From assembly GCA_029861865.1 (NCBI GenBank), contig JAOTYL010000002.1, positions 372,001 to 436,000 of the forward strand: a stretch of DNA of 64,000 nucleotides, in the 5' to 3' direction. Under the pieces are notes generated by a model. It was given only the letters and a program-made list of their open reading frames with translations. It made no database searches and was not told where the DNA came from. The stretch is from Myxococcales bacterium. Lineage in GTDB: Bacteria; Myxococcota_A; Polyangia; Polyangiales; Houyiibacteriaceae. This document shows positions 1-64,000 of this stretch, piece by piece; the first letter of the stretch is position 1; every line of letters starts with the position of its first letter. The position numbers were made by a program, and so were the translations under genes.

Positions 1-546
1 ATATCCGACGCAAAAGCGTGGTTGGGTTCGAACGGCCTCCATCGTGGACTTCACTGCTTCTTGATATTCGCCCCGCTTGAATTGTGCCAGCCCTAGATTT
101 CCCCACGCAAGATGTGGAGCTGTGTTCAGCTCATCCGATGCGGACTCGCGCAGTACCACGATAGCTTCGTCGTAGCGCTCGAGCTCAATGAGACAAAGTC
201 CATAGATGTTGCGGGCTTCAGCAAGTGTCGAACCGCCACCCTTCTGCTTTTCGAGCAGCGCAATGGCGGTGCTCAAATGTTCCTCTGCGTTCGGGTATGC
301 CTGGCGTTCCATCTGAATGAAGCCGAGGAGCAGGTGCGCCTCGGCATTGTCAGGATCGAGATCGATAGCCTTATGCAAATGTTCAATGGCACTCGCGGTC
401 TGGCCCTCCTCCCGAAGACTGGCCGCCAGCTGGAACTCCCGAAACGAGCGCTCGGCTTCGGGGGTGCCTGCAGCAGACCCCGTTGCGCACCCCATCGCGA
501 GGCAAGCCAGCCACACCGTTCCCCACCTTCCGATCACGTAAGGCAT
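1..546 (-). CDS. TPR lipoprotein, PilW/Tgl-like (3' end outside window)
   Basis: The minus-strand frame is open from an ATG at 546 to the window edge, giving 182 residues of an unfinished protein. The N-terminus is a lipoprotein signal with lipobox LAMGC around residue 20. Two to three TPR units follow, for example the stretch SAIEHLHKAIDLDPDNAEAH near residues 53-72 and a later unit ending EAVRTQP. This layout is typical of the type IV pilus pilotins PilF/PilW/Tgl, which help the secretin assemble in the outer membrane. No pilus gene is visible beside it, so the pilotin role is inference. A general TPR lipoprotein is the alternative. The plus-strand frame over the same DNA is a shadow. Confidence 0.75.
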   Translation of the reverse strand, partial: MPYVIGRWGTVWLACLAMGCATGSAAGTPEAERSFREFQLAASLREEGQTASAIEHLHKAIDLDPDNAEAHLLLGFIQMERQAYPNAEEHLSTAIALLEKQKGGGSTLAEARNIYGLCLIELERYDEAIVVLRESASDELNTAPHLAWGNLGLAQFKRGEYQEAVKSTMEAVRTQPRFCVGY

Positions 547-603
547 GTACTTAGCAAGGGGTCGCTGGTCAAGGGTGTCGGATTACCGACAGCCCTGGCG
601 CCT

Positions 604-1581
604 CTATTGCGCGAGGTGGCAGGCGGCGTGGTGGCCCTGGGCGAGAGGTCGCAGCTCGGGTATCTCCCGATCGCAAAGGCCCTTTTGGGCGATCGGACAG
701 CGGGGATGAAACGCGCAGCCCGCCGGCGGGTCGAGCGGACTCGGAACGTCGCCCGTGAGAAGGATACGCTTTTTCCGGTCGGAGGGATCAGGCTCGGGCA
801 CGGCGCTCAAGAGGGCTTGAGTGTATGGATGACGCGGGCTCTCGTAGATCTGTTCCGACGTCGCGAGCTCGACCACGCGCCCGAGGTACATGACCGCGAC
901 CCGGTGACTCACGTACTCCACGATCTGAAGGTTGTGTGCAATGAACAAGTAGCTCAATCCGAGCTCCTCTTGGAGGTCCCGGAGTAAGTTCACGATCTGC
1001 GCCTGAATCGATACGTCCAGTGCGCTCACTGGCTCGTCGGCAACGATGAAGCTCGGAGAAACCGCCAGCGCTCGTGCAATGCCGATGCGTTGGCGCTGTC
1101 CACCCGAAAACTCGTGAGGGTACCGGCGCATGTGCTCGGGCCGCAGGCCAACACGCTCGAGCAGTGACGCGACGCGCTGTTGGGTTTCGGTTTTCGAGCT
1201 GACGAGCCTATGCACGCGGAGCGGCTCGGCGATCGCCGCTTCGACAGTCATGCGTGGATTCAGCGAGCTGTAGGGATCTTGGAAGATGATCTGCATGTCG
1301 CGACGAATGGGGCGGAGGGCCGTTTGCGAAAGCTCGGTGATGTCTTGTCCCTCGAAGTAGACATTACCGCTCGTCGGCTTGTAGAGGCGAAGGAGGAGCC
1401 GACCCAACGTACTCTTCCCGCACCCTGATTCGCCTACCAAGCCCAGTGTCTCGCCCTGTATGATACCGAGGGAGACTCCGTCGACGGCACGAAGCTCCGC
1501 GCGCCCTTTCCCCAAGCCGCGCGGTGGCCCTCGAAACGACTTGCGCAGCGATTCCGCGCGGACGATGGGTTCGGCGCTCAC
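604..1581 (-). CDS. Oligopeptide/dipeptide ABC transporter ATPase, OppF/DppF type
   Basis: This is a 325-residue ATPase that would energise peptide uptake at the cytoplasmic face of the membrane. It has Walker [10 protein letters not shown], the signature SGGQRQR, Walker B with ADEPVSALD, and the C-terminal cysteine-rich oligopeptide-transporter extension ([16 protein letters not shown]). I start it at the GTG at 1581, which overlaps the stop of the upstream ATPase in a GTGA junction. An in-frame ATG at 1656 would add 25 residues read from inside that gene. The second ATPase of the pair precedes it, but no permease or binding protein is visible nearby. The substrate is unknown. Confidence 0.9.
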
Positions 1582-2552
1582 GCTTGCGCCTCTGCGTGAA
1601 AGCAGGCCACGTCGGTCTTGCCATGCAGCTCGAGGGGCGGCTCTTCGACTCTGCACTCCGCAGTGGCTAGCTCGCAGCGGTCTTGAAAGCGGCAGCCCTC
1701 GGGTAGAGTCCGCAGATCGGGCACGATGCCGGGGATCGTGTGCAGGCGTGAGCCGCGGTTGTGCACGCCAGGCAGGCTCCGCAACAAACCGCGTGTGTAA
1801 GGGTGCCGTGGATCACGAAAAAGCGCCTCGGCGTCTGCATGCTCGACGATCTTCCCGGCGTACATGACCGCGATCTCGTCGGCAAACTCGGCCATGACTC
1901 CGAGGTCGTGACTGATGAAGACGATGCTCATCCCAAGCTCCTTTTGAAGGGAACGAAGCAGATCCAAGATCTGGGCTTGAATGGTGACGTCGAGCGCGGT
2001 GGTCGGCTCGTCGGCGATGAGCAGTCGAGGCTGGCAAGCAAGCGCCATCGCGATCATGGCGCGCTGACGCATTCCTCCCGAGAGGGTATGAGGATAGGAA
2101 TCGACGCGCTCGTGGGGCGCTGGGATTCCAACGAGGTCGAGAAGCTCGATCGATCGTGCCCGAGCAGCTCGACGGCTCACCCGCTGGTGCAGGCGAAGAG
2201 ATTCGATGATCTGCGTGCCGACCGTGTACACGGGATTGAGCGATGTCATCGGCTCCTGGAAGATCATCGAGATCTCGTTTCCACGGAGGTTGCGCATCTC
2301 GCGTTCCGGAATCGACAGAAGGTCGAGCTCGTCGAAAAGCGCCTCACCTCGTTCGATGACGCCGGGCGGGGTCGGGATCAACCGCATGATCGACAAAGCG
2401 GTCACACTCTTGCCGCATCCGCTTTCACCGACGATGCCCAACGTTCGACCCGGAAACGCATCGAACGACACGTCGTCGACGGCGCGGAGATAACCTTCGT
2501 CCGTCTCGAAAGCCGTGACCAGGTGACGCACGCGGAGCAGCGGTTCGGCCAT
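1578..2552 (-). CDS. Oligopeptide/dipeptide ABC transporter ATPase, OppD/DppD type
   Basis: This 324-residue ATPase pairs with the following OppF-type gene. It shows Walker [10 protein letters not shown], the signature SGGMRQR, Walker B with [10 protein letters not shown], and the C-terminal extension with the cysteine motif ([14 protein letters not shown]). Together the two subunits form the heterodimeric motor of Opp/Dpp importers. The permeases are normally encoded directly upstream. Here the gene upstream is an unrelated lipoprotein, separated by a GGGGACTGTCCCC palindrome. The ATPases therefore appear to be transcribed apart from their membrane partners, or the partners lie elsewhere. 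Confidence 0.9.
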
Positions 2553-2595
2553 GCGCCGCTACCTTAGCACTAGAGCGTTCGAACAAGAGGGAAAC

Positions 2596-2608
2596 GGGGA
2601 CTGTCCCC
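2596..2608. repeat. Dispersed palindrome GGGGACTGTCCCC, copy 1
   Basis: A perfect 13-bp palindrome sits in the 60-bp gap between the LolA/B-like lipoprotein gene and the oppD-type gene. It is flanked by A-rich sequence on the left and T-rich sequence on the right. The same core occurs at 21803-21815 and 31239-31251. In this copy the hairpin lies just downstream of a minus-strand gene, so it could act as a terminator, but the shared core shows it is a repeat family. Confidence 0.75.
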
Positions 2609-2612
2609 TTTC

Positions 2613-3425
2613 TCATGGGCAGGTGGCGACTTCGATGGCCATGGTGGGCCCGGGGGCTTGCCGGAACGCGTCGGCCGGCACGTCTGGATTCAGAGAAATC
2701 GACTTCACCCGGACCTGGGTATCGGCTCCGTGCGCGCGGTCCACGAAACGAATGTTCGTCGGGAACGATTGGCCATCGACGCTCGTGTAGTCGTCGTAGG
2801 TAACCTCCCATTGTAGCTCTCCGTCGGCCGCTCGGACGCTCGATCTGCGAAGCGTGAGGCGCTGCTTGGCGGGCGGCTCGTCTCGGGCCCCGTGTTCGAC
2901 CGAAAATTCGATGTCTTGCGTCGATCCGTCGCGGGCCGAGAGGGAAACCACGTAGTTCCCGTCCCGGCATTCCATGCGCTGCTCGGAGGCTTCGATCATC
3001 GGAGTGTCGCCCGTCAACAATCGAAGAACATTTTGTGCGTCAACCTCGATGCCGAGGAGGCGGGCGATGTTTTGTGGGCATGTCGGGCCCTGCATGAACA
3101 CGTTTTCGCGCAAGTCGCTGAGCTGAAAGCTCTCACCGTCACTGGTCAACACCGCGGCGGGTCCGAGCTGCGTCATGACATCGAACCGTACGCGTCCTGG
3201 CCGTTCGAGGAACATCAAAACGGTGCCGCGAATGCGGCCGCGGTCGGCCCATTGCGTCACGCGCGCCTCGGCCTTGAGCGACCTCCATCCCTGCTGGCGC
3301 CCCGCGTGCTCATCGAGCGTCTCTTGCGGATCGGTCCGCGTTTGAACGGGGCACGCCGGCGCCGATTTGCAGCTGCCGACTACGACGGCCAGCGCTATGA
3401 CCGCGATGAGCCACCCACGGGTCAC
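2613..3425 (-). CDS. LolA/LolB-like outer-membrane lipoprotein
   Basis: This 270-residue lipoprotein starts at a GTG at 3425, one base inside the stop of the upstream gene (TAGTG junction). The signal peptide ends in a lipobox, VVVGSC. The body resembles the LolA/LolB/DUF4292 fold: a lipid-binding half-barrel with the motif 'GRVRFDVMTQLGPAAVLTSDG' near residues 75-95 and a C-terminal part ending in DVPADAF. Such proteins carry lipids or lipoproteins across the periplasm. A longer frame begins upstream at 3527 but would run through the neighbouring gene and lose the signal peptide at its front. The fold assignment is by pattern only. Confidence 0.7.
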   Translation of the reverse strand: MTRGWLIAVIALAVVVGSCKSAPACPVQTRTDPQETLDEHAGRQQGWRSLKAEARVTQWADRGRIRGTVLMFLERPGRVRFDVMTQLGPAAVLTSDGESFQLSDLRENVFMQGPTCPQNIARLLGIEVDAQNVLRLLTGDTPMIEASEQRMECRDGNYVVSLSARDGSTQDIEFSVEHGARDEPPAKQRLTLRRSSVRAADGELQWEVTYDDYTSVDGQSFPTNIRFVDRAHGADTQVRVKSISLNPDVPADAFRQAPGPTMAIEVATCP

Positions 3426-4564
3426 TAGTCGTTTGGCGCCCCTAGATCGATCCACTCCGCCACGACGTTGATGATCGCGTCGGGAAGGGATTGGCTGCCA
3501 ATGCCGATCGGCATTTCGTCGCCGCACGTTTGGATGGCTCTCATCTTTTGGATCATCAGAGAGCCCGCCGAGTCGTTGGGCACGACGACCGTTCCTTGGC
3601 CCTCACACTCGCCGTCGGCGGACGCAGGCACGTTGAACACCGCGGCATGCGAGTCGAACGCCCAATTGCTGGTGTCCATCAGATTAACACCGGACAGGTT
3701 GAGGGCGGCCAGGCCTTCAGGGCTTGCCCCTCCGGGTATCATTCCGCTCGGATTGTTGGGATTTTGATCGACGTTCGAGTTCGCGGGCCCGTGACAGAGC
3801 AAACAACTGTTGAAGATCAAGCTCGCGTAAATCGAGCTCCACGTGGGAGCCGGAAGAGCACCCTGGGGGCCGGTATAGACGCAGGTCTGCCCGTCGACCG
3901 TCGCGCAGGGCGTCAACTCAAGCTGTGGGTTAGGCGCAAGCTCCGTCCTCGCGACGACCGGCGCCGAACAAGCCAGCCAATTGCGGATGATCTCCTTGGC
4001 GCGATCGATGTCCTCGGGGTTGTCCGACCCCAGCGAGGGGAGCTGCGAGCCATCGGGTCGAAACCATGGCGTATCGTCTCGAACACTACGCCCCCGTTCT
4101 CCAGGCGGCATCGAGCCGTCGCGGACTTCGGCGACCATCTCTCCGGCCCACGAGTTGGTGCGACTTCGATTGCTATCGAGGCGCTCCAGCTGGTCGCAGT
4201 ACGTCGACTCGGCGCCGCTGTCACAGCTTCCGAGGTTGACACACATTGGATCGACCGCCTCATTACAAGCGAGAGCGAGATCGAAATCGAGGCCGGCAGG
4301 AACGCCAATTCGGTCAGACCCCTCGGCGGCCGACGAATGACAAAACTGTCCATTGCCGCATGACGACTGAACGAGCGCTTGGCCTTCGTACATAGGAAGC
4401 CCGTCGGTCTCGCGATACGCGATGTCGAACGCAGCCGGGCCCTCGATCGGGCGGCCCTCGTCGGTCCTTCCATCCAAGTTGCACTCGCCGAGGTCGCGGT
4501 TACAGCCAACGATCAGGAACAGAGCGACGGGGATCAGATAAGCAAGGGAGCGCCGATTAAGCAT
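3425..4564 (-). CDS. Cytochrome c-like lipoprotein
   Basis: The 379-residue product begins with MLNRRSLAYL and a lipobox LIVGC, so it is probably exported and lipid-anchored. It contains one canonical haem c motif (CLLCHG, about residue 255) and an expanded CGNGQFCH near residue 65. Many other cysteines could form disulfides. The ending 'VAEWIDLGAP' is typical of the cytochrome-like domains found in large Planctomycetes and Myxococcota surface proteins. An in-frame start at 4603 is possible but puts 13 charged residues before the signal. It is translationally coupled to the LolB-like lipoprotein. The electron partner is unknown. Confidence 0.65.
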   Translation of the reverse strand: MLNRRSLAYLIPVALFLIVGCNRDLGECNLDGRTDEGRPIEGPAAFDIAYRETDGLPMYEGQALVQSSCGNGQFCHSSAAEGSDRIGVPAGLDFDLALACNEAVDPMCVNLGSCDSGAESTYCDQLERLDSNRSRTNSWAGEMVAEVRDGSMPPGERGRSVRDDTPWFRPDGSQLPSLGSDNPEDIDRAKEIIRNWLACSAPVVARTELAPNPQLELTPCATVDGQTCVYTGPQGALPAPTWSSIYASLIFNSCLLCHGPANSNVDQNPNNPSGMIPGGASPEGLAALNLSGVNLMDTSNWAFDSHAAVFNVPASADGECEGQGTVVVPNDSAGSLMIQKMRAIQTCGDEMPIGIGSQSLPDAIINVVAEWIDLGAPND

Positions 4565-4622
4565 TGCGGGAGACAAATTGGGTCGGCCCCTTCGTCGAGT
4601 CAAGTGAGTGGCGCATGCCGTG

Positions 4623-5432
4623 TCAGGCGGCAGACCGGAGGTGCCCGAGGCGTTCCCGAAGCTTCTGACGGGCCCGAAGCTCGAGCTGCCGGACTCGTTC
4701 TTTGCTGACGCCCATCTCGCGGCCCAGAGCTTCCAGGGTTCGGGGCTCGGGTGCCATGAAGCGTGCCTCGACGATGCGCTGCTCCCGAGCGGTCAGGGTT
4801 TGCATCGCCGAGTCGAGCTCCTCGCGAACGCAATGAATGGCCTCGGCCCGCCCCATTTCCTCTTCCGGTGTCAGCTGCTCGTAGCTCATTCGCTCGAGCG
4901 GAGTGATGGTACTCGATACACTGGCATCGAGCGACATGTCGCCCCGTCTCAGCAGCGGCCAAAGCTGTTTCGCCCGTGTGAGCGGCATTCCGCTTTCCTC
5001 GGCGAGCGCTTCAGGTGAATCGACCGACTTTCGGCGGAAGGCTCGCATCGCGCGACGTTCCGTGCGGGTAGTGCCGAGTCGCACGATCCGATAGGAACGG
5101 ACGACGTAATCGCGAATCTCCGCCCGGATCCAATAGGCCGCGTAGGTGATGAGGCGACAATCCTTTTCCGGATCGAACTTCGCTGCCGCCTTGAGGAGGC
5201 CCAGGTTGCCTTGCTGGACGAGATCTTCGAGCGGGACACCCCAACGTCGGTATTCGCGCGCGATCGAGATCACGAACGGTAGGCTAGACTCGACCAATCG
5301 CGCGCCGGCAGCGTCGTCACCTTCGGCCCAGGATCTCGCCAGCGTTCGTTCGGTATCTCGGTCGAGCACCGCCACCCGTTTGAGCGAGGAGCGGTAGCGA
5401 TCGAGCGTGGTGGAAGTCGCGGCGGAAGTCAT
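4623..5432 (-). CDS. rpoH: RNA polymerase sigma factor, RpoH (sigma-32) type
   Basis: The 269-residue protein has sigma-70 region 2 (FVISIAREYRRWGVPLEDLV then GNLGLLKAAAKFDP), the RpoH-like continuation 'AAYWIRAEIRDYVVRSYRIV', and a region 4 helix-turn-helix ending KERVRQLELRARQKLRERL. Region 1.1 is absent and the size fits the heat-shock sigma class. I start at the ATG at 5432 because residues upstream of it in the longer frame look non-coding. Myxobacteria carry several RpoH-like paralogues (for example SigB and SigC of Myxococcus) that act in stress and development, so the regulon cannot be named. It stands alone, upstream of the lipoprotein pair. Confidence 0.85.
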   Translation of the reverse strand: MTSAATSTTLDRYRSSLKRVAVLDRDTERTLARSWAEGDDAAGARLVESSLPFVISIAREYRRWGVPLEDLVQQGNLGLLKAAAKFDPEKDCRLITYAAYWIRAEIRDYVVRSYRIVRLGTTRTERRAMRAFRRKSVDSPEALAEESGMPLTRAKQLWPLLRRGDMSLDASVSSTITPLERMSYEQLTPEEEMGRAEAIHCVREELDSAMQTLTAREQRIVEARFMAPEPRTLEALGREMGVSKERVRQLELRARQKLRERLGHLRSAA

Positions 5433-5649
5433 GCTGGACGAGCGGTGCACTAACCATGCCGATGCTCGATCGATCGCAAACGCGAGGGAATCGGCCCAAG
5501 GGCGCCAATCTGACGCGGCGATTTGCCGCATCGCGATGCGGATTTGCCGCGGCGAGCTCCCCGGCCGATGATCGTCGCCTGACGCACAAAAAGGCTGGAA
5601 AATTCCGTGCCAGCTTTGCTGGTGGGCAGAGGTATGCTAGTTTTGAGTC

Positions 5650-5907
5650 GTGGACGTTGTCCTTCGCAAAGTTGGCCGCAAGCCGGGTCGAGCTGTGGTG
5701 GGGCGTCTTTTGCGTCCGCCGCGGAAGGGCTCGGTCGTCGTCATCGAATTCGCGGACGGCTTGCACGAGTATGTGACCACTCCGGTGAAGCGCGTTCTAC
5801 AACTTTGCGGGCAAGACACGTATTACGTCCAGACTGCGAACAGCAGCTATCGGCTCGAGGTACGCTCGAGTGAGTCGGGCGTGGTCGATCACCCTGTTGC
5901 GAACTGA
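5650..5907 (+). CDS. Small conserved-looking hypothetical protein
   Basis: An 85-residue frame opens with GTG at 5650. The first half is basic (KVGRKPGRAVVGRLLRPPRKG). The second half alternates hydrophobic and polar residues like a small beta-sheet domain. I do not recognise the family. A TATGCT at 5633-5638 could be a -10 element and would give a very short leader. Its stop overlaps the convergent amidohydrolase gene by 19 bp. Codon use looks like that of its neighbours, which supports a real gene. No function is proposed. Confidence 0.5.
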   Translation: MDVVLRKVGRKPGRAVVGRLLRPPRKGSVVVIEFADGLHEYVTTPVKRVLQLCGQDTYYVQTANSSYRLEVRSSESGVVDHPVAN

Positions 5908-6731
5908 GCCCCTTTCGACATCATCTCGCCGAGCTTCACGATGAGCTGGTCGAGGACCGTTTGCAGCAACGCAAAGTCGTCTTTCTTGATCTCGCTCGAT
6001 CGTTCGTCGACGTAGAGGGCTCGGTTGAGCTCGATTTGAACGACGTGCCGTCCGCGCCTGGGTGCACCGTAGTTGCGCGTCGTCCAACCGCCCCGATACG
6101 GGTCGTCGTGCTTCACACTGAGACCCGCCTCGCGGAAATGAGCGTCGATCAGATCGATGATGCGACCATCGGCGGTGGAACGACCGTGAGTTCCCGGTAC
6201 GACGTCTGCCCGTGGAACGGGTTGACCCCCAAGACGCCGGCCCTCGGAGGGCATCGAGTGAGCGGCCAAGACCACGACGTGGCCGTGCCGTTCTTGAATC
6301 CGTGACGCCACGTCGCGGAGAGTTCGATGGTAGGGCTCGTAATAGCGTTCGAGCCTCTGGGAAAACTGATCGACGGTGAGTGGAGCCCGAAGAAGGGGAG
6401 TCCCGTCGGTGCGTGCGCGCCAAACCACACCCCTCGCCGGAATGTGTCGAGCGTTCGGGTGCCGGGGAACTGCGGCTGAGTCGACATCGTCAGGCCCGCG
6501 GTTGAGATCGACCACGTAACGCGACACCCGCGATACCAAGAGAGTCGCCCCAAAGCTCGGCGCCCGGGCGTAGAGCTGATCGACATAGAGATCGGAATCG
6601 CGCAGAACGGCCAGCGGAGAGGTATCGAGCTCGCGCTCAATCTCCGTCGGGATCTGCAAGCCCGAGTGAGGGACTTCGACGAGTACCGGTCTGGGCTCTG
6701 CTAGTGGCTGGGTCAGTTCGACGAAAGTCAC
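5889..6731 (-). CDS. N-formylglutamate amidohydrolase family protein
   Basis: The 280-residue protein carries the family features: 'VLVEVPHSGLQIP' near residue 17, a 'DSDLYVDQLY' segment, 'YVVDLNRGPDD', and the later 'VVVLAAHSMPS' and 'QIELNRALYVDE'. The family (HutG-like) hydrolyses N-formylglutamate to glutamate and formate at the end of the five-step histidine degradation route, and other members cleave related N-acyl amino acids. No hut genes are nearby. The GTG at 6731 is chosen because the kinase gene upstream stops at 6740-6742. A longer frame would read through that gene. Transcription probably comes from the kinase promoter. Confidence 0.8.
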   Translation of the reverse strand: MTFVELTQPLAEPRPVLVEVPHSGLQIPTEIERELDTSPLAVLRDSDLYVDQLYARAPSFGATLLVSRVSRYVVDLNRGPDDVDSAAVPRHPNARHIPARGVVWRARTDGTPLLRAPLTVDQFSQRLERYYEPYHRTLRDVASRIQERHGHVVVLAAHSMPSEGRRLGGQPVPRADVVPGTHGRSTADGRIIDLIDAHFREAGLSVKHDDPYRGGWTTRNYGAPRRGRHVVQIELNRALYVDERSSEIKKDDFALLQTVLDQLIVKLGEMMSKGAQFATG

Positions 6732-6739
6732 GGGGTGGC

Positions 6740-8740
6740 TCAAGCGCTGAACGATTCTCGGAACGGCATCTCCGAAGGAGTCACCTTGGTCCGAACCAGG
6801 CCACACGCAAGCCCAAGGTACAGCGCTCGATACACCGGCTCGAGATCTGCCCCGGAGTGGCCTTCTCTCGCAACCAGGCCTCCGAGCGTTGCATCCCCCG
6901 AAACCGACTCGAGCACGCTCACCCATTCGGGGTCCAGCCGAAAGGCGCCCAGCGGTGGACCGTCTTGACAGCGCTCGACCACACGCTCCCGCAACGGATC
7001 GAGGACCGATTCGATTTCCTCGAGATGAGCTTCATTCGCAGCGTCGCGCAGGAGCTCGTATGGATCCTGCCCGAGCGGGAACGTCTCTTCGTGGCTTCGG
7101 GCACCACGAACGAAGGCCCACTCGCCCCGCCTCCAGCGAAAGGACTCCATCAGCCGGCCGCGAACCTGGTCGGTGATCGCTCTGAAGAGCTCGACGGGGC
7201 GTAGTATCCCAAGCCCCACCAACGCATCGCCGAGGCGCCCGCCATACTTGGGCAAGAGCGCCAACGCCATCTCAATCTCCATGCGAAGGCACCGTCCAGT
7301 GGCGACGAGGTGCTCGCCGAGAAGCTCCGACTTGTCGGTGGAGGCGACGAACTCGGGCCGCCCAGACACGAAGTAGATCTTCTTTCGTCGATTGCGCTGC
7401 CACAAGTGGAGCACTCCGGTCTCTTGCTTGACGACGATGTCATAGACGACCGGCAAGAGGGTGGCCGCCCGAAGCTGCCCCTGCTTTTCTGCCTGCGCGA
7501 GCTCCTCGAGCTTCCACTGGAGACCGGGCGAGGTCACGAACCGCGTGAGCTCTGGAATTCGTGTCGCATCGAGATACGTACCGTCGCTCTTTGCGATCTT
7601 GCTGCTTCTGCTGTCGATGACCCCAGTCGTGATGAGCTGGATCAAGCGCGGGTAGCTCATCGGACCCATCTCGCTGCCATCAGGGAGCTGCACTCGGTAG
7701 ATCGTGGGCGAAGTGGTCGCCTGAGGGCCGATGAGCTCTTGACGCGTGTGGTGCATCAGATCGCTATCGACAAGTGAAGGTATCTCTGCGCCGGGCTCGC
7801 GAACTTCGGGAGCCTCCCCCTCGACGAGCTCCAGTTGAGAAAGCAATCGCGCGAGGCGGTCGGGCCCGTGTCCCATGCCCCTCCGCCGCATGACCTCGGC
7901 GCAAGCCTCAGCGAAGGCGCCGGCACTGGGGCGTTCAGCTGGATCCTTTTGCAGGCCCCGAAGCACGAGCAGCCGAATGTCCTGAGGGATCCTTCGTTCG
8001 CACCGTGCAAGCACACGAAGGTCCGCATCACGGATCTGCAAAAGCACGTTGAGCTCGCTCTCTCCTTGAAACAGAGGCTCGCCGATCAACATCTCTGCGA
8101 GGACCGTCGACAACGTGAATACGTCGCTCTTGCCCTGGAGCTCCTTTCCAAGCACTTGCTCGGGCGACATGTAGCCGAGCTTGCCTCGGACTTGGCCATC
8201 CTCAGTCGTGGGCGCTCGACTTCGGACTGTCGCAATCCCGAAGTCAGTGAGCTTCACGTGACCGGTTCTCGTCAGGAGAATGTTGGCTGGGCTGACATCC
8301 CGGTGCACGAATTCGAGAGACTGGCCCTGGTCATCGACAGCGTGGTGAGCATAGTCGAGGGCTTGGGCAGTCTGATAGGCGATGTGGAGCGCCACATCCC
8401 AAGGGATGGGGGTCTCTGGCGGCCCAGCTCGGAGAAGCCGACTGACGTTCGATCCGTCGACCAGCTCCATGACCAGCACGAGGTCGTCGCCCAGGGTGCC
8501 AAAATCGAACACCTGAACAATGTTGGGGTGTTCGAGTTGCGCAGCGAGGCGTGCCTCGTCGATGAACATCCAGACGAAATCCGAATCGCTCGAAAACTGG
8601 GGGAGAATCCGCTTGAGTGCGACTCGCTTTTGGAAACCGTGAAGTCCCTCACGACGCGCAACGAAAACCTCGGCCATTCCCCCCGTCGCTAGGCGACGCT
8701 CGATGTGGTACGGCCCGAGTAGCGGCCGCTCTTCGCTCAC
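6740..8740 (-). CDS. Ser/Thr protein kinase with GYF_2-like and PATAN/DUF4388 domains
   Basis: About 666 residues. The N-terminal Hanks-type kinase (residues about 10-290) has the glycine loop LATGGMAEVF, catalytic HRDVSPANILL (the usual Lys after Asp is replaced by Val-Ser, as in many myxobacterial kinases), DFGIA and MSPEQ. Residues about 350-405 resemble a GYF_2 tile (GSEMGPMSYPRLIQLITTG). A PATAN/DUF4388-like region follows (TGVLHLWQRNRRKKIYFVSG; GRLGDALVGLGIL). No transmembrane segment is seen, so it is probably cytoplasmic. The GTG at 8740 has GGAGGG four bases upstream and is preferred to the start at 8767. It is divergent from the next kinase. Confidence 0.88.
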   Translation of the reverse strand: MSEERPLLGPYHIERRLATGGMAEVFVARREGLHGFQKRVALKRILPQFSSDSDFVWMFIDEARLAAQLEHPNIVQVFDFGTLGDDLVLVMELVDGSNVSRLLRAGPPETPIPWDVALHIAYQTAQALDYAHHAVDDQGQSLEFVHRDVSPANILLTRTGHVKLTDFGIATVRSRAPTTEDGQVRGKLGYMSPEQVLGKELQGKSDVFTLSTVLAEMLIGEPLFQGESELNVLLQIRDADLRVLARCERRIPQDIRLLVLRGLQKDPAERPSAGAFAEACAEVMRRRGMGHGPDRLARLLSQLELVEGEAPEVREPGAEIPSLVDSDLMHHTRQELIGPQATTSPTIYRVQLPDGSEMGPMSYPRLIQLITTGVIDSRSSKIAKSDGTYLDATRIPELTRFVTSPGLQWKLEELAQAEKQGQLRAATLLPVVYDIVVKQETGVLHLWQRNRRKKIYFVSGRPEFVASTDKSELLGEHLVATGRCLRMEIEMALALLPKYGGRLGDALVGLGILRPVELFRAITDQVRGRLMESFRWRRGEWAFVRGARSHEETFPLGQDPYELLRDAANEAHLEEIESVLDPLRERVVERCQDGPPLGAFRLDPEWVSVLESVSGDATLGGLVAREGHSGADLEPVYRALYLGLACGLVRTKVTPSEMPFRESFSA

Positions 8741-8892
8741 ACATCCCTCCGTCTGTGACCGATGCAATCAATATAGGTGCGTGGGCACCGGCTGTCAGAT
8801 TACCCCGCTGACGGTTTCAGCGAGAACGGAACACTTGGGGCTCCGCTTCGTCTCTGTCTATCATACGAATGTCCACTAGGTACGGGGGAACC

Positions 8893-10626
8893 ATGGGGAT
8901 TGTTCGGAAATCGGCGGGCTCGAAAAAATCGAAAGACCCGCTTCTCGGGAAGGTTGTTGCCGGCCGATATCGGCTGGAGTCGCAGCTCGGAGAAGGCGGA
9001 ATGGGCGTCGTCTATCGCGCGCGACACGTGCTGATCGATCGCGTCGTCGCACTCAAGCTCATTCGCCCAGACCTGCGCGGCGAGACGCACTTGCGTGCTT
9101 GGATGGTTCGCGAAGCGCGCGCCGCCAACCGAGTCGACCACGCACACATCGTCGACATTCACGACGTCGGCGAGACCGAGGATGGCGAGCTCTATCTCGT
9201 GATGGAGTATCTGATCGGAGACTCGCTCTCCTCACAGATCGCCAAAGGACCGATGCCGATTGCCCGCGCCGTCGACATTCTCGAGCAGATGACTGCAGCG
9301 CTTGCACGTGCACACGATCTCGGAGTCGTGCATCGCGATCTCAAGAGCGACAACATCATGATCACCGGGCGCGGCGGCCGTAAGGACTTCGTGAAGATTC
9401 TCGACTTCGGCCTCGCGGCGCTGACGCGCGATCCTCGGCTTGCTCCGAAGGGCGCTGTCTTCGGAACGCCCGAGTACATGTCGCCCGAGCAGGCCCGTGG
9501 CGAAGACGCAATCGCATCGAGTGATCTGTACGCCCTCGGGATTTTGTTCTTCGAGATGCTGACCGGGCGGCTGCCGTTCCGTTCTGGAAACCGGGACGAG
9601 CTCCTCGAAATGCAGCGCAAGGCGAGGCCACCTAGCCCAAGCAAGTACCGGTCCGATATCCCGGAGGCGGCTGAGCGCGTCATCATGAAGCTGCTCGAGA
9701 AGGATCCGCCCGATCGCTTCCGCGATGGACATCATCTCAAAGAAGAGCTCAAAGAGATGCAGCGCGCCCTCCCCGCTCGCACGTGGGATTCTCCGACGGA
9801 CGTGGCGCCTCAAGCGCCGCTACCGCCGCCTCCCGCAAGGGCACCTGGTGTCGTCGAGTGGAGTCGAACCGCTGCCAACTTCCTGCGCGCTGTCGCGCGG
9901 GCCTATCCGGACGGGGACGCACCGAAGGCCGTTCAGAATGCCGCCGATAAGATCTGGGAAATGGCTTCGCGCGCATCCCGCCTCGAGGGAGAGCTCGAAA
10001 GTCACTCGAAGAAGCTAGAGACCATCGAAAAGCGGGGACGAGCCCTGCGCGCAGAGATCGGTCGTAAGGTCGAAGACCTCGCCGGCGAAGAGTCGCGCGC
10101 CCTCCGAGACGCTTCGGCTGAACGGGACGTGCTGAGCCAGTTCGTGCTGAAGCGGAAGAAGTCGCAGCGAGAGCTCAAAGAAGCGCAAGCGGAGGTCCAA
10201 GCAGCGGGAAGCGACCTCAAAGCCGTTCGCAAGGCCTACGAATCGCTCGGCGCCGCCCGTGCCGAAATCGACGTACTCGACAGTGTGGCACGGGACTATG
10301 AGGCGCGTGCTCGCGGCAAGGAAGACGCGGCTGCCGAGCGCAGAAAACAGATCGAACAGCTTCGAGCACAGCTCAAGCGATACAGCGAAGCGCTGGAAAA
10401 CGACCTGCAGACCGGTCGAGAGCGTATCGCGAGCCGAGTCCGTGAAGCGCTCGAGTATGAAAACGCTTTCGGTGAAGCTTCGGACCTGCTGTTGGACCAC
10501 CTGAGGGACAAGGCCGAGTGCCGAGAACTGCTCGAGGACATCGACAAACGGCGCCAGGGCCAGGATCCCGACGAAAAACCATCGGAGTTACAAGAACTGA
10601 TGGAACGCCACGTCGCCGCCCGGTAG
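8893..10626 (+). CDS. Ser/Thr protein kinase with C-terminal coiled coil
   Basis: The 577-residue product has a Hanks kinase domain (glycine loop GEGGMGVVYRA, VALKLI, HRDLKSDNIMI, DFGLA, GTPEYMSPEQ) over about residues 15-285. A Pro-rich linker (PLPPPPARAP) and a long charged helical region from about residue 340 to 560 follow, almost certainly a coiled coil for dimerisation or partner binding. No membrane segment is present. I start at ATG 8893, which has GGGGGAA four bases ahead, rather than 8869. It is divergently transcribed from another kinase 150 bp away. The stop is followed within 10 bp by a CAGYGN repeat array. Confidence 0.88.
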   Translation: MGIVRKSAGSKKSKDPLLGKVVAGRYRLESQLGEGGMGVVYRARHVLIDRVVALKLIRPDLRGETHLRAWMVREARAANRVDHAHIVDIHDVGETEDGELYLVMEYLIGDSLSSQIAKGPMPIARAVDILEQMTAALARAHDLGVVHRDLKSDNIMITGRGGRKDFVKILDFGLAALTRDPRLAPKGAVFGTPEYMSPEQARGEDAIASSDLYALGILFFEMLTGRLPFRSGNRDELLEMQRKARPPSPSKYRSDIPEAAERVIMKLLEKDPPDRFRDGHHLKEELKEMQRALPARTWDSPTDVAPQAPLPPPPARAPGVVEWSRTAANFLRAVARAYPDGDAPKAVQNAADKIWEMASRASRLEGELESHSKKLETIEKRGRALRAEIGRKVEDLAGEESRALRDASAERDVLSQFVLKRKKSQRELKEAQAEVQAAGSDLKAVRKAYESLGAARAEIDVLDSVARDYEARARGKEDAAAERRKQIEQLRAQLKRYSEALENDLQTGRERIASRVREALEYENAFGEASDLLLDHLRDKAECRELLEDIDKRRQGQDPDEKPSELQELMERHVAAR

Positions 10627-10632
10627 GCGGGG

Positions 10633-10680
10633 TCAGCGGCAGTGTCAGCGGCAGAGCTAGTGCCAGTGTCAGCCCCAGTC
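10633..10680 (+). repeat. NCAGYG hexamer array (left arm of PP2C pair)
   Basis: Eight head-to-tail hexamers (TCAGCG, GCAGTG, TCAGCG, GCAGAG, CTAGTG, CCAGTG, TCAGCC, CCAGTC) fill the short gap between the kinase stop and the 3' end of the PP2C-like gene. Positions 1 and 5 of the unit vary while CAG and the final G are mostly fixed. It is the inverse of the array at 11413-11519. Confidence 0.85.
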
Positions 10681-10719
10681 TTTGTTCTTACGATTTCGTT
10701 CAACTGATGGCGATGGCCC

Positions 10720-11280
10720 TCAAGGGGTGGCGAGAAAGTGACGCTTGGACCGGGGCTTCTCGGCGGCCGCGATGGTGAAGGGGACTCCGCGTGGATCGAC
10801 TTCGGCGGCGCGGCGGGTGATCAGCTTGCCGTTGAGCTTGACAGGCCCGAACCCGATCGGGGCGGCCATGCCGGTTCCGATGCGAGGCTCATCGCGGTAA
10901 CGAGCCGTCAACAGCTGAGCTTCGCCGACTGTGGGAACGGTATACGCAAGACTGTCCCCAACGGAAGCGCCAACGACGACGTTTTGCTGAACGAGGAGGA
11001 CCAGAGCGCTGGTTTCGCCGGCAACCGGATCTTTAAAGACGGTCAGATCGATCCCTTGAAGGACCATTTCCCAATCACGGGAATTGTCGGGCAGCGTCCC
11101 ATTCCGAAAACAGCGGGCAAGCTCTCGTACCGTGAGGGCGGCTGCTGCCTGCGAAGCCGCTCCCGAATCCGACCCGTCGGCCAGCGCGATGAGTGTCCGG
11201 TGTGCATCTCTTAAAACCAAAAGCCGGTCGTGGCGGATGTCGCGAGTAGGTCGTTGCGGCGCGTCGATTTCGAGTTTCAT
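10720..11280 (-). CDS. PP2C-like phosphatase domain, C-terminally shortened
   Basis: The 186-residue protein has PP2C-family marks: 'LIALADGSDSGAAS' (in place of the usual ADGMGGxxxGE), then 'GETSALVLLV' and 'VGASVGDSLAYTV' (matching the VGDSRAY strand). The expected C-terminal part, with the SDGL and final metal-binding Asp motifs, is missing. The frame instead continues into a basic, Arg-rich tail. I examined the other two frames there and the motif does not reappear, so this is a truncation and not a simple frameshift. Full PP2C domains are about 240 residues. It may be a non-catalytic binding protein or a decaying gene. Partner kinases lie next door. Confidence 0.6.
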   Translation of the reverse strand: MKLEIDAPQRPTRDIRHDRLLVLRDAHRTLIALADGSDSGAASQAAAALTVRELARCFRNGTLPDNSRDWEMVLQGIDLTVFKDPVAGETSALVLLVQQNVVVGASVGDSLAYTVPTVGEAQLLTARYRDEPRIGTGMAAPIGFGPVKLNGKLITRRAAEVDPRGVPFTIAAAEKPRSKRHFLATP

Positions 11281-11412
11281 AGAGCCCCCTGACTGGTGTG
11301 GTCTATGCTGAGCAACAGGCGTCCGTTACACCCTATTCCCCAATCCAAGCATCAGAGGAGTTGCCAAGATGGCAGCAGGAACAGAGCGGACACGACCGAC
11401 ACCCACCCCGAA

Positions 11413-11519
11413 CCCTGACACTCCGCTGACACTGCCGCTGACACTGCCACTGGCACTGTCGCTGACACTGCCACTGTCGCTGCCGCTGTCGCTGACACTG
11501 CCACTGTCGCTGACACTGT
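11413..11519 (+). repeat. CRCTGN hexamer array (right arm of PP2C pair)
   Basis: About 17 tandem hexamers such as CGCTGA, CACTGC, CACTGT. They run from roughly 11413 to CACTGT at 11514-11519, with one unit shortened by a base near 11423. The orientation is inverted relative to the array at 10633-10680, so the pair brackets the PP2C-like gene. The remaining parts of the 11281-11573 gap hold no gene I can support. Confidence 0.9.
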
Positions 11520-11573
11520 TTTACAAGAGCAGGCGGCCCCGGTCGCCGTTCGACGCAGAGAGCGGGCGCTTAG

Positions 11574-11657
11574 TAGCCGAGGTCGGGCTCGAACCGACAC
11601 GTCCTTGCGGACACCGGATTTTGAGTCCGGCGCGTCTGCCAATTCCGCCACTCGGCC
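11574..11657 (-). tRNA. tRNA-Leu (anticodon CAA)
   Basis: On the minus strand the 84-nt sequence folds as a class II tRNA. The acceptor strand GGCCGAG (11657-11651) pairs with CUCGGCU, with a G1-U72 wobble. There is a D-arm with GGCGGAAUUGGCAGAC, an anticodon stem CCGGA/UCCGG holding loop CUCAAAA (anticodon CAA), a long variable arm with UGUCC/GGACG, and a T-arm with UUCGAGC. The discriminator is A. No CCA is encoded. It reads UUG codons. Confidence 0.95.
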
Positions 11658-11762
11658 AGAGGAGCGGCGACTATAGCAGGACGGCCTTCAGGCGCATTCC
11701 GGCCCGGCTTGTCGTAGATCGGCGTGTTCGCTAGGCTCGCAGCAATCGAAAAGGGCTCCGAC

Positions 11763-12761
11763 ATGACGAAGACCGCGTTCCTAGGATTGGGCCACTACGT
11801 GCCCTCCAAGGTCGTCACCAACGACGACCTCGCGCAGATGTTCGACACCAGTGACGAATGGATCCAGCAACGCACTGGGATCAAAGAGCGTCGTTACATC
11901 GAAGAAAGCGGGATTGGGGCTAGCGATCTCGCAGTGCCCGCAGTCCAGATGGCTTGCAAGAACGCGGGCATCGATGTCTCCGAAATCGACGTGATCATTT
12001 TCGCGACGCTGTCACCTGATTTCAATTTTCCCGGAAGTGGCTGCTTCCTCGGCGACAAGCTAGGCCTTCCCGGAGTGCCTGCGCTCGATGTGCGGAACCA
12101 ATGCAGCGGTTTCCTTTACGGCCTGCAGATCGCCGATGCCTGGATCAAGTGTGGAATGTACAAGCGCGTGGCTCTCGTCGGTGCTGAGGTGCATTCGACG
12201 GCCCTCGACTTCAGCGACGAGGGGCGCGACGTCACAGTCCTGTTTGGCGATGGTGCGGCATGCGCGATCTTGGGTCCGACCGAGGAAGGCAACCGCGGTG
12301 TGATCGACGTCGAGGTACACGCAGACGGCAGCGGCGCCAAGGAGCTTTGGCTCGAAGGCCCCGCGAGCGCGTACAATCCTCGCCTCACCCACGAGATGAT
12401 AGACAACAAGACGGTATACCCATCGATGAATGGGCGGCACGTCTTCCGCTGGGCCACGGCGAAGATGCCCGAAGTGAGCCGATCCGTGCTCGAGCGAAAC
12501 AACGTGGCAGTCGCAGATCTCGACTGGGTCGTTCCTCATCAAGCCAACAAGCGAATCAACGAGTTCGTCGCGCAGAAGCTCGAGATCCCGCCCGAGAAGG
12601 TGGTCCACAACATCCAGAAGTACGGCAACACCACCGCCGCCTCGATTCCCCTCGCGTTGAGCGAAGCCATTCAGGAAGGTCGCGCCAAGGAAGGCGACTT
12701 GGTGTTGCTCCCCGCGTTTGGCTCTGGATTCACTTGGGGAGCTGCGCTCGTCAGGCTCTAA
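11763..12761 (+). CDS. fabH: Beta-ketoacyl-ACP synthase III (FabH-like)
   Basis: The 332-residue condensing enzyme has the catalytic Cys in 'RNQCSGFLYGLQIAD' (about residue 113), the catalytic His in 'VVPHQANKRI' and the Asn in 'YGNTTAASIPLAL'. FabH starts fatty-acid synthesis by condensing a short acyl-CoA with malonyl-ACP. It stands away from other fab genes here, so it may instead start a special acyl chain (branched-chain or secondary metabolite). The ATG at 11763 is chosen because homologues begin near MTKTAFLGLG and an AAAAGGG lies nine bases upstream. The stop is 22 bp ahead of the lipid kinase gene, which suggests co-transcription. Confidence 0.9.
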   Translation: MTKTAFLGLGHYVPSKVVTNDDLAQMFDTSDEWIQQRTGIKERRYIEESGIGASDLAVPAVQMACKNAGIDVSEIDVIIFATLSPDFNFPGSGCFLGDKLGLPGVPALDVRNQCSGFLYGLQIADAWIKCGMYKRVALVGAEVHSTALDFSDEGRDVTVLFGDGAACAILGPTEEGNRGVIDVEVHADGSGAKELWLEGPASAYNPRLTHEMIDNKTVYPSMNGRHVFRWATAKMPEVSRSVLERNNVAVADLDWVVPHQANKRINEFVAQKLEIPPEKVVHNIQKYGNTTAASIPLALSEAIQEGRAKEGDLVLLPAFGSGFTWGAALVRL

Positions 12762-12782
12762 CGGCGCCTACGGCGGCGGGTG

Positions 12783-13829
12783 ATGAAACAACAAAAAGAA
12801 CCCGCATTGCCGAAAGCAGACCGCGTCGCCGTCGTGCTGAACGGCAACGCGAGACAGGTGACGGACGAGCTCGTGGAGAGCTTCGATCAAGTCGTCGGAA
12901 CCGGGGACTTGTTCCTGTCCAAAAGCCTCGGGGAAGCACGAAAGATCGCCCGTCAGATCGTCGAGTCCGGTTATTCGGTCGTGCTCACCGGGGGTGGTGA
13001 CGGCACGTTCGTTCAAATGGTGACGACGATCACGCGAGAGGCGATGGCATGCGGTCAAGAGCCGCCGCGCTTCGGTCTCTTGAAGCTGGGGACCGGCAAT
13101 TCGCTGGCATGGGCACTGGGTGCTGGCACGAGTCGAAAAGGGATCTTTGCAGACCTCGCCCGGCTTCATCGCGACAGCGGCCACAAGGACCTCCGCCTCA
13201 TCGAAGTCGAAGACTTGCTGACCCCGTTTGCGGGAGCTGGTTTCGACGCCCTCGGCCTCAAACACTTCCACGACGTTCGTTCGATCGTGCGGCACTTGCC
13301 TTGGGTCGGGAGACACGCGACGGGCGCAGCGTCGTACGCGATCTCGATTCCAGCATTGACGATTCCAGAGCTGGCTCTCCGCCCGCGACTCGAGGTTCGA
13401 ATCGTCAATCGCGGAGCGCCCGCACAAGCGCTCGACAAAGACGGCCATCCAACCGGACACTACGTCGAAGCGGGCGAAACTCTCTTCGAGGGCGAGTGCA
13501 TCGCCGCCTTGGTGTCGACCATCCCGTACTGGGGATTCGGCTTCAGGATTTTTCCGTTCGCCGACAACCGGCCCGAAGATCGCTTTTGTCTGCGGATTGT
13601 CGCCGCGCACCCGCTTCACATCGCTGCACATATGCTCAGCGCGTGGAAGGGCACCTACCGCAACGACAACCTGCACGATTTTTACGCGGAGGACGTGGTT
13701 TTCGAGTTCCCGAAGCCCACGCCAATCGAAATCGGTGGTGATCCCGGGGGGATGACCAAGTCGATGCGCGCGCAACTCCACCCGAATCCCGTCAAAGTGG
13801 TCGACTACAAATCCCAGCTCTCCCGCTGA
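12783..13829 (+). CDS. Diacylglycerol/sphingosine kinase-family lipid kinase
   Basis: The 348-residue protein has the DAGK catalytic-domain motifs 'VVLTGGGDGTFVQMV' near residue 75 and 'FGLLKLGTGNSLAWALG' near residue 100, which bind the nucleotide. Members phosphorylate diacylglycerol, sphingoid bases or related lipids. The middle and C-terminal halves include a strongly diverged second domain (PYWGFGFRIFPFADNRPEDRF). The start is ATG 12783, directly after an in-frame GTG at 12780. It follows the FabH-like gene closely, so the two may act in one lipid pathway. A sphingoid-base kinase role is attractive given the serine palmitoyltransferase-like gene at 47 kb, but that is inference. Confidence 0.82.
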   Translation: MKQQKEPALPKADRVAVVLNGNARQVTDELVESFDQVVGTGDLFLSKSLGEARKIARQIVESGYSVVLTGGGDGTFVQMVTTITREAMACGQEPPRFGLLKLGTGNSLAWALGAGTSRKGIFADLARLHRDSGHKDLRLIEVEDLLTPFAGAGFDALGLKHFHDVRSIVRHLPWVGRHATGAASYAISIPALTIPELALRPRLEVRIVNRGAPAQALDKDGHPTGHYVEAGETLFEGECIAALVSTIPYWGFGFRIFPFADNRPEDRFCLRIVAAHPLHIAAHMLSAWKGTYRNDNLHDFYAEDVVFEFPKPTPIEIGGDPGGMTKSMRAQLHPNPVKVVDYKSQLSR

Positions 13830-13913
13830 CGGGCCCAAGTGCGCCGCTTTTCGAAAGATCGGTGAAATTCGTTACCTTTCTCCCAGTAAAACTGTAATAA
13901 TACAGGCATACCG

Positions 13914-14597
13914 ATGCGGGGGAAGACGACTTGGACGATGCTGGCGGCCGCGGTCGTAGCAGCTCTATCGATGGCTTACTCGGGGGTCTCGGCCGAAAGC
14001 GTCGAGGGCTCGGTGCGATCGACCGGTGGCCCGACAAAGGAACCGACTTCGGCCAAGGACTACTACTGGAAAGTGTGGAATGGCGCGCTGCCTGAGCGAC
14101 CTGCAGCGGACACCAACGACGACTTGTTGGCGGTACTGACGGGGAAGTTCACTGGACCGCCGATCGGGTGCACGTTCAGCTTCAGAGGCGGCGCGCTCGA
14201 TCCATCGACGATCGCGGCACGCTCAGGAACGACCGTGCGGGTCGAGAACCGTGACACGTTCACACACGAGCTTTCCGTCGACGGGCTTCCGGGGTTCACG
14301 CCGCTCGAATCCGGTCCTGGAGCAATTCGGACGATCCCGGTCCCAGCGGGCGGTCCATGGAGCCTCGGTGATCTCTATTACGGTCACGTCGACGGGTATC
14401 TGCACTCGATTCGCGAGCTGGTCGCGTGCGCCGCGGTTTCCTCCAGTGGGAGATTCCGCTTCGATGACGTGCCACCCGGACCCTATTCGTTGAGGATCCT
14501 GCGGGGGACTGAGCAAGTGGCGAGCCGTCGCGTGACGTTGCCCGCCGGCAAGACGCTCCAGGTCGACGCGCTGACGCTGAAAAGTGGGGGGAAGTAA
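13914..14597 (+). CDS. Secreted protein with cupredoxin/carboxypeptidase-regulatory-like domains
   Basis: The 227-residue protein has a Sec signal (hydrophobic LAAAVVAALSMAYS, cleavage near VSAES). Residues about 75-110 read like a cupredoxin-type strand pair (RSGTTVRVENRDTFTHELSVDG). The C-terminal 50 residues resemble a carboxypeptidase-regulatory or Ig-like fold (FRFDDVPPGPYSLRILRG). Copper ligands are not clear. A TTACCT at 13872 and TAATAA at 13895 with 17-bp spacing may be its promoter, giving a leader of only about six bases. It ends three bases before the MXAN_5187-like gene and is surely co-transcribed with it. Confidence 0.7.
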   Translation: MRGKTTWTMLAAAVVAALSMAYSGVSAESVEGSVRSTGGPTKEPTSAKDYYWKVWNGALPERPAADTNDDLLAVLTGKFTGPPIGCTFSFRGGALDPSTIAARSGTTVRVENRDTFTHELSVDGLPGFTPLESGPGAIRTIPVPAGGPWSLGDLYYGHVDGYLHSIRELVACAAVSSSGRFRFDDVPPGPYSLRILRGTEQVASRRVTLPAGKTLQVDALTLKSGGK

Positions 14598-14600
14598 CCG

Positions 14601-16454
14601 ATGTTGTCGCGTCTCTGGTATTTGGTTCTCGCAGTAGCCTTGGGCGTTGCATTGGCGGGTGCCTTTCTCAACAAGTCTGCAGCAAGCCGAGAGGTAGAGT
14701 TTCAGCTGGATGAGCAGTTACGGCGTGACCGCGTCGAGGCGGAGTTATGGCTTCGACTGGATGCACGACTTCGCCTCGATGCCCTCGCGGCGCTCGCGGT
14801 GGAACCCGAGGTCCGGCAGACACTTCGCAACTCGAGCAACAAGAGTGGCACGCCGAGTCCGACCGTGCGCAAGCGATTGAGCAACAAGCTCAACGTGCTC
14901 AACACCAAGCTCGAAGAGGGCAAGGGAGACATAGTCTTCGCCGTCGACGCAGAGGGTGAGGTCGTAGCGACGCTCGACAAGAAAGACATGAGCGAGCAGC
15001 GGCTCCACAAGATGCCGCTCGTCCGGGATGCCCTTCGGGGATTCATGCGCGACGACGTGTGGGTCTACAACGGTGGCGTATATCGGATGGCGGGCCGACC
15101 CGTATTCGACGGCGGGCGTTACGTAGGCGCGATCGTCCATGGTATGGCTGTGGGAGACGACCTCGCACGGCGTCTAGGTGAGAAGCTGCCGAACGCAACC
15201 ATAGTGTTCTTCTTTGGCGACGAGGTGATCGGCGCGCACACGGGAGGTGCCAACGCTCCAACGCGCAGCGAGGTCAAGAACGGCCTTGCTGGAGTCGTTG
15301 CCAACATGTCCGACACCCAGAGCTCGGTGGAGATCGACGAACGAAGTCGGGCGATCGCGTCACCCATGCGAGGCGACGCAGCGCACGCGCGGGTTGGGTA
15401 CATGATCGGACGCAACGGAAGCCGTGCCGGGCTCGGCGGTTTATTCGCCAACACCTTCTCGGAGGACGTCGCATCACTTCCGTGGTGGGCAATCATCGGA
15501 ATTCCGCTGGCGCTGCTCGGCCTGGGGCTCTTCCTGCTCTACATGGAGCACGACAAGGGAGTCAGGATTTTGGCCAAGGCAAGCTCGGCGCTTGCAAAGA
15601 ACGAGATCAGCGGACTGCCTGCCGGCGAGCTCCGCCGTCACTACCGCAAGATCGCGGAAAACATCAACACTGCACTGCATGCGGGCGTAGGGTTCAAGAA
15701 GGACGCTCACAAACGCGCCTCCGTCGACCTGGACGACATGCTGAGCTCGACGCGTGACAGCGCGGACACGGGCTACTTCGGGTTTGGGAACGAAGCGCCC
15801 ACTGCACGGCGCACTTCGGTCGACGCAGCGGATGAAGTCGTCGACAGCAAGACCGTGGCCGCGAAGCCTGGTGCGAAGTCTCAGCCTACCGACGACGTCC
15901 CAAAAACAAACAGAATACCGACTGCCAAACCGGGGGGCACGACCACAGCGCGGCCGAAGGATACTCCGACTGCGCGGCCCAACGGCGCTCCGACGGCAAG
16001 ACCGGATCGCTCGCAGTCGTCACGCCCACCCGCACCAACACCCCGGCATCGCCAGGCGCCAGCTGTAAGAGCTGAGAAGGATGTAACGCCTCTACCCGAT
16101 GATCCGCCGACTCGCCCGCGTGCGATCGTGGATGAGCACGACGAGTTCGACGATGGCTTCGGCGATACGGAACAGTCAACGCAGGTTACGCACATTCCGC
16201 AAGAACTGCTCGAGAGATCGAACCCGGATGAGCAAAACGAAGAGGCTCACTTCCGCGAGGTCTTCGATCGGTTCGTCGCCACTCAGAAGGAATGCGGCGG
16301 TCCCGTGGCCGGCCTCAGCTTCGACAAGTTCGTCGGCAAACTTCATGCCGCTCGCGAGCAGGTCATGAAACGGCACAACGCCGACTCGGTTCGCTTCACC
16401 GTGTACGTGAAAGAAGGGCGCGCGGCGCTCAAAGCGAGCCCGGTCAAGCAATGA
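14601..16454 (+). CDS. MXAN_5187-family membrane sensor-like protein
   Basis: The 617-residue protein has an N-terminal membrane anchor (residues about 5-24), a periplasmic Cache-like domain (about 30-270), a second membrane segment (WWAIIGIPLALLGLGLFLLYM, about 293-313) and a HAMP-like helix. A long Pro/Thr/Arg-rich disordered linker with TARP repeats follows. The conserved C-terminal module is about residues 545-612, with HFREVFDRFVATQKECG and later VRFTVYVKEGRAALKASPVK. I recognise this end from the Myxococcus MXAN_5187 family, whose function is unknown. GGGGGAAG precedes the ATG. It follows the secreted gene by three bases. Sensing or envelope organisation is plausible. Confidence 0.8.
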   Translation: MLSRLWYLVLAVALGVALAGAFLNKSAASREVEFQLDEQLRRDRVEAELWLRLDARLRLDALAALAVEPEVRQTLRNSSNKSGTPSPTVRKRLSNKLNVLNTKLEEGKGDIVFAVDAEGEVVATLDKKDMSEQRLHKMPLVRDALRGFMRDDVWVYNGGVYRMAGRPVFDGGRYVGAIVHGMAVGDDLARRLGEKLPNATIVFFFGDEVIGAHTGGANAPTRSEVKNGLAGVVANMSDTQSSVEIDERSRAIASPMRGDAAHARVGYMIGRNGSRAGLGGLFANTFSEDVASLPWWAIIGIPLALLGLGLFLLYMEHDKGVRILAKASSALAKNEISGLPAGELRRHYRKIAENINTALHAGVGFKKDAHKRASVDLDDMLSSTRDSADTGYFGFGNEAPTARRTSVDAADEVVDSKTVAAKPGAKSQPTDDVPKTNRIPTAKPGGTTTARPKDTPTARPNGAPTARPDRSQSSRPPAPTPRHRQAPAVRAEKDVTPLPDDPPTRPRAIVDEHDEFDDGFGDTEQSTQVTHIPQELLERSNPDEQNEEAHFREVFDRFVATQKECGGPVAGLSFDKFVGKLHAAREQVMKRHNADSVRFTVYVKEGRAALKASPVKQ

Positions 16455-16455
16455 G

Positions 16456-16484
16456 TTGACCGCCGGTAGGCCCGGCTCTACCTT
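16456..16484 (+). promoter_or_regulatory. Sigma-70-type promoter of the 6S-like RNA
   Basis: TTGACC at 16456-16461 and TACCTT at 16479-16484 are spaced by 17 bp, directly after the stop codon at 16454. They predict a transcript start near 16490-16492, which coincides with the beginning of the foldable RNA. Confidence 0.6.
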
Positions 16485-16490
16485 GTTCCA

Positions 16491-16723
16491 AGGTCCCTCT
16501 GTTGTGCAGGTGAGGAAGGAGTAGAGAATCCCTGACTAGGTCGAATGGGGAACTTCAGCGTATGTGGTGTGCGGACCCGGCTAGCTTCATCGGGGTGCCT
16601 TAAGCGTACGGTATCTGTTCCCACCTACTAGAACGGTAGGGATTCGACTCGACATAGATCCCACGGCACGACGGTCAGGACTATCTTTGGGGGGCCGGCT
16701 CGAAAGAGTCGGCTCTTCTTTTT
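16491..16723 (+). ncRNA. ssrS: Probable 6S RNA
   Basis: A non-coding stretch of about 233 nt has its own promoter and an intrinsic terminator. It folds as a long rod. GAATCCCT (16526-16533) pairs perfectly with AGGGATTC (16638-16645), and GGGAAC (16548-16553) pairs with GTTCCC (16617-16622). Between these stems lies an almost symmetric open bubble of 14 and 15 nt. An apical hairpin around 16573-16600 (with GGACCC and GGGGTGCC) closes the rod. GGTCCCTC (16492-16499) can pair with 16689-16696. A rod with one large central bubble that mimics an open promoter is the hallmark of 6S RNA, which sequesters the housekeeping polymerase holoenzyme. The bubble's 3' strand also allows a small hairpin (CCTAC/GTAGG), as in known 6S RNAs. 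Identity rests on fold, not on a database match. Confidence 0.65.
16694..16723 (+). terminator. Intrinsic terminator of the 6S-like RNA
   Basis: The stem GCCGGCTC/GAGTCGGC (8 bp, one G-U) has a GAAA tetraloop and is followed by TCTTCTTTTT. It is directly followed by the hexamer array beginning at 16728. Confidence 0.85.
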
Positions 16724-16727
16724 GGGG

Positions 16728-16847
16728 TCAGCTTCAGTGCCAGCGTCGGTGTCAGTGTCAGTGTCAGTGTCAGCGTCAGCGTCAGCGTCAGCGCCAGTGC
16801 TAGCGCCGGTGTCAACGCCAGTGTCTGCGCGAGTGCCAGCGTTCGCG
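16728..16847 (+). repeat. NCAGYG hexamer array (left arm of mscS pair)
   Basis: About 20 consecutive hexamers, the central nine nearly perfect (TCAGTG x3 then TCAGCG x4), with decay at both ends. It fills the space between the terminator of the 6S-like RNA and the mscS gene. A frame can be read through it, but it yields only a low-complexity Asp/Thr/Ala string and is not a gene. Confidence 0.92.
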
Positions 16848-16897
16848 ATGAGAATGCGCATCACTGTCCAGACTCATCTGTGCTAAGTCGCCTTGGA

Positions 16898-19459
16898 ATG
16901 CCTCGGCGCCTTAATCGCAGCTGGCTCTGGATAGCAGCCTTCGCGCTTGCCGGTAGCGTCGGTCTAGGCGGCGCGCTGTCGGTGAGAGCCGAGGACCCCC
17001 CACCGAAGCCCGAAGCCCCTGCACCCCAGGAACCAGAGGAGCCAAAAGAGATCTCTCTCGTGGACTTTGCGATTGAAGCCAACGCGGTCGACGAGCGCCT
17101 GTCGCAAATTCAAGCTCGGATCTCCCTCATCGATGTGGTCGACGAGGTGACCAAAGAGCTAGACGCCATCGATACCGAGGTCGACGAGGTTCGAGAAAGT
17201 TTCGAAGCGCTTGCCGACCGCCGAGCGATGAGCTCCGAGCTCAATGTCTTAAGCCTTCGCCTTCAAGAGCTGACCGCGCGAACCGATAGGCAGATCGACC
17301 GGCTCAGCGTCTATGCCACCGAGCTCGAGGAGTTGGCGACCCGGAACGACCAGGACATCGAGCGTTGGACTCGAGCCCTTCGACAAGCGCGAAGACCGTC
17401 GGTTCCGGTATCGGTGCGAAATCGCACCGCCTCGATCCTGGAGGGTCTACGCGCCGGCAGAAAGGAGCTGGAGCAGAAGTCCGGCGAGGTACTCGCACTT
17501 CAATCGCGGGCACTCGACGTTCGCGACGGGGTTCTTACTTCCCAGCAGAACGTCAAGATCGCGCAACGTGAGCAGGTCGACAGCGTCTTCGAGCGACAGG
17601 ATCCCCCGCTTTGGGAACCCGATGCCATCTCGGACAAAGGCGCGGCACGTGTGGGCTATGAGATTGGCCTCTCCGGGACGGCCGTTGCGAGCTACCTGCG
17701 TGAAAAGCGCGGGGTCTTGTTGCTGCAGCTGTTCCTCGTGCTCACCCTCGGATGGCTCCTCGTGCGGGCGCGCGCGGCATTGACGGCACGGATCGACAAA
17801 CGGCAACAGGCTGGGGGCATCCCTTGGGAGGACCGAGCGATGCAAGCGCTTCGGCACCCATGGGCTGCGGCGCTCTTGTTGGGCATTGCCTCGGCTCGTA
17901 TCTTCGATCTAGGCCGGATGGTCGAGATCATCATCCTGACGTGGGTGGTGGCGCTCCCGCTCTGGTTCGTGGTCTACAAGGAGATGGTGCCCGCCAAGTT
18001 CCGTAAGGCACTCGTCGGGCTCGGTTTGCTCGGGACACTCCACATCGTAGTGGCCTTGGTCTCGGGCCGCTCTGGGGCTGAGCGGATCTTGTTATTCGTC
18101 GAATTGGTGGTGGCGTGCGGCGGCGCCCTCTGGCTCATTCGGTTCTTGCGCGAGGTCGACGTTCCGAAGCGCACCCGGCAAGGATTCTGGTTCTCTGTGA
18201 CGAGTCTTTGGGCGAGGCTTGCCCTCCTCATCGCCTCGATCGGCGTAGGCGCAACCGTGGTTGGGTACACCTATTTGGCGGCGGAAGCCGCGACGGCCAC
18301 GATCATCGGCACGATCGTCGCGACCGCCTGGATGGCGGTGGCGCGAATCGGCGAGGCGGTTGTCTCGACGGCGGTGTATATGGGTCGGGCCGATGCCTTC
18401 CGCATGGTGCGGGCGAACCGCGATGTCACCGCACAGACGCTGAGCCGCGTTATACGTCTTTTCGCCACCGCCATGTTTGCATGGTCGTTTGCTGACATCA
18501 CATCGGTCTGGCGGCCCCTTGGACGCTGGCTCGGCCGCGCCCTCTCGGCGGACCTGGGGCTTGGTCTTGCCACCACCGGCGTCACCTTCGAGGACTTTTT
18601 CGCCTTCTTCATCATATTGTGGGTGAGCTGGGTGCTCGCGCGCTTCGTCAGCTTCGTGCTTCGAGAGGAGATCTTTCCTCGGCTTCGGATGGAGCAGGGT
18701 GTGCCTTTCGCGCTGACCACCTTCACCCGCTATGCGATCATCGCGATTGGCTTCGTGGCCGCCATTTCGATTTTGGGCCTTCCGCTCGACAGGGTCACCA
18801 TCGTCCTAGGCGCTCTCGGGGTCGGAATCGGGTTCGGTCTTCAGAACCTCGTCAACGACGTTGTCTCGGGGTTCGTTCTTTTGACCGAGCGGCCCATTCG
18901 GCTTCGGGATAAGGTCCAGATCGACGACATTCTCGGCAATGTGAGCGACATCGGCATTCGTGCAAGCACGATTCGCACCTTCGATGGCGCCGAGGTGATC
19001 GTCCCCAATGGCGACTTGCTCTCCGGGCGGGTCGTCAACTGGACCTTGTCGGCGCCACAACAGCGCGTGATCATCCCAGTGGGCATCGCCTATGGGACCG
19101 ACCCAGCCGAGGTCCTCGGCATCCTGACGAAAGTCGCGGACGCGCATGAAAAAGTCTTTAAAGCCCCGGCGCCGTTGGCGCTGTTTCGCGGTTTCGGTGA
19201 GAGCTCGCTCGACTTCGAGCTGCGCGTGTTCATGGACCCCAAAGATGTATTAGAAGTGCCGAGTGAGTTAACCGTGGCGATCAACGAGGCGTTGAAGGAG
19301 GCGGGGATCGAGATCCCCTTTCCCCAGAGAGATCTGCATCTGCGCGGTGTGCCAGAGGGACTCATTCCCGCTGCCGCTGGCACTGCCGCTGACACTGACA
19401 CTGTCGCTGACACTGACGCTGTCACTGACGCTGTCACTGACACCCGCGCCGACGCCTAG
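16898..19459 (+). CDS. Large MscS-family mechanosensitive channel
   Basis: The product of about 853 residues starts at ATG 16898 (a GTG at 16880 would add six residues). It has a signal peptide (WIAAFALAGSVGLGGALS), a periplasmic coiled-coil region (about 45-230), roughly eight to ten membrane segments, and the MscS pore and beta domain. The pore helix is 'VLGALGVGIGFGLQNLVNDVVSGFVLL', followed by 'RPIRLRDKVQID' and 'VIVPNGDLLSGRVVNWT'. This is the MscK/MscM/YnaI-like long form that releases solutes on hypo-osmotic shock. The MscS domain ends naturally at IPFPQRDLHLRG. About 35 extra residues (AADTDTVADTD and similar) come from the repeat array that replaces the original gene end. Confidence 0.92.
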   Translation: MPRRLNRSWLWIAAFALAGSVGLGGALSVRAEDPPPKPEAPAPQEPEEPKEISLVDFAIEANAVDERLSQIQARISLIDVVDEVTKELDAIDTEVDEVRESFEALADRRAMSSELNVLSLRLQELTARTDRQIDRLSVYATELEELATRNDQDIERWTRALRQARRPSVPVSVRNRTASILEGLRAGRKELEQKSGEVLALQSRALDVRDGVLTSQQNVKIAQREQVDSVFERQDPPLWEPDAISDKGAARVGYEIGLSGTAVASYLREKRGVLLLQLFLVLTLGWLLVRARAALTARIDKRQQAGGIPWEDRAMQALRHPWAAALLLGIASARIFDLGRMVEIIILTWVVALPLWFVVYKEMVPAKFRKALVGLGLLGTLHIVVALVSGRSGAERILLFVELVVACGGALWLIRFLREVDVPKRTRQGFWFSVTSLWARLALLIASIGVGATVVGYTYLAAEAATATIIGTIVATAWMAVARIGEAVVSTAVYMGRADAFRMVRANRDVTAQTLSRVIRLFATAMFAWSFADITSVWRPLGRWLGRALSADLGLGLATTGVTFEDFFAFFIILWVSWVLARFVSFVLREEIFPRLRMEQGVPFALTTFTRYAIIAIGFVAAISILGLPLDRVTIVLGALGVGIGFGLQNLVNDVVSGFVLLTERPIRLRDKVQIDDILGNVSDIGIRASTIRTFDGAEVIVPNGDLLSGRVVNWTLSAPQQRVIIPVGIAYGTDPAEVLGILTKVADAHEKVFKAPAPLALFRGFGESSLDFELRVFMDPKDVLEVPSELTVAINEALKEAGIEIPFPQRDLHLRGVPEGLIPAAAGTAADTDTVADTDAVTDAVTDTRADA
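19369..19456 (+). repeat. CRCTGN hexamer array overlapping the mscS 3' end (right arm)
   Basis: Twelve clean hexamers (CGCTGC, CGCTGG, CACTGC, CGCTGA, CACTGA and so on) run from 19369 to 19440 and decay through 19456. They are read in frame as the C-terminal tail of the channel, and the stop codon lies just beyond at 19457-19459. The orientation is inverted relative to the array at 16728-16847. Confidence 0.92.
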
Positions 19460-19494
19460 CGGAGGACGGGGCTCACCCGCGGCCTAGTGCACTG

Positions 19495-21765
19495 TCAAGG
19501 TACGAAGTCTCGCCGCTCTGGCGTCACCCCCAACGCCTGGAGCTTGGCGGAGTAACGCGCTGCGGCCTTCTCGCGACCGAGTTGCCGATTGTAGTTTCGC
19601 AGCAGCTCCAGGATTTGGAGATTGGCCGGGTAGCGCGCGTGTATCTCGGAGAGGGTTCGGAGCGCAGGGTCTTGCCGGCCCTGATCAAACTGAGCCACGG
19701 CGTAAACGTAGCCGAACCGAATGCTTTCCGGACGAAGCTCATAGGCGCGGGCCAAGTGCTTCATCGCTTCTGCATGACGGCCAAGGCGAATGAGCGCGAG
19801 GCCCAAGGCGTGCTCGACCGTGGGTTGGTCGGCGGCTCTTTGTTGCGCGTCGCGGAGCACGGTTTCGGCATCGTCATTGCGACCGAGGGTTCGGTAGAGA
19901 TCGGCCAGGTTGACATACGCCGCCGTGAAGGTCGGATCGGTGACGATGGCCTCTCGAAGTATCGTCTCAGCCTCTTTCGGATTGCGCTCGATGGCTGCGA
20001 GGTGGGCGAGGTCGACGAGCCCTTCACCGCGGTCGGCGTTGAATGCACGGGCTTGCTCATACTCGGCCTTGGCTCGATCGAGGGCTTGGCGATCGGATAG
20101 CTTCCAATCTCGAGTGTCGCTGCCCAGCAAGGCGGAAACCGCTTCGATGCGGACGGTGCGCACGGGATCATCGAGGAGGGAGACCACGACCTCGGGACGA
20201 AGATCGGGGGGCAAGTCTCTCGCTCCGGCGGCCACCGATCGCCGGACGACCGGGCTCGGGTCACTCGAGGCCCGCATCAGAAGAGCCGGCAGAGCACGCG
20301 AGCGCAGGTTTCGCAGCTCGAGGAGCGCCGTCGCCCGCACGATCGCGGGAGCGGAGCCAGCGGCCAGGAGCTCCACCAGTCCTGTCTCGGCACCGGGTTG
20401 CTGATGGCGTGCCGAGAAGAGCACAGCGGCAAAATCATGGTCAGGTCGCGTATCGAAACGTTTCGCAATCTGTCGTTCCGCCCACGCTGGGGTCTCGTTG
20501 GCGTGACAGTCGGTGCAAGCATCCGGTGCACCGATGATCGCCGAAAGCGCCGGGCGCGGAAGCCCGAAGCGATGATCGCCGCGATCGTCGATCACCATGT
20601 ACGTGCGCTTCGGCATGTGACAGTCGGTGCAGAGACTTCCAGGCGTTCCTGCTTCGTGAAAGGAGTGCTGAGGGCCATCGAACACCTCCGCTTTGTGGCA
20701 GCGGGTACAAAGGGCATTGTCCGCGGCGAGAAGGGTCGCGCTGTGCGGTTCGTGGCAGTCGCTACAAATGACGCCGGCAGCGTACATCTTGCTCTGCAGA
20801 AATGATCCGTAGACGTACACTTCGTCTTTGATCTGCCCGTCGTCGAAGTAGAGACGCTCATCGAGCAGAGCAAGGCGATAGCGATCATGGTAGTCGCGAT
20901 GGTCGCCACCGAGATCGGCACGGCGTGAGTGACAAGGGGCGCAGGTTTCGAGCTCGTCACTCGTTGACCCCGTCGCGAGAACGGCGATGTCAGCGCCATC
21001 GACGAAGCTCCATCGGCGATCGATGAGCGTCGGAAGTCGGCTATCAAAGCCCGTGTTCTTGGCACTTCGTTTAGCCTTGGCGAGCTCGATGTGCTTCGAC
21101 CCAGGCCCGTGGCACGCCTCACACCCAACATTGAGCTCGAAGTACTCGGTCGCGTAGCGCTTGGAGGCGCGGTCGTAGTTCTTCTTCAGCGCGGTCGAAT
21201 GGCAATCGGCGCACGCGTGGTTCCAATTGTAGCTCGGACCCGTCCAATGAAGCGGATCGGCGGGCTCGATGTATTCCTCCGGCTGCAGATGGAACCAGCG
21301 CTGCCCTCCGAGCTCCTTTGGGCGCGTGTCCCAAGCGAAAGGAAAAGCCTGCAGACGTCCGGGCTCGATCTCGACCAGATACTGCTGAAGCGGCGCGATC
21401 CCAAACGTGTACTTCACCGCAAATCGGCCCGGCTGACCGTCGGCGCCCAAAGCCTCTACGAAGAAAGCATCGCCTTCTCGGACAAAGGTTGCGGTCTCGC
21501 CATAGTAGCGCGCCCTCCTCCCGCTGAAATCGCCGAGCACGCTACCGGAGGTCGCGACTTGCATCGCGAGGTCGTGATGCGACCCCACCCAGTCTTCGTG
21601 TGCCTTCTCGTGGCAGGATGCACAAGCTTCCGTGCCCACGTATGCCGGGGCTGTCTCCGCGGTCGGTGCAGGGGGAGATTCGTCGACCGTCTCCGGCTTC
21701 TTCTTGCAACCCAACGAAAGCATGGCGAGCGCAACAAACGGGATCACGATTCGCTCGCCTGTCAT
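19495..21765 (-). CDS. Octahaem c-type cytochrome with HEAT and TPR repeats, lipoprotein
   Basis: The 756-residue protein starts at ATG 21765 with a lipobox LSLGC. An upstream in-frame start would read through the GGGGACTGTCCCC palindrome. Eight CxxCH haem-binding motifs occur in order: CASCH, CADCH, CEACH, CAPCH, CSDCH, CTRCH, CTDCH, CTDCH. They resemble the cytochrome c554/NrfB-like class. Middle residues (about 445-530) look like HEAT repeats (VVRRSVAAGARDLPPDLRPE). The C-terminal third has TPR units (AAYVNLADLYRTLGRNDDAE). It would be exported by Sec and loaded with haem by the Ccm system. A role in extracellular or periplasmic electron transfer is inferred. A second TPR multihaem protein lies at 38 kb. 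Confidence 0.88.
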   Translation of the reverse strand: MTGERIVIPFVALAMLSLGCKKKPETVDESPPAPTAETAPAYVGTEACASCHEKAHEDWVGSHHDLAMQVATSGSVLGDFSGRRARYYGETATFVREGDAFFVEALGADGQPGRFAVKYTFGIAPLQQYLVEIEPGRLQAFPFAWDTRPKELGGQRWFHLQPEEYIEPADPLHWTGPSYNWNHACADCHSTALKKNYDRASKRYATEYFELNVGCEACHGPGSKHIELAKAKRSAKNTGFDSRLPTLIDRRWSFVDGADIAVLATGSTSDELETCAPCHSRRADLGGDHRDYHDRYRLALLDERLYFDDGQIKDEVYVYGSFLQSKMYAAGVICSDCHEPHSATLLAADNALCTRCHKAEVFDGPQHSFHEAGTPGSLCTDCHMPKRTYMVIDDRGDHRFGLPRPALSAIIGAPDACTDCHANETPAWAERQIAKRFDTRPDHDFAAVLFSARHQQPGAETGLVELLAAGSAPAIVRATALLELRNLRSRALPALLMRASSDPSPVVRRSVAAGARDLPPDLRPEVVVSLLDDPVRTVRIEAVSALLGSDTRDWKLSDRQALDRAKAEYEQARAFNADRGEGLVDLAHLAAIERNPKEAETILREAIVTDPTFTAAYVNLADLYRTLGRNDDAETVLRDAQQRAADQPTVEHALGLALIRLGRHAEAMKHLARAYELRPESIRFGYVYAVAQFDQGRQDPALRTLSEIHARYPANLQILELLRNYNRQLGREKAAARYSAKLQALGVTPERRDFVP

Positions 21766-21802
21766 GACGGGCGTTTCTAGCGCGTATCGGAGGATCGAAA
21801 AA

Positions 21803-21815
21803 GGGGACTGTCCCC
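21803..21815. repeat. Dispersed palindrome GGGGACTGTCCCC, copy 2
   Basis: The same core as at 2596 and 31239, here in the longer context TCGAAAAA-core-ATTTTCTC. It lies between two divergent genes (starts at 21765 and 21839), a place where a terminator makes no sense. This argues that the element is a dispersed repeat, or an operator, and not simply a terminator. Confidence 0.8.
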
Positions 21816-21838
21816 ATTTTCTCGGGATATCATGGGGT

Positions 21839-23344
21839 ATGGCCATCACCACCAGCAGCGCAGTGCGTCTCGTTCGATTGCTGGTGGGGATGTTCTTTCG
21901 GCGCGTCGGGGTCGCCGGCACCAATCATGTGCCCGAGACCGGTGGGGGGATTTTGATCGCTTGGCACCCCAACGGTCTCGTCGATCCCGCACTCATCGTC
22001 AGCACATTTCCGAGGCAAGTGGTGTTTGGCGCGCGACATGGCCTCTTCAAATGGCCAATCGTGGGTCAGGTGATGCGTGCTCTCGGGACGGTTCCGATCT
22101 ACAGGGCCGTCGACCTCAAAGACGCAGACGATGAAGCGCGCCGAAACGCGAATCGAAAGAGCCTCGATGCCTTGGCGCAGGCGGTCTGCGAAGGACGTTT
22201 TGCCGCACTATTTCCGGAAGGCGTGAGCCATGACGCCCCTTTCTTGCAAGAGCTGAAAACCGGCGCAGCCCGACTCTACTATCGAGCGAAGCAGCTCAGT
22301 CATCAAGGAGGTGTGCAACCCGTCATCATCCCGGTAGGCCTACACTACGACGACAAGACATCTTTTCGTTCGGACGCGCTCGTCGAGTTCCATGCACCGA
22401 TCGAGTTGACGCCTGAGCTAGACGCGCCGATTCCCGATGACGACGACGAGATGCTTCGGGCGCGAAGCAGCGAGCTCACGGTAGAGCTCGAACCGATTCT
22501 GCAAGAAGTGACGCATGCGACCGAGAGCTGGGAGCTCAACCGACTGATGGGCCGTGTGCGCTCTTTGATGAGGGCGGAGCGCGCCAAGAGGGCGGGGGCG
22601 AATCTGAAGGCACCCGACATGGCCGAGCGCACGCTCGGGATGGCGCGTGTCTGGAGGGCCTACCATGCCCGCGTGAAAACCGATCCAGAGGCTGTCGAGG
22701 CTTTGTTGGACAAGGTGGCCGCGTACGACTCTGCACTCCGTGAGGTCAAGCTCGACGACGATGACCTCGACAAACCGCCGCCGATCGAATCGAAGTGGAT
22801 TCCGCTGCTCCTAGGGCTTCAAGCGGCAGTCGTATTCTTGGTCTTTCCACCTGTTTTGGTCTTGGGCCTGCTGATCAACGTGGGCCCTTACTTCTTGACC
22901 AACCTGGCCTCGAAGCTCGCCGCGAGACAGTACAAGGACACGGCCACCGTCAAGCTGCTCGCTGGCATGATTCTCTTCCCATTGACGTGGTTGACCTTCG
23001 CTCTCTTGGTTGGGCTTGGTCAGATCCAGGTTCACGAATCTTTCGCAGGAATCCCCCGTGCCCCTTGGGCAGCCGGTGTCACGACATTCTTGATCGGCGC
23101 GCTGGGCGGAGCGCTCGCTCTGGTCTATCTCGAACTGGTCGACCGCACCTGGACTTCGATCAAGATCCGCGCAAAGCGCAAATGGGGCGCGACGATCATC
23201 GAACAGCTCTCCCAAGAGCGCGCGGTTCTATTTGAGGCGCTCGAGGACATCAGCCAAGGGCTCGATTTGCCGGGGCGATTACGCGATGACGGCCGGATCA
23301 GCGCGACGCCGGGTTTCGCGTTGGACCGGGATGATATGCCCTAA
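21839..23344 (+). CDS. PlsC-like 1-acylglycerol-3-phosphate acyltransferase family protein
   Basis: The 501-residue protein has the acyltransferase motifs HPNGLVD (H-x4-D, about residue 43), 'GTVPIYRAVD' and 'ALFPEGVSHD'. These are found in glycerophospholipid acyltransferases that put the second acyl chain on lysophosphatidate. The C-terminal half is unusual. It has a helical linker followed by three or four membrane segments (LLLGLQAAVVFLVFPPVLVL, LLAGMILFPLTWLTFALLVGL, AAGVTTFLIGALGGALALVY). The start is ATG 21839, after GGGG. It lies beside the divergent octahaem cytochrome. The acyl acceptor is not known. Confidence 0.82.
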   Translation: MAITTSSAVRLVRLLVGMFFRRVGVAGTNHVPETGGGILIAWHPNGLVDPALIVSTFPRQVVFGARHGLFKWPIVGQVMRALGTVPIYRAVDLKDADDEARRNANRKSLDALAQAVCEGRFAALFPEGVSHDAPFLQELKTGAARLYYRAKQLSHQGGVQPVIIPVGLHYDDKTSFRSDALVEFHAPIELTPELDAPIPDDDDEMLRARSSELTVELEPILQEVTHATESWELNRLMGRVRSLMRAERAKRAGANLKAPDMAERTLGMARVWRAYHARVKTDPEAVEALLDKVAAYDSALREVKLDDDDLDKPPPIESKWIPLLLGLQAAVVFLVFPPVLVLGLLINVGPYFLTNLASKLAARQYKDTATVKLLAGMILFPLTWLTFALLVGLGQIQVHESFAGIPRAPWAAGVTTFLIGALGGALALVYLELVDRTWTSIKIRAKRKWGATIIEQLSQERAVLFEALEDISQGLDLPGRLRDDGRISATPGFALDRDDMP

Positions 23345-23895
23345 CCACCCAGTCCCTTCCAGGGGGTGTCTTCGACCCCGGCGGTGTGGTTGGCGTAGCG
23401 GGCCAGCGTGAACAGCAGATCGCTCAGACGATTGAGGTAACGAAAGATCTCGCCGCGCAACGTTTCCTGCGCGCCAAGTGCCACGACCCCGCGCTCAGCA
23501 CGTCGGCAGACGCATCGCGCAAGGTGGAAGCGGGCCGCACTTTCGCTCCCCCCTGGGAGGACGAACGACTCTAAGGTTGGCGGTCCTTCTTCGTACTTGT
23601 CGATCGCTCGCTCGAGGGTTCGCACTTGGGCTTCTTCAATGAGCGGAAGGCCACCCTTCTTTTTGCGGTCCGCGGTCGACCCGAGCTCCGCTCCCACTTG
23701 GAAGAGCTCGTTTTGGATCTGATTGAGGAGCGCATCGAGGTGAGCGTCGGAAACCGCTACGCGTGCCCAGCCGATCGCGCTGTTGAGCTCGTCGACCTCG
23801 CCATACGCAGCAACGCGGAGGGAGGCTTTGGATACCCTGGCGCCACCGAAGAGGCCCGTCTCGCCTGTGTCGCCTGTCTTGGTGTAGATCTTCAT
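23341..23895 (-). CDS. Cob(I)yrinic acid a,c-diamide adenosyltransferase, PduO type
   Basis: This 184-residue protein converts cob(I)alamin plus ATP to adenosylcobalamin. The PduO family marks are clear: 'KTGDTGETGLFGG' at residues 6-18, 'GEVDELNSAIGWA', and a C-terminal helix with 'RYLNRLSDLLFTLARYAN' that forms the ATP-binding trimer interface. It overlaps the fmt stop by four bases (ATGA) and converges on the acyltransferase gene at 23341-23344. Placement in a def-fmt operon is probably only for joint expression. Confidence 0.92.
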   Translation of the reverse strand: MKIYTKTGDTGETGLFGGARVSKASLRVAAYGEVDELNSAIGWARVAVSDAHLDALLNQIQNELFQVGAELGSTADRKKKGGLPLIEEAQVRTLERAIDKYEEGPPTLESFVLPGGSESAARFHLARCVCRRAERGVVALGAQETLRGEIFRYLNRLSDLLFTLARYANHTAGVEDTPWKGLGG

Positions 23896-24839
23896 GCGTC
23901 GGTCCCTTCATTCGAAAATCGGTCCCCGACTTGGATCCCGCGTCCCGTGGTGAACGCTCGGGCATCCACCCGCTTGCGTCCACTTTCCTGAAGCTCTTGA
24001 ACCTCGATCGTGCCCTCAGTGCAAGCGACGAGAATGCCTTCGGGGTCGAGGGCAATGACTTCTCCGGGGGCCGCCCCTTCCGGATCGAGCGTAGAGTACT
24101 GCGTGCGATACACCTTGATGCGGCGCCCCCCGAGCGTGGTGAACGCCCCAGGCCACGGATTCATCCCGCGAATCTGATCATGGACTTGGCGGGCTGACTT
24201 GTTCCAGTCGATGCGGCCGTGCGCCTTGTCGAGAAGCGGCGCCATCGTGGCCTCGGCGTCGTCCTGCGGTATTGGCATGAGCTCGCCCGCCACGTACCGC
24301 GGAAGCTTCTCGCGCAAGAGCTCGGCTCCCAACTTCGAGAGGCGCTCTCCCAAGCTCGCCGCATCATCGTTGCGTTCGATCGCGGTCGTTGCCCTGGCCA
24401 AGATCGGGCCCGTGTCCATGCCCTCATTCATCTGCATGAGCGTGACCCCGGTCTCGGAATCACCGTGGACGATCGACCATTGAATCGGGGCTGCCCCCCG
24501 CCACCGCGGTAGGAGCGATGCATGCACGTTCACACACCCTGTTCTCGGAGCGTCCAGAACCGCACGGGGCAAGATCCGGCCATAAGCAACCACTACGCCC
24601 ACATCCGCGTCGAGCTCGCGTAGGCTCGCTGCGAACTCAGGTGTCCGGACCTTCTTCGGCTGCCAAACCTCGAGGCCAAGCTCGAGAGCGCGCCGCTTCA
24701 CCGTGGGTTGTCGCATCGACAGTCCCCGCCCCGCCGGTCGGTCCGGTTGGGAGATCACCGCAACGACGTCACTGATCTCGTGCAGGGCTTCGAGGCAGGG
24801 CACCGCAAAGTCGGGGCTGCCGAAGAACACCGACCTCAT
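23892..24839 (-). CDS. fmt: Methionyl-tRNA formyltransferase
   Basis: The 315-residue enzyme formylates the initiator Met-tRNA with 10-formyl-tetrahydrofolate. The N-terminus 'VFFGSPDFAVPCLEAL', the catalytic 'VNVHASLLPRWRGAAPIQW' and 'EGMDTGPIL' are diagnostic, and the C-terminal RNA-binding domain follows. It lies seven bases after the peptide deformylase gene. The two enzymes add and remove the formyl group, and the pair is commonly an operon. Confidence 0.97.
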   Translation of the reverse strand: MRSVFFGSPDFAVPCLEALHEISDVVAVISQPDRPAGRGLSMRQPTVKRRALELGLEVWQPKKVRTPEFAASLRELDADVGVVVAYGRILPRAVLDAPRTGCVNVHASLLPRWRGAAPIQWSIVHGDSETGVTLMQMNEGMDTGPILARATTAIERNDDAASLGERLSKLGAELLREKLPRYVAGELMPIPQDDAEATMAPLLDKAHGRIDWNKSARQVHDQIRGMNPWPGAFTTLGGRRIKVYRTQYSTLDPEGAAPGEVIALDPEGILVACTEGTIEVQELQESGRKRVDARAFTTGRGIQVGDRFSNEGTDA

Positions 24840-24846
24840 CGACCGC

Positions 24847-25362
24847 TCACTGCGCGGCGTCGACCGCGGCCCGTTTGGTCATCGCGCGGTGCACTAGGCG
24901 GCGGCGTAAGACGCTGAGATGATCGATCATCAACTTGCCGTCGAGATGATCATTCTCGTGCTGAATCGCGATCGCCAAAAGCCCGTCGGCTTCGAGCTCG
25001 AAGGGCTTGCCGTCCGGATCGAAGGCGCGCACCTTGATGCGTTCTGCGCGGTCGATGTCTTCACGGATGCCTGGGAAGGAGAGACAACCCTCGTTGAAGG
25101 TGGTTTCCCCTTCGGCTTCGATGATCTCCGGATTGATGAAGACGCGAAGGTCACTCGGCTCGTCTTCCCCTGTCGCGACGTCCACGATGAAAAGTCGCTT
25201 CGAAATCCCGAGCTGGGGAGCGGCCAAACCAACCCCCGGAGCGGCGTACATCGTCTCGGCCATGTCCTCGATCAGCTCGCGCAACTCGGCGTCGAACTCC
25301 TCGACTTCCTTGCCGGGATTGCGGAGACGTTTGTCTGGGTAAAAGAGAATCGGGCGAAGCAA
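24847..25362 (-). CDS. def: Peptide deformylase
   Basis: The metalloprotease removes N-formyl groups from new proteins. All three motifs are present: GVGLAAPQLG, EGCLSFPG and HENDHLDG (HExxH). I set the start at the TTG at 25362, because a perfect GGAGGT lies seven bases upstream (25369-25374 region) and the protein then begins at the usual point, just before LRPILFYPDKRLR. The first ATG in frame, at 25395, adds 11 residues without a ribosome site. The length of 171 residues fits the family. It heads the def-fmt-adenosyltransferase run. Confidence 0.95.
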   Translation of the reverse strand: MLRPILFYPDKRLRNPGKEVEEFDAELRELIEDMAETMYAAPGVGLAAPQLGISKRLFIVDVATGEDEPSDLRVFINPEIIEAEGETTFNEGCLSFPGIREDIDRAERIKVRAFDPDGKPFELEADGLLAIAIQHENDHLDGKLMIDHLSVLRRRLVHRAMTKRAAVDAAQ

Positions 25363-25453
25363 CGTGTAACCTCCGAGCGGCTGGCCGCTCAACACCTTGG
25401 AACGATTGTTTTTTCTAGCGCCCAGGGTGGTCTACCGCAAGATCCTGGGCCAG

Positions 25454-25485
25454 TTGACAGGTGCGTTCCACTAGAACATGTTCTA
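25454..25485 (+). promoter_or_regulatory. Promoter with KstR-type operator before the ketosteroid dehydrogenase-like gene
   Basis: A perfect -35 TTGACA (25454-25459) is followed by the perfect 14-bp palindrome TAGAACATGTTCTA (25472-25485), which covers the -10 zone. The palindrome fits the TnnAACnnGTTnnA consensus of KstR, the TetR-family repressor of steroid catabolism in actinobacteria. The flavoprotein gene starts 33 bp further on. Confidence 0.6.
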
Positions 25486-25518
25486 TTTTCTCGCGAACTT
25501 AGCAGAAGGAGCGCCTTG

Positions 25519-27279
25519 ATGGCGGAGTGGGATCGAACGGTCGATTTGCTGGTCATGGGAAGTGGCGCCGCCGGGATGAGCGGGGCGATCCGGGCGCACG
25601 ACCTGGGTCTCGACGTGCTCCTGGTCGAGAAGAGCGATCTGTTCGGCGGCAACACGGCGATGTCGGGCGGCGTCTGCTGGGTGCCGAACAATCCAGGCAT
25701 GGGAAGGGAGGGAATTGCCGACTCGGATGAAGAGGGCTTCACGTACCTCAAGCACATCACGAAGGGCGAAGTCGCCGAAGAGCGTCTCTGGTTGTACATC
25801 CGCGAAAGCAAACGCGTGCTCGCCTACCTGCAGGAAAACACCCACGTGCGGTACGTTCCGCTGACGAAGTACACCGACTATTATCCCGAGGCACCCGGCG
25901 GCCGATCGGGCGGTCGTTCGATGGACCCCGTGCCGTTCGATGGCTCTAAGCTTCGTGAGGACTTGATCCAACTGCGAAGGCCACACCCTCAGTCGCAGAT
26001 TCTAGGCAAGTTTGGCATCACCGCCAGGGAGGCCCAGGCCGCGATCGGTGTCGGGTTCCGCACGATGCTCTTCATGGCCTGGCAGATGTTTCTCTATGTG
26101 CTCCGCTACCCGAAACGAACGCGATGGGGCCGTGACACCAAACTGTGCGCCGGAAACTCCCTGATGGGACGCCTCCTGCTTTCGTTGAAAGAACGCGACA
26201 TCCCGGCTTGGCTCCATACGTCCGTCGAGGAGCTGATCTTCGAAGATGGTCGCGTCGTAGGGGCGATCCTCGATAAAGAGGGCAAGAGGTTGCGGATCAA
26301 GACCAACCGAGGCGTGCTGATCGCTGCTGGCGGCTTCTCGCGAAATCTCGAGATGCGTGAGAAATACCAGCGCCACCCGATCAGCACAGAGTGGACTGCC
26401 GGTACCCCGTCGAACACCGGTGACGGGATTATCCTCGGCCAAAAGGCCGGCGGCGCGCTCGACTTGATGGACGAAGCCTGGTGGACACCTGTGTCGCTGG
26501 TTCCCAAGTCGCCTTTTTCGTGGGTGCTCGTGGTCGAGAAAAGCCTCCCCCATGGCTTGTTCGTCAACCAGGACGGAAAACGGTTCACGAACGAAGCAGC
26601 GCCGTACATCGATGTCGTCAATGGGATGTATGAAGACGTTGCCAAGACACGGGCAAGAGATCCGCGCTGGTACCACATCTTCGATGCCACCTATCGAAGG
26701 TCGTCGATCGAAGGTCCGATCGCCCCCGGCAAGGTCATGCCCGACGAGCGAGTGCCCCGCCGGTACCGTGATGGAAACTACCTCTTCCGCGCGAGCACGC
26801 TCGAAGAGCTCGCTGAACAGATCCGCGTACCCGCCGCATCCTTGAGGGCTACCATCACGCGCTTCAACGAGAACGCCATCAGAGGCGAGGATCCGGACTA
26901 CAACCGCGGATGGAGCGCACAGGATCGCTACTACGGCGATCCGCGCGTAAGGCCGAATTGCTCACTTGGCCCGATCGAGACCGGGCCGTTCTACGCAGTT
27001 CGAATCTATCCAGGCGACCTCGGCACCAAGGGTGGCCTCCGAACCGACGATCACGGTCGCGTGCTGAAAGAGGATGGACAGGCCGTTCCGGGGCTTTACG
27101 CGGCCGGCAACTCCACCGCTTCGATGATGGGTCGCACGTACCCAGGTGCCGGCGGCACGATCGGCCCGGCCCTCACATTCGGCTTTCTCGCAGCAGAGGC
27201 CGCCGAGGCATTCTCCGAATCTGCCACTCAATTATCGCGTGATTTCGGACGTTTGGGCGTTGCGGAGAGCGCATCTTAG
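25519..27279 (+). CDS. FAD-dependent 3-ketosteroid dehydrogenase-like oxidoreductase
   Basis: The 586-residue flavoprotein starts at ATG 25519 with AAGGAG seven bases ahead. It has the Rossmann FAD motif 'VMGSGAAGMSGAIRA' near residue 12, 'VEKSDLFGGNTAMSGG', and a C-terminal FAD segment 'GLYAAGNSTASMMGRTYPGAGGTIGPALTFGF'. The tyrosine-rich stretch 'YTDYYPEAPGG' is typical of 3-oxosteroid delta-1-dehydrogenases (KstD), which desaturate ring A of steroids. Related flavoproteins act on other cyclic ketones, so the substrate is inferred. The upstream KstR-like palindrome supports a steroid or related lipid role. Its stop overlaps the convergent priA by four bases. Confidence 0.82.
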   Translation: MAEWDRTVDLLVMGSGAAGMSGAIRAHDLGLDVLLVEKSDLFGGNTAMSGGVCWVPNNPGMGREGIADSDEEGFTYLKHITKGEVAEERLWLYIRESKRVLAYLQENTHVRYVPLTKYTDYYPEAPGGRSGGRSMDPVPFDGSKLREDLIQLRRPHPQSQILGKFGITAREAQAAIGVGFRTMLFMAWQMFLYVLRYPKRTRWGRDTKLCAGNSLMGRLLLSLKERDIPAWLHTSVEELIFEDGRVVGAILDKEGKRLRIKTNRGVLIAAGGFSRNLEMREKYQRHPISTEWTAGTPSNTGDGIILGQKAGGALDLMDEAWWTPVSLVPKSPFSWVLVVEKSLPHGLFVNQDGKRFTNEAAPYIDVVNGMYEDVAKTRARDPRWYHIFDATYRRSSIEGPIAPGKVMPDERVPRRYRDGNYLFRASTLEELAEQIRVPAASLRATITRFNENAIRGEDPDYNRGWSAQDRYYGDPRVRPNCSLGPIETGPFYAVRIYPGDLGTKGGLRTDDHGRVLKEDGQAVPGLYAAGNSTASMMGRTYPGAGGTIGPALTFGFLAAEAAEAFSESATQLSRDFGRLGVAESAS

Positions 27280-29597
27280 AGCGGATCGATGTCGAGGGAG
27301 GCGCGGGCCGGAGACAGGCCTTCGTCGATCTGGGCGGCGAGGTGGGCCGCTACGGAGCGGAGCGCTTTTCGGTCCGAGGACTTGAGAAGGAGCCGGTAAT
27401 GGTAGCGCCCTCGAAGGCGCGCGAGAGGGGCCGGCGCCGGGCCCAACACTTCGACGATCCCGTCGCGCGAAGCGTCGTGTCGACGCGCGGTGGTTGCGAG
27501 TGCCTGAGCCGCTTGGCGGGTATCGGCTTCGGCGCCAGCATGAACGCGTACACTCACGAGGCGGGTGAAGGGAGGATACCCGACCTCGCGTCGAGCTCGG
27601 ATCTCGGCAGCGTAGAAGCTCTCGTAGTCGTGTTGCGCGGCGAGACGGACCGCAGGGTGGTCGGGTTGATAGGTCTGCAAGATCACTTTGCCGGGCGTTT
27701 CTGCGCGTCCCGCCCTTCCCGCGACCTGCGCGAGCAATTGAAAGGTACGCTCCGATGCACGGAAATCCGGAAACGCCAAGCTTTGGTCGGCGAGAACGAC
27801 ACCGACCAGGGTCACCCTTGCGATGTCGTGCCCCTTGGTCACCATCTGCGTACCGACCATGATATCGACCTCGCCATCGCGGAGACGGTCGAGAACTTCC
27901 TCGACGCCCGTGCCGGTGGCCGTATCGCGGTCGAGCCGCGCTACCTTGGCTTTCGAAAAACTCCCGGTGATGGCCTGCTCGAGCTGTTCGGTGCCAATGC
28001 CGAGGCGGTGATACTCCGATCCCCCACAGGCCACACATGGCACAGCAACTGCCCGCTGGAAATCGCAGTAATGACAGCGAAGCGCACTTTGTCTTCGGTG
28101 TTCGGTCAGGGCGACGCTACACGCCGGACACTCGGCTACGGCGCCACACGAGACACAACGCACACTCGGCGAGAAACCGCGTCGGTTGAGAAACAGAATG
28201 GCCTGGTGACCGGATTCCAAACACTGCTCGAGGCCATGATGAAGCGGGCCCGAAAGCAGAGCGTGCCCAGTTGGCCCTTGACCGTGCCTTCGTAGATCGA
28301 TGATCTCGACCTCGGGGAGTCGCTGCCCAGTCGCGCGTGTCGGGAGCGATAAGAGACGGAGCTTGCCCTCGGTCGCGCGATGATAGGTTTCCATCGAGGG
28401 CGTTGCGCTTCCGAGGACGCAGACCGCCCCTGCGTATTGGGCTCGGAGCAGGGCCATGTCTCGCGCGTGATAGCGAAAACCGTCGTCTTGCTTGAACGAT
28501 GGGTCGTGTTCTTCGTCGACGACGATCATTCCGAGATCGACGACCGGTGCAAACAGTGCCGATCGCGCACCTATCGCGACTCGAACGTGACCACGGCGGA
28601 GCGCTTGCCATGCGTCGTCACGCTGTCGGGCCGTGAGCCCGCTGTGAAGCACCGCGATCTCATCGCCAAACCGTGCGCGAAAACGTCCCACGAGCTGCGG
28701 GGTCAGGGCGATCTCGGGCACGAGCAACATCGCGCCCCGACCACCCTTGCGAACTTCGTCGATCGCGCGGAGGTAGACTTCGGTCTTACCCGAACCGGTG
28801 ACGCCATGAAGCAGGAACGCGTCGCTCCTGTGCCCCTCGACCGCCTTGCAGATCGCGTTTATCGCGAATCGTTGCTCTTCCGTCGGCGTCGGAGGTTCGT
28901 CGCGCTGTACCGGAGAACGAAAGAACGGGTCAGGATTGACTTCGACTTCTTCGAGCTCGACGAGACCCTTGGCCGCGAGCGCCCGGACGACCGCACGCGG
29001 ATTCGCATGAGCATGCCGAAGCTCGTCGAGGAAAAGCGATTGTCGACTCGCGAAGCGCTCCATGATCTCCCGCTGGCGCGACCCGAGTCGAACGTGCGAA
29101 GAGTCCTTGCCGGTTGCCGTGATCTTCCAGGTCGTGCGATGGGCGACGCGTTGCCCAGGAAGGTGCTCCTCGGCCTCGAGAAAACCATCGTCACGCAGTC
29201 GGCGCATCGCCCCGGTCGGTAGCGCCGGCGCCGCGGCGCGCAGCACCTCACCGAGCGGATGCATGTAATACTTGGCGGCCTGCTCGAGAAACCGCAGAAG
29301 CTCCGGCGTGAACACCGGCTCGGCCTCGAGGAGCCCGGCCACTGGCAACGCACGCTTGACGCCTTCGGGCATGTCGGTCCGCGAACCGACCACGAAACCC
29401 GGCAACTTACGGCGGTTGAACGACACTGCAACCCGTGAGCCCCGGCTCAGCTTCCCGACCAAGCCGTGAGGCACTCGATAGGTAAACACCCTGCGAATCG
29501 GTACCGGCAGCGCCACTTCGACGAACGCCGCTTCGAGCGCCGAGGTAGTGCCGGCAGTCGGGCTTCTACTCTGACTTGTGGTCGACGAGAGTTCCAT
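27276..29597 (-). CDS. priA: Primosomal protein N' (PriA helicase)
   Basis: The 773-residue helicase reloads the replisome at stalled forks. The sequence shows the N-terminal DNA-binding domain (FVEVALPVPIRRVFTYRVP), Walker A 'GVTGSGKTEVYLRAI', the DEEH box 'VDEEHDPSFKQ', and the zinc-binding cysteine cluster (CVSCGAVAECPAC, then CHYC and CVAC). The C-terminal helicase motifs 'VGTQMVTKGHD' and 'QVAGRAGRAETPG' are also present. The start at ATG 29597 overlaps the tsaD stop by 32 bases. No closer start codon exists in frame. It is translated from the tsaD transcript. Confidence 0.96.
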   Translation of the reverse strand: MELSSTTSQSRSPTAGTTSALEAAFVEVALPVPIRRVFTYRVPHGLVGKLSRGSRVAVSFNRRKLPGFVVGSRTDMPEGVKRALPVAGLLEAEPVFTPELLRFLEQAAKYYMHPLGEVLRAAAPALPTGAMRRLRDDGFLEAEEHLPGQRVAHRTTWKITATGKDSSHVRLGSRQREIMERFASRQSLFLDELRHAHANPRAVVRALAAKGLVELEEVEVNPDPFFRSPVQRDEPPTPTEEQRFAINAICKAVEGHRSDAFLLHGVTGSGKTEVYLRAIDEVRKGGRGAMLLVPEIALTPQLVGRFRARFGDEIAVLHSGLTARQRDDAWQALRRGHVRVAIGARSALFAPVVDLGMIVVDEEHDPSFKQDDGFRYHARDMALLRAQYAGAVCVLGSATPSMETYHRATEGKLRLLSLPTRATGQRLPEVEIIDLRRHGQGPTGHALLSGPLHHGLEQCLESGHQAILFLNRRGFSPSVRCVSCGAVAECPACSVALTEHRRQSALRCHYCDFQRAVAVPCVACGGSEYHRLGIGTEQLEQAITGSFSKAKVARLDRDTATGTGVEEVLDRLRDGEVDIMVGTQMVTKGHDIARVTLVGVVLADQSLAFPDFRASERTFQLLAQVAGRAGRAETPGKVILQTYQPDHPAVRLAAQHDYESFYAAEIRARREVGYPPFTRLVSVRVHAGAEADTRQAAQALATTARRHDASRDGIVEVLGPAPAPLARLRGRYHYRLLLKSSDRKALRSVAAHLAAQIDEGLSPARASLDIDPL

Positions 29598-30642
29598 CGG
29601 CTCGAAACTTGCCGCGACGCCTGTCCGGGTCGCGAGAATACACGGCGAACGATAGATCGTCACTCTCTCCATCGGCCAATCGATGAACAGCAGCCATCGC
29701 GATCATTGCAGCGTTGTCGGTGCACGAAATCGGCGGCGGCACGAACAGGGTGATTCTGTTCTTGTCACAGGCGACTTTCGCGCTTGCCCGCAAGCCACGA
29801 TTGGCAGCGACGCCGCCGGTAATCACCAGTTGATCGATTGCCTCGCGCTCGCAGGCAAGCAGTGATTTCCGAACCAGGCTTTCGACGATGATACCTTGAA
29901 ACGAAGCACAGAGATTCGCGAGCGTCTGTTCGTCTTTGGGAACGCCCGCTTGTTGGACGTGTCGCGCGAGCGCTGTCTTGAGCCCGGAGAAGCTGAAGTC
30001 GAGGGTCTTTCGTGATGCCATCGGGAGTGGGAACGAGAACGCATCCGCCTGCCCACGGGCCGCCAGCTCGTCGATGACCGGGCCCCCTGGATAACCAAGG
30101 CCGAGAAGCTTGGCGGCCTTGTCGAACGCCTCGCCAGCCGCGTCGTCCCGAGTTTGCGCCAAGAGAACGACATCGGAGAATCCTTCGACTCGATAGAGCG
30201 CGGTATGGCCGCCGCTGACGAGCAGACTGATGTGCGGCATCTTGGGGACAGAGGTCGGTTCGTCGCTTTCACGACGTTGAAGGTAGATGGCGAATAGGTG
30301 GCCATCCAAGTGATTCACCCCGACCAATGGCTTGTCGAGACTCCAAGCGAGCGCTTTGGCGACCTGGACCCCCACCAACAACGACCCGACGAGGCCTGGG
30401 CCTCTCGTGACCGCGATCGCGTCCACGCCGGCAAGGCCACCGGGGATGCCGGAGAGCGCTTCGTGAATGACCGGAATGATCGCACGAATGTGGGCTCGGG
30501 AGGCCAGCTCGGGGACGATGCCGCCGTAGGGTCCGTGGGTCGCGATCTGGCTCGCGACGACGTCGGCAAGCACCTCGCCTTGGTCGGTGACCACAGCCGC
30601 CGCCGTCTCGTCGCAAGAGCTCTCGATCCCCAAGACCCGCAT
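29566..30642 (-). CDS. tsaD: tRNA N6-threonylcarbamoyladenosine transferase subunit TsaD
   Basis: The 358-residue ASKHA-fold protein transfers the threonylcarbamoyl group to A37 of ANN-decoding tRNAs, together with TsaB and TsaE. Diagnostic parts are 'LGIESSCDETAAAVV' at the start, 'VTRGPGLVGSLLVGV', 'GVNHLDGHLFAI', 'LLVSGGHTALY' and 'ITGGVAANRGLR'. The start ATG at 30642 overlaps the upstream lipoprotein stop by one base (TGATG). A start at 30687 would lie inside that gene. It is followed by priA. Confidence 0.96.
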   Translation of the reverse strand: MRVLGIESSCDETAAAVVTDQGEVLADVVASQIATHGPYGGIVPELASRAHIRAIIPVIHEALSGIPGGLAGVDAIAVTRGPGLVGSLLVGVQVAKALAWSLDKPLVGVNHLDGHLFAIYLQRRESDEPTSVPKMPHISLLVSGGHTALYRVEGFSDVVLLAQTRDDAAGEAFDKAAKLLGLGYPGGPVIDELAARGQADAFSFPLPMASRKTLDFSFSGLKTALARHVQQAGVPKDEQTLANLCASFQGIIVESLVRKSLLACEREAIDQLVITGGVAANRGLRASAKVACDKNRITLFVPPPISCTDNAAMIAMAAVHRLADGESDDLSFAVYSRDPDRRRGKFRADGTLVDHKSE

Positions 30643-31202
30643 CAAAGCGGCTGCCGTTCGAGGGAAAAGAAGCCGAAGAAGTCGCAACCTCCAGCGTCGA
30701 GCTCTGCGCAGTCGCTCGGGTCGCAGAGCACGAGGCCAGGGCCAGCGACGATGCGAACTTCGATCGATCCTCCGCGGATCAATGAAAGAAAGACCATGGC
30801 ATCGCGCCCCGCCAAAGGACCCGATTCTGGCCTTGCGACGAACATATAGTTGCGGAGCCGCCCGCCGCCGGGAAACTCGTAGAGCCCGAGTTGGTCATGC
30901 TGCAACGGGGGGATGGGAAGCAGGGGTGTGTTGTCGAAGGTTGCGCCGCAATTCTCGCCTCGCGTGCTGATCGTCCCGGGGTCATCGTAGACGCCGAACG
31001 GGTCGAACCGGAGGTCGAGCTCGGCGCCGTAAGGGAATCCGCGACGAATGAAGGAGCAGTCGATCCCGCCGGGGCAGTTCTCAGGGTCGTCCACGCCGGC
31101 GATCAAGCCGGTATAGATCTCGTCTTCACCGGTATTGAACTCGCCCAGCGAGTCGCACCCGACCGCGGCGACGAACACCCAAAGCCACCAAGCATGCCGC
31201 AT
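30642..31202 (-). CDS. Uncharacterised lipoprotein
   Basis: The product of about 186 residues begins MRHAWWLWVF with a lipobox AAVGC, so it is exported and lipid-modified. A second ATG 12 bases upstream (31214) would also give a good signal. The mature part has paired cysteines (CPGGIDC, CGATF, CDPSDC, CDFF) and no family I recognise. It is rich in Gly, Asp and Phe, like many Myxococcota surface lipoproteins. It is translationally coupled to tsaD, which is probably a chance of operon layout. No function is proposed. Confidence 0.65.
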   Translation of the reverse strand: MRHAWWLWVFVAAVGCDSLGEFNTGEDEIYTGLIAGVDDPENCPGGIDCSFIRRGFPYGAELDLRFDPFGVYDDPGTISTRGENCGATFDNTPLLPIPPLQHDQLGLYEFPGGGRLRNYMFVARPESGPLAGRDAMVFLSLIRGGSIEVRIVAGPGLVLCDPSDCAELDAGGCDFFGFFSLERQPL

Positions 31203-31233
31203 GGAGGCAAGCATAGGCGACGTTAACCCCTCG

Positions 31234-31256
31234 AAAAAGGGGACTGTCCCCTTTTT
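31234..31256. repeat. Dispersed palindrome GGGGACTGTCCCC, copy 3 (23-bp perfect inverted repeat)
   Basis: The longest copy: AAAAA, then GGGGACTGTCCCC (31239-31251), then TTTTT. It lies between the 3' end of the kinase/AAA/TPR gene and the lipoprotein start. As RNA it can form a 9-bp stem with an ACTGT-type loop and a U-run on both strands, the shape of a two-way intrinsic terminator. Confidence 0.8.
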
Positions 31257-31260
31257 AATT

Positions 31261-34200
31261 CTAAATGCTGGCGCGCAGGGTTTTGCTGGCGGAGAGCCAA
31301 CGGCGATAGCCAGGTGCGTCACCAGCTTGAGCGGCGAGCAAAGCGGCGTCTTCGTAGCGATGCTGAGCATCGCGCGCTCGGCCGGCGAGCTCGTCGATCG
31401 AGCCGAGCATACCGATGGCCCGCGCAACGAGGCTCAGCGAGCCGGTCCGCCGACCATCTTCTTCGACCTTCGACAGCGCGCGCGCCGCGCCTTCGTGATC
31501 TCCAGCCGCCGTGAGCGCATCCGCGAGCTCGAGAGTGGTGCGAGCTATGGTGTACTCGGACGCCCCTACTTCATCAAACAACTCGAGCGCTCGACGATAG
31601 GCATTCGCAGCGTGTTGCGGGTCACCTTCGATCCGACGGATACGGCCGATTGCGACTTGGAGGTGCGACTCGACTTCCGGCTCGACCCCGGCAACCAGCT
31701 CGAGCGCCTGTCCGAAATGGCGCATGGCATCTCGCGGCCGGTCGCGACGGGCCGCAATGCGCCCGAGAGAAAGCAACATACGGGCACGGTCCGCGCTCTT
31801 CGGAGCCGTCAGGTCCAACGCCTCGCGAAGGACACCATCCGCACCAGCGGGATCCCCGGAGCGCGACATCGCTTCGCCGAGCTTGCGGCTGAACGTCGAG
31901 ATCGCGCGATCGAGCACAGTGTCCCCGCTCTCGAGAGTCTCGCGACGAGCCAGCTCGAGCGCTCGGCGATACTGGAGCACGGCGCCCAAGTGATCCCCTC
32001 GGGCCATGGCTGCGTCTCCCGCACGCTCGAGGATCACCAAGCTGCTCACGGGGTCGACGCCACGAAATGCGTAGAAGGCGCGGATTTCCTCCGGGGCCCG
32101 AAGCTCGCTGAGCACAGTGTACGCTCGTCGATGGAGGTCGCGCCGCGCCTCGGCCGGTATCGAAGCCTCGACCAGCTCCGCGATGAAGGGATGTACGATG
32201 CTCGCGCGCGTACCATTGAGTTGGACGATCGAAGTGCCTGCAAGCTCATCGAGGCCCTCGAGATGATCGCTGCTCGCCACGGCGCGAAGGGTATCGAGCT
32301 CGCAGGTGCGACCGAGCACCGCTGCCGCTTGAAGCAGTCGCTGCGCGCTGACCTCGAGCCTTTCGATGCGTTGCAGAATCGCATCCGCAAGGCGGGGCGG
32401 CGGGCCGTCGTCGGGAGACATGCCGAGAGCTTCCAGCTGCTCGAGGTGGAGCGGAAGAACGCGGCCGCCGATGGCGTCGGTGAGCCGATGCAGACCAGAA
32501 ACGAGCCGCAGTTGAAACGAACCCGCCAAGAATCGTTGTGCATCTTCGGAAGTGAGGCCCTCGAGTCGAATTGATTCGTGGGCATGAACCTCTCGATCGT
32601 CGTCGCCCGCCGTCACCAGTAGAACCGGCTCGGTTCCGAGCACGCGAGCAAGCTCGGTCACCGTACGTTGAGTCAGCCCGTCACAATGAGGTAGGTCGTC
32701 GACGATCAACATGACCCGGCCGCTTGCCGCGCGGCCCCTCGCGCGACGCACACCGCAAGCCAAAGCTTCGGCCACAGCACCCGTGCGTGAGCGACCGTCC
32801 CCGCCAAAGAGCCCGGCGGGCTTGATGACCTCGTCGACGCCCGCACTCGCCAACGCAGAACCGAGCTCTTCACCCCGGTCCGCCATCCTCTTAAGCTCGG
32901 AATCATCGACTTCCAGAAGCTCTGAGAGGATCGTTCTCACCGCGGTATACGGAACAGGGGCACCCGAGGGATGTGCTCCCGCCCCGATGACCAGGTCTCC
33001 CTCCGCCGCCGCAATCTCCGCAATTTCAGTTAGGAAGCGAGTCTTGCCCACCCCAGATTCCCCACAAACGTGCACCCAGTGAGCGCCCTGGGAAGCGGCG
33101 TGGCGGTGCTCGCGGATCAGCTGCAACTCGGGCTCGCGTCCGACGAAATCGCGCTGGGAACCGAGGGGCGGATAAAAGGACGGGCGCAGCGAACGGTGGA
33201 CGCGGTACGATGGAGCCTCGCTTCCGAGGCGCGCACCGCACTCCCCACAAAAGTTCTGCGACAGCACGGCCGGTGCACCGCAGTTCGGGCACGGAATGAC
33301 GGACGTCCGCTGCACATGGAGCTCATCGAGGGCCTCCCGAAGCGCTTGTTGCATGTTGCGGGCTTTCTGGAACCGATCATTCGGATCTTTGGCCAGCGCC
33401 TTCATCGTCACAGCGGCGAGTCGGTCGGGAATGGCCCGGTTCGGGCTCGCTAGGCGTGGGTCGGGGATCGGGTCGTTGAGATGGCGAAGGACGACCCGTG
33501 TCGGTGTGTCGTCGATGTACGGAAGATGCCCCACCAACAGCTCGAAAAGCACTACGCCGAGCGCGTAGAGGTCTCCCCGGCCGTCCACGTCATCCCCGCG
33601 ACCTTGCTCGGGAGACATGTAATCCGGCGTCCCGCAAACCAAGCCGGGCTTCGTGATCGAGCTTTCGCCCCCCACGATCGTTGCCAGCCCGAAGTCGACC
33701 ACTTTGACGAGGTCGTCACCAGAACGAAGCGGGCGCAGGATGATGTTCTCCGGCTTGAGGTCTCGATGTACGATACCGAGCTCGTGGGCTTCGCCAAGCG
33801 CGTCGAGGGTGTTGACCAGGATATTGCAGATTCGATCCGCCGCGAGAGGGCCTTCCTCGTGCATCACCAGCGCGAGGTCCTTTCCGCTCAGGAACTCCAT
33901 CGCCAGATAGAGAATGCCGTCGTCGGTGCGACCAAAGTCGATGATGCTGACGCTGTTGGGGTGGTTGAGGCGACTAGACGCCCTCGCCTCTTGATAGAAG
34001 CGAGCCACGGTCTGCTCATCGCCGAGCAGATGGGGGTGGATGACCTTCACTGCCACGGTGCGTCCAAGCGTCGACTGCTCAGCCTTGTAAACGCGCCCCA
34101 TGCCGCCGACGCCGACCACCTCCTGCAAGAGGTAGCTGCCGCCGACCATCCTGCCGATCAAGGGGTCCGCGGCCCCCGATCCAGCGCCCTCATCTGCCGG

Positions 34201-34269
34201 TGCCCCGCATGCAGAACAGAAACGCGCTCCATCCTCGACCGAGGCGCCACATTGTACGCACAAGTGCAC
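31261..34269 (-). CDS. Ser/Thr kinase with zinc ribbons, AAA-type ATPase and TPR array
   Basis: A 1002-residue multidomain regulator. The order is an N-terminal zinc ribbon (CVQCG...CSACG, residues 4-21), a Hanks kinase (about 40-300: GVGGMGRVYKA, HRDLKPENIIL, DFGLA, DYMSPEQ), and a second zinc ribbon (CPNCG...CGECG, about 325-345). Next come an AAA/STAND-type ATPase (FVGREPEL, Walker A GESGVGKT, Walker B VMLIVDDLPH) and C-terminal TPR helices to the end. This matches the 'protein kinase plus ATPase' regulators common in myxobacteria, thought to integrate signals through NTP-driven oligomerisation. Targets are unknown. No DNA-binding or cyclase domain is visible. It follows the HD-GYP gene, with a 67-bp gap. 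Confidence 0.9.
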   Translation of the reverse strand: MHLCVQCGASVEDGARFCSACGAPADEGAGSGAADPLIGRMVGGSYLLQEVVGVGGMGRVYKAEQSTLGRTVAVKVIHPHLLGDEQTVARFYQEARASSRLNHPNSVSIIDFGRTDDGILYLAMEFLSGKDLALVMHEEGPLAADRICNILVNTLDALGEAHELGIVHRDLKPENIILRPLRSGDDLVKVVDFGLATIVGGESSITKPGLVCGTPDYMSPEQGRGDDVDGRGDLYALGVVLFELLVGHLPYIDDTPTRVVLRHLNDPIPDPRLASPNRAIPDRLAAVTMKALAKDPNDRFQKARNMQQALREALDELHVQRTSVIPCPNCGAPAVLSQNFCGECGARLGSEAPSYRVHRSLRPSFYPPLGSQRDFVGREPELQLIREHRHAASQGAHWVHVCGESGVGKTRFLTEIAEIAAAEGDLVIGAGAHPSGAPVPYTAVRTILSELLEVDDSELKRMADRGEELGSALASAGVDEVIKPAGLFGGDGRSRTGAVAEALACGVRRARGRAASGRVMLIVDDLPHCDGLTQRTVTELARVLGTEPVLLVTAGDDDREVHAHESIRLEGLTSEDAQRFLAGSFQLRLVSGLHRLTDAIGGRVLPLHLEQLEALGMSPDDGPPPRLADAILQRIERLEVSAQRLLQAAAVLGRTCELDTLRAVASSDHLEGLDELAGTSIVQLNGTRASIVHPFIAELVEASIPAEARRDLHRRAYTVLSELRAPEEIRAFYAFRGVDPVSSLVILERAGDAAMARGDHLGAVLQYRRALELARRETLESGDTVLDRAISTFSRKLGEAMSRSGDPAGADGVLREALDLTAPKSADRARMLLSLGRIAARRDRPRDAMRHFGQALELVAGVEPEVESHLQVAIGRIRRIEGDPQHAANAYRRALELFDEVGASEYTIARTTLELADALTAAGDHEGAARALSKVEEDGRRTGSLSLVARAIGMLGSIDELAGRARDAQHRYEDAALLAAQAGDAPGYRRWLSASKTLRASI

Positions 34270-34336
34270 CTAGCCAGCATATCCCACCGCTAGCTCCGCT
34301 CAAACTCGGACGCCTCCGCTGAACACCTGGCCGGTG

Positions 34337-36382
34337 CTAGCGTGCGCCTTCGTCCATCCGCCGCATCGCCTCGAGCAGCAGGTGCTGCGCTGGAACCCCG
34401 ATGCGGTCCTCGATCGGCTCCATGTTCGGATCGAGCGCAAAATCGCCCTCGGTCAAGCGCAGGATTCCGTAGACGGCCTCGGCTCCCGTGAGATCCCCGA
34501 ACACGGCGTCATGGATCGCGCCGCCCTGGAACATCATTTCGCCTTGGAGACGGCCGCTTCGAACCTTGAGGCGTCCGGTCTTTCGACCGTTGGCGAGGAT
34601 CTGGATGACATCGGGCAGCCCCATTTCCTGAAGGGACCCTGACACCCCACGACCGCCTGGCTTTTGACTGCGCGCTTCCTCGATGATGCGGCCCGCCTTC
34701 GCTGCCACGACGGCGGCTGAAGCGGGTTTGACGACGTAGTCCGCGGCCCCGAGCTCGAGCCCACGGTTCACCGACGATTGGTCGCGCGTTGCGGTGAGGA
34801 ACATGAACGGTACCGTGGTGTGGCCTTTGTCGCGCATGCGCGTCAAGAGCTCGAATCCATCGCCATTCGCCAGCTGCACTTCGCTCACGACGATATCGAA
34901 ATTCTCAGCATCGAGCCGGCTGAGCGCGGTCGTCAGCTCTCGTTCGATCATCACCTCGTAACCCCTCTCGGCGAATCGCACCTCGAGCACGGAGGTTTCT
35001 TCGGGATCGGGATCGACGATCAACACGCGGTTGCGCGAAGCGAGCAGCTGTGTCTGCATCCCGTCGTCGAGCACGATGTGTCGGAGCCAATCGACTACGG
35101 CTGGGTCGAAGGTCGTGCCTTTGTGAAGGTCGAGGAAGTCGCAGGCATCTTCTGCCGCCAGCCGACGACCTGCGGCGTTGTGCTGGCTATGAGCGAGGTC
35201 GACGTAGCTTTCCGCGATGGCCAGCACCCGCGCTCCGAGGGGGATGTTCTTGCCGCTGAGCCGTTCGGGAAAACCACGTCCGTCGAAGCACTCGTATCGG
35301 TGGCGTAGCGCATCGAGGGCAGTTCCCGGGAGCGCAACGGCCTCGAGAAGTCGAATCGGCGCCGTGTACGCTCTGCGCGCCAGCTCGCGTTTGGTTTCAT
35401 CGTTGGCTACGTCGAGCGGAGTCACGTGAGACTCGTTCGAGACCCCGACATCGTGGAGATAGGCGGCGATCAAGATCCCCTGGACCTGTGGCTTGGTGAG
35501 TCGAATCCGGTCTCCAAGCTGCTGACAAAGTCGCGCTACGCGTGTGGCGTGGCCCCCGCAATCCCGATTGAGCTGTTCGATCAAGGTCACCAGCACGTTG
35601 AGAGTCTCGAGGTAAACCTCGGGCTCGACCTTGAGATCGCCGCCCTCCGCTGCCGCCGAGAGCGCCTCGATCATCGTGGCGCTTCCTGGTTGCGTCTCGA
35701 GAGGTGAATCCGGCGAGGCCACGTTGGGCGCATGGTCGTTCGCGGGCTCCGCACCGAGTGGCTTCGCGGGCTCTCGGTGCACGAGCAAGCCATCCTTCTC
35801 TTCGAAGACTCGACCCCACCCCGGCACGGGGTCGGACTCGCGCGACGTCCGGACCTCGCGAGAGGAGGCACCGCTCAACAGCATTTCGAAGGGACGATTG
35901 TCTTGGTCGTAGTGCTTCGCAATGGCGGCCCGAATGGCTGCCTCGCGGGCTACGTAGATCTTGACATCACGAGCTCCTGTCGTGAACAGCATCTGCTGGC
36001 GGACATCATCGTCGGTGACGTCTGCGGCGACGACCGAAAGAGTACGCGAAGTCGTGTCGAATAAGATTGGGAAAGCGGTGAGCCGCTTCGCCAACTTGCG
36101 AGGGATCTTCCGAATGAGTTGGGGGTCGACCCCAGCCTTTGCCAGGCGCTCGGAGCCCACGAATCGAGTCTGGTAGAGGTTGGCGATGTACTTGAGAAGC
36201 TCAGCCTCGCCGATGAGCCCGAGCTGAATCATCGCTTCTTCGGCAGTGGACTGCGTCCGCTGAGCGTGGATGACGACCTCGTCGTATCGTTCGGGTGCAA
36301 TCCTGCCCTCCACCACGAGGCGATCCAAAATCGCCACCCCGGGCGTCCGGGCTGCTTGTTCTTGTTGAGCCCCCCGACTCAT
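34337..36382 (-). CDS. Hybrid regulator: MshEN-like, HD-GYP, degenerate receiver, PATAN
   Basis: A 681-residue protein. The N-terminal 150 residues resemble the GspE/MshE N-terminal module, which in some proteins binds c-di-GMP. An HD-GYP-type domain follows (HATRVARLC; AAYLHDVG; HRYECFDGRGFPERLSG), which would hydrolyse c-di-GMP, although GYP is GFP here. Next is a receiver domain (VLIVDPDPEE; FLTATRD; VVKPAS) where the phospho-acceptor position in 'DIVVSEVQL' is Glu instead of Asp. The C-terminal PATAN/DUF4388 domain (SLQEMGLPDVIQILANGRKTGRL) closes it. The receiver is likely locked in an active-like state. It lies upstream of a kinase gene. Confidence 0.85.
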   Translation of the reverse strand: MSRGAQQEQAARTPGVAILDRLVVEGRIAPERYDEVVIHAQRTQSTAEEAMIQLGLIGEAELLKYIANLYQTRFVGSERLAKAGVDPQLIRKIPRKLAKRLTAFPILFDTTSRTLSVVAADVTDDDVRQQMLFTTGARDVKIYVAREAAIRAAIAKHYDQDNRPFEMLLSGASSREVRTSRESDPVPGWGRVFEEKDGLLVHREPAKPLGAEPANDHAPNVASPDSPLETQPGSATMIEALSAAAEGGDLKVEPEVYLETLNVLVTLIEQLNRDCGGHATRVARLCQQLGDRIRLTKPQVQGILIAAYLHDVGVSNESHVTPLDVANDETKRELARRAYTAPIRLLEAVALPGTALDALRHRYECFDGRGFPERLSGKNIPLGARVLAIAESYVDLAHSQHNAAGRRLAAEDACDFLDLHKGTTFDPAVVDWLRHIVLDDGMQTQLLASRNRVLIVDPDPEETSVLEVRFAERGYEVMIERELTTALSRLDAENFDIVVSEVQLANGDGFELLTRMRDKGHTTVPFMFLTATRDQSSVNRGLELGAADYVVKPASAAVVAAKAGRIIEEARSQKPGGRGVSGSLQEMGLPDVIQILANGRKTGRLKVRSGRLQGEMMFQGGAIHDAVFGDLTGAEAVYGILRLTEGDFALDPNMEPIEDRIGVPAQHLLLEAMRRMDEGAR

Positions 36383-36444
36383 GCTTCTTACAGTCTAACG
36401 GACGAAAAACGGCGGCGCCCCACTTCCGGCGACTTAGGGGCAAA

Positions 36445-36472
36445 TAGACAAGAATCCGGGGGCTGCTAGAGT
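36445..36472 (+). promoter_or_regulatory. Promoter for a leaderless lipoprotein-mlaE transcript
   Basis: TAGACA (36445-36450), a 16-bp spacer and TAGAGT (36467-36472) predict transcription start at about 36479-36481. That coincides with the GTG start codon at 36481, so the mRNA would have no leader. Confidence 0.55.
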
Positions 36473-36480
36473 CTGGCCCC

Positions 36481-36996
36481 GTGAGGCGACGGCTGGGAAC
36501 GTGGCTCTTGGGGAGCCTGATGGCGACCGGCTGTGCCACCACCGGGAAGCTTCAAAACGGTGTCTACACGGGCGCCGAGGCGAGTTATCGCATCGGCGCC
36601 GTCAGCCCCGGCTGGCAAAGGGTCTCCGTCAGCGGTCAAAACGACCTCGCTTGGCACAACTCCTCGAAAGAGGCGGTCATGCATGTCGACTCGAGGTGCG
36701 ACCCCTCTCTCGACATCCCCCTCACGGCGCTTCGCGCCCATCTGATGATCGGTTTCACGAAGCGTGACGTCATCTCCGAGGAAACCATACCCATGGACGG
36801 GCGTGAGGCGCTTCGCACGCACTTTACCGCGACCCTCGATGGAGTCCCTCGTGAGATTCTCATGCAGATCCTCAAGAAGGACGACTGTGTATACGATTTT
36901 GCTCTCATCACACCTCCAGGGTCTCCATTTGAAGAAGCCCTCGGGGACTTCGATGCGTTTGTCGACGGGTTTCATACGATCTCGGAAAAGTCATGA
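36481..36996 (+). CDS. Uncharacterised lipoprotein coupled to mlaE
   Basis: A 171-residue frame opens with GTG. Its signal (WLLGSLMATGC) has a lipobox, so it should be lipid-anchored in the periplasm or outer membrane. The mature domain is an alpha/beta mix with 'SYRIGAVSPGWQRVSVSGQNDLAWHN' near the start and a single Cys in 'MHVDSRCDPSL'. I do not know the family, although similar short lipoproteins precede mlaE-type genes in Myxococcota. Its stop overlaps the permease start (ATGA at 36993), so the pair is co-translated, and a helper role in the lipid transporter is reasonable. Confidence 0.75.
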   Translation: MRRRLGTWLLGSLMATGCATTGKLQNGVYTGAEASYRIGAVSPGWQRVSVSGQNDLAWHNSSKEAVMHVDSRCDPSLDIPLTALRAHLMIGFTKRDVISEETIPMDGREALRTHFTATLDGVPREILMQILKKDDCVYDFALITPPGSPFEEALGDFDAFVDGFHTISEKS

Positions 36997-37814
36997 ACTC
37001 GGTACGACCTTCGGCCCGACCAGGAAGCTTCACAGGTTGGGCTGACTTTCGGATTCGCCAGCTGCGCGTCTTCGTCGAGGAGGTCGGCGCGGCAACACTG
37101 CTCGCGATCCGCACCTTTCGAACGATGTTCACGACGCGCTTCGATACGCCCGAGTTCATCTATCAGATCGAGCAGCTCGGTGTCCGGAGCATTGCCATCG
37201 CGGCCGCAACCGCCATCTTCGTCGGAATCGTGATGACCATTCAGTTCGCGGTATCGATGGAAGCGTTTGGTGCCAAGGACACATTAGGACGTGTGATCGG
37301 AGTTTCCGAGGCACGTGAGCTTGCCCCGTCACTCACGGCGCTCGTCGTCGGAAGCCGCATCGCGGCGGGTATGGCCGCCGAGATAGGATCGATGGCGGTT
37401 ACCGAACAGATCGACGCCATTCGTGCGCTTGGCGCCGATCCGATTCGCAAGTTGGTGGTGCCTCGCATGGTGGCAGGCATCTTGATCATGCCGCTCATCA
37501 CCTTCATCGCATTTCTTCTCGGGATGGTGAGCTCGATGTTCGTCGCAGCATTGTCATATGGCATCCCGATGGAGTTCTTCTACTCGACCGCGCTCGACAC
37601 ACTGGGCATCAACGACTTTGCAAGTGGCGTCTTCAAAACGCCGTTCTTCGGCTTCTTGATCGCCCTTCTCGGCTGTTACTTCGGCCTTCAGACACGTGGC
37701 GGAACCGAGGGCGTCGGCCGCTCGACCACCCGCGCGGTGGTGGTCGTCTCGATCAGCATCTTGATGGCTGATGCGCTTCTCACGCAGATTTTCGTGAGTA
37801 TTGGCACCCTCTGA
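36993..37814 (+). CDS. mlaE: MlaE-family ABC transporter permease (lipid transport)
   Basis: A 273-residue inner-membrane permease with five to six membrane segments. It carries the MlaE family signature 'ELAPSLTALVVGSRIAAGMAAEIGSMAVTEQIDAIRALGADPIRKLVVPRM', in the middle third. MlaE with MlaF ATPase and MlaD moves phospholipids between the inner and outer membranes. Here no MlaF or MlaD gene follows. The next gene is a multihaem cytochrome 44 bp on. The complex partners must be encoded elsewhere. Confidence 0.92.
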   Translation: MNSVRPSARPGSFTGWADFRIRQLRVFVEEVGAATLLAIRTFRTMFTTRFDTPEFIYQIEQLGVRSIAIAAATAIFVGIVMTIQFAVSMEAFGAKDTLGRVIGVSEARELAPSLTALVVGSRIAAGMAAEIGSMAVTEQIDAIRALGADPIRKLVVPRMVAGILIMPLITFIAFLLGMVSSMFVAALSYGIPMEFFYSTALDTLGINDFASGVFKTPFFGFLIALLGCYFGLQTRGGTEGVGRSTTRAVVVVSISILMADALLTQIFVSIGTL

Positions 37815-37858
37815 CCGGAAATCAGATCCAAAAGGGGGCGGCAGACGTCCAACACGAC

Positions 37859-40024
37859 ATGGCACGGTGGCTTCTCATGGGTGTGTTCTTCGTTGCGTGC
37901 GGGCTCTGCGCTGCCTGCTCGGAGGGGCCGGTGCCCTTCGGCGATGGGATGAAAAGGGTGTCGAGCCCGTCTCTACTCTCCGCGCCCTCGACGATCGATC
38001 TCGAGCGGCTCGCAAAAACCGACGATTGCGCAGGGTGCCATTCCGACGTCGCTGCGCATTGGATGCATAGCGCACACGCCTATGCGTCGTTCGATAACCC
38101 TTGGTACCGCACGAGCGTCGATGAGTTTCGGCAGCACCGCGGTGAAAAGGCGAGTCGGTTCTGCGCAGGGTGTCACGACCCTCTCCTGCTGTTGTCAGGT
38201 GACATCGATCGTGAGGTCAAGCCTGAGAACGAGCTCGCTCATGCCGGGATCACCTGCTTGGTCTGTCACAGTGTCGAATCGACTCGATCCGACGGAAACG
38301 GGAGCTTCACCCTCACCGATCGACCCGTGTTGATTCCTGACCCCGCGATCCCAGCGGAAATCGAAGCGCATCGCGAACGCCTCGCCATGCCTGCCCTCCG
38401 TTCGGCCGCGTTGTGCGGTTCCTGCCATCGGTCGTTTTCCGGTTCCGCGATCGGAAACGAAAACCACCTCCCCGGCATCGATGATCTGGGGGACTGGGGC
38501 GCCTCGGCTTTCTCGGGGTCCGTCCCCGACCATTGGGTCACGGTCGCAGAGAGGGACTGTCGGGGTTGTCACATGACGCCCGAGCCAGCGTTGACCGGAG
38601 ACCTGGCCGCAACCGATGGGCTCGTCAGCGGGCATCGGTGGGCGGCGTCTCATACCGCCATGGCGGCACAGCTGCCCGATCGCGCACAAGCCGGGCGTGC
38701 GGAGGACACGCTGGTCGGTTCGGTGGTGATCGATATCGGAGCCACGCGCGTAAACGAAAAGAGAGTCCTATTCCCCGAAGAGGCCAAGATCCGAGGCGGT
38801 GAGCGCGTTGTGTTCGATATCGTGTTGCAGAACGCCAAGGTCGGACATCGTTTTCCCGGGGGGACGCGCGACATGCACGACGTATGGGTCGAAGTCGACA
38901 TACGCGACGCCTCGGGTCGGCTGCTCGCGGTCTCCCGCCCTTCCGAAAGCGACAACGACGAAGTATTCGTGCTGCGGTCGACGATGCTCGATGCGTCCGC
39001 CGACCCCGAGATCCTGCATCAGGTCCATCGTTTTGCCACCCCGGCCTTCGACCGAACACTGCCGACGCACGACGCACAGATCGTTCGCTACGAGTTCACC
39101 GCTCCAAACGATGCATCGTTGCCGCTTCGCATCGATACGCGACTGATGCATCGCAAGCACAGCCGTGACTTTCAGCGCGCAGCGTGCGAGGCAAGCCGTA
39201 CCGAAAGAGGCGAGGCCTTTGCGTACTGGGCTGAGCTCTTTGGCAAAGTGGCCCTCGATCCCTGCCGACGCCAGCCGCTGACGGAGATCGCGAACGCCAC
39301 GGCCTGGATGGGGGATGGTGCGACGAACGAAGTTTCGCTTGGCGGCGCCGCACGCCCCACGATCGAGCGACTCCTCGACCAAGCGCTTGGACTGCTACGG
39401 GGGACGCAAGAACACCTGGAGCTGACGAAGCCGAGCCTGCACCGTGCGCTCGCTTTGGCGCGCGCGTCAGGGTCGGAAAACCTCGTCGCGCGCGTCGAGC
39501 TACTCTTCGCGCGCCTGGCCTCGATGCAGGGCCGGCCCGAAAATGCGGTCGCGGCGACCCGACGTGCCGAAGCGCTCGTGGGTCAGAACCCCGTGTTCGA
39601 TCGCGTCCGCGGTGATGCGTACGCGCGGGTCTGGCGGTGGTCGGAGGCGGCAGACGCGTACCGTCGCGTGGTCGAAGCTTCTCCCGGAGACTGGACGGCA
39701 TGGCGTGCCCTGGCGCGCGCTTACGGAAGCCTCGCGGACGACCACAACGCGCTCGCCGCCGCCGAGCTGGGGCTACGACTGGCGCCTCGCGACGAAAGCC
39801 TTCTGAGAAGCCGTTCGCTAGCACTGACCAGCCTCGGGCATCCCGACGCTGCTCTGGCCGAGGAGGCCTGGCTTAAACACCGTTCCCCCGATTCAGCCCC
39901 GAGGATGCTGGCAGCGTGCGAACGCGACCATGTGAGGTGCCGCACGGACCGGCAACCGATACCACAATACAGCCTTTCGCCCCCTCCCAGAAAGGCGATT
40001 CACGCGAGCGCCAAACTTCGGTAA
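37859..40024 (+). CDS. Pentahaem c-type cytochrome with TPR region, lipoprotein
   Basis: The 721-residue protein has a lipoprotein signal (lipobox LCAAC) and five CxxCH motifs (CAGCH, CAGCH, CLVCH, CGSCH, CRGCH) within the first 260 residues, as in cytochrome c554-type proteins. A beta-rich middle segment (VLFPEEAKIRGGERVVFDIVLQ) follows, and the C-terminal 200 residues form TPR-like units (WRWSEAADAYRRVVEASPGDWTAW). Its overall layout, haems then TPRs, matches the octahaem protein at 19.5-21.8 kb. It is likely a periplasmic or surface redox protein. The partner is unknown. Confidence 0.87.
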   Translation: MARWLLMGVFFVACGLCAACSEGPVPFGDGMKRVSSPSLLSAPSTIDLERLAKTDDCAGCHSDVAAHWMHSAHAYASFDNPWYRTSVDEFRQHRGEKASRFCAGCHDPLLLLSGDIDREVKPENELAHAGITCLVCHSVESTRSDGNGSFTLTDRPVLIPDPAIPAEIEAHRERLAMPALRSAALCGSCHRSFSGSAIGNENHLPGIDDLGDWGASAFSGSVPDHWVTVAERDCRGCHMTPEPALTGDLAATDGLVSGHRWAASHTAMAAQLPDRAQAGRAEDTLVGSVVIDIGATRVNEKRVLFPEEAKIRGGERVVFDIVLQNAKVGHRFPGGTRDMHDVWVEVDIRDASGRLLAVSRPSESDNDEVFVLRSTMLDASADPEILHQVHRFATPAFDRTLPTHDAQIVRYEFTAPNDASLPLRIDTRLMHRKHSRDFQRAACEASRTERGEAFAYWAELFGKVALDPCRRQPLTEIANATAWMGDGATNEVSLGGAARPTIERLLDQALGLLRGTQEHLELTKPSLHRALALARASGSENLVARVELLFARLASMQGRPENAVAATRRAEALVGQNPVFDRVRGDAYARVWRWSEAADAYRRVVEASPGDWTAWRALARAYGSLADDHNALAAAELGLRLAPRDESLLRSRSLALTSLGHPDAALAEEAWLKHRSPDSAPRMLAACERDHVRCRTDRQPIPQYSLSPPPRKAIHASAKLR

Positions 40025-40033
40025 GATGAACCG

Positions 40034-40276
40034 ATGGCGAAGCAGTATCAGAAGAAGAGCGCCAGCCGGAAGAAGCGAGGCAAGAGTGGGCACGGCCCCT
40101 CTCGCAATACGGTCGGCGGCCAGAGTACGGGGGTCATGGGCGGAATGGTCAGCGGCTTTCGACGCGCGGTCGGCTCCGAGGAAGCCAAAGGCGAGCGCAA
40201 AGGAAGCAACCTTCTTTGGACGGCCATCCTAGTGACCGCGGCGCTCGCGATCATCGCGTGGAACTTCGCCCGCTAA
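40034..40276 (+). CDS. Small basic protein with one C-terminal membrane segment
   Basis: An 80-residue protein. The first 55 residues are strongly basic (KKSASRKKRGKSGHGPSR) and are followed by one hydrophobic helix (LLWTAILVTAALAIIAW), so it should be tail-anchored with its basic part in the cytoplasm. It starts nine bases after the cytochrome gene and ends three bases before aroC on the other strand. The family is not recognised. RNA or membrane-surface binding is possible. Confidence 0.65.
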   Translation: MAKQYQKKSASRKKRGKSGHGPSRNTVGGQSTGVMGGMVSGFRRAVGSEEAKGERKGSNLLWTAILVTAALAIIAWNFAR

Positions 40277-40279
40277 CGT

Positions 40280-41380
40280 TCAGTCACGAATCGCGCGCCA
40301 CCTGAGCCAGTGATCGGCGAGAACGAGCGCGACCATCGCCTCGGCCATCGGAATGAAGCGCGGCAATAAGCAGGGGTCGTGGCGCCCGGTCGTACGAATG
40401 GTGGTGGCGTCCCCTTCGGCGGTCACGGTGTCTTGGGCACGCGGGAGGCTGCTCGTGGGCTTTACGGCTGCACGCACGACGATCGGCATCCCGCTCGAAA
40501 TGCCACCGAGCATGCCTCCATGGCGGTTGGTGCGGGTCTGCACATTGCCTTGGGCATCGGTCTCGAAGACGTCGTTGTTTTCGCTGCCTTTGAGCGCAGC
40601 AACGCCGAAGCCAGCGCCGTACTCGACGCCCATGACGGCTGGAAGACTGAAAAGGCCTTTGCCGAGGTCGGCCTTGAGCTTGTCGAACACCGGGTCCCCC
40701 AAGCCGGCAGGAATGTTGCGCGCAACGATCTCGGCAACACCGCCGATCGAATCCTGGGCCTTTCGCATCTTCTCGATGAGCTCGACCATCTGCGCGGCAG
40801 CTTTGGGGTCTGGACAGCGGACGATGTTGGGCTCGCCAGTCGGGAGGGTCTCCACCTGTTCGAGTGTCACCGCCTCGGGAATCTCCGCTTCGATGTCACC
40901 GATCCGAGTGACGTATCCGACTACTTCACCACCGAACGCATGAGAGAGCAGCTTTTTCGCGACGGCCCCCGCGGCCACCCGCACCACCGTCTCCCGAGCG
41001 CTGCTTCGTCCGCCGCCGCGGTAGTCACGGCGCCCGAATTTCGCGTCGAAGGTGTAGTCAGCATGACCCGGACGATAGACATCTTTGATCTTCGCGTAGT
41101 CTCGCGGGCGCTGATCCTGATTGCGCACGATGATCGCGATCGGAGTGCCGGTCGTCTCGCCATCGAACACGCCGGAAAGGATCTCGGGGGAGTCCGGTTC
41201 CTTGCGCTGCGTGACGATCTTGCTTTGACCCGGACGACGTCGATCGAGGTCACCCGTGATGTCCGCTTCCGAGAGGGGGATCCCGGGCGGGCAGCCGTCG
41301 ATGATCACGACGTTGGCAGGGCCGTGACTTTCGCCGGCGGTGGTCACGCGGAAGGCTAAGCCGAACGTGCTACCCGGCAT
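40280..41380 (-). CDS. aroC: Chorismate synthase
   Basis: The 366-residue enzyme makes chorismate from 5-enolpyruvylshikimate-3-phosphate with reduced FMN, the last shikimate step. Signatures are '[17 protein letters not shown]' at the start and '[18 protein letters not shown]' in the flavin site. I start at the ATG at 41380, with AGGA nine bases upstream. A TTG two codons earlier is possible. The start lies seven bases after the stop of the chlorite-dismutase-like gene. Other aro genes are absent from the window. Confidence 0.96.
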
Positions 41381-41386
41381 GTCCAA

Positions 41387-42124
41387 TCATCCTTTGGTGC
41401 CCGCCTGTCGCCCGATCGCACGCCCGACGAAGAAGGGCCCCATCTGCTGGATATACTGTGCAGTCTGCACCGTGCCGCGCATCGCTTGGACGACGTGTGA
41501 AAGGCGATGAAGGTTCGAGCCGATCAAACCGATGACGAACTCGTTGTCGTTCGCGTCGAGACCGTGGCACGCCAAACGGACGTCGTGGGCGAGGTCTTGA
41601 GCGCCATACGCGCGCCCGATCGTCGCGTGCTCTCGTAGAATGCCGCCCTTCTCTTTGCCTTCGAGCTGTTCGAATGCACCGCTGCGACGAAGCGGATACC
41701 AAACTGCCCAATCCCAGTCGGGGTTGAGCACGGTTTGCTGGGGTCGGTCGATCAACCAGAACTCCAGGTCCTGCTCGTAGCCGCTGCTGTAGGTTCGGCC
41801 GATCATGGTGAGCTCGGGACGAAGCACCCAATCGCGAAGAAGCTCCGCTTCGAAAAGCAGACGCACCGAATCGACGAAACGCGTCGGATCTTCGGTGAAT
41901 GTCAGAAGACCCACCCCGCGCGGATCGTTGGCATCGGCATAGACGACGGACGGCAGGTTTGCGGCGCGTACGGCCGCCATCAAGGCGTCTTGGTTTTTCG
42001 AGATCGAAGTACCGGTTGGGATCTGAAACACCAGCAGCTGCATGAACAAACGCCGGTCCATGACCTGAGGCTTGCCGTCGCGTGGAGCGCCACGCTCATG
42101 TACTTCGATCGAGGAATCACCCAT
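41387..42124 (-). CDS. Chlorite dismutase/HemQ-family haem protein
   Basis: A protein of about 245 residues with the dimeric alpha-beta barrel pattern of the family: 'DWAVWYPLRRSGAFEQ', 'LREHATIGRAYGAQD' (with the His expected to bind haem iron), and 'GPFFVGRAIG' at the end. Family members include chlorite dismutase and the coproheme decarboxylase HemQ/ChdC, which makes haem b in the coproporphyrin-dependent route. True chlorite dismutase is rare, so a HemQ-like or uncharacterised haem role is more likely. The exact start is uncertain (ATG 42136, 42124 or 42061). It shares a transcript with aroC. Confidence 0.75.
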   Translation of the reverse strand: MGDSSIEVHERGAPRDGKPQVMDRRLFMQLLVFQIPTGTSISKNQDALMAAVRAANLPSVVYADANDPRGVGLLTFTEDPTRFVDSVRLLFEAELLRDWVLRPELTMIGRTYSSGYEQDLEFWLIDRPQQTVLNPDWDWAVWYPLRRSGAFEQLEGKEKGGILREHATIGRAYGAQDLAHDVRLACHGLDANDNEFVIGLIGSNLHRLSHVVQAMRGTVQTAQYIQQMGPFFVGRAIGRQAGTKG

Positions 42125-42190
42125 GAAAGCTCTCATAGCGCTTTTGCGACCGCTCTGCACAGTGTAGGCTGGCCGCGCGCGAGGGAGACT

Positions 42191-42940
42191 ATGCGAGTTC
42201 TGAAAGTGCTAGCCGTTGTGCTGTTCGTCGGCGTGCTCGTGGTCATCGGGGCGGCCTATTTCATGAGTGAGCCCAGGCCGGAAGGGCGAGAGGCGCCAGA
42301 GGCGGATGAGCTCGCCCGCAAGATGGAGCAGGCCGTCCGCAAGGACGCCTGGGACCGAACGGGAGCCGTGCGCTGGTCTTTCTTCGACGAACACCACTAC
42401 GTATGGGATCGAAAACGCGATCTGGTCGAAGTGCGCTGGGGCGAGACCCGGGTGCTTCTCCGGACCGGCGACAAGACCGGACGGGTCTGGGGCGAGGATG
42501 GTGAGGTCACTGGCGGCGACGCCGAGTCGGCGCTGCAGACGGCATACAAGTTCTGGGTCAACGACTCATTCTGGCTGAACCCCGTCGTGAAGTTCTTCGA
42601 CCCCGGCGTGAAGCGCGAAATCGTCACCGAGGAAGACGGCGAGACGGGACTGCTAGTGACCTATACTTCAGGCGGCGTGACGCCAGGGGACGCCTATCTA
42701 TGGAACGCGGATGAGAATGGCCTGCCGGTGAGGTGGCGCATGTGGGTGAGCATCATCCCCGTTGGTGGGGTTTCGATGACCTGGGAAGGTTGGACCGAGC
42801 TCAGTACCGGTGCCCTGATCGCAACCGAGCACGAAGGCGCCGGAAAGATGATCACGTTCATTACCAACGTCGAAGGCGCACAAGACCTCGAAGCGTTGGG
42901 GGGCAGCCCCGGATTGTTCGACCCCCTCTTTCAGGGCTGA
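42191..42940 (+). CDS. Membrane-anchored protein of unknown function
   Basis: A 249-residue protein begins at ATG 42191 with GAGGGAG just ahead. It has one N-terminal anchor (VLKVLAVVLFVGVLVVIGAAYFM) and a periplasmic domain rich in Trp and Tyr (WDRKRDLVEVRWGETRVLLRTGD; NDSFWLNPVVKFF). It looks like a beta-sandwich of the kind seen in outer-membrane lipid carriers. I do not recognise the family. It converges on the DMT exporter gene with a 10-base overlap. Confidence 0.72.
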   Translation: MRVLKVLAVVLFVGVLVVIGAAYFMSEPRPEGREAPEADELARKMEQAVRKDAWDRTGAVRWSFFDEHHYVWDRKRDLVEVRWGETRVLLRTGDKTGRVWGEDGEVTGGDAESALQTAYKFWVNDSFWLNPVVKFFDPGVKREIVTEEDGETGLLVTYTSGGVTPGDAYLWNADENGLPVRWRMWVSIIPVGGVSMTWEGWTELSTGALIATEHEGAGKMITFITNVEGAQDLEALGGSPGLFDPLFQG

Positions 42941-43812
42941 CGGCGGGCGACGCTCAATACCCCGAGTACCACCAGCACTGCGCCGATGACGCTCAGGACG
43001 TTGGGGTACTCGCTGAAGATCAGCACGCCCCACGTGTACGCAAGCACGATCTGCAGATAGGTCATCGAAGATGCCCGTCCGGCGGTTTCGAGCTTGTAGC
43101 CTTTGGTGATCTCGATCTGGCCGAGCTGTGCTGTCACACCGATGCCGAGCAGCAGGAGCCACTCCCACCCGTTTGGCATCACCAGCCCCTCGACGGCGAG
43201 GATGGGAAGCGATGCGGGCCCAGTGATCAAGGGAAAGTAGAAGACCACCACCAGATGGTGCTCGGTTGCTCCTAGACGGCGGATGATCACGTACGCGATC
43301 GCCGAGAAAATTGCCCCAAACACGCCGATGACGACGGCAAGCGGGTCGAGCGGCGTCCCGACGTTGAACAAGAAGGTCGGCTGCGCGACGAGGACCACGC
43401 CGACCATGCTGAGGGCAGTCGCCAGGAGATCGACCAAGCGGAGCGGCTCGTGGAGGGCAAACACCGCGATCAGGGCTGCGATCATCGGGTTACAGAACTG
43501 GATCACGGTCGCGTCCGCGAGCGGGAGGTGCGTGATCGCGTAGAAGTAGCAGCTCAATCCGCCAAACCCAGCCAACCCCCGCCAGACCAGCAGGCGCTTG
43601 TTGTGGCCCCACGGATCGATCCCGAGGCTCTTGAGCGCCCACCAGCTCATCGCGAGGGTCACCACGACCCTGGCCAGCACGAGCTCCATCGTTGGCAGGC
43701 GTTCGCCGGCGAGCTTTGCACAGACGCTCATCACGCTGAAAAAAAGCGACCCGACCACCATGTGCCGCAGCCCTTGCGAAAGTCGATGCCAGGGTTGCAG
43801 CAGGAGTGGCAC
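42931..43812 (-). CDS. DMT superfamily (EamA) transporter
   Basis: The 293-residue protein has about ten hydrophobic helices in two EamA repeats (HMVVGSLFFSVMSVCAKLAG; GLSCYFYAITHLPLADATVIQF; LEATLALVVG-like ending TYLQIVLAYTWGVLIFSEYPN). The family exports amino acids or other metabolites. The GTG at 43812 is preferred because the longer frame runs backwards through the DUF502 gene. The DUF502 gene is divergent with a gap of about 55 bp. Substrate unknown. Confidence 0.85.
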   Translation of the reverse strand: MPLLLQPWHRLSQGLRHMVVGSLFFSVMSVCAKLAGERLPTMELVLARVVVTLAMSWWALKSLGIDPWGHNKRLLVWRGLAGFGGLSCYFYAITHLPLADATVIQFCNPMIAALIAVFALHEPLRLVDLLATALSMVGVVLVAQPTFLFNVGTPLDPLAVVIGVFGAIFSAIAYVIIRRLGATEHHLVVVFYFPLITGPASLPILAVEGLVMPNGWEWLLLLGIGVTAQLGQIEITKGYKLETAGRASSMTYLQIVLAYTWGVLIFSEYPNVLSVIGAVLVVLGVLSVARRQP

Positions 43813-43867
43813 GCCGCGGGTTGTGCATGCAAATGCGCGGAGTGCAACCTGGTGATAGGAGAGACCC

Positions 43868-44455
43868 ATGAGAATACTCACGAGAAGCTTCGCGCAGGGC
43901 CTCTTGGTCCTGGCGCCGGTCGCCATCACGGTTTGGGTGGTCGTGTTCACCGTCACCAAGCTCGACCAATGGCTCAACGCTCCGATTCCCGGTCTCGGCA
44001 TCGTGATCGCGGCGGTGGGGATCACCTTCATCGGGTACTTGACCGGCAATGTGGTTGGCAGCCGGCTCGTTACGTTCTTGGAGGCAGGGCTCCAACGCGT
44101 GCCGATCATCAAGCTGCTCTACAACTCGCTACGGGATCTCTTTGGGGCGTTTGTCGGGGGCCAACGCAAGTTCGACAAGCCGGTCGCCGTCGAGATCAAT
44201 CGCCACGGACTGAAAGTGCTCGGATTCCTCACCGGTGAGCGCTTCGACGACCCGCATCTTGCAGGCCACGTCTCGGTCTACCTACCGGAGTCTTACAACT
44301 TCGCGGGCAACTTGATCGTCGTGCCCAGAGAAAGGGTGCACCTTTTGGACGCCGACGGGGCCGAGTTCATGGCCTTCATCATGTCAGGCGGCGTCACCGC
44401 GATGAGCGCAGCGAAGACGATGGTAGACGGAGTCGAGCTCGGTCAGGGACAGTGA
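43868..44455 (+). CDS. DUF502 family membrane protein
   Basis: The 195-residue protein has two N-terminal membrane helices (LLVLAPVAITVWVVVF; GIVIAAVGITFIGYLTGNVVG) and the DUF502 core 'RVPIIKLLYNSLRDLFGAF' and 'NFAGNLIVVPRERVHLLDADGAE'. The family is widespread and of unknown function, probably involved in the inner-membrane surface. The stop codon is part of a degenerate CAG-type repeat stretch (44443-44477). Confidence 0.88.
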   Translation: MRILTRSFAQGLLVLAPVAITVWVVVFTVTKLDQWLNAPIPGLGIVIAAVGITFIGYLTGNVVGSRLVTFLEAGLQRVPIIKLLYNSLRDLFGAFVGGQRKFDKPVAVEINRHGLKVLGFLTGERFDDPHLAGHVSVYLPESYNFAGNLIVVPRERVHLLDADGAEFMAFIMSGGVTAMSAAKTMVDGVELGQGQ

Positions 44456-44477
44456 CAGGGTCGGGGTTGCGTCTGCG
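44443..44477 (+). repeat. Degenerate NCAGNG hexamer stretch
   Basis: TCAGGG, ACAGTG, ACAGGG, TCGGGG, TTGCGT and CTGCGC follow with a 6-bp period. The stretch covers the stop of the DUF502 gene and abuts the stop codon of the FkbM gene. It is weaker than the six clear arrays and has no evident inverted partner to the right of FkbM. Confidence 0.4.
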
Positions 44478-45296
44478 CTAGTTCGCTGGCCGGGCAATCC
44501 AATTGAATGCCTGGAACGGATAGACGAGCGCGTCGGCGAACGTTTCCAGGTCCACAGGCGAGCCCCCTTGAAGAAAGTCCTTCAGGAAGTAGATCTCGTA
44601 GCCCAGGTCGTCCGTCAAAAACTCAAATACCTCGGAGGGATGCTTGCCAAAAGCTCTCGTTCCGGAGGGCGTGCACTCAAAAAGAATCAGGGGGCGGTGG
44701 TCCGCGATGAAGCTGGTACCGCCCCGGAGAACCGTGTCTTCGGCGCCCTCTACGTCGATTTTGACGAAATCGATCCGAGGCGAGCGCGGAATGAGGCTGT
44801 CGAGTCGATCGCACGGGACAGTGATTCTGCGGAACTTCTCTTGCGGGCTTCCGTGCTTGGCCATGCCGCTGAATCCCGACCGGCGGGTGTTCACGTAGAA
44901 GTCGACCTTGCCGGACTGGCTCGAAAGCGCGAGCGAGTAGACCCGGACCTCGGGGAATTTGCGCCGCAAGAAGTCTGCTTTCTCAGGGATCGCCTCGATC
45001 GCAATGTGCTGGCCTCGAGGAGCAAGTCGCACGAACGCGCTGAGCATGGAGCCATAGTGAGCCCCGACGTCTAGACAGTTCGAATGGGTCGTAAGGGATT
45101 GGGACAGGACTTGTTGGATACGACCGCTCTCTTTGTAGATCTCCGCTAATTCCGGATGCCGAAGGCGGCCCGGTAACTTCAGCGTCTCCCGCAGGAACAT
45201 GAGCGGTCGTTCGAGAGGTGTTCTGATGAAGTGGTACTTTAGTGTGCTGAGCATGCCGCGGATGAAAAGCTCTAGCAGATCAAAACGCGAAATCAC
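44478..45296 (-). CDS. FkbM-family methyltransferase
   Basis: A 272-residue SAM-dependent enzyme. The SAM-binding strand is 'CLDVGAHYGSMLSAFVRLAP', and 'FVKIDVEGAEDTVLRGG' is the conserved family motif. FkbM-type enzymes O-methylate sugars, lipids or natural products, often in polysaccharide clusters. No sugar gene is close by, so the substrate is unknown. It ends at the degenerate repeat stretch, and 180 bp upstream lies the maoC cassette. Confidence 0.85.
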   Translation of the reverse strand: MISRFDLLELFIRGMLSTLKYHFIRTPLERPLMFLRETLKLPGRLRHPELAEIYKESGRIQQVLSQSLTTHSNCLDVGAHYGSMLSAFVRLAPRGQHIAIEAIPEKADFLRRKFPEVRVYSLALSSQSGKVDFYVNTRRSGFSGMAKHGSPQEKFRRITVPCDRLDSLIPRSPRIDFVKIDVEGAEDTVLRGGTSFIADHRPLILFECTPSGTRAFGKHPSEVFEFLTDDLGYEIYFLKDFLQGGSPVDLETFADALVYPFQAFNWIARPAN

Positions 45297-45432
45297 CTAT
45301 GGCGGTTCCGACTCCCCACCGTTCTCACCGTGCCTAGACGGCGGGCCCGTGATACGGCCGGTCCGCCGCCGTATGATGCATGCTCCATCGTGGGAGCGCG
45401 GGATCAGCTAAGTAACCGAATCCAAAGCCTTG

Positions 45433-45474
45433 TCAGCGTCAAAGCCAGTGTCGGCGTTGGCGGCGGCGCCGGTG
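45433..45474 (+). repeat. NCAGYG hexamer array (left arm of maoC pair)
   Basis: Seven decayed units (TCAGCG, TCAAAG, CCAGTG, TCGGCG, TTGGCG, GCGGCG, CCGGTG) end exactly at the maoC stop codon (45475-45477). The rest of the 45297-45432 gap shows no gene. It is inverted relative to 45976-46089. Confidence 0.7.
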
Positions 45475-45939
45475 TTACCCCTTCTTTGGGAAGTAGAGGC
45501 TCACGGTTTCTGCGATGCAGGCTGGGCGGTCTTCGCCTTCGACCTCGACCGTCACCCTCACGACTGATTGGATTCCGCCCTTGGCTTCTTCGACCGAGAC
45601 CACTTCGGCGCCACCGCGGATCCTCGACCCGACTTTCACGGGAGCTGGAAACCGAACTTTATTGGTGCCGTAGTTCACCGCGAACTCGAAGCCACGCACT
45701 TCGACGATCTGCATCAGGAAATTGCTGACAAGGGAAAGGGTCAGATATCCATGCGCGATCGGCGCCCCAAAAGGCCCCTTCTTCGCACGCTCGACGTCGA
45801 CGTGGATCCACTGGTGGTCTCCCGTGGCTTCGGCGAATTGGTTGATACGGTCTTGCTCCATCGTCAGCCACTCGCTGTACCCGAGATGCTTGCCGACCAT
45901 GTCTTTGAGGTCGTGAGGGGATTCGATGATGACGGCCAT
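45475..45939 (-). CDS. MaoC-like (R)-specific enoyl-CoA hydratase family protein
   Basis: The 154-residue protein is a single hot-dog domain. 'FAEATGDHQWIHVD' carries the Asp and His of the hydratase-2 motif, and 'PFGAPIAHGYLTLSLVSNF' follows, as in NodN/MaoC-type (R)-hydratases. They hydrate enoyl-CoA thioesters in fatty-acid or polyketide metabolism. The ending 'ETVSLYFPKKG' is complete, then the stop meets the repeat. The gene stands alone between two inverted hexamer arrays. Confidence 0.87.
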   Translation of the reverse strand: MAVIIESPHDLKDMVGKHLGYSEWLTMEQDRINQFAEATGDHQWIHVDVERAKKGPFGAPIAHGYLTLSLVSNFLMQIVEVRGFEFAVNYGTNKVRFPAPVKVGSRIRGGAEVVSVEEAKGGIQSVVRVTVEVEGEDRPACIAETVSLYFPKKG

Positions 45940-45975
45940 TTGCGGAGACTAGCCGGTCTCCGGGCTGGCGCCAGA

Positions 45976-46089
45976 CGCTGGCGCCGGCGCTGGCACGGAC
46001 ACTGGCACGGACACTGGCGCTGACACTGGCGCTGACACTGGGACTGGGACTCACGCTGTCCCTGGCACTGCCGCTGACGCTGACCGCCA
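45976..46089 (+). repeat. CRCTGN hexamer array (right arm of maoC pair)
   Basis: About 19 units, many with variant third or fourth bases (CGCTGG, CACGGA, CACTGG, CGCTGA, GACTGG), run through the gap between the maoC start and the copper-protein gene. The orientation is opposite to 45433-45474. Confidence 0.85.
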
Positions 46090-46132
46090 CGCCGTGCTAA
46101 CCTCGGGTATTCGCCGGGAGTCGGAGGTCATC

Positions 46133-47143
46133 ATGAAGTGGCGCAGTTTTTGGGCAGTCTTGTTTGCACTGGCCGTCGGATGCGGAGATAGTCAAGGCAC
46201 GACTGGCGGCAATGGCGGAAGCGGCGCGGCCAACGGGACAGGTGGCAGCGGCGCGACGACTGGAACCGGCGGCAGCGGCGCGGCTACTGGGACGGGCGGT
46301 GGCGGCGGGACATTCATTCCCCCTGCCGGCTCATACACCATGAAGTGGGGGCCAACCGAGGTCCCCTCGGGGGTGGAGAGCACCCAGTGCGTCGTGAAGA
46401 GGCTCGGGAATCCCGGCGGTACGTTCATCCACCAGATCCACAACGTGCTCGGGGCCACATCACACCATTTCATCGTCTACAAAGTCAACGACACGGTCGA
46501 GCAGCTGGAGCCGCAGCCGTGTCAGCCGTTCCTCGACGTGCTCGGGGACCCTCCACTGATAATCACGCAGAAGGCCGACGATTTGCTGACGCTCCCGCCC
46601 GGAGTGGCATACCAACTAGAACCGAATCAGATGATCCGCCTCGAGCTCCACTACGTCAACGTGACAGCGGCTCCCCAAATGGCGGAGGCGAACTCCACGT
46701 TCATTCCGATGCCGGCCGAAGAAGTCACCGACGAGGCCGATGTCATGTTCATGGGTGACATCGGCATCTTTATTCCGGCACAGAGCACCGCAACTGTCGG
46801 ACCCACGTTCATCCAAGTGCCGGAAGAATTTCACGGCGTGAACTACTTCGCGATCACCGGCCACGAGCATCAATGGGGGACCAACGTCTACGTCGAGACG
46901 ACCGCCGGATCGGGAATGCCCGGCACACCGGTGTACGACGTCTTCAATTTCCGATGGGATGAGCCCGAAACGGTCAAGCACGATCCGCCCTTCACCATTT
47001 CGGATGGCGGCGGCTTCAATCTCACCTGCGATTGGAACAACCTCAGCAACAGCCCGGTCACGTTTGGCACCGGAGTAGACGACGAAATGTGCTTCTTCTG
47101 GGCCTACTACTACCCGAGCCGAGGGCCGCTAGTCCTCTTCTAG
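46133..47143 (+). CDS. Copper type II ascorbate-dependent monooxygenase-like lipoprotein
   Basis: The 336-residue protein starts at ATG 46133 behind a perfect GGAGGT. It has a lipobox AVGC, a (TGGSGAA)-like Gly-rich stalk, and a fold like the catalytic core of peptidylglycine and dopamine monooxygenases. Both copper sites appear present: the His pair in 'ATSHHFIVYKV', His in 'LELHYVN', the His-x-His in 'ITGHEHQWG', and the Met in 'DDEMCFFWAYYYP'. Such enzymes hydroxylate C-H bonds with two separated copper ions. It would sit on the outer surface or in the periplasm. The substrate is unknown. The gene follows the right arm of the maoC repeat pair. Confidence 0.82.
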   Translation: MKWRSFWAVLFALAVGCGDSQGTTGGNGGSGAANGTGGSGATTGTGGSGAATGTGGGGGTFIPPAGSYTMKWGPTEVPSGVESTQCVVKRLGNPGGTFIHQIHNVLGATSHHFIVYKVNDTVEQLEPQPCQPFLDVLGDPPLIITQKADDLLTLPPGVAYQLEPNQMIRLELHYVNVTAAPQMAEANSTFIPMPAEEVTDEADVMFMGDIGIFIPAQSTATVGPTFIQVPEEFHGVNYFAITGHEHQWGTNVYVETTAGSGMPGTPVYDVFNFRWDEPETVKHDPPFTISDGGGFNLTCDWNNLSNSPVTFGTGVDDEMCFFWAYYYPSRGPLVLF

Positions 47144-47162
47144 CCGTCGGCATAGCCCCACA

Positions 47163-48404
47163 CTACCGCCTAGCGTTGGGCACGGCCTCGGGGGCTTCTT
47201 TTCCGATGAGCTGAAATGATTCGCCGTAGCGCTTCAAGAGCTCGAGAGCTTTGTCCATGTCTTCGTAGGTGTGGCCGCGGGTGATGTTGAGGCGGAGTCG
47301 CTCTTCGCCCTGCTTCACGGCTGGGTACATGATAGGCACCATCAGAACGCCGTTTTCGAGGAGCGCTACGTGCAGGAGCATCGCCTTCGTTTCGTCGTGA
47401 ATCATGACGGGCATGATGTGGGTGTTGCTGTCGCCGAGGTCGAACCCGATGTCGGTGAGGCCCTTGCGCATGTAGCTGGCTTTTTCATGAAGCTCGCTGA
47501 CGAGAGCCTCGCCGTCGGCCTCGAGCATGTCGAGGATCGTGCTCGCGGCGGCGACGATCGGAACCGGCAACGAAGCGCTGAAGAGAAACGACCGCGCGTT
47601 GTGCTTGATGAGTTCGATGACATCGGACTCGCCTAACAAAATCCCGCCAATCCCACCGAATGTCTTGGAGAAGGTGCTGATGACGACCGGAATCTTTCCT
47701 TCGAGGCCGTACTTTTCGATGATGCCGCGACCGCCCTTCCCGAGTGTCCCAGTGCCGTGCGCGTCATCGCAAACGATCACCGTGTTTTCGTGTTGGCCAC
47801 ATACATCGACGAATGCTTCGACGTTGCCCTCGTCGCCATCGAGAGAGTAGATGCCTTCGATCATGACGAGCGCGTTCTTGCGATCGCGCTTGCGAAGCAC
47901 CCGATCGAGCGCCTTGGCGCTGTTGTGGTTGAAGAAGCGGACTTCGGGGGCCCTCATCGGCGTGCCTGCCGCGAGAAAAGTACCGTCCAAAATGCAAGCA
48001 TGGCTCAGATTGTCGAGGACGATCGTCGTATCTTTGTCCGCGAGCGCCATGATCGTTCCGACCATGGCTTGGTAGCCAGTCGTAAAGACGAGACAGCTCT
48101 CGAAGCCGTACCAGTTGGCGAGCCGCTCCTCGAGCTCGACGTGCTTGGTCGCGGTGGCCTGAACACGTGACGAGCTTAGGCCGCATGAAAACTGATCGAC
48201 GGCAGCTTTTGCGGCCTCTTTGACCTTTGGATGATTGGTCAGGCCGAGGTAGTCGTTCGAGCTGAAATTGACGATCGGCTTTCCGTTGATGGTCGTGTGG
48301 AGCCCACCCGATTCGAATGGTCGAAAGTAGGGGTAGATCTGCTTTTCTTGCGCATCCCGTACCCGCCCTAGCTCGGCCGCTGCCTTGTCGGAAATCCAGC
48401 TCAT
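47163..48404 (-). CDS. Serine palmitoyltransferase-like alpha-oxoamine synthase
   Basis: The 413-residue PLP enzyme belongs to the alpha-oxoamine synthases (SPT, BioF, Kbl, HemA). Seen are 'NFSSNDYLGLTNHPKV', 'DNLSHACILDG', 'VCDDAHGTGTLGKGG' and the PLP-lysine motif 'STFSKTFGGIGG'. The TFSK form of this motif favours serine palmitoyltransferase over BioF or Kbl (TLGKA). SPT condenses serine with an acyl thioester to give 3-oxosphinganine, the first step of sphingolipid synthesis. The next gene upstream, on the other strand, is an acyl carrier protein, as seen with known bacterial SPT genes. Myxobacteria are known to make sphingolipids. Confidence 0.78.
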   Translation of the reverse strand: MSWISDKAAAELGRVRDAQEKQIYPYFRPFESGGLHTTINGKPIVNFSSNDYLGLTNHPKVKEAAKAAVDQFSCGLSSSRVQATATKHVELEERLANWYGFESCLVFTTGYQAMVGTIMALADKDTTIVLDNLSHACILDGTFLAAGTPMRAPEVRFFNHNSAKALDRVLRKRDRKNALVMIEGIYSLDGDEGNVEAFVDVCGQHENTVIVCDDAHGTGTLGKGGRGIIEKYGLEGKIPVVISTFSKTFGGIGGILLGESDVIELIKHNARSFLFSASLPVPIVAAASTILDMLEADGEALVSELHEKASYMRKGLTDIGFDLGDSNTHIMPVMIHDETKAMLLHVALLENGVLMVPIMYPAVKQGEERLRLNITRGHTYEDMDKALELLKRYGESFQLIGKEAPEAVPNARR

Positions 48405-48508
48405 AGCGTTCGGCGCCGTTTATGGCGCGCCTTTGAACCCGTGCAAGGTACCGTAATCTGCCTTGGATACCACCTTCGAAACAGGCCGATCGGCCAGTTT
48501 TCAAATGC

Positions 48509-48537
48509 TTGACCAAGATCGGGAACCCAAGCATAAA
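48509..48537 (+). promoter_or_regulatory. Promoter for the dedicated ACP gene
   Basis: TTGACC (48509-48514), 17 bp, CATAAA (48532-48537) predict transcript start at about 48544, essentially at the ATG of the ACP gene (48546), so the message would be leaderless. Confidence 0.5.
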
Positions 48538-48545
48538 CGGGCGTC

Positions 48546-48776
48546 ATGCCGGATACCCTGAAAGAAGAACTTAGACAGATCATCATCGAGGTAACGGAAG
48601 TTGAAGAGATCCCGGAGGATACGCCGTTTACGGACCTGGGAATCGACAGCATGATGGCGATCGAGATCGTGGCCGACGTCGAGAAGAACTACGACGTCGT
48701 CATCGAAGAAGAGGAGCTCGCGGAGCTCATCCACCTCAACGCCGTCTATGACAAGGTGAAAGAGAAACTGGCCTAG
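48546..48776 (+). CDS. Acyl carrier protein (SPT-linked)
   Basis: The 76-residue carrier has the phosphopantetheine serine in 'LGIDSMMAIEIV' (about residue 36) and is strongly acidic, as is usual. Its position, 141 bp from and divergent to the serine palmitoyltransferase-like gene, suggests that it supplies the acyl chain to that enzyme. Bacterial SPT genes commonly travel with a separate ACP. It converges on the acetyltransferase gene with 13 bp between. Confidence 0.88.
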   Translation: MPDTLKEELRQIIIEVTEVEEIPEDTPFTDLGIDSMMAIEIVADVEKNYDVVIEEEELAELIHLNAVYDKVKEKLA

Positions 48777-48789
48777 ATTGACCGATCGC

Positions 48790-49683
48790 CTACTTGCCGC
48801 GGCCAAAAATCTTCGAGCCCGGAGGCACCGACTTGGTGAGCCACACGTTGCCCCCGATGACCGACCCCTTGCCGATGATGGTGTCACCGCCGTGGATCGA
48901 GGCGCCCGCGTAGATCGTGACGTCATCTTCGATGGTCGGATGCCGCTTTTCCCCAAGCCCGCTGTCAATTTCACCTCGCGAAACGCTGAGCGCACCAAGG
49001 GTGACACCCTGATATAGCTTCACGTTGTTTCCGATGATCGCGGTTGCGCCTATCACGACACCGGTGCCGTGGTCGATGAAGAAGCTTTCGCCGATCTGCG
49101 CGCCCGGATTGATGTCGATCCCGGTCTCACTGTGGGCATGCTCGGTGATGATTCGGGGAATCATGGGGACTTCTTCGAGATAGAGCTCATGTGCGATTCG
49201 GTACGCGGTGATCGCCTCGATGCTCGGATAACTGAACACCACCTCTTCGATCCCGGCTGCCGCAGGATCGCCCTCATACGCGGCGCGCACATCCTTGTTG
49301 AGAAGCTTTCGAAGCTCGGGAAGCTTCGCGAAGAGGCGCAGGACTACTTCCTCGCTCCACCCCTCGGGGCGGACTCCACCAAGCCGCCCTATGTTCTCTT
49401 CGTATCGCACCGCACGGTCGATCTGCTCGACTAGAATGTCTTGGGCGGGGTAGACGTGCTCGCTGATCGCATGACGGAGATTGGTGCGATTGAGCGACCG
49501 GGTGCTGTAGAAACCCATGTAGAGGATGGGCTTGATGTGGTGAAACGCGTTGATGACGGCGCGCTTGTTGGGAAGCGCTGCGCTGTCGAGATTATTGATG
49601 TCGGCGTCGGCGTCGTAGGACCGCGTGATGATGTCGATCACGTCCTCGAGGTCTTGATGACGCTTGGGTCCTCGTTCCGGCAT
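48790..49683 (-). CDS. Serine O-acetyltransferase (EpsC/SatA-like)
   Basis: The 297-residue protein has an N-terminal helical region and a C-terminal left-handed beta-helix made of hexapeptide repeats ([30 protein letters not shown]). Active-site His and Asp lie in 'DHGTG'. It would acetylate serine as the first step of cysteine synthesis. No cysK is adjacent. Serine is also the substrate of the SPT-like neighbour, so a link is possible: either competition for serine or an O- or N-acylation of a sphingoid intermediate. Family identity is clear and the pathway role is open. Confidence 0.82.
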
Positions 49684-49733
49684 GACTGGTCTATGTGTAG
49701 CATGAGAGCCCCGTCAACCGCGAAAAGCGGGGC

Positions 49734-50714
49734 CTACGCGCGAAGCCAACCCTGCTCTTCGTAGAAGCTGACGGCGTCGGCCAGGGACTCGCGGAGGGGC
49801 CGGAGCGTGTAGCCGAGCTCTCGCTGCGCTTTGTCGCGTGAGACGACCGCATTCGACACGCTTGCGCGAAGCATGTCACCAGTGAGGAACGGGTCCTTCT
49901 TGGTGAGGGCGCTGCCGGCCAACGCGAAAGGAAGAATCACCCATCCGAACCAAAGTGGTAGCGCCCGTGTCGGGACTTTCCTGCCAGTCAGCTCGCCATA
50001 CAGAGAAACCATCTCGAGAATCGGGATGACATCTCCGGTGAGAAAGTACCGTTCACCTCGTCGACCCTTGTGGGCCGCTGCGATCATGCCTTTGGCGACA
50101 TCTCGGACGTCGACGTAGTCGCTCAACATGTCGAGTAAGACCGGCACTCGTCCGAAGTACATATCGAGCAGGGCCGCGCCGATCATCGAGGGCTCGTAGT
50201 CGAAAGGACCGATCATCGAGCCCGGGTTGACGATCACGGCGTCGAGCCCCTTGGCGCAGGCGTCGAGAACAATCGTCTCGCCGACCGCCTTGGAACGATG
50301 GTAGTCGCACTTTTCGTCGAGAGCGAGTGGCCGATCTTCGGTGAGTGGTTGGTCGAGCGGCTCACGCTCGACCGCATGATGCGAGCTGGTGTGCACCAGC
50401 CGTAGCCCGCAAGACAGACACGTTTCCACGACGGTACGCGTGCCCTCCACGTTGACCGTGTACATCATCGGGTCCTTCTTGGGGCGAAGGTCGATCTTGG
50501 CTGCAAGGTGGTAGACGACGTCCGAACCCTCGATTGCACGAGCCACGTCTGAGGCCTCGAGCACCGATCCGGGCATGAAATCGATGTCGAGACCCTCGAG
50601 AGATCGAGGTCGCGGACCGGGTTCGAGGACTCGGACCTGGTGACCGTCCTCGAGCAACTGTCGGACCAAGACATTGCCGAGGCGTCCACCACCGCCGGTG
50701 ACTACCGTGCGCAC
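49734..50714 (-). CDS. NAD-dependent epimerase/dehydratase (extended SDR), possible ceramide-pathway reductase
   Basis: The product of about 326 residues starts with GTG (VRTVVTGGGGRLGNVLV). It has the Rossmann motif 'TGGGGRLG', 'VVYHLAAKIDL', and the catalytic Tyr-x3-Lys 'YHRSKAVG'. Later are a 'NPGSMIGPFDYEPS' segment and a hydrophobic stretch (LWFGWVILPFALAGSALT). The SDR family includes dihydroflavonol reductases, sterol 3-beta-dehydrogenase-like enzymes, and CerR, the ceramide reductase of Caulobacter. Its position near SPT and ACP supports a CerR-like role, but that is inference. An ATG at 50765 would overlap the pgm stop. Confidence 0.75.
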   Translation of the reverse strand: MRTVVTGGGGRLGNVLVRQLLEDGHQVRVLEPGPRPRSLEGLDIDFMPGSVLEASDVARAIEGSDVVYHLAAKIDLRPKKDPMMYTVNVEGTRTVVETCLSCGLRLVHTSSHHAVEREPLDQPLTEDRPLALDEKCDYHRSKAVGETIVLDACAKGLDAVIVNPGSMIGPFDYEPSMIGAALLDMYFGRVPVLLDMLSDYVDVRDVAKGMIAAAHKGRRGERYFLTGDVIPILEMVSLYGELTGRKVPTRALPLWFGWVILPFALAGSALTKKDPFLTGDMLRASVSNAVVSRDKAQRELGYTLRPLRESLADAVSFYEEQGWLRA

Positions 50715-50745
50715 GCGGCGGAGTGAAACACGTTTGTCTGAGGCG

Positions 50746-52395
50746 TCAACCCGACTCGGCAGCATCGAAAACGCGACCGACCAACTCCTTCGCCTCGCGC
50801 TGGATTGAAGCTAGGTGCTCGCGACCGACGAAACTCTCGGCGTAGATCTTGTAGACATCCTCGGTGCCGGATGGGCGCGCCGCAAACCATCCATTGTCGG
50901 TGGTGACCTTGAGGCCCCCTATGGACGCGTCGTTCTCGGGCGCACGGGTAGAGACTTGCCGAATCGGCTCGCCGGCGAGCGTATCGGCGACCAGGTCCGA
51001 TTCACTCATGGCTTTGAGGGCTGCCTTCTGTAGCGGGCTCGCTGGTGCGTCAATCCGCTCGTAGATCGGATTGCCAAAGGTTCGGGTGAGCGTTTGATAG
51101 CACTCGCCTGGATCTTGGCCTGTCACCGCGGTGATTTCCGCTGCCAGCAGGTTCAACAAGATCCCATCCTTGTCGGTCGTCCAAACGCGACCGTCCTTAC
51201 GAAGGAAAGACGCACCCGCGCTTTCCTCGCCGCCGAATCCGTAAGAACCGTCGATCAAACCGTTGACAAACCACTTGAAACCGACCGGAACCTCGGCGAG
51301 CCGCCGCCGCAGATCTCGTGCGATCCGATCGATCATGGCGCTGCTGACCACGGTCTTACCGACGGCAGCCTTCGAGCGCCAGTCGCGCTCGGTAAACAGA
51401 TAGCTGATCGCCACGCTCAGATAATGGTTCGGGTTGAGCAAACCCCAACTCTGCGTGACGATCCCGTGTCGATCGAAATCGGTATCGTTCGCGAACGCGA
51501 TGTCGTACTGATTTCGTAGGTCGACTAGGCGTGCCATCGCGTAGGGAGACGAGCAATCCATCCGGATCTTACCGTCGTGATCGAGGGCCATGAACGAAAA
51601 CGTCGGGTCGATCGCCTCGTTGACGATCTCGAGCCGAAGACCGTATCGCTCTGCAATTCGGGGCCAGTATTTGACGCCCGCGCCTCCCATCGGGTCGGCC
51701 CCGATACGGAGGCCAGCATCCGCGATCGACTTCATGTCCAGCACCGTGTCGAGGGCATCCACGTAGGGCGTCAGGAAGTCGTAAATGTGCGTCGAGTCGG
51801 CACGGAGCGCTTCGTCGTAACTCACCCGTCGGACTTGCTGAAGCCCGGCGGCGAGCAACTGATTCGCCCGTCCCTCGATCCAGTTCGTGACATCGGTGTC
51901 CGCGGGGCCGCCATGTGGGGGGTTGTACTTGAAGCCGCCGTCCTCGGGGGGGTTGTGTGAAGGAGTCACGACGATCCCGTCTGCATCCCGCGCGCTCGTT
52001 CGATTGTGCTCGAGAATCGCAAACGACACGGCTGGAGTAGGCGTGTAGTGGCCTTCCCGCGCGATACAGACCTCCACGTCATTGGCTGCGAACACTTCTA
52101 ACGCGGTCCTCGCGGCCGGTGTCGACAACGCATGAGTATCTATCCCGATGAACAGAGGCCCGTCGATCCCTTCAGCGCTGCGGTAGTCGCAGATCGCTTG
52201 CGTGGTCGCGAGGATATGCATCTCGTTGAAGCTGAGGCGGAGAGAGGAACCGCGATGGCCGGACGTGCCGAAGCTGACCTTGTGCGCGGGCTCGTTGGGA
52301 TCGGGCTTGCCCTCGAAGTACTCGGCGATGAGCTCGTCGACGTCCACCAACATTTCGGAAGGCGCTGGCTGTCCAGCAAGCGGGTGTGCAGGCAT
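50746..52395 (-). CDS. pgm: Phosphoglucomutase (alpha-D-glucose phosphate-specific)
   Basis: The 549-residue enzyme interconverts glucose-1-P and glucose-6-P. It carries the phosphoserine loop '[20 protein letters not shown]', the metal loop '[10 protein letters not shown]', '[13 protein letters not shown]' and the phosphate site '[12 protein letters not shown]'. The start at ATG 52395 gives the length of the family (E. coli Pgm is 546). It overlaps or closely precedes the epimerase gene on the same strand. Adjacent gene bfr starts 542 bp upstream. Confidence 0.95.
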
Positions 52396-52457
52396 CGCTG
52401 AGCATGTAGCAGCCCACCGGCCGCTTGACGAAAGCCTTACTCGCTCATGACCGGAAG

Positions 52458-52937
52458 CTAGTTCGTATCGCCGCCCATTTGCTCGGCGAGATATCGGTCT
52501 TTCCCAATGGTGTCGACCAGGTGCAGCTGGGCTTCGAGCCAATCGATCCCCTCTTCCTCTTGGGCGAGGATGCTCTCGAGGAGCTCGCGCGTCCCGTTGT
52601 CGCCCTTCTTGCGACAGAGGGCGATGCCGTCATTCAGGCGCTTGCAGGCTTCGAGCTCGAGTTCGAGGTCGACTCGATGCTGCTCGACGGGATCTTCACC
52701 AACTTTCACCGGAGAGAGCCGCTGCATGTTGGGCGTGCCATCGAGAAACAGAATGCGTCCGATGACCGAGTTGGCGTGCTGCATTTCTTCGATCGACTCC
52801 GAGCGCTTTTTTTGAGCAAGCACGTGGAAGCCCCAGTCCTCGCACATCTTATGGTGGATGAAGTACTGATTGATCGCGGTCAGCTCCGAGGTGAGAACCT
52901 CATTCAGCAGCTCGATGACTTCGTCATTGCCCTTCAT
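52458..52937 (-). CDS. bfr: Bacterioferritin
   Basis: The 159-residue ferritin-like protein stores iron in a 24-mer with haem at the dimer interface. Visible are '[20 protein letters not shown]', '[18 protein letters not shown]' (with the haem Met in EEM) and '[11 protein letters not shown]'. The last ferroxidase motif, normally EEEHIDWLE or EEGHIDWLE, reads EEEGIDWLE here: the His ligand is replaced by Gly. The DNA (GAG GAA GAG GGG ATC) is unambiguous. It follows bfd on the same strand, and an inverted repeat operator lies between them. GAAGGA precedes the ATG. Confidence 0.93.
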
Positions 52938-52996
52938 ATCGATTTCCTTCACGCGAGCATAGGTACGCGCCGCGAATGTCGCAAACCCTATGCGTG

Positions 52997-53018
52997 AAGT
53001 TGAAAAGCGATTTCAACT
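52997..53018. promoter_or_regulatory. Iron-type inverted-repeat operator before bfr
   Basis: AGTTGAAA and TTTCAACT form perfect 8-bp arms around a 5-bp spacer (52998-53018). The left side is identical to the operator upstream of bfd for 10 bases. It lies 60-80 bp before the bfr start, at the end of bfd. Confidence 0.55.
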
Positions 53019-53215
53019 CACGAGCGACGCCGCGCTCGGATTGTCGTCTCCACACAGTCGTGCGACTCGATCAAACGGTCGATGACGGGACGACAACCAC
53101 CGCAGCTGCCACCGGCACCGCAAGCTTCGCGCACCTCGTTCCCGCTACGCGCGCCATCGGCGACGCATCGTCGGATCGTGGTGTCGTTCACGGCATGGCA
53201 GTGACAGACCAGCAT
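53018..53215 (-). CDS. bfd: Bacterioferritin-associated ferredoxin
   Basis: The 65-residue [2Fe-2S] protein has the four-Cys pattern CHC near residue 4 and CGGC near 38-41 (SCGGCRPVI). Bfd binds bacterioferritin and reduces the mineral core so that iron is released. It is followed by bfr, the standard partner, with a predicted iron-responsive operator upstream of each. Confidence 0.93.
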   Translation of the reverse strand: MLVCHCHAVNDTTIRRCVADGARSGNEVREACGAGGSCGGCRPVIDRLIESHDCVETTIRARRRS

Positions 53216-53221
53216 GCTTTC

Positions 53222-53256
53222 TTTATAACGCCTAGAAGTTGAAAATCAAATTCAAT
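53222..53256 (-). promoter_or_regulatory. bfd promoter with overlapping inverted-repeat operator
   Basis: On the minus strand TTGATT (53249-53244) and TATAAA (53227-53222) are spaced by 16 bp. The inverted repeat TTGAA-N7-TTCAA with extended left arm AAGTTGAAAA (53236-53256) covers the -35 box. It would let an iron-sensing repressor (Fur-like or DtxR-like) block transcription. Confidence 0.6.
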
Positions 53257-53277
53257 ATCGACAAAAAGCGCAGAGCT

Positions 53278-53289
53278 GGAAAATTTTCC
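53278..53289. promoter_or_regulatory. Palindrome GGAAAATTTTCC in the bfd-bioB gap
   Basis: A perfect 12-bp palindrome lies 10 bp after the bioB stop and 63 bp upstream of the bfd start. It is too short and lacks a T-run, so it is unlikely to be a terminator. It may be a second regulator site. Confidence 0.3.
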
Positions 53290-53298
53290 TCGTTCGCC

Positions 53299-54312
53299 CT
53301 ATTCCGCCGCGTTTCCGGGTAGTTCGACGCTACCGGCGGGAGAGCCAAGCCGCGGGTCACCCGGATCGAGCGCCGCCAGACCCGCCTCTCGAAGGAGGTC
53401 GAGGTCGGCCCGATGGTCGGGGTTGCCGGTCGTGAGCAGCTTGTCCCCAAAGAAAATACTGTTGGCTCCAGCCATGAAGCATAGGAGCTGTGCCTCTCGG
53501 CTGAGCCCGCTCCGGCCAGCCGACAGTCGAACGCGCGCGCCAGGCATCAGGATGCGCGCCACGGCACACATGCGGATGAGCTCGAGCGATCCGACGGGGT
53601 CTCGATCCCCAAGCGGTGTGCCCTCCACGCGGACGAGCGCATTGATCGGCACGCTCTCGGGCTGCGGGGAAAGATTCGCGAGCGTCACCAACATCCCGAC
53701 GCGATCATCGATGCCCTCGCCCATCCCGATGATGCCACCTGCGCAAACCGAGATTCCGGCCTCGGCCACGCGTTGAATCGTCTGAAGACGATCTTGGTAG
53801 GTGCGAGTGGTGATGATCTCGCCGTAAAACTCTTCCGAGGTGTCCAAATTGTGATTGTACGCGGTGAGTCCAGCATCCTTAAGCTGCTGGGTCTGTTCGT
53901 CGTCGAGCATGCCGAGAGTGGCGCACGCTTCCAAGCCGAGATCGCGCACGCCTCGAACCATGTGCAACACGCGATCAAACTGTTCGCTGCCCTTCTTGGG
54001 GCTTCGCCAGGCCGCACCCATACAAAAGCGACTCGCCCCTGCCTCCTTAGCTTGACGCGCTTTTTCGAGAACATCGTCGACGTCCATGAGGCGCTCGGGT
54101 TCGACACCGGTGTCGTATCTGGCGCTTTGGGGACAATACGAACAGTCTTCTGGGCAGGCGCCAGTCTTGATCGACAGAAGGGTGCACAACTGGATCGCAT
54201 CAGGAGGCTGATGCTGTCGATGCACCGTCTGCGCGCGAAAAAGCAGCTCGGTCAGCGGCAGATCGTGAAGTGCGCGAGCTTCCGCTCGGGTCCAATGGCG
54301 GGCCTCGGTCAT
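53299..54312 (-). CDS. bioB: Biotin synthase
   Basis: The 337-residue radical SAM enzyme inserts sulfur into dethiobiotin. The cluster motif 'CPEDCSYC' near residue 52 and '[26 protein letters not shown]' and the C-terminal '[14 protein letters not shown]' are typical. I start at ATG 54312, although GTG 54348 is possible. No other bio gene is in the window except the SPT-like member of the BioF superfamily, which is not likely to be BioF. Confidence 0.96.
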
Positions 54313-54419
54313 CTGGGGCGATGTCTTAGCCTCCCGATGCGTGGACACGCAAGGTGAGCCCTCTTCTTGCGGATGAGCGCCTTGAAAGGGTCGAAACCCC
54401 CGCGTAGGGTCCGGAAATC

Positions 54420-55487
54420 TTGTCCGAGGTTATCGACTCATCGCTGGCGGCCGTGGCTCCTATCGCACCGATCGAAAGCGCCCGGCCAGTTCCCCTCGGA
54501 GCAGTACCGCCTCTGACATGGATGGCCGCTCTCGGGTGCGCCGCCGATTTGATCATCAACCGCATCCTGCTTCGGACATGGGCAGACGGTTTGTCGCGAG
54601 AAGCGTTCCTGCACCTCGATCGCTGGGGCGCATTTTCGCGAAACCTCGCCGTGGTGAGCGGGCTCGTCGCGCTATCGTTTTGCCTGTCCGCATATGGATC
54701 GCGCAAGAGCGAGCTCCCCTTGTCGGCACGCATCGGAATCATGGGTTTTGGTTGGGCACTCATCCCGATCGTCGTGATGATGACCTTCCTGCCCCTCGCA
54801 TGGATGCGCGTCGAGCTGGTATTGGTCATCGCGGGTCTCGCGCACGCCCTGATTCTCTTGCTGATCCTGGCGGGCATCCACTGGCGCTCGACGAAGGCGA
54901 TCTCGAGCACGCTCGCGCTCTTGCTGGTGGCATACCTGAGCGGGATCGTCTCCCTGATCGTGAGCCTCGTCGGCGGACGAGCGCTCTGGGAGCACACCGA
55001 GCGGCTGGCTTTCGCTTTTCGTTGGTCGGGTGAGCTCGCGTACCTCGCCGTGCCGATCGCGGTGGGCTTTGCAGTTCGGATCCCCTGGCGTGAGGCCCGT
55101 GGCAAGTTGACGCTCGTGTTTTCGATGATCGCTGCTGTTGGAGTTGCAGCGGGAATGGTCGTGTGGCGCAACTCGGTTGGGGGCGATCTGACGAATCTGT
55201 TCTACGGTGCGTTTCGGCTCGACTTCCTCGCCGAACAAAATGCGGTTGGCTGGTACGCGGTGCCGCTTAGCATCGGATGGGCGGTTGCGGTCGCCGCAAC
55301 TCTTTCCAAAGATCCGACGCTCCGACAATTGGGTGCAGCCCTCGTGCTTCTCTTGTGCACTGGTTACGCTCCCCGTACGCCAAGTGCGTTGATCATGTCG
55401 GTGCTCGCGGTCGCCCTCATATCTCGCGCCGCCGTTGCAACTGCATTGCGCCGTAGAGCGGCCGAGGGAGATACCACCGAACGCTAG
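54420..55487 (+). CDS. Polytopic membrane protein of unknown function
   Basis: The 355-residue protein (TTG start) has about ten hydrophobic segments. There is no motif I recognise. Short hydrophilic loops alternate with helices such as '[20 protein letters not shown]', '[13 protein letters not shown]' and '[20 protein letters not shown]'. It is divergent from bioB and stops at the aminotransferase gene on the other strand. A transporter or a membrane enzyme is possible. Confidence 0.7.
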
Positions 55488-56696
55488 TCAGCTGAGTTTC
55501 GCAACTGCTTCGCCGATCCGCTTGAGACCCTCTCGAATCACGTCGTTGGAGGCGGCATAGGAAATCCGTACGAAGCCCGGCGCACCAAAGGCCGTTCCGG
55601 GAACGACCGCGCAGCGCGCCTCTTCGAGCAGGTAGCCCGCAATGTCGATGTCGGTTTCGAGTGTTTGGTCGCCCGCTCGCCTTCCGATGAGGCCCTGCAC
55701 GCTCGCAAAAGCGTAGAAGGCACCTTCGGGCAGCCGGCAGGAGATCCCATCGATCGCGTTCAGCCCTTCGATGATGATACCCCGGCGCTCCTCGAATGCC
55801 TTGCGCATCGCTTCCATCGGCGCCCACGGGCCCTCGAGCGCGGCTAACGCGGCATGTTGAGCAACCGCCGCCGGATTGGTGGTGGCTTGCCCCTGGATCT
55901 TGTCACAGGCCTTCGCAACGTGCTCGGGTCCGAGCATCCAACCGATGCGCCAGCCAGTCATCGCGAATGTCTTGCTGACGCCATCGACGATGATGATTCG
56001 ATCACGAAGCTCGGGCGCGACCTCGAGAATCGACTTCTGCTCGAAGCCGCCGTAGACGAGTTGCCCGTAGATTTCATCGACGATGATCCAGAAGTTGTGC
56101 TGAGCGGCGACATCGGCGAGCTCGCGAAGCTGTTCGCCGGAATACGCTGCGCCGGTCGGGTTCGACGGCGAGCAGAGAAGGAGCGCCTTGGTCTTCGAGG
56201 TGATCGCCGCACGCAACGCGTCCGGGGTCATCCGAAAGCCCTCGGCTTCGGTGGTTTGGACGATCACCGGAGTCGCACCCGCTAGACGAACCTGCTCCGG
56301 GTAGCTGACCCAGTAGGGCGCCGGGATCAGAACCTCGTCCCCTTCGTCGTAGAGGGCGAGCGCCAAGTTGAAGAGGGTGTGCTTCGCCCCGATCGAGACT
56401 ACGACGTCTGCTGGCTCGTGAGAGACGCCGCCGCGCCGCGCCGCCGAGGTTTGGCAGATCGCGTTGCGGAGCTCGATAATGCCACGCGCCGCGGTGTAGC
56501 GGGTCGCACCCCGATCGATGGCCTGCTTGGCGGCATCGCGGATGTGGGCCGGGGTATCGAAGTCGGGCTCGCCCACGCTGAACGAAAGCACATCGATGCC
56601 CTGTGCCTTGAGCTCGCGTGCTCGCTGGGCGACTGCGACGGTGGCTGAGGGTTTGACGGCACTGAGCCGCCGGGCGACCGGAATGCTTTCAGTCAT
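55488..56696 (-). CDS. Aspartate/aromatic aminotransferase, class I (Asp-like)
   Basis: The 402-residue PLP aminotransferase carries 'SVGEPDFDTPAHI', 'SPSNPTGAAYS', 'VDEIYGQLVY' and the PLP-lysine segment 'DGVSKTFAMTGWRIGW'. The length, and its likeness to the Thermus AspC/AatA class, favour aspartate aminotransferase. It could also accept aromatic acids. It lies alone next to the SCO/haem A group. Confidence 0.92.
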   Translation of the reverse strand: MTESIPVARRLSAVKPSATVAVAQRARELKAQGIDVLSFSVGEPDFDTPAHIRDAAKQAIDRGATRYTAARGIIELRNAICQTSAARRGGVSHEPADVVVSIGAKHTLFNLALALYDEGDEVLIPAPYWVSYPEQVRLAGATPVIVQTTEAEGFRMTPDALRAAITSKTKALLLCSPSNPTGAAYSGEQLRELADVAAQHNFWIIVDEIYGQLVYGGFEQKSILEVAPELRDRIIIVDGVSKTFAMTGWRIGWMLGPEHVAKACDKIQGQATTNPAAVAQHAALAALEGPWAPMEAMRKAFEERRGIIIEGLNAIDGISCRLPEGAFYAFASVQGLIGRRAGDQTLETDIDIAGYLLEEARCAVVPGTAFGAPGFVRISYAASNDVIREGLKRIGEAVAKLS

Positions 56697-56727
56697 GCGG
56701 CGGACCTAACACCGAAGCGCCGGCGTA

Positions 56728-57321
56728 TCAACGCACCGCAGACACGCTCGAAGCCAAGAAGCGCAGATCCCGCTCTAGATCGGCGATCCCATCGTTGTTG
56801 GCGCGATAATAGCCGCGCACCTGGGCCTTCTCGTCGACCAGCACGAAGTGATTGGCATGCATGATCGCCTCGGCCCCCGGCTGGTCGTCTCCCTCGGCCA
56901 GCCCGACCTTGAAGCCGTTCAAGACGACGTCGCGGATCGCCTGCTCCTCGCCGGTGACGAACCGCCAGTTGGCTTCGGAGAGCTCGTTCTTGGTCATATA
57001 GGCCTTGAGGACCTTGGGTGTGTCGTTTCTCGGATCGACACTCACGGACAGAAACTGAGCGTTTGGAATGTCGGAAAGGCGGGTCTGAAGGCCCTGCATG
57101 TGAGCGGTGAGCCTCGGGCAGGTCGAACGGCAATGGGTGAAGATGAAGTCCGCCACCCAAAAATCTCCCTCGAGAGCCTGGCGATCGAATGTCTGGCTGT
57201 TCTGGTCGACCAACGTGAATTCGGGAAGCTGAGCGAGAACCGGGGGCGGCTCGTTCTTCCTCGAGCACCCGATGGTCAGCACGGACAAGACGAGCAGCAG
57301 TCGAATCGTTTTAGAGCGCAT
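56728..57321 (-). CDS. SCO1/SenC-like copper chaperone, lipoprotein
   Basis: A 197-residue protein with lipobox LTIGC and thioredoxin fold. The copper ligands are in 'THCRSTCP' (CxxxC) and the His in 'IMHANHFVLVD'. SCO proteins load the Cu-A centre of cytochrome c oxidase. The start overlaps the ctaB stop by 11 bases, so the two are translated together, consistent with oxidase assembly. Confidence 0.92.
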   Translation of the reverse strand: MRSKTIRLLLVLSVLTIGCSRKNEPPPVLAQLPEFTLVDQNSQTFDRQALEGDFWVADFIFTHCRSTCPRLTAHMQGLQTRLSDIPNAQFLSVSVDPRNDTPKVLKAYMTKNELSEANWRFVTGEEQAIRDVVLNGFKVGLAEGDDQPGAEAIMHANHFVLVDEKAQVRGYYRANNDGIADLERDLRFLASSVSAVR

Positions 57322-58192
57322 CGAGGATGAGGGCTGCGAATATCACAGTGAGGTAAATGAGGGAGGCGACGAAGAGCTTCTTGGCCCAAGCCTGGACATC
57401 GGGCGCCCAAAACCCGCGAAGCGACTCCCCGAAGAACAACGCACCGGCGACCACGGCCGTCGACAGATAGAGGAGACCAGCCAGACCGTACGGAACGAGC
57501 AGGAGCGAAACCGCCCAAACGGCAAAGCTGTAGACCACGGCCTGGACTTTGGCTGACTCGAGACCTCGAACCGAGGGCAACACCTTGAGACCCGCCCGCT
57601 CGTACTCGTCTTGGCGAAAGATCGAAATCGCGATGAAGTGAGGGATTTGCCAAAAGAACAAGACGCCGAAGAGCACGAGCCCCGGAGCCTCGATCGTGCC
57701 ACGCACGGCGGTCCAGCCCATCAAAGGTGGAAGTGCGCCCGGAATGGCGCCAACGAAAAGCGCGGTGGGCGTCCATTGCTTCATGGGTGTGTAGATCGCC
57801 ACGTAGCTGAGCAGGGCGATGAGACCGAGAAAACCGGTCATCGGGTTCACGGCCAACCAAAGGACCGGCACCGACAACATCCCCATGCCGACACCGAGCA
57901 GCAATGCCCACACCGGCGCGAGCCTCCCGTCGGGAAGCGGGCGATTGGCGGTTCGGGCCATCAGCCGGTCGCTATCGCGCTCGAGGTAGCAGTTGAGAGC
58001 GTTGGCGGCACCGACGACCATCCCCGTCGTCACGAGCATGATGGTCATCGCCAGGAGATCGAGTGACCCTGGCGCGAGCCACATACCGCCAGCGGCGGTT
58101 ACCAAAACCATGAGCGTGATGCGCGGCTTGGTGAGCGCGATCAGATCGCGCATCGTCAGCATCATGGTCACTGGTCGAGTCGCTGCGGTCAT
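57311..58192 (-). CDS. ctaB: Protoheme IX farnesyltransferase (haem O synthase)
   Basis: The 293-residue membrane prenyltransferase adds the farnesyl tail to haem b. Its Asp-rich motif lies in 'NCYLERDSDRLMARTANRP', and there are about nine hydrophobic helices ('VTAAGGMWLAPG', 'GVLFFWQIPHFIAISIF'). It is the first haem A step, and CtaA of this operon does the second. It lies 39 bp downstream of a kinase gene that separates it from ctaA. Confidence 0.95.
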   Translation of the reverse strand: MTAATRPVTMMLTMRDLIALTKPRITLMVLVTAAGGMWLAPGSLDLLAMTIMLVTTGMVVGAANALNCYLERDSDRLMARTANRPLPDGRLAPVWALLLGVGMGMLSVPVLWLAVNPMTGFLGLIALLSYVAIYTPMKQWTPTALFVGAIPGALPPLMGWTAVRGTIEAPGLVLFGVLFFWQIPHFIAISIFRQDEYERAGLKVLPSVRGLESAKVQAVVYSFAVWAVSLLLVPYGLAGLLYLSTAVVAGALFFGESLRGFWAPDVQAWAKKLFVASLIYLTVIFAALILDAL

Positions 58193-58231
58193 GCCAGGTT
58201 GGGGGGGGTTTAGAGTCGGCTGAGCAGAGGG

Positions 58232-59308
58232 TCAAGAGCCCGGCCGGAACGAGGCCCAAAGCGCGAGTGCACCAGCCACGCCGAGCGCAATCCCCACGAC
58301 GAGAACCACCCACGAGCCTTTGGAGCGCTTTCGAGCGCCCACCGACCGAACCGGGGCGGCAGGTTCAAAGGGGCTCACCATCGACGCCGTTGGCCCAGGG
58401 ATCGGCAGGCTGATCGGACCTAGCCCCTCCGCGCTTTCGCGAGGTTGAAGCACCGCCTCGAGGGCGATCGCAAATTCGGCGGCGGAGGGGTATCGCTCGG
58501 CGGGGTCCTTGGCGAGCGCCTTCATGACCACCTCCTCGAGTCCCGGCGGGAAAAAGGCCTCCGGACACCGCTTGGAGAGCGGAATCGGGGTCGCGTTGGC
58601 GTGAAGCTGGATGTATTCGATGGGCTGCTTGGCATCGAAGGGAAGCTTACCCGTCAGGAGCTCGTACAGGATGATTCCGAGCGAGTAGATGTCTGAGCGC
58701 GCGTCGAGAGTCTTACCGTGAGCCTGTTCGGGGCTCATGAACTCGGGTGTCCCGAAGACCATTCCTTGCTGCGTGAGCACCATCGAGCCCGGGCGCATCT
58801 GCCGCTCGGTAACTTTGGCAAGACCGAAGTCGAGCACTTTCGGGAAGTCGCGAATACCTCCCTGCGTCGTGACGAATACGTTCTCCGGCTTCAAGTCGCG
58901 GTGGACGATGCCTGCCTGATGGGCCTCTTCGAGGGCTCCACAGACCTGCACCATGATCCGGATCGCCCGCTCGGGCGCCAGCGCGCCCTCGGCACGCACC
59001 ATCTGGGCGAGATTCTGCCCGACCAAATGCTCCATCACGAAGTAGCACGCGCCGTCGTCCAACTGACCGTACAAGAACACGCGAGCCGTGTTCGGATGCG
59101 AAAGCTGACTCATCGCCCGCGCCTCGCGTCGGAATCGAGATACCAAGTCGCTGCGTGAGAGGTATCGAGAGTGGAGAATCTTGATGGCGACGTACCGATT
59201 CATGTCGGGCTGCTCGGCGCGATAGACCGCGCCCATCCCGCCCTTCCCGATCTTCTCGACGATGCGGAACTGGCCGGCGACCTCTTTGCCCATGTACGGA
59301 TCGCTCAC
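58232..59308 (-). CDS. Ser/Thr protein kinase with C-terminal transmembrane helix
   Basis: The 358-residue kinase has all core motifs (GKGGMGAVYRA, VAIKIL, HRDLKPENVFV, DFGLA, GTPEFMSPEQ) in residues about 12-275. A Pro/Ser-rich linker and one membrane anchor near the C-terminus follow (VVLVVGIALGVAGALALWA). The kinase domain is thus cytoplasmic and membrane-attached. It starts with GTG and overlaps the ctaA stop by four bases (GTGA), so it is co-translated with ctaA and is followed by ctaB and SCO. Regulation of oxidase assembly by phosphorylation is an attractive inference. Confidence 0.92.
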   Translation of the reverse strand: MSDPYMGKEVAGQFRIVEKIGKGGMGAVYRAEQPDMNRYVAIKILHSRYLSRSDLVSRFRREARAMSQLSHPNTARVFLYGQLDDGACYFVMEHLVGQNLAQMVRAEGALAPERAIRIMVQVCGALEEAHQAGIVHRDLKPENVFVTTQGGIRDFPKVLDFGLAKVTERQMRPGSMVLTQQGMVFGTPEFMSPEQAHGKTLDARSDIYSLGIILYELLTGKLPFDAKQPIEYIQLHANATPIPLSKRCPEAFFPPGLEEVVMKALAKDPAERYPSAAEFAIALEAVLQPRESAEGLGPISLPIPGPTASMVSPFEPAAPVRSVGARKRSKGSWVVLVVGIALGVAGALALWASFRPGS

Positions 59309-60231
59309 GGGGTCAGGTTAGCACTCGAGATGGCGGGCTGTGAGTAAAGTGCGAGCGTGACGAGCGTGATCCATATCGCGTCGGCAATGAGGAGGTGGGT
59401 GAGCTGGAGCCAGACCGGCGCCAACAACGCTACATTGACGAAACCCACTGCTATTTGGATCAGCGACAACGCTCCGAGACCCAGGGCCGAAGATCGGTTC
59501 GAGGGCTCGTCCCGGAGAAGCAAGCCGGCGAGCCAGACGAGATAGCCCGAGCCCAAGATGGCGATGACGGGATGCCACAGGCGTAATCGGAGAAAGACGT
59601 GTGACGAAGGCGAAAGATCCTCACGAAGGGCTTCGGCCAAGCTCTCCGCTGGGAATAGCGTGTCCCCAAGCGCGGCGACCGCCCCACTCACCCCGGCAAG
59701 GAGAAGCAGAGCGGCGGCGACCCCGAAGAGCCGGCGACTCCGCGTGTCGCGACGCCAACATACGCCCTCGTCCCGCCAAGCGCCGAGGGTCATCCAGGTG
59801 AGCGCCCCGAGAAGGAGAAACGTGTTGATCAAATGCGCCGACATCCAAGTCGCCCGCGCCGACGAAGGATTGTCTGCCACCATTCGGAAGAGCACCAGCC
59901 CTGCCCCGACGAGCGCCTCGGTCGTCATGAAGAAAAAGCTCCAACCGGCGGCAGCTCTCGTGGCATGACCGCGGGCGAAGAGACCACGCGCGACGAGCCA
60001 CATCACCAGGGTCCAAATCCAGGCAAAACCGGAAGTCAGCCGGTGGGTGAGCTCGATGATGGTCTTGGTAGACGGGGCGACAGGGAGTGCGACGCCGTTA
60101 CAGAGTGGCCAGTGAGCTCCACAGCCGTCGCCCGAAAGCGACGCGCGAACGTAGGCACCCCATAAAATGACCGCTACCGTGTAAGGAAGCAGCGCGGTTG
60201 CCGCGACCGCAAAGCGCCTTTGAGAACGCAC
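59305..60231 (-). CDS. ctaA: Haem A synthase (COX15/CtaA)
   Basis: The 308-residue membrane protein has about eight helices and the conserved His ligands: 'ELTHRLTSG', 'WMSAHLINTF', 'RLWHPVIAI' and 'LQLTHLLIAD'. It converts haem O to haem A, following CtaB. The gene leads the cluster ctaA, kinase, ctaB, SCO. It starts with GTG at 60231, 21 bp after the PDZ protein gene. Confidence 0.92.
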   Translation of the reverse strand: MRSQRRFAVAATALLPYTVAVILWGAYVRASLSGDGCGAHWPLCNGVALPVAPSTKTIIELTHRLTSGFAWIWTLVMWLVARGLFARGHATRAAAGWSFFFMTTEALVGAGLVLFRMVADNPSSARATWMSAHLINTFLLLGALTWMTLGAWRDEGVCWRRDTRSRRLFGVAAALLLLAGVSGAVAALGDTLFPAESLAEALREDLSPSSHVFLRLRLWHPVIAILGSGYLVWLAGLLLRDEPSNRSSALGLGALSLIQIAVGFVNVALLAPVWLQLTHLLIADAIWITLVTLALYSQPAISSANLTP

Positions 60232-60252
60232 CGCGGTACGATGGAGTCGAAC

Positions 60253-60834
60253 TCAACCCTCGTCAACGATCACGAATCGCATCGTGCGATCGGTGCTTCC
60301 GCGTCGATAGTCGACGATGATATCAGAGGCAGTCCGGAGCTCTTTCCAGATTGCCGCCGCGTGTTCTGGGCGTGAGATCGGCTTGCCGTTGATACTCGTC
60401 ACGGTGTCACCGGGGCGTAAGTCGAGCGAAGCGTAGGTCAGGTCTCCGGCGAAAAGCGTCACGATCCGAAAACCCACGAAGGCGCCCTTATTGAACTCTG
60501 GCTCGATCTCGACGTTGCTGAGATATCGTCCAAGGCCCTGGTCGAGCACACGGATGAGCTGATGTCGTCGGATAACTCCGGACGTCACCCGGGGGAACTC
60601 CGGCATCAGGTCGCTCTTGGGCGCCGGCTCTTGGCCCGGCAGTGGCTCGTTCTTTTCTTCCCACTCTTCGTCGTACTTGGGCTGCTTTTCTGCCGGCGCC
60701 GTCAGGGGGTCCTCGTCGCCGGAAGTCTCCCAGGTCGAATCGCCCATCATGTCCTTTTGCAGCTTACTGTTTTGACAAGCCGCGAAAGTAACGAAGACCA
60801 GCATCAGCAACACGGAAACTACAAAGCGCATCAT
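60253..60834 (-). CDS. PDZ-domain lipoprotein
   Basis: The 193-residue protein has lipobox FAAC, an acidic linker (PLTAPAEKQPKYDEEWEEKNEPLPG) and a C-terminal PDZ-like domain ('GFRIVTLFAGDLTYASLDLRPGDTVTSINGKPISRPEHA'). Similar PDZ modules end GspC of type II secretion. Here the N-terminal membrane anchor is a lipid anchor. The ATG overlaps the tmk stop by four bases. The partner is unknown. Confidence 0.82.
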   Translation of the reverse strand: MMRFVVSVLLMLVFVTFAACQNSKLQKDMMGDSTWETSGDEDPLTAPAEKQPKYDEEWEEKNEPLPGQEPAPKSDLMPEFPRVTSGVIRRHQLIRVLDQGLGRYLSNVEIEPEFNKGAFVGFRIVTLFAGDLTYASLDLRPGDTVTSINGKPISRPEHAAAIWKELRTASDIIVDYRRGSTDRTMRFVIVDEG

Positions 60835-61484
60835 GGAGACTCTCCTCGGAGGGCGGCGACCTCGGCCCAGATCGCTTCGGCCACACCCTCGATGTCACGG
60901 TTGGCGTCTATGTGACGAATTCTATCATCAGGGAAAAGCTCGTCGATAGTCGAATAAAAGGCAGCCAGCTCGGCCTGCATGGCGTCGGTTTCGTAGAGCT
61001 CGGGACTTCCGGAACGAGACCTGCGCCGACTGGCAGCGACCTCGGGGCTGACGTCGAGAACGAGGGCGAGATCGGGCCTCCGTGCACGGCGATTGAGCTC
61101 GCGCACCCAGCGTGCTGCCTCAGACCCGCCTCCGCTGCTCACGGTCTGGTACGCCACAGAGGAATAGTCGTACCGATCGCAGAGGATCGATACGCCGTCG
61201 GTCAGGTTTGGCACGATCTCGGCCTCTAGGTGGTCGAGGCGGTCGGCGGCGAACAGAGCCGCCATGGTGGCCCAGCTCGAAGGATGAGCCCCATGATGAC
61301 CCGGCACGACCACGCGACCGGTCAGGACTTGTCGAATCAACATCCCGATGGGTCCGTCGCTCGGCTCGCGGGTAATGTGAACCGGCAAACCCTTGGCGGT
61401 GAGCCGGTCAGCGAGCCGCACACACTGAGTCGTAGTCCCGGAGCCGTCGATCCCTTCGATCACGATGAAATGACCTTCGATCAT
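60831..61484 (-). CDS. tmk: Thymidylate kinase
   Basis: The 217-residue enzyme phosphorylates dTMP to dTDP. The P-loop 'EGIDGSGTTTQCVRL', the 'REPSDGPIG' and 'CDRYDYSSVAYQ' (DRY) motifs are diagnostic. It overlaps the PEGA gene by four bases (ATGA) and the PDZ gene on the other side, so three genes share one transcript. Confidence 0.95.
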   Translation of the reverse strand: MIEGHFIVIEGIDGSGTTTQCVRLADRLTAKGLPVHITREPSDGPIGMLIRQVLTGRVVVPGHHGAHPSSWATMAALFAADRLDHLEAEIVPNLTDGVSILCDRYDYSSVAYQTVSSGGGSEAARWVRELNRRARRPDLALVLDVSPEVAASRRRSRSGSPELYETDAMQAELAAFYSTIDELFPDDRIRHIDANRDIEGVAEAIWAEVAALRGESP

Positions 61485-63361
61485 CGTCTATCCTCTTTGG
61501 TGCTGCCGAACTTGAAGGTCGCACCGAGCTGCGCGTAGATCTTCGAGTCGGGCCGTCCGCCGCCGAAAACGTCGCCCAGCACGCGTCGCCGATCCCCCGC
61601 TACGATACCCTCGACCTCGACCCATACGTTCCACTTTCGCGTCACGACGATCTCGAGCGAACCACCGAGGCGCCCGCGAACGACGTTCTGCCGAGAGCTT
61701 GCCACGACTATATCGCTATTGCGATCGGCAAAATCCCAACGGTCGCTGTTGAAGTCCATCGCCATCCAAATCGATAACGCGCCTCTCGGAGGGAAGTGCA
61801 GACTGAAAATCGCGTCCAGGCTGATGAAGAAGTTGTTCGCCGGGTGGCTGTTGCCCATCAAGTCGCGTTGCGCGGGGCCAACGCCGCCGCCGACCTGGAG
61901 ATCGCCGCCGACCGAAAAATTGTTGCTGACGCGCCAGCCAGCTTTCGTCGTGATCGCCACGTCGGTCAGTCGGCCAAACGTTCCGACCCAGATTCCGATG
62001 TCGAGAAATTTGGTGAGTCCGGTCCGAAGGTCCAGCGAAGCCAACCAAGGCCACCCGGCGGAGAAGTCGAGGGCTGCGACTCCGACCGGAACCGGCGCAC
62101 CGGCGTGCGTAACGGTATTACGGAGTGCATCGTCGCGCTCCGCCTGCTTGTCACGGACCTCTCCGCTCACCGGAACGCTCGTAGGCGACAGGATCACTTG
62201 GATCACTCGCACCGTCATCGACTTTTCGAGCCGAACCTGTTCGGTGTGCGCGTGATAGCCCTCCGCCCGCACTTCGATGCGGTGGCTACCCGGCGAAAGA
62301 TCGCCCTCCCAGGGGATCGGTCCCAGAAGCTCCCCGTCGACGAAGAGCTGCGCCGCCGGAACGTTGGTCTCGATTCTGACGGGAACCCCCAACGGGGACA
62401 GCTCGGCGTAGACCTCGCAGTCTCGCGCACGACCGACCGAGCACGTGCGGCGGACCTCGCGATACCCTGGCGCGCGCACCACGATGGTATGCGTTCCGAG
62501 CTCGGCGGGCTCGATCGTGACCGGCGGCGCTCCGTATTCTTCCCCGTCGATGGCGATTGACGCGTCGGGCACGTTCGCGCGGACCAAAATGCGCGCGACG
62601 TCCGTGCTCGTCGTCGTAAAACGAATCGAGGCCACTCTCTCCCGACCTGCGACCACCATGACCGTCTGCTCGACTGGCTCGTAGCCGGGGGCCCGCGCGA
62701 TGACGACGTGCTCGCCCGGCGTAAGCCCACCCTTTGCGGCGGGAGAGACTCCGATGTCGGCTCCGTCTAGACTGATGATCGCGCCGGGCACGTTCGTGAT
62801 GACGCGAAGACTTCCAAGATCTGGAGCGATGCGGATCGAGGCGTCCAAGGTGACCCGCTGGTTCGCTGTGATCATGACTGTTTTGGCAAAGGGCTTGTAG
62901 CCATCGCCGGGGCTCCTGATCTCGACGAGGTGCTCCCCAACTTCCAGTCCGTCGAGGACGAGCGGAGTCGCCCCACGTTGTTGTCCGTCGATGAAGACCG
63001 GCAACCCCGTGACGTCCGCCGTCACCAAGAGGGATCCTGTCTTTGCCTCCTGTGGCCGCAAGATCACTGGGATCTTCAGAACCTGGCCGCTCTCGAGGTC
63101 GACCCACTTCGAGAAGGTGACGAAGCCGCGCTTACCGACTTGAACCAGGTGCCGCCCCGGCACGAGCGTCTCGCGAAGTGGAACGCTTCCCGCTGGCTTT
63201 CCATCGAGCCTGATCGACGCGCCCGAGGTGGCTTCGTCCCCAGCGGTGATGACCACCACACCTGGAGCGGCTTGCTGTGCCGCGCCCTCGGCGGCGATGC
63301 CGGCCAGACCGATCACGAGCACAATCCGCACCAAACCATCGACGCTGTACAACCGTTGCAT
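61481..63361 (-). CDS. PEGA-repeat protein with C-terminal outer-membrane barrel-like domain
   Basis: The 626-residue secreted protein has a signal peptide, about five PEGA repeats over residues 35-390 (for example 'GASIRLDGKPAGSVPLRETLVPGRHLVQVGKRGF' and 'VPAAQLFVDGELLGPIPWEGDLSPGSHRIEVRAEG') and a C-terminal barrel-like stretch of alternating strands ending in 'KIYAQLGATFKF'. PEGA repeats occur in surface S-layer-like proteins. This one is probably anchored in the outer membrane with the PEGA part in the periplasm or outside. It is the first gene of the PEGA-tmk-PDZ run, and lies 152 bp from the glycosyltransferase gene. Confidence 0.82.
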   Translation of the reverse strand: MQRLYSVDGLVRIVLVIGLAGIAAEGAAQQAAPGVVVITAGDEATSGASIRLDGKPAGSVPLRETLVPGRHLVQVGKRGFVTFSKWVDLESGQVLKIPVILRPQEAKTGSLLVTADVTGLPVFIDGQQRGATPLVLDGLEVGEHLVEIRSPGDGYKPFAKTVMITANQRVTLDASIRIAPDLGSLRVITNVPGAIISLDGADIGVSPAAKGGLTPGEHVVIARAPGYEPVEQTVMVVAGRERVASIRFTTTSTDVARILVRANVPDASIAIDGEEYGAPPVTIEPAELGTHTIVVRAPGYREVRRTCSVGRARDCEVYAELSPLGVPVRIETNVPAAQLFVDGELLGPIPWEGDLSPGSHRIEVRAEGYHAHTEQVRLEKSMTVRVIQVILSPTSVPVSGEVRDKQAERDDALRNTVTHAGAPVPVGVAALDFSAGWPWLASLDLRTGLTKFLDIGIWVGTFGRLTDVAITTKAGWRVSNNFSVGGDLQVGGGVGPAQRDLMGNSHPANNFFISLDAIFSLHFPPRGALSIWMAMDFNSDRWDFADRNSDIVVASSRQNVVRGRLGGSLEIVVTRKWNVWVEVEGIVAGDRRRVLGDVFGGGRPDSKIYAQLGATFKFGSTKEDRR

Positions 63362-63513
63362 AATTCCTCGGACGCGCGTCGCTTGGGCGGATTCACTCCC
63401 GACCCAAGCGCCTCGCTAATGTTTACCCCCACCCCTGTGCACTAGGTAAAAAAGTGACCGACTTCCATCGCCGAGCTGTCTCCGATGAGGCAAGAATTTT
63501 CGAGCGCGAAGGA

Positions 63514-64000
63514 TCAAGGGGCCACAAACAAGACTTCGTATGGATCGGGCTCGAGGACCTCGTCCACGGTCACTCCGAGCGGCGGCAGGACGCGCGGCAG
63601 AGGCGGCGGATCGTCGACCTGCTGAAAATCGAACTGCTCGAGCTCGGCAAGCCCATAGGCGAGTGGTTCAGGGCCGATGCGCTGCCGCTTCGCCATGTGT
63701 TCGAGAAGTCGTCCCATTTTGCTCCGGATGCTTTTCGTGAGCGCGTCACGCTCATAGTAGACGTGGTAGCGCTTTGGGGATGGCAGAATGCACGCCAGGA
63801 AAGCCGCCTCCGCAGGACTCAAGTCACTCGGTATGCGCCCGAAGTAGTGCAACGCTGCGTTCTTCAGACCGTAGATACTCGGTCCGTATTCGATGACGTT
63901 GAGATAGAGCTCGAGAATCTCGTCCTTGTTGAGGGCGTTCTCGAGCCACCACGTCAGAATCACTTCTTGGGCTTTGCGTGCGAGGGTTTTCTCTCGCTGT
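63514..64000 (-). CDS. Peptidoglycan glycosyltransferase (monofunctional, MtgA-like), 5' end outside window
   Basis: The frame is open from the window edge to the stop at 63514, with about 162 residues seen. The visible motif 'KTLARKAQEVILTWWLENALNKDEILELYLNVIEYG' is the GT51 family sequence with the catalytic Glu region, followed by 'IPSDLSPAEAAFLACILPSPKRY'. GT51 enzymes polymerise lipid II into glycan strands. The frame ends soon after the domain, without a transpeptidase domain, so it is a monofunctional type, with a C-terminal tail of about 60 residues (DPPPLPRVLPPLG). Confidence 0.88.
   Translation of the reverse strand, partial: QREKTLARKAQEVILTWWLENALNKDEILELYLNVIEYGPSIYGLKNAALHYFGRIPSDLSPAEAAFLACILPSPKRYHVYYERDALTKSIRSKMGRLLEHMAKRQRIGPEPLAYGLAELEQFDFQQVDDPPPLPRVLPPLGVTVDEVLEPDPYEVLFVAP

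Follow-up and report, generated by a model that had tools for sequence, protein, structure and literature searches.

Why does a mechanosensitive channel gene end in a tandem hexamer repeat, and is the protein tail that the repeat encodes selected or only tolerated? The gene lies in a window of 64,000 nucleotides (G000:C8:372001-436000) of a 4.2-Mb genome. Its open reading frame (16880..19459, plus strand) encodes 859 amino acids with a long N-terminal region, and was assigned from the frame itself, its Pfam domains and its orthologues in relatives. A PF21088 domain covers residues 615-655, the MscS beta domain (PF00924, 18845..19045) residues 656-722 with an E value of 1.5e-19, and the MscS C-terminal domain (PF21082, 19070..19315) residues 731-812 with an E value of 3.2e-15. 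Pore helices, beta domain and C-terminal domain all score above the curated Pfam cut-offs for the MscS superfamily, and on this sequence evidence the product is an MscS-type channel, mechanosensitive by family. The conserved channel part ends with IPFPQRDLHLR and up to there resembles other MscS-type channels, whereas the array-encoded tail beyond it differs from them.

The variable tail comprises the last 37 residues, GVPEGLIPAAAGTAADTDTVADTDAVTDAVTDTRADA, encoded at 19346..19456 and followed by a TAG stop at 19457-19459. Within it, a script counted 12 contiguous CRCTGN units in a single phase at 19369-19440, in agreement with the approximately 12 clean units reported in an earlier note on this DNA, and TRF returned 19369-19441 with period 6 and 12.2 copies. 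The earlier note had given the array-encoded tail about 30 residues; such a tail is present, but the array accounts for 24 residues within a tail of 37. Read as [AG]CT GNC, the array specifies Thr or Ala followed by Asp, Gly, Val or Ala, and judging from the reading frame these residues would be part of the translated product. Thr, Ala, Asp and Gly make up 73% of the tail, which has a net charge of -7, and Val or Ala is present at 5 of the 12 GNC codons. The tail is predicted to be disordered (AlphaFold pLDDT about 29-42, below 50 throughout, with alignment gaps contributing to the low values) and probably extends the cytoplasmic end of the channel as a flexible segment. A second array of the same family, in the opposite orientation (16734..16799, minus strand, 10 exact units), occupies the gap upstream of the channel gene; its degenerate copies reach about 16727-16842, and it is nearly absent from the nearest relative. 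The window contains six arrays of at least three units, compared with none in 19 of 20 first-order Markov shuffles and one in the remaining trial. The arrays of the window are thus beyond chance expectation.

We searched for orthologues with the array-free channel part as query against relatives and a public genome collection, covering one genome per species. The resulting set comprises 10 channel genes in nine genomes, our own included. Nine of the genes come from eight genomes of the genus (G000, G018, G006 with two copies, G005, G012, G017, G007 and G016), and the tenth (L042) from a metagenome-assembled genome (MAG) labelled Actinomycetes; the relatives are MAGs, whose labels include Myxococcales, Polyangiaceae and Deltaproteobacteria. 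Over the aligned C-terminal part, eight of the other orthologues are 78-90% identical to our channel, and L022, the gene from G016, which was outside that alignment, matched it at 78-80%. All ten genes have hexamer-derived DNA soon after a conserved [VL]P, read it in a common frame and end with TAG, in line with the earlier proposal that the array is an in-frame coding tail. The numbers of exact CRCTG units, with our gene first and the nearest relative second, are 12, 3, 5, 8, 1, 2, 3, 11, 3 and 2, and the tails in the same order have 37, 20, 19, 35, 13, 16, 22, 32, 17 and 17 residues, all with a net negative charge of between 1 and 7. In the nearest relative, G018, where synteny around the window at about 88% DNA identity supports orthology, 3 units stand in place of 12 between matching flanks (VP-GLIP ... 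DA-TAG-CGGAGGAC). Array length thus alters the tail, as had been predicted, and does so in steps of two residues. Across this set the length of the channel tail differs between species and the rest of the channel is unchanged. The site therefore has the variable unit number at a conserved position (1-12 units) that characterizes the array family; it differs from a phase-variable contingency locus in that the unit is two codons and every orthologue is in frame. Because site and frame are shared and unit numbers differ, these sequences are most simply explained by an array that predates the species and has changed in length repeatedly.

Channels outside the genus have tails of 10-49 residues (median 21), none of them encoded by an array. 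Their Thr/Ala/Asp/Gly fraction is 0.06-0.62, compared with 0.53-0.78 in the lineage, and the two ranges overlap. The earlier note would have been contradicted by array-free orthologues with a similar tail; the outgroup tails are mostly poorer in these four residues, and the check thus favours the note. Three outgroup proteins (L019, L072 and L076) end with [LM]P[EA]GF and a few further residues, and L019, from the same order, ends PEGFVAKKA-stop. As these ends resemble the VPEGF that immediately precedes the array in the genus, the array appears to begin within a few residues of the ancestral channel end. Aligning orthologues, as the earlier note had suggested for finding the ancestral stop, thus places the end close to the array start, but the alignment fits an array inserted immediately before the stop as well as read-through into one lying downstream.

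The channel array, with its contiguous CRCTGN units in one phase, is a member of a degenerate repeat family that extends throughout the genus, a group of uncultured myxobacteria. A four-unit pattern matched 931 times in our genome, overlapping matches inside one array being counted separately, and the reversed pattern 13 times. Among relatives, 17 of 18 genomes of the genus contain the pattern, as do 2 of 14 from the rest of the taxonomic family and 7 of 24 from the rest of the order; a wider search of the class turned up sporadic further cases, many of them having C or T at position 6. Genomes from other genera of the class (G081, G100, G112, G126, G133, G144 and G185) gave many reversed-pattern (GTCRCN) matches and look as if they carry a different degenerate hexamer family. 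A search of 484 kb for six- and twelve-base periodicity yielded 24 segments of the (CRCTGN)n family and four others. In the periodicity-detected segments, once phased to the motif, positions 1, 3, 4 and 5 are constant at 84-95%, A (55%) or G (34%) occupies position 2, and position 6 varies freely (A 37, G 33, T 19 and C 11%); over the first 484 kb sampled, 264 of 342 units have A or G at position 6. In sampled stretches amounting to about 824 kb, with genes called by our own codon-usage script (gene starts are rough), 28 of 40 arrays of at least four units are intergenic, compared with 13.6% of non-array sequence (p = 5e-16), and 17 of these 28 lie at most 10 bases from a called gene end. At matching sites in sister species the arrays are shrunken, decayed or absent, with exact unit counts of 12 versus 3, 22 versus 1 and 10 versus 0. 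A 27-unit array at C8:519096-519293 has 0 units at the G018 site, pointing either to a recent gain in our genome or to loss in G018.

Few members of the family are coding. The gene at C8:440145-441737, whose product looks like a putative outer-membrane transporter, has a C-terminal tail, TDTGTDTDTATDN-stop, derived from the repeat in the same frame as in the channel, and the relative keeps an array at this site. A short protein (C8:49772-50506) contains a repeat-encoded Thr-Asp-Ala-Gly linker, also in the channel's frame; what follows the linker resembles a surface-anchoring signal, with a Cys, a hydrophobic stretch and Arg residues. In the protein encoded at C8:495456-497102, an oppositely oriented array supplies a linker.

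We favour the view, at a probability of roughly 80%, that the tail is an in-frame copy of this spreading, degenerate, genus-wide microsatellite and that it is tolerated rather than selected. The array would grow and shrink by replication slippage or unequal recombination, and each six-base unit gained or lost would add or remove two residues without a frameshift. As six bases make two codons, a disordered tail could tolerate the array; as no single substitution in the ACT, GCT and GNC codons of the frame yields a stop, the tail could persist. The Asp and Gly residues of the tail follow the preference of the repeat family for A and G at position 6, so nothing calls for selection on the tail.

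The contrary explanation sees the tail as a selected, acidic and disordered regulatory extension, for instance a sensor of crowding or ions, whose coding role preserves the array. It draws on the presence of the array in frame in 10 of 10 orthologues and on the hydrophilic, negatively charged residues of every tail; such retention could mean that the tail is useful. We consider this explanation unlikely. The composition of the tail matches the base usage of arrays elsewhere, and selection on its acidic character was rejected because position 6 in those arrays already favours A and G. Val or Ala stands at 5 of the 12 GNC codons in our own tail, lengths of 13-37 residues and 1-12 units are found among orthologues of 78-90% identity, and a frame that hardly gains stops needs no selection to be retained. 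An annotation or assembly artefact (a frameshift or a collapsed repeat) is very improbable: repeats are prone to assembly error, but the frame is the same in nine further genes from other assemblies, and errors in multiples of six would leave it unchanged. The microsatellite reading also has a narrower form, in which the array first lay between genes, just past the channel gene, and joined the frame when the original stop was lost; the earlier note proposed much the same, with the array taking the place of the original stop region. That intergenic arrays often start at most 10 bases from a called gene end, and that the PEGFVAKKA-stop of L019 ends close to the array start in the genus, make such a capture possible. 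Against it, each of the ten orthologues has TAG after its array, none of the relatives showed an intact stop and then an array, and outgroup tails match the shorter genus tails in length. We therefore hold to this form only tentatively; the array begins near the ancestral end, and a replacement of the stop is possible.

Slippage alone does not account for the pattern of the units, in which positions 2 and 6 vary freely and the other four stay 84-95% constant, and some constraint or templated process may act. A directed process that lays down or maintains arrays, fixing four of six positions, preferring one strand over long stretches, targeting gene ends and now and then writing in-frame tails, would be a more far-reaching explanation; we regard it as quite improbable. 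Orientation is uneven, with 21 of 28 arrays on the plus strand in C8 and long single-strand runs in both C8 and G014:C1. These single-strand runs may relate to replication direction. Such a relation is a lead that other sequences did not bear out: the arrays on C1 of our genome divide evenly between the strands (6 and 6), GC skew is weak and G015 is mixed among the matches listed; a DnaA C-terminal domain was not found in G014. Arrays as borders of gene gain and loss were likewise considered: of 27 synteny gaps relative to G018, 9 have an array no more than 60 bases away (mean of 0.5 under a rotation null, p = 0.0006), but most of these near-array gaps are the arrays' own length changes and 3 of 14 large differences touch an array, and the idea was rejected. 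Arrays at window positions 10633-10650 (minus strand) and 11424-11519 (plus strand) flank a minus-strand ORF at about 10740-11280, and the 929 bases between synteny blocks at this array pair are missing in G018. About 1 kb with a minus-strand ORF (window 44462-45464) is absent from G018 as well, and degenerate hexamer remnants lie near both ends of the segment, at about 44445 and 45430.

The short tandemly repeated repetitive (STRR) sequences of cyanobacteria are also many short tandem arrays of one motif family, lying mostly between genes, and their units are heptamers. The (CRCTGN)n family shares this organization but is found in another phylum, has a unit of six bases rather than seven with two free positions, and can expand in frame. 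PMC2670836 mentions the STRRs of filamentous cyanobacteria and has Mazel et al. 1990 among its references. Rickettsia palindromic elements are inserted in frame inside unrelated genes and add a peptide (PMC10969869, citing Ogata et al. 2000, 2002). The present family likewise occurs in frame inside unrelated genes with a peptide added; those elements, however, are palindromic and about 150 bases long, whereas the channel repeat, judged from its tandem structure, is a simple array of six-base units (72 bases here) of variable length. In bacterial coding regions, simple sequence repeats whose unit is a multiple of three keep the frame. The CRCTGN unit conforms to this rule, and its length changes keep the frame, but the channel case is one of few coding members in a mainly intergenic, genus-wide family.

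A limited literature search found no paper on hexanucleotide tandem repeats in Myxococcota, and only unrelated papers for MscS channels with tandem-repeat tails. Nor did it turn up a genus-wide family that leaves two of six positions free and strongly favours gene ends, and such a family merits a study of its own. In the channel itself, a largely noncoding repeat family supplies part of a protein, and the comparison is clean: one ancestral position, ten orthologues with 1-12 units, and outgroups without the array.
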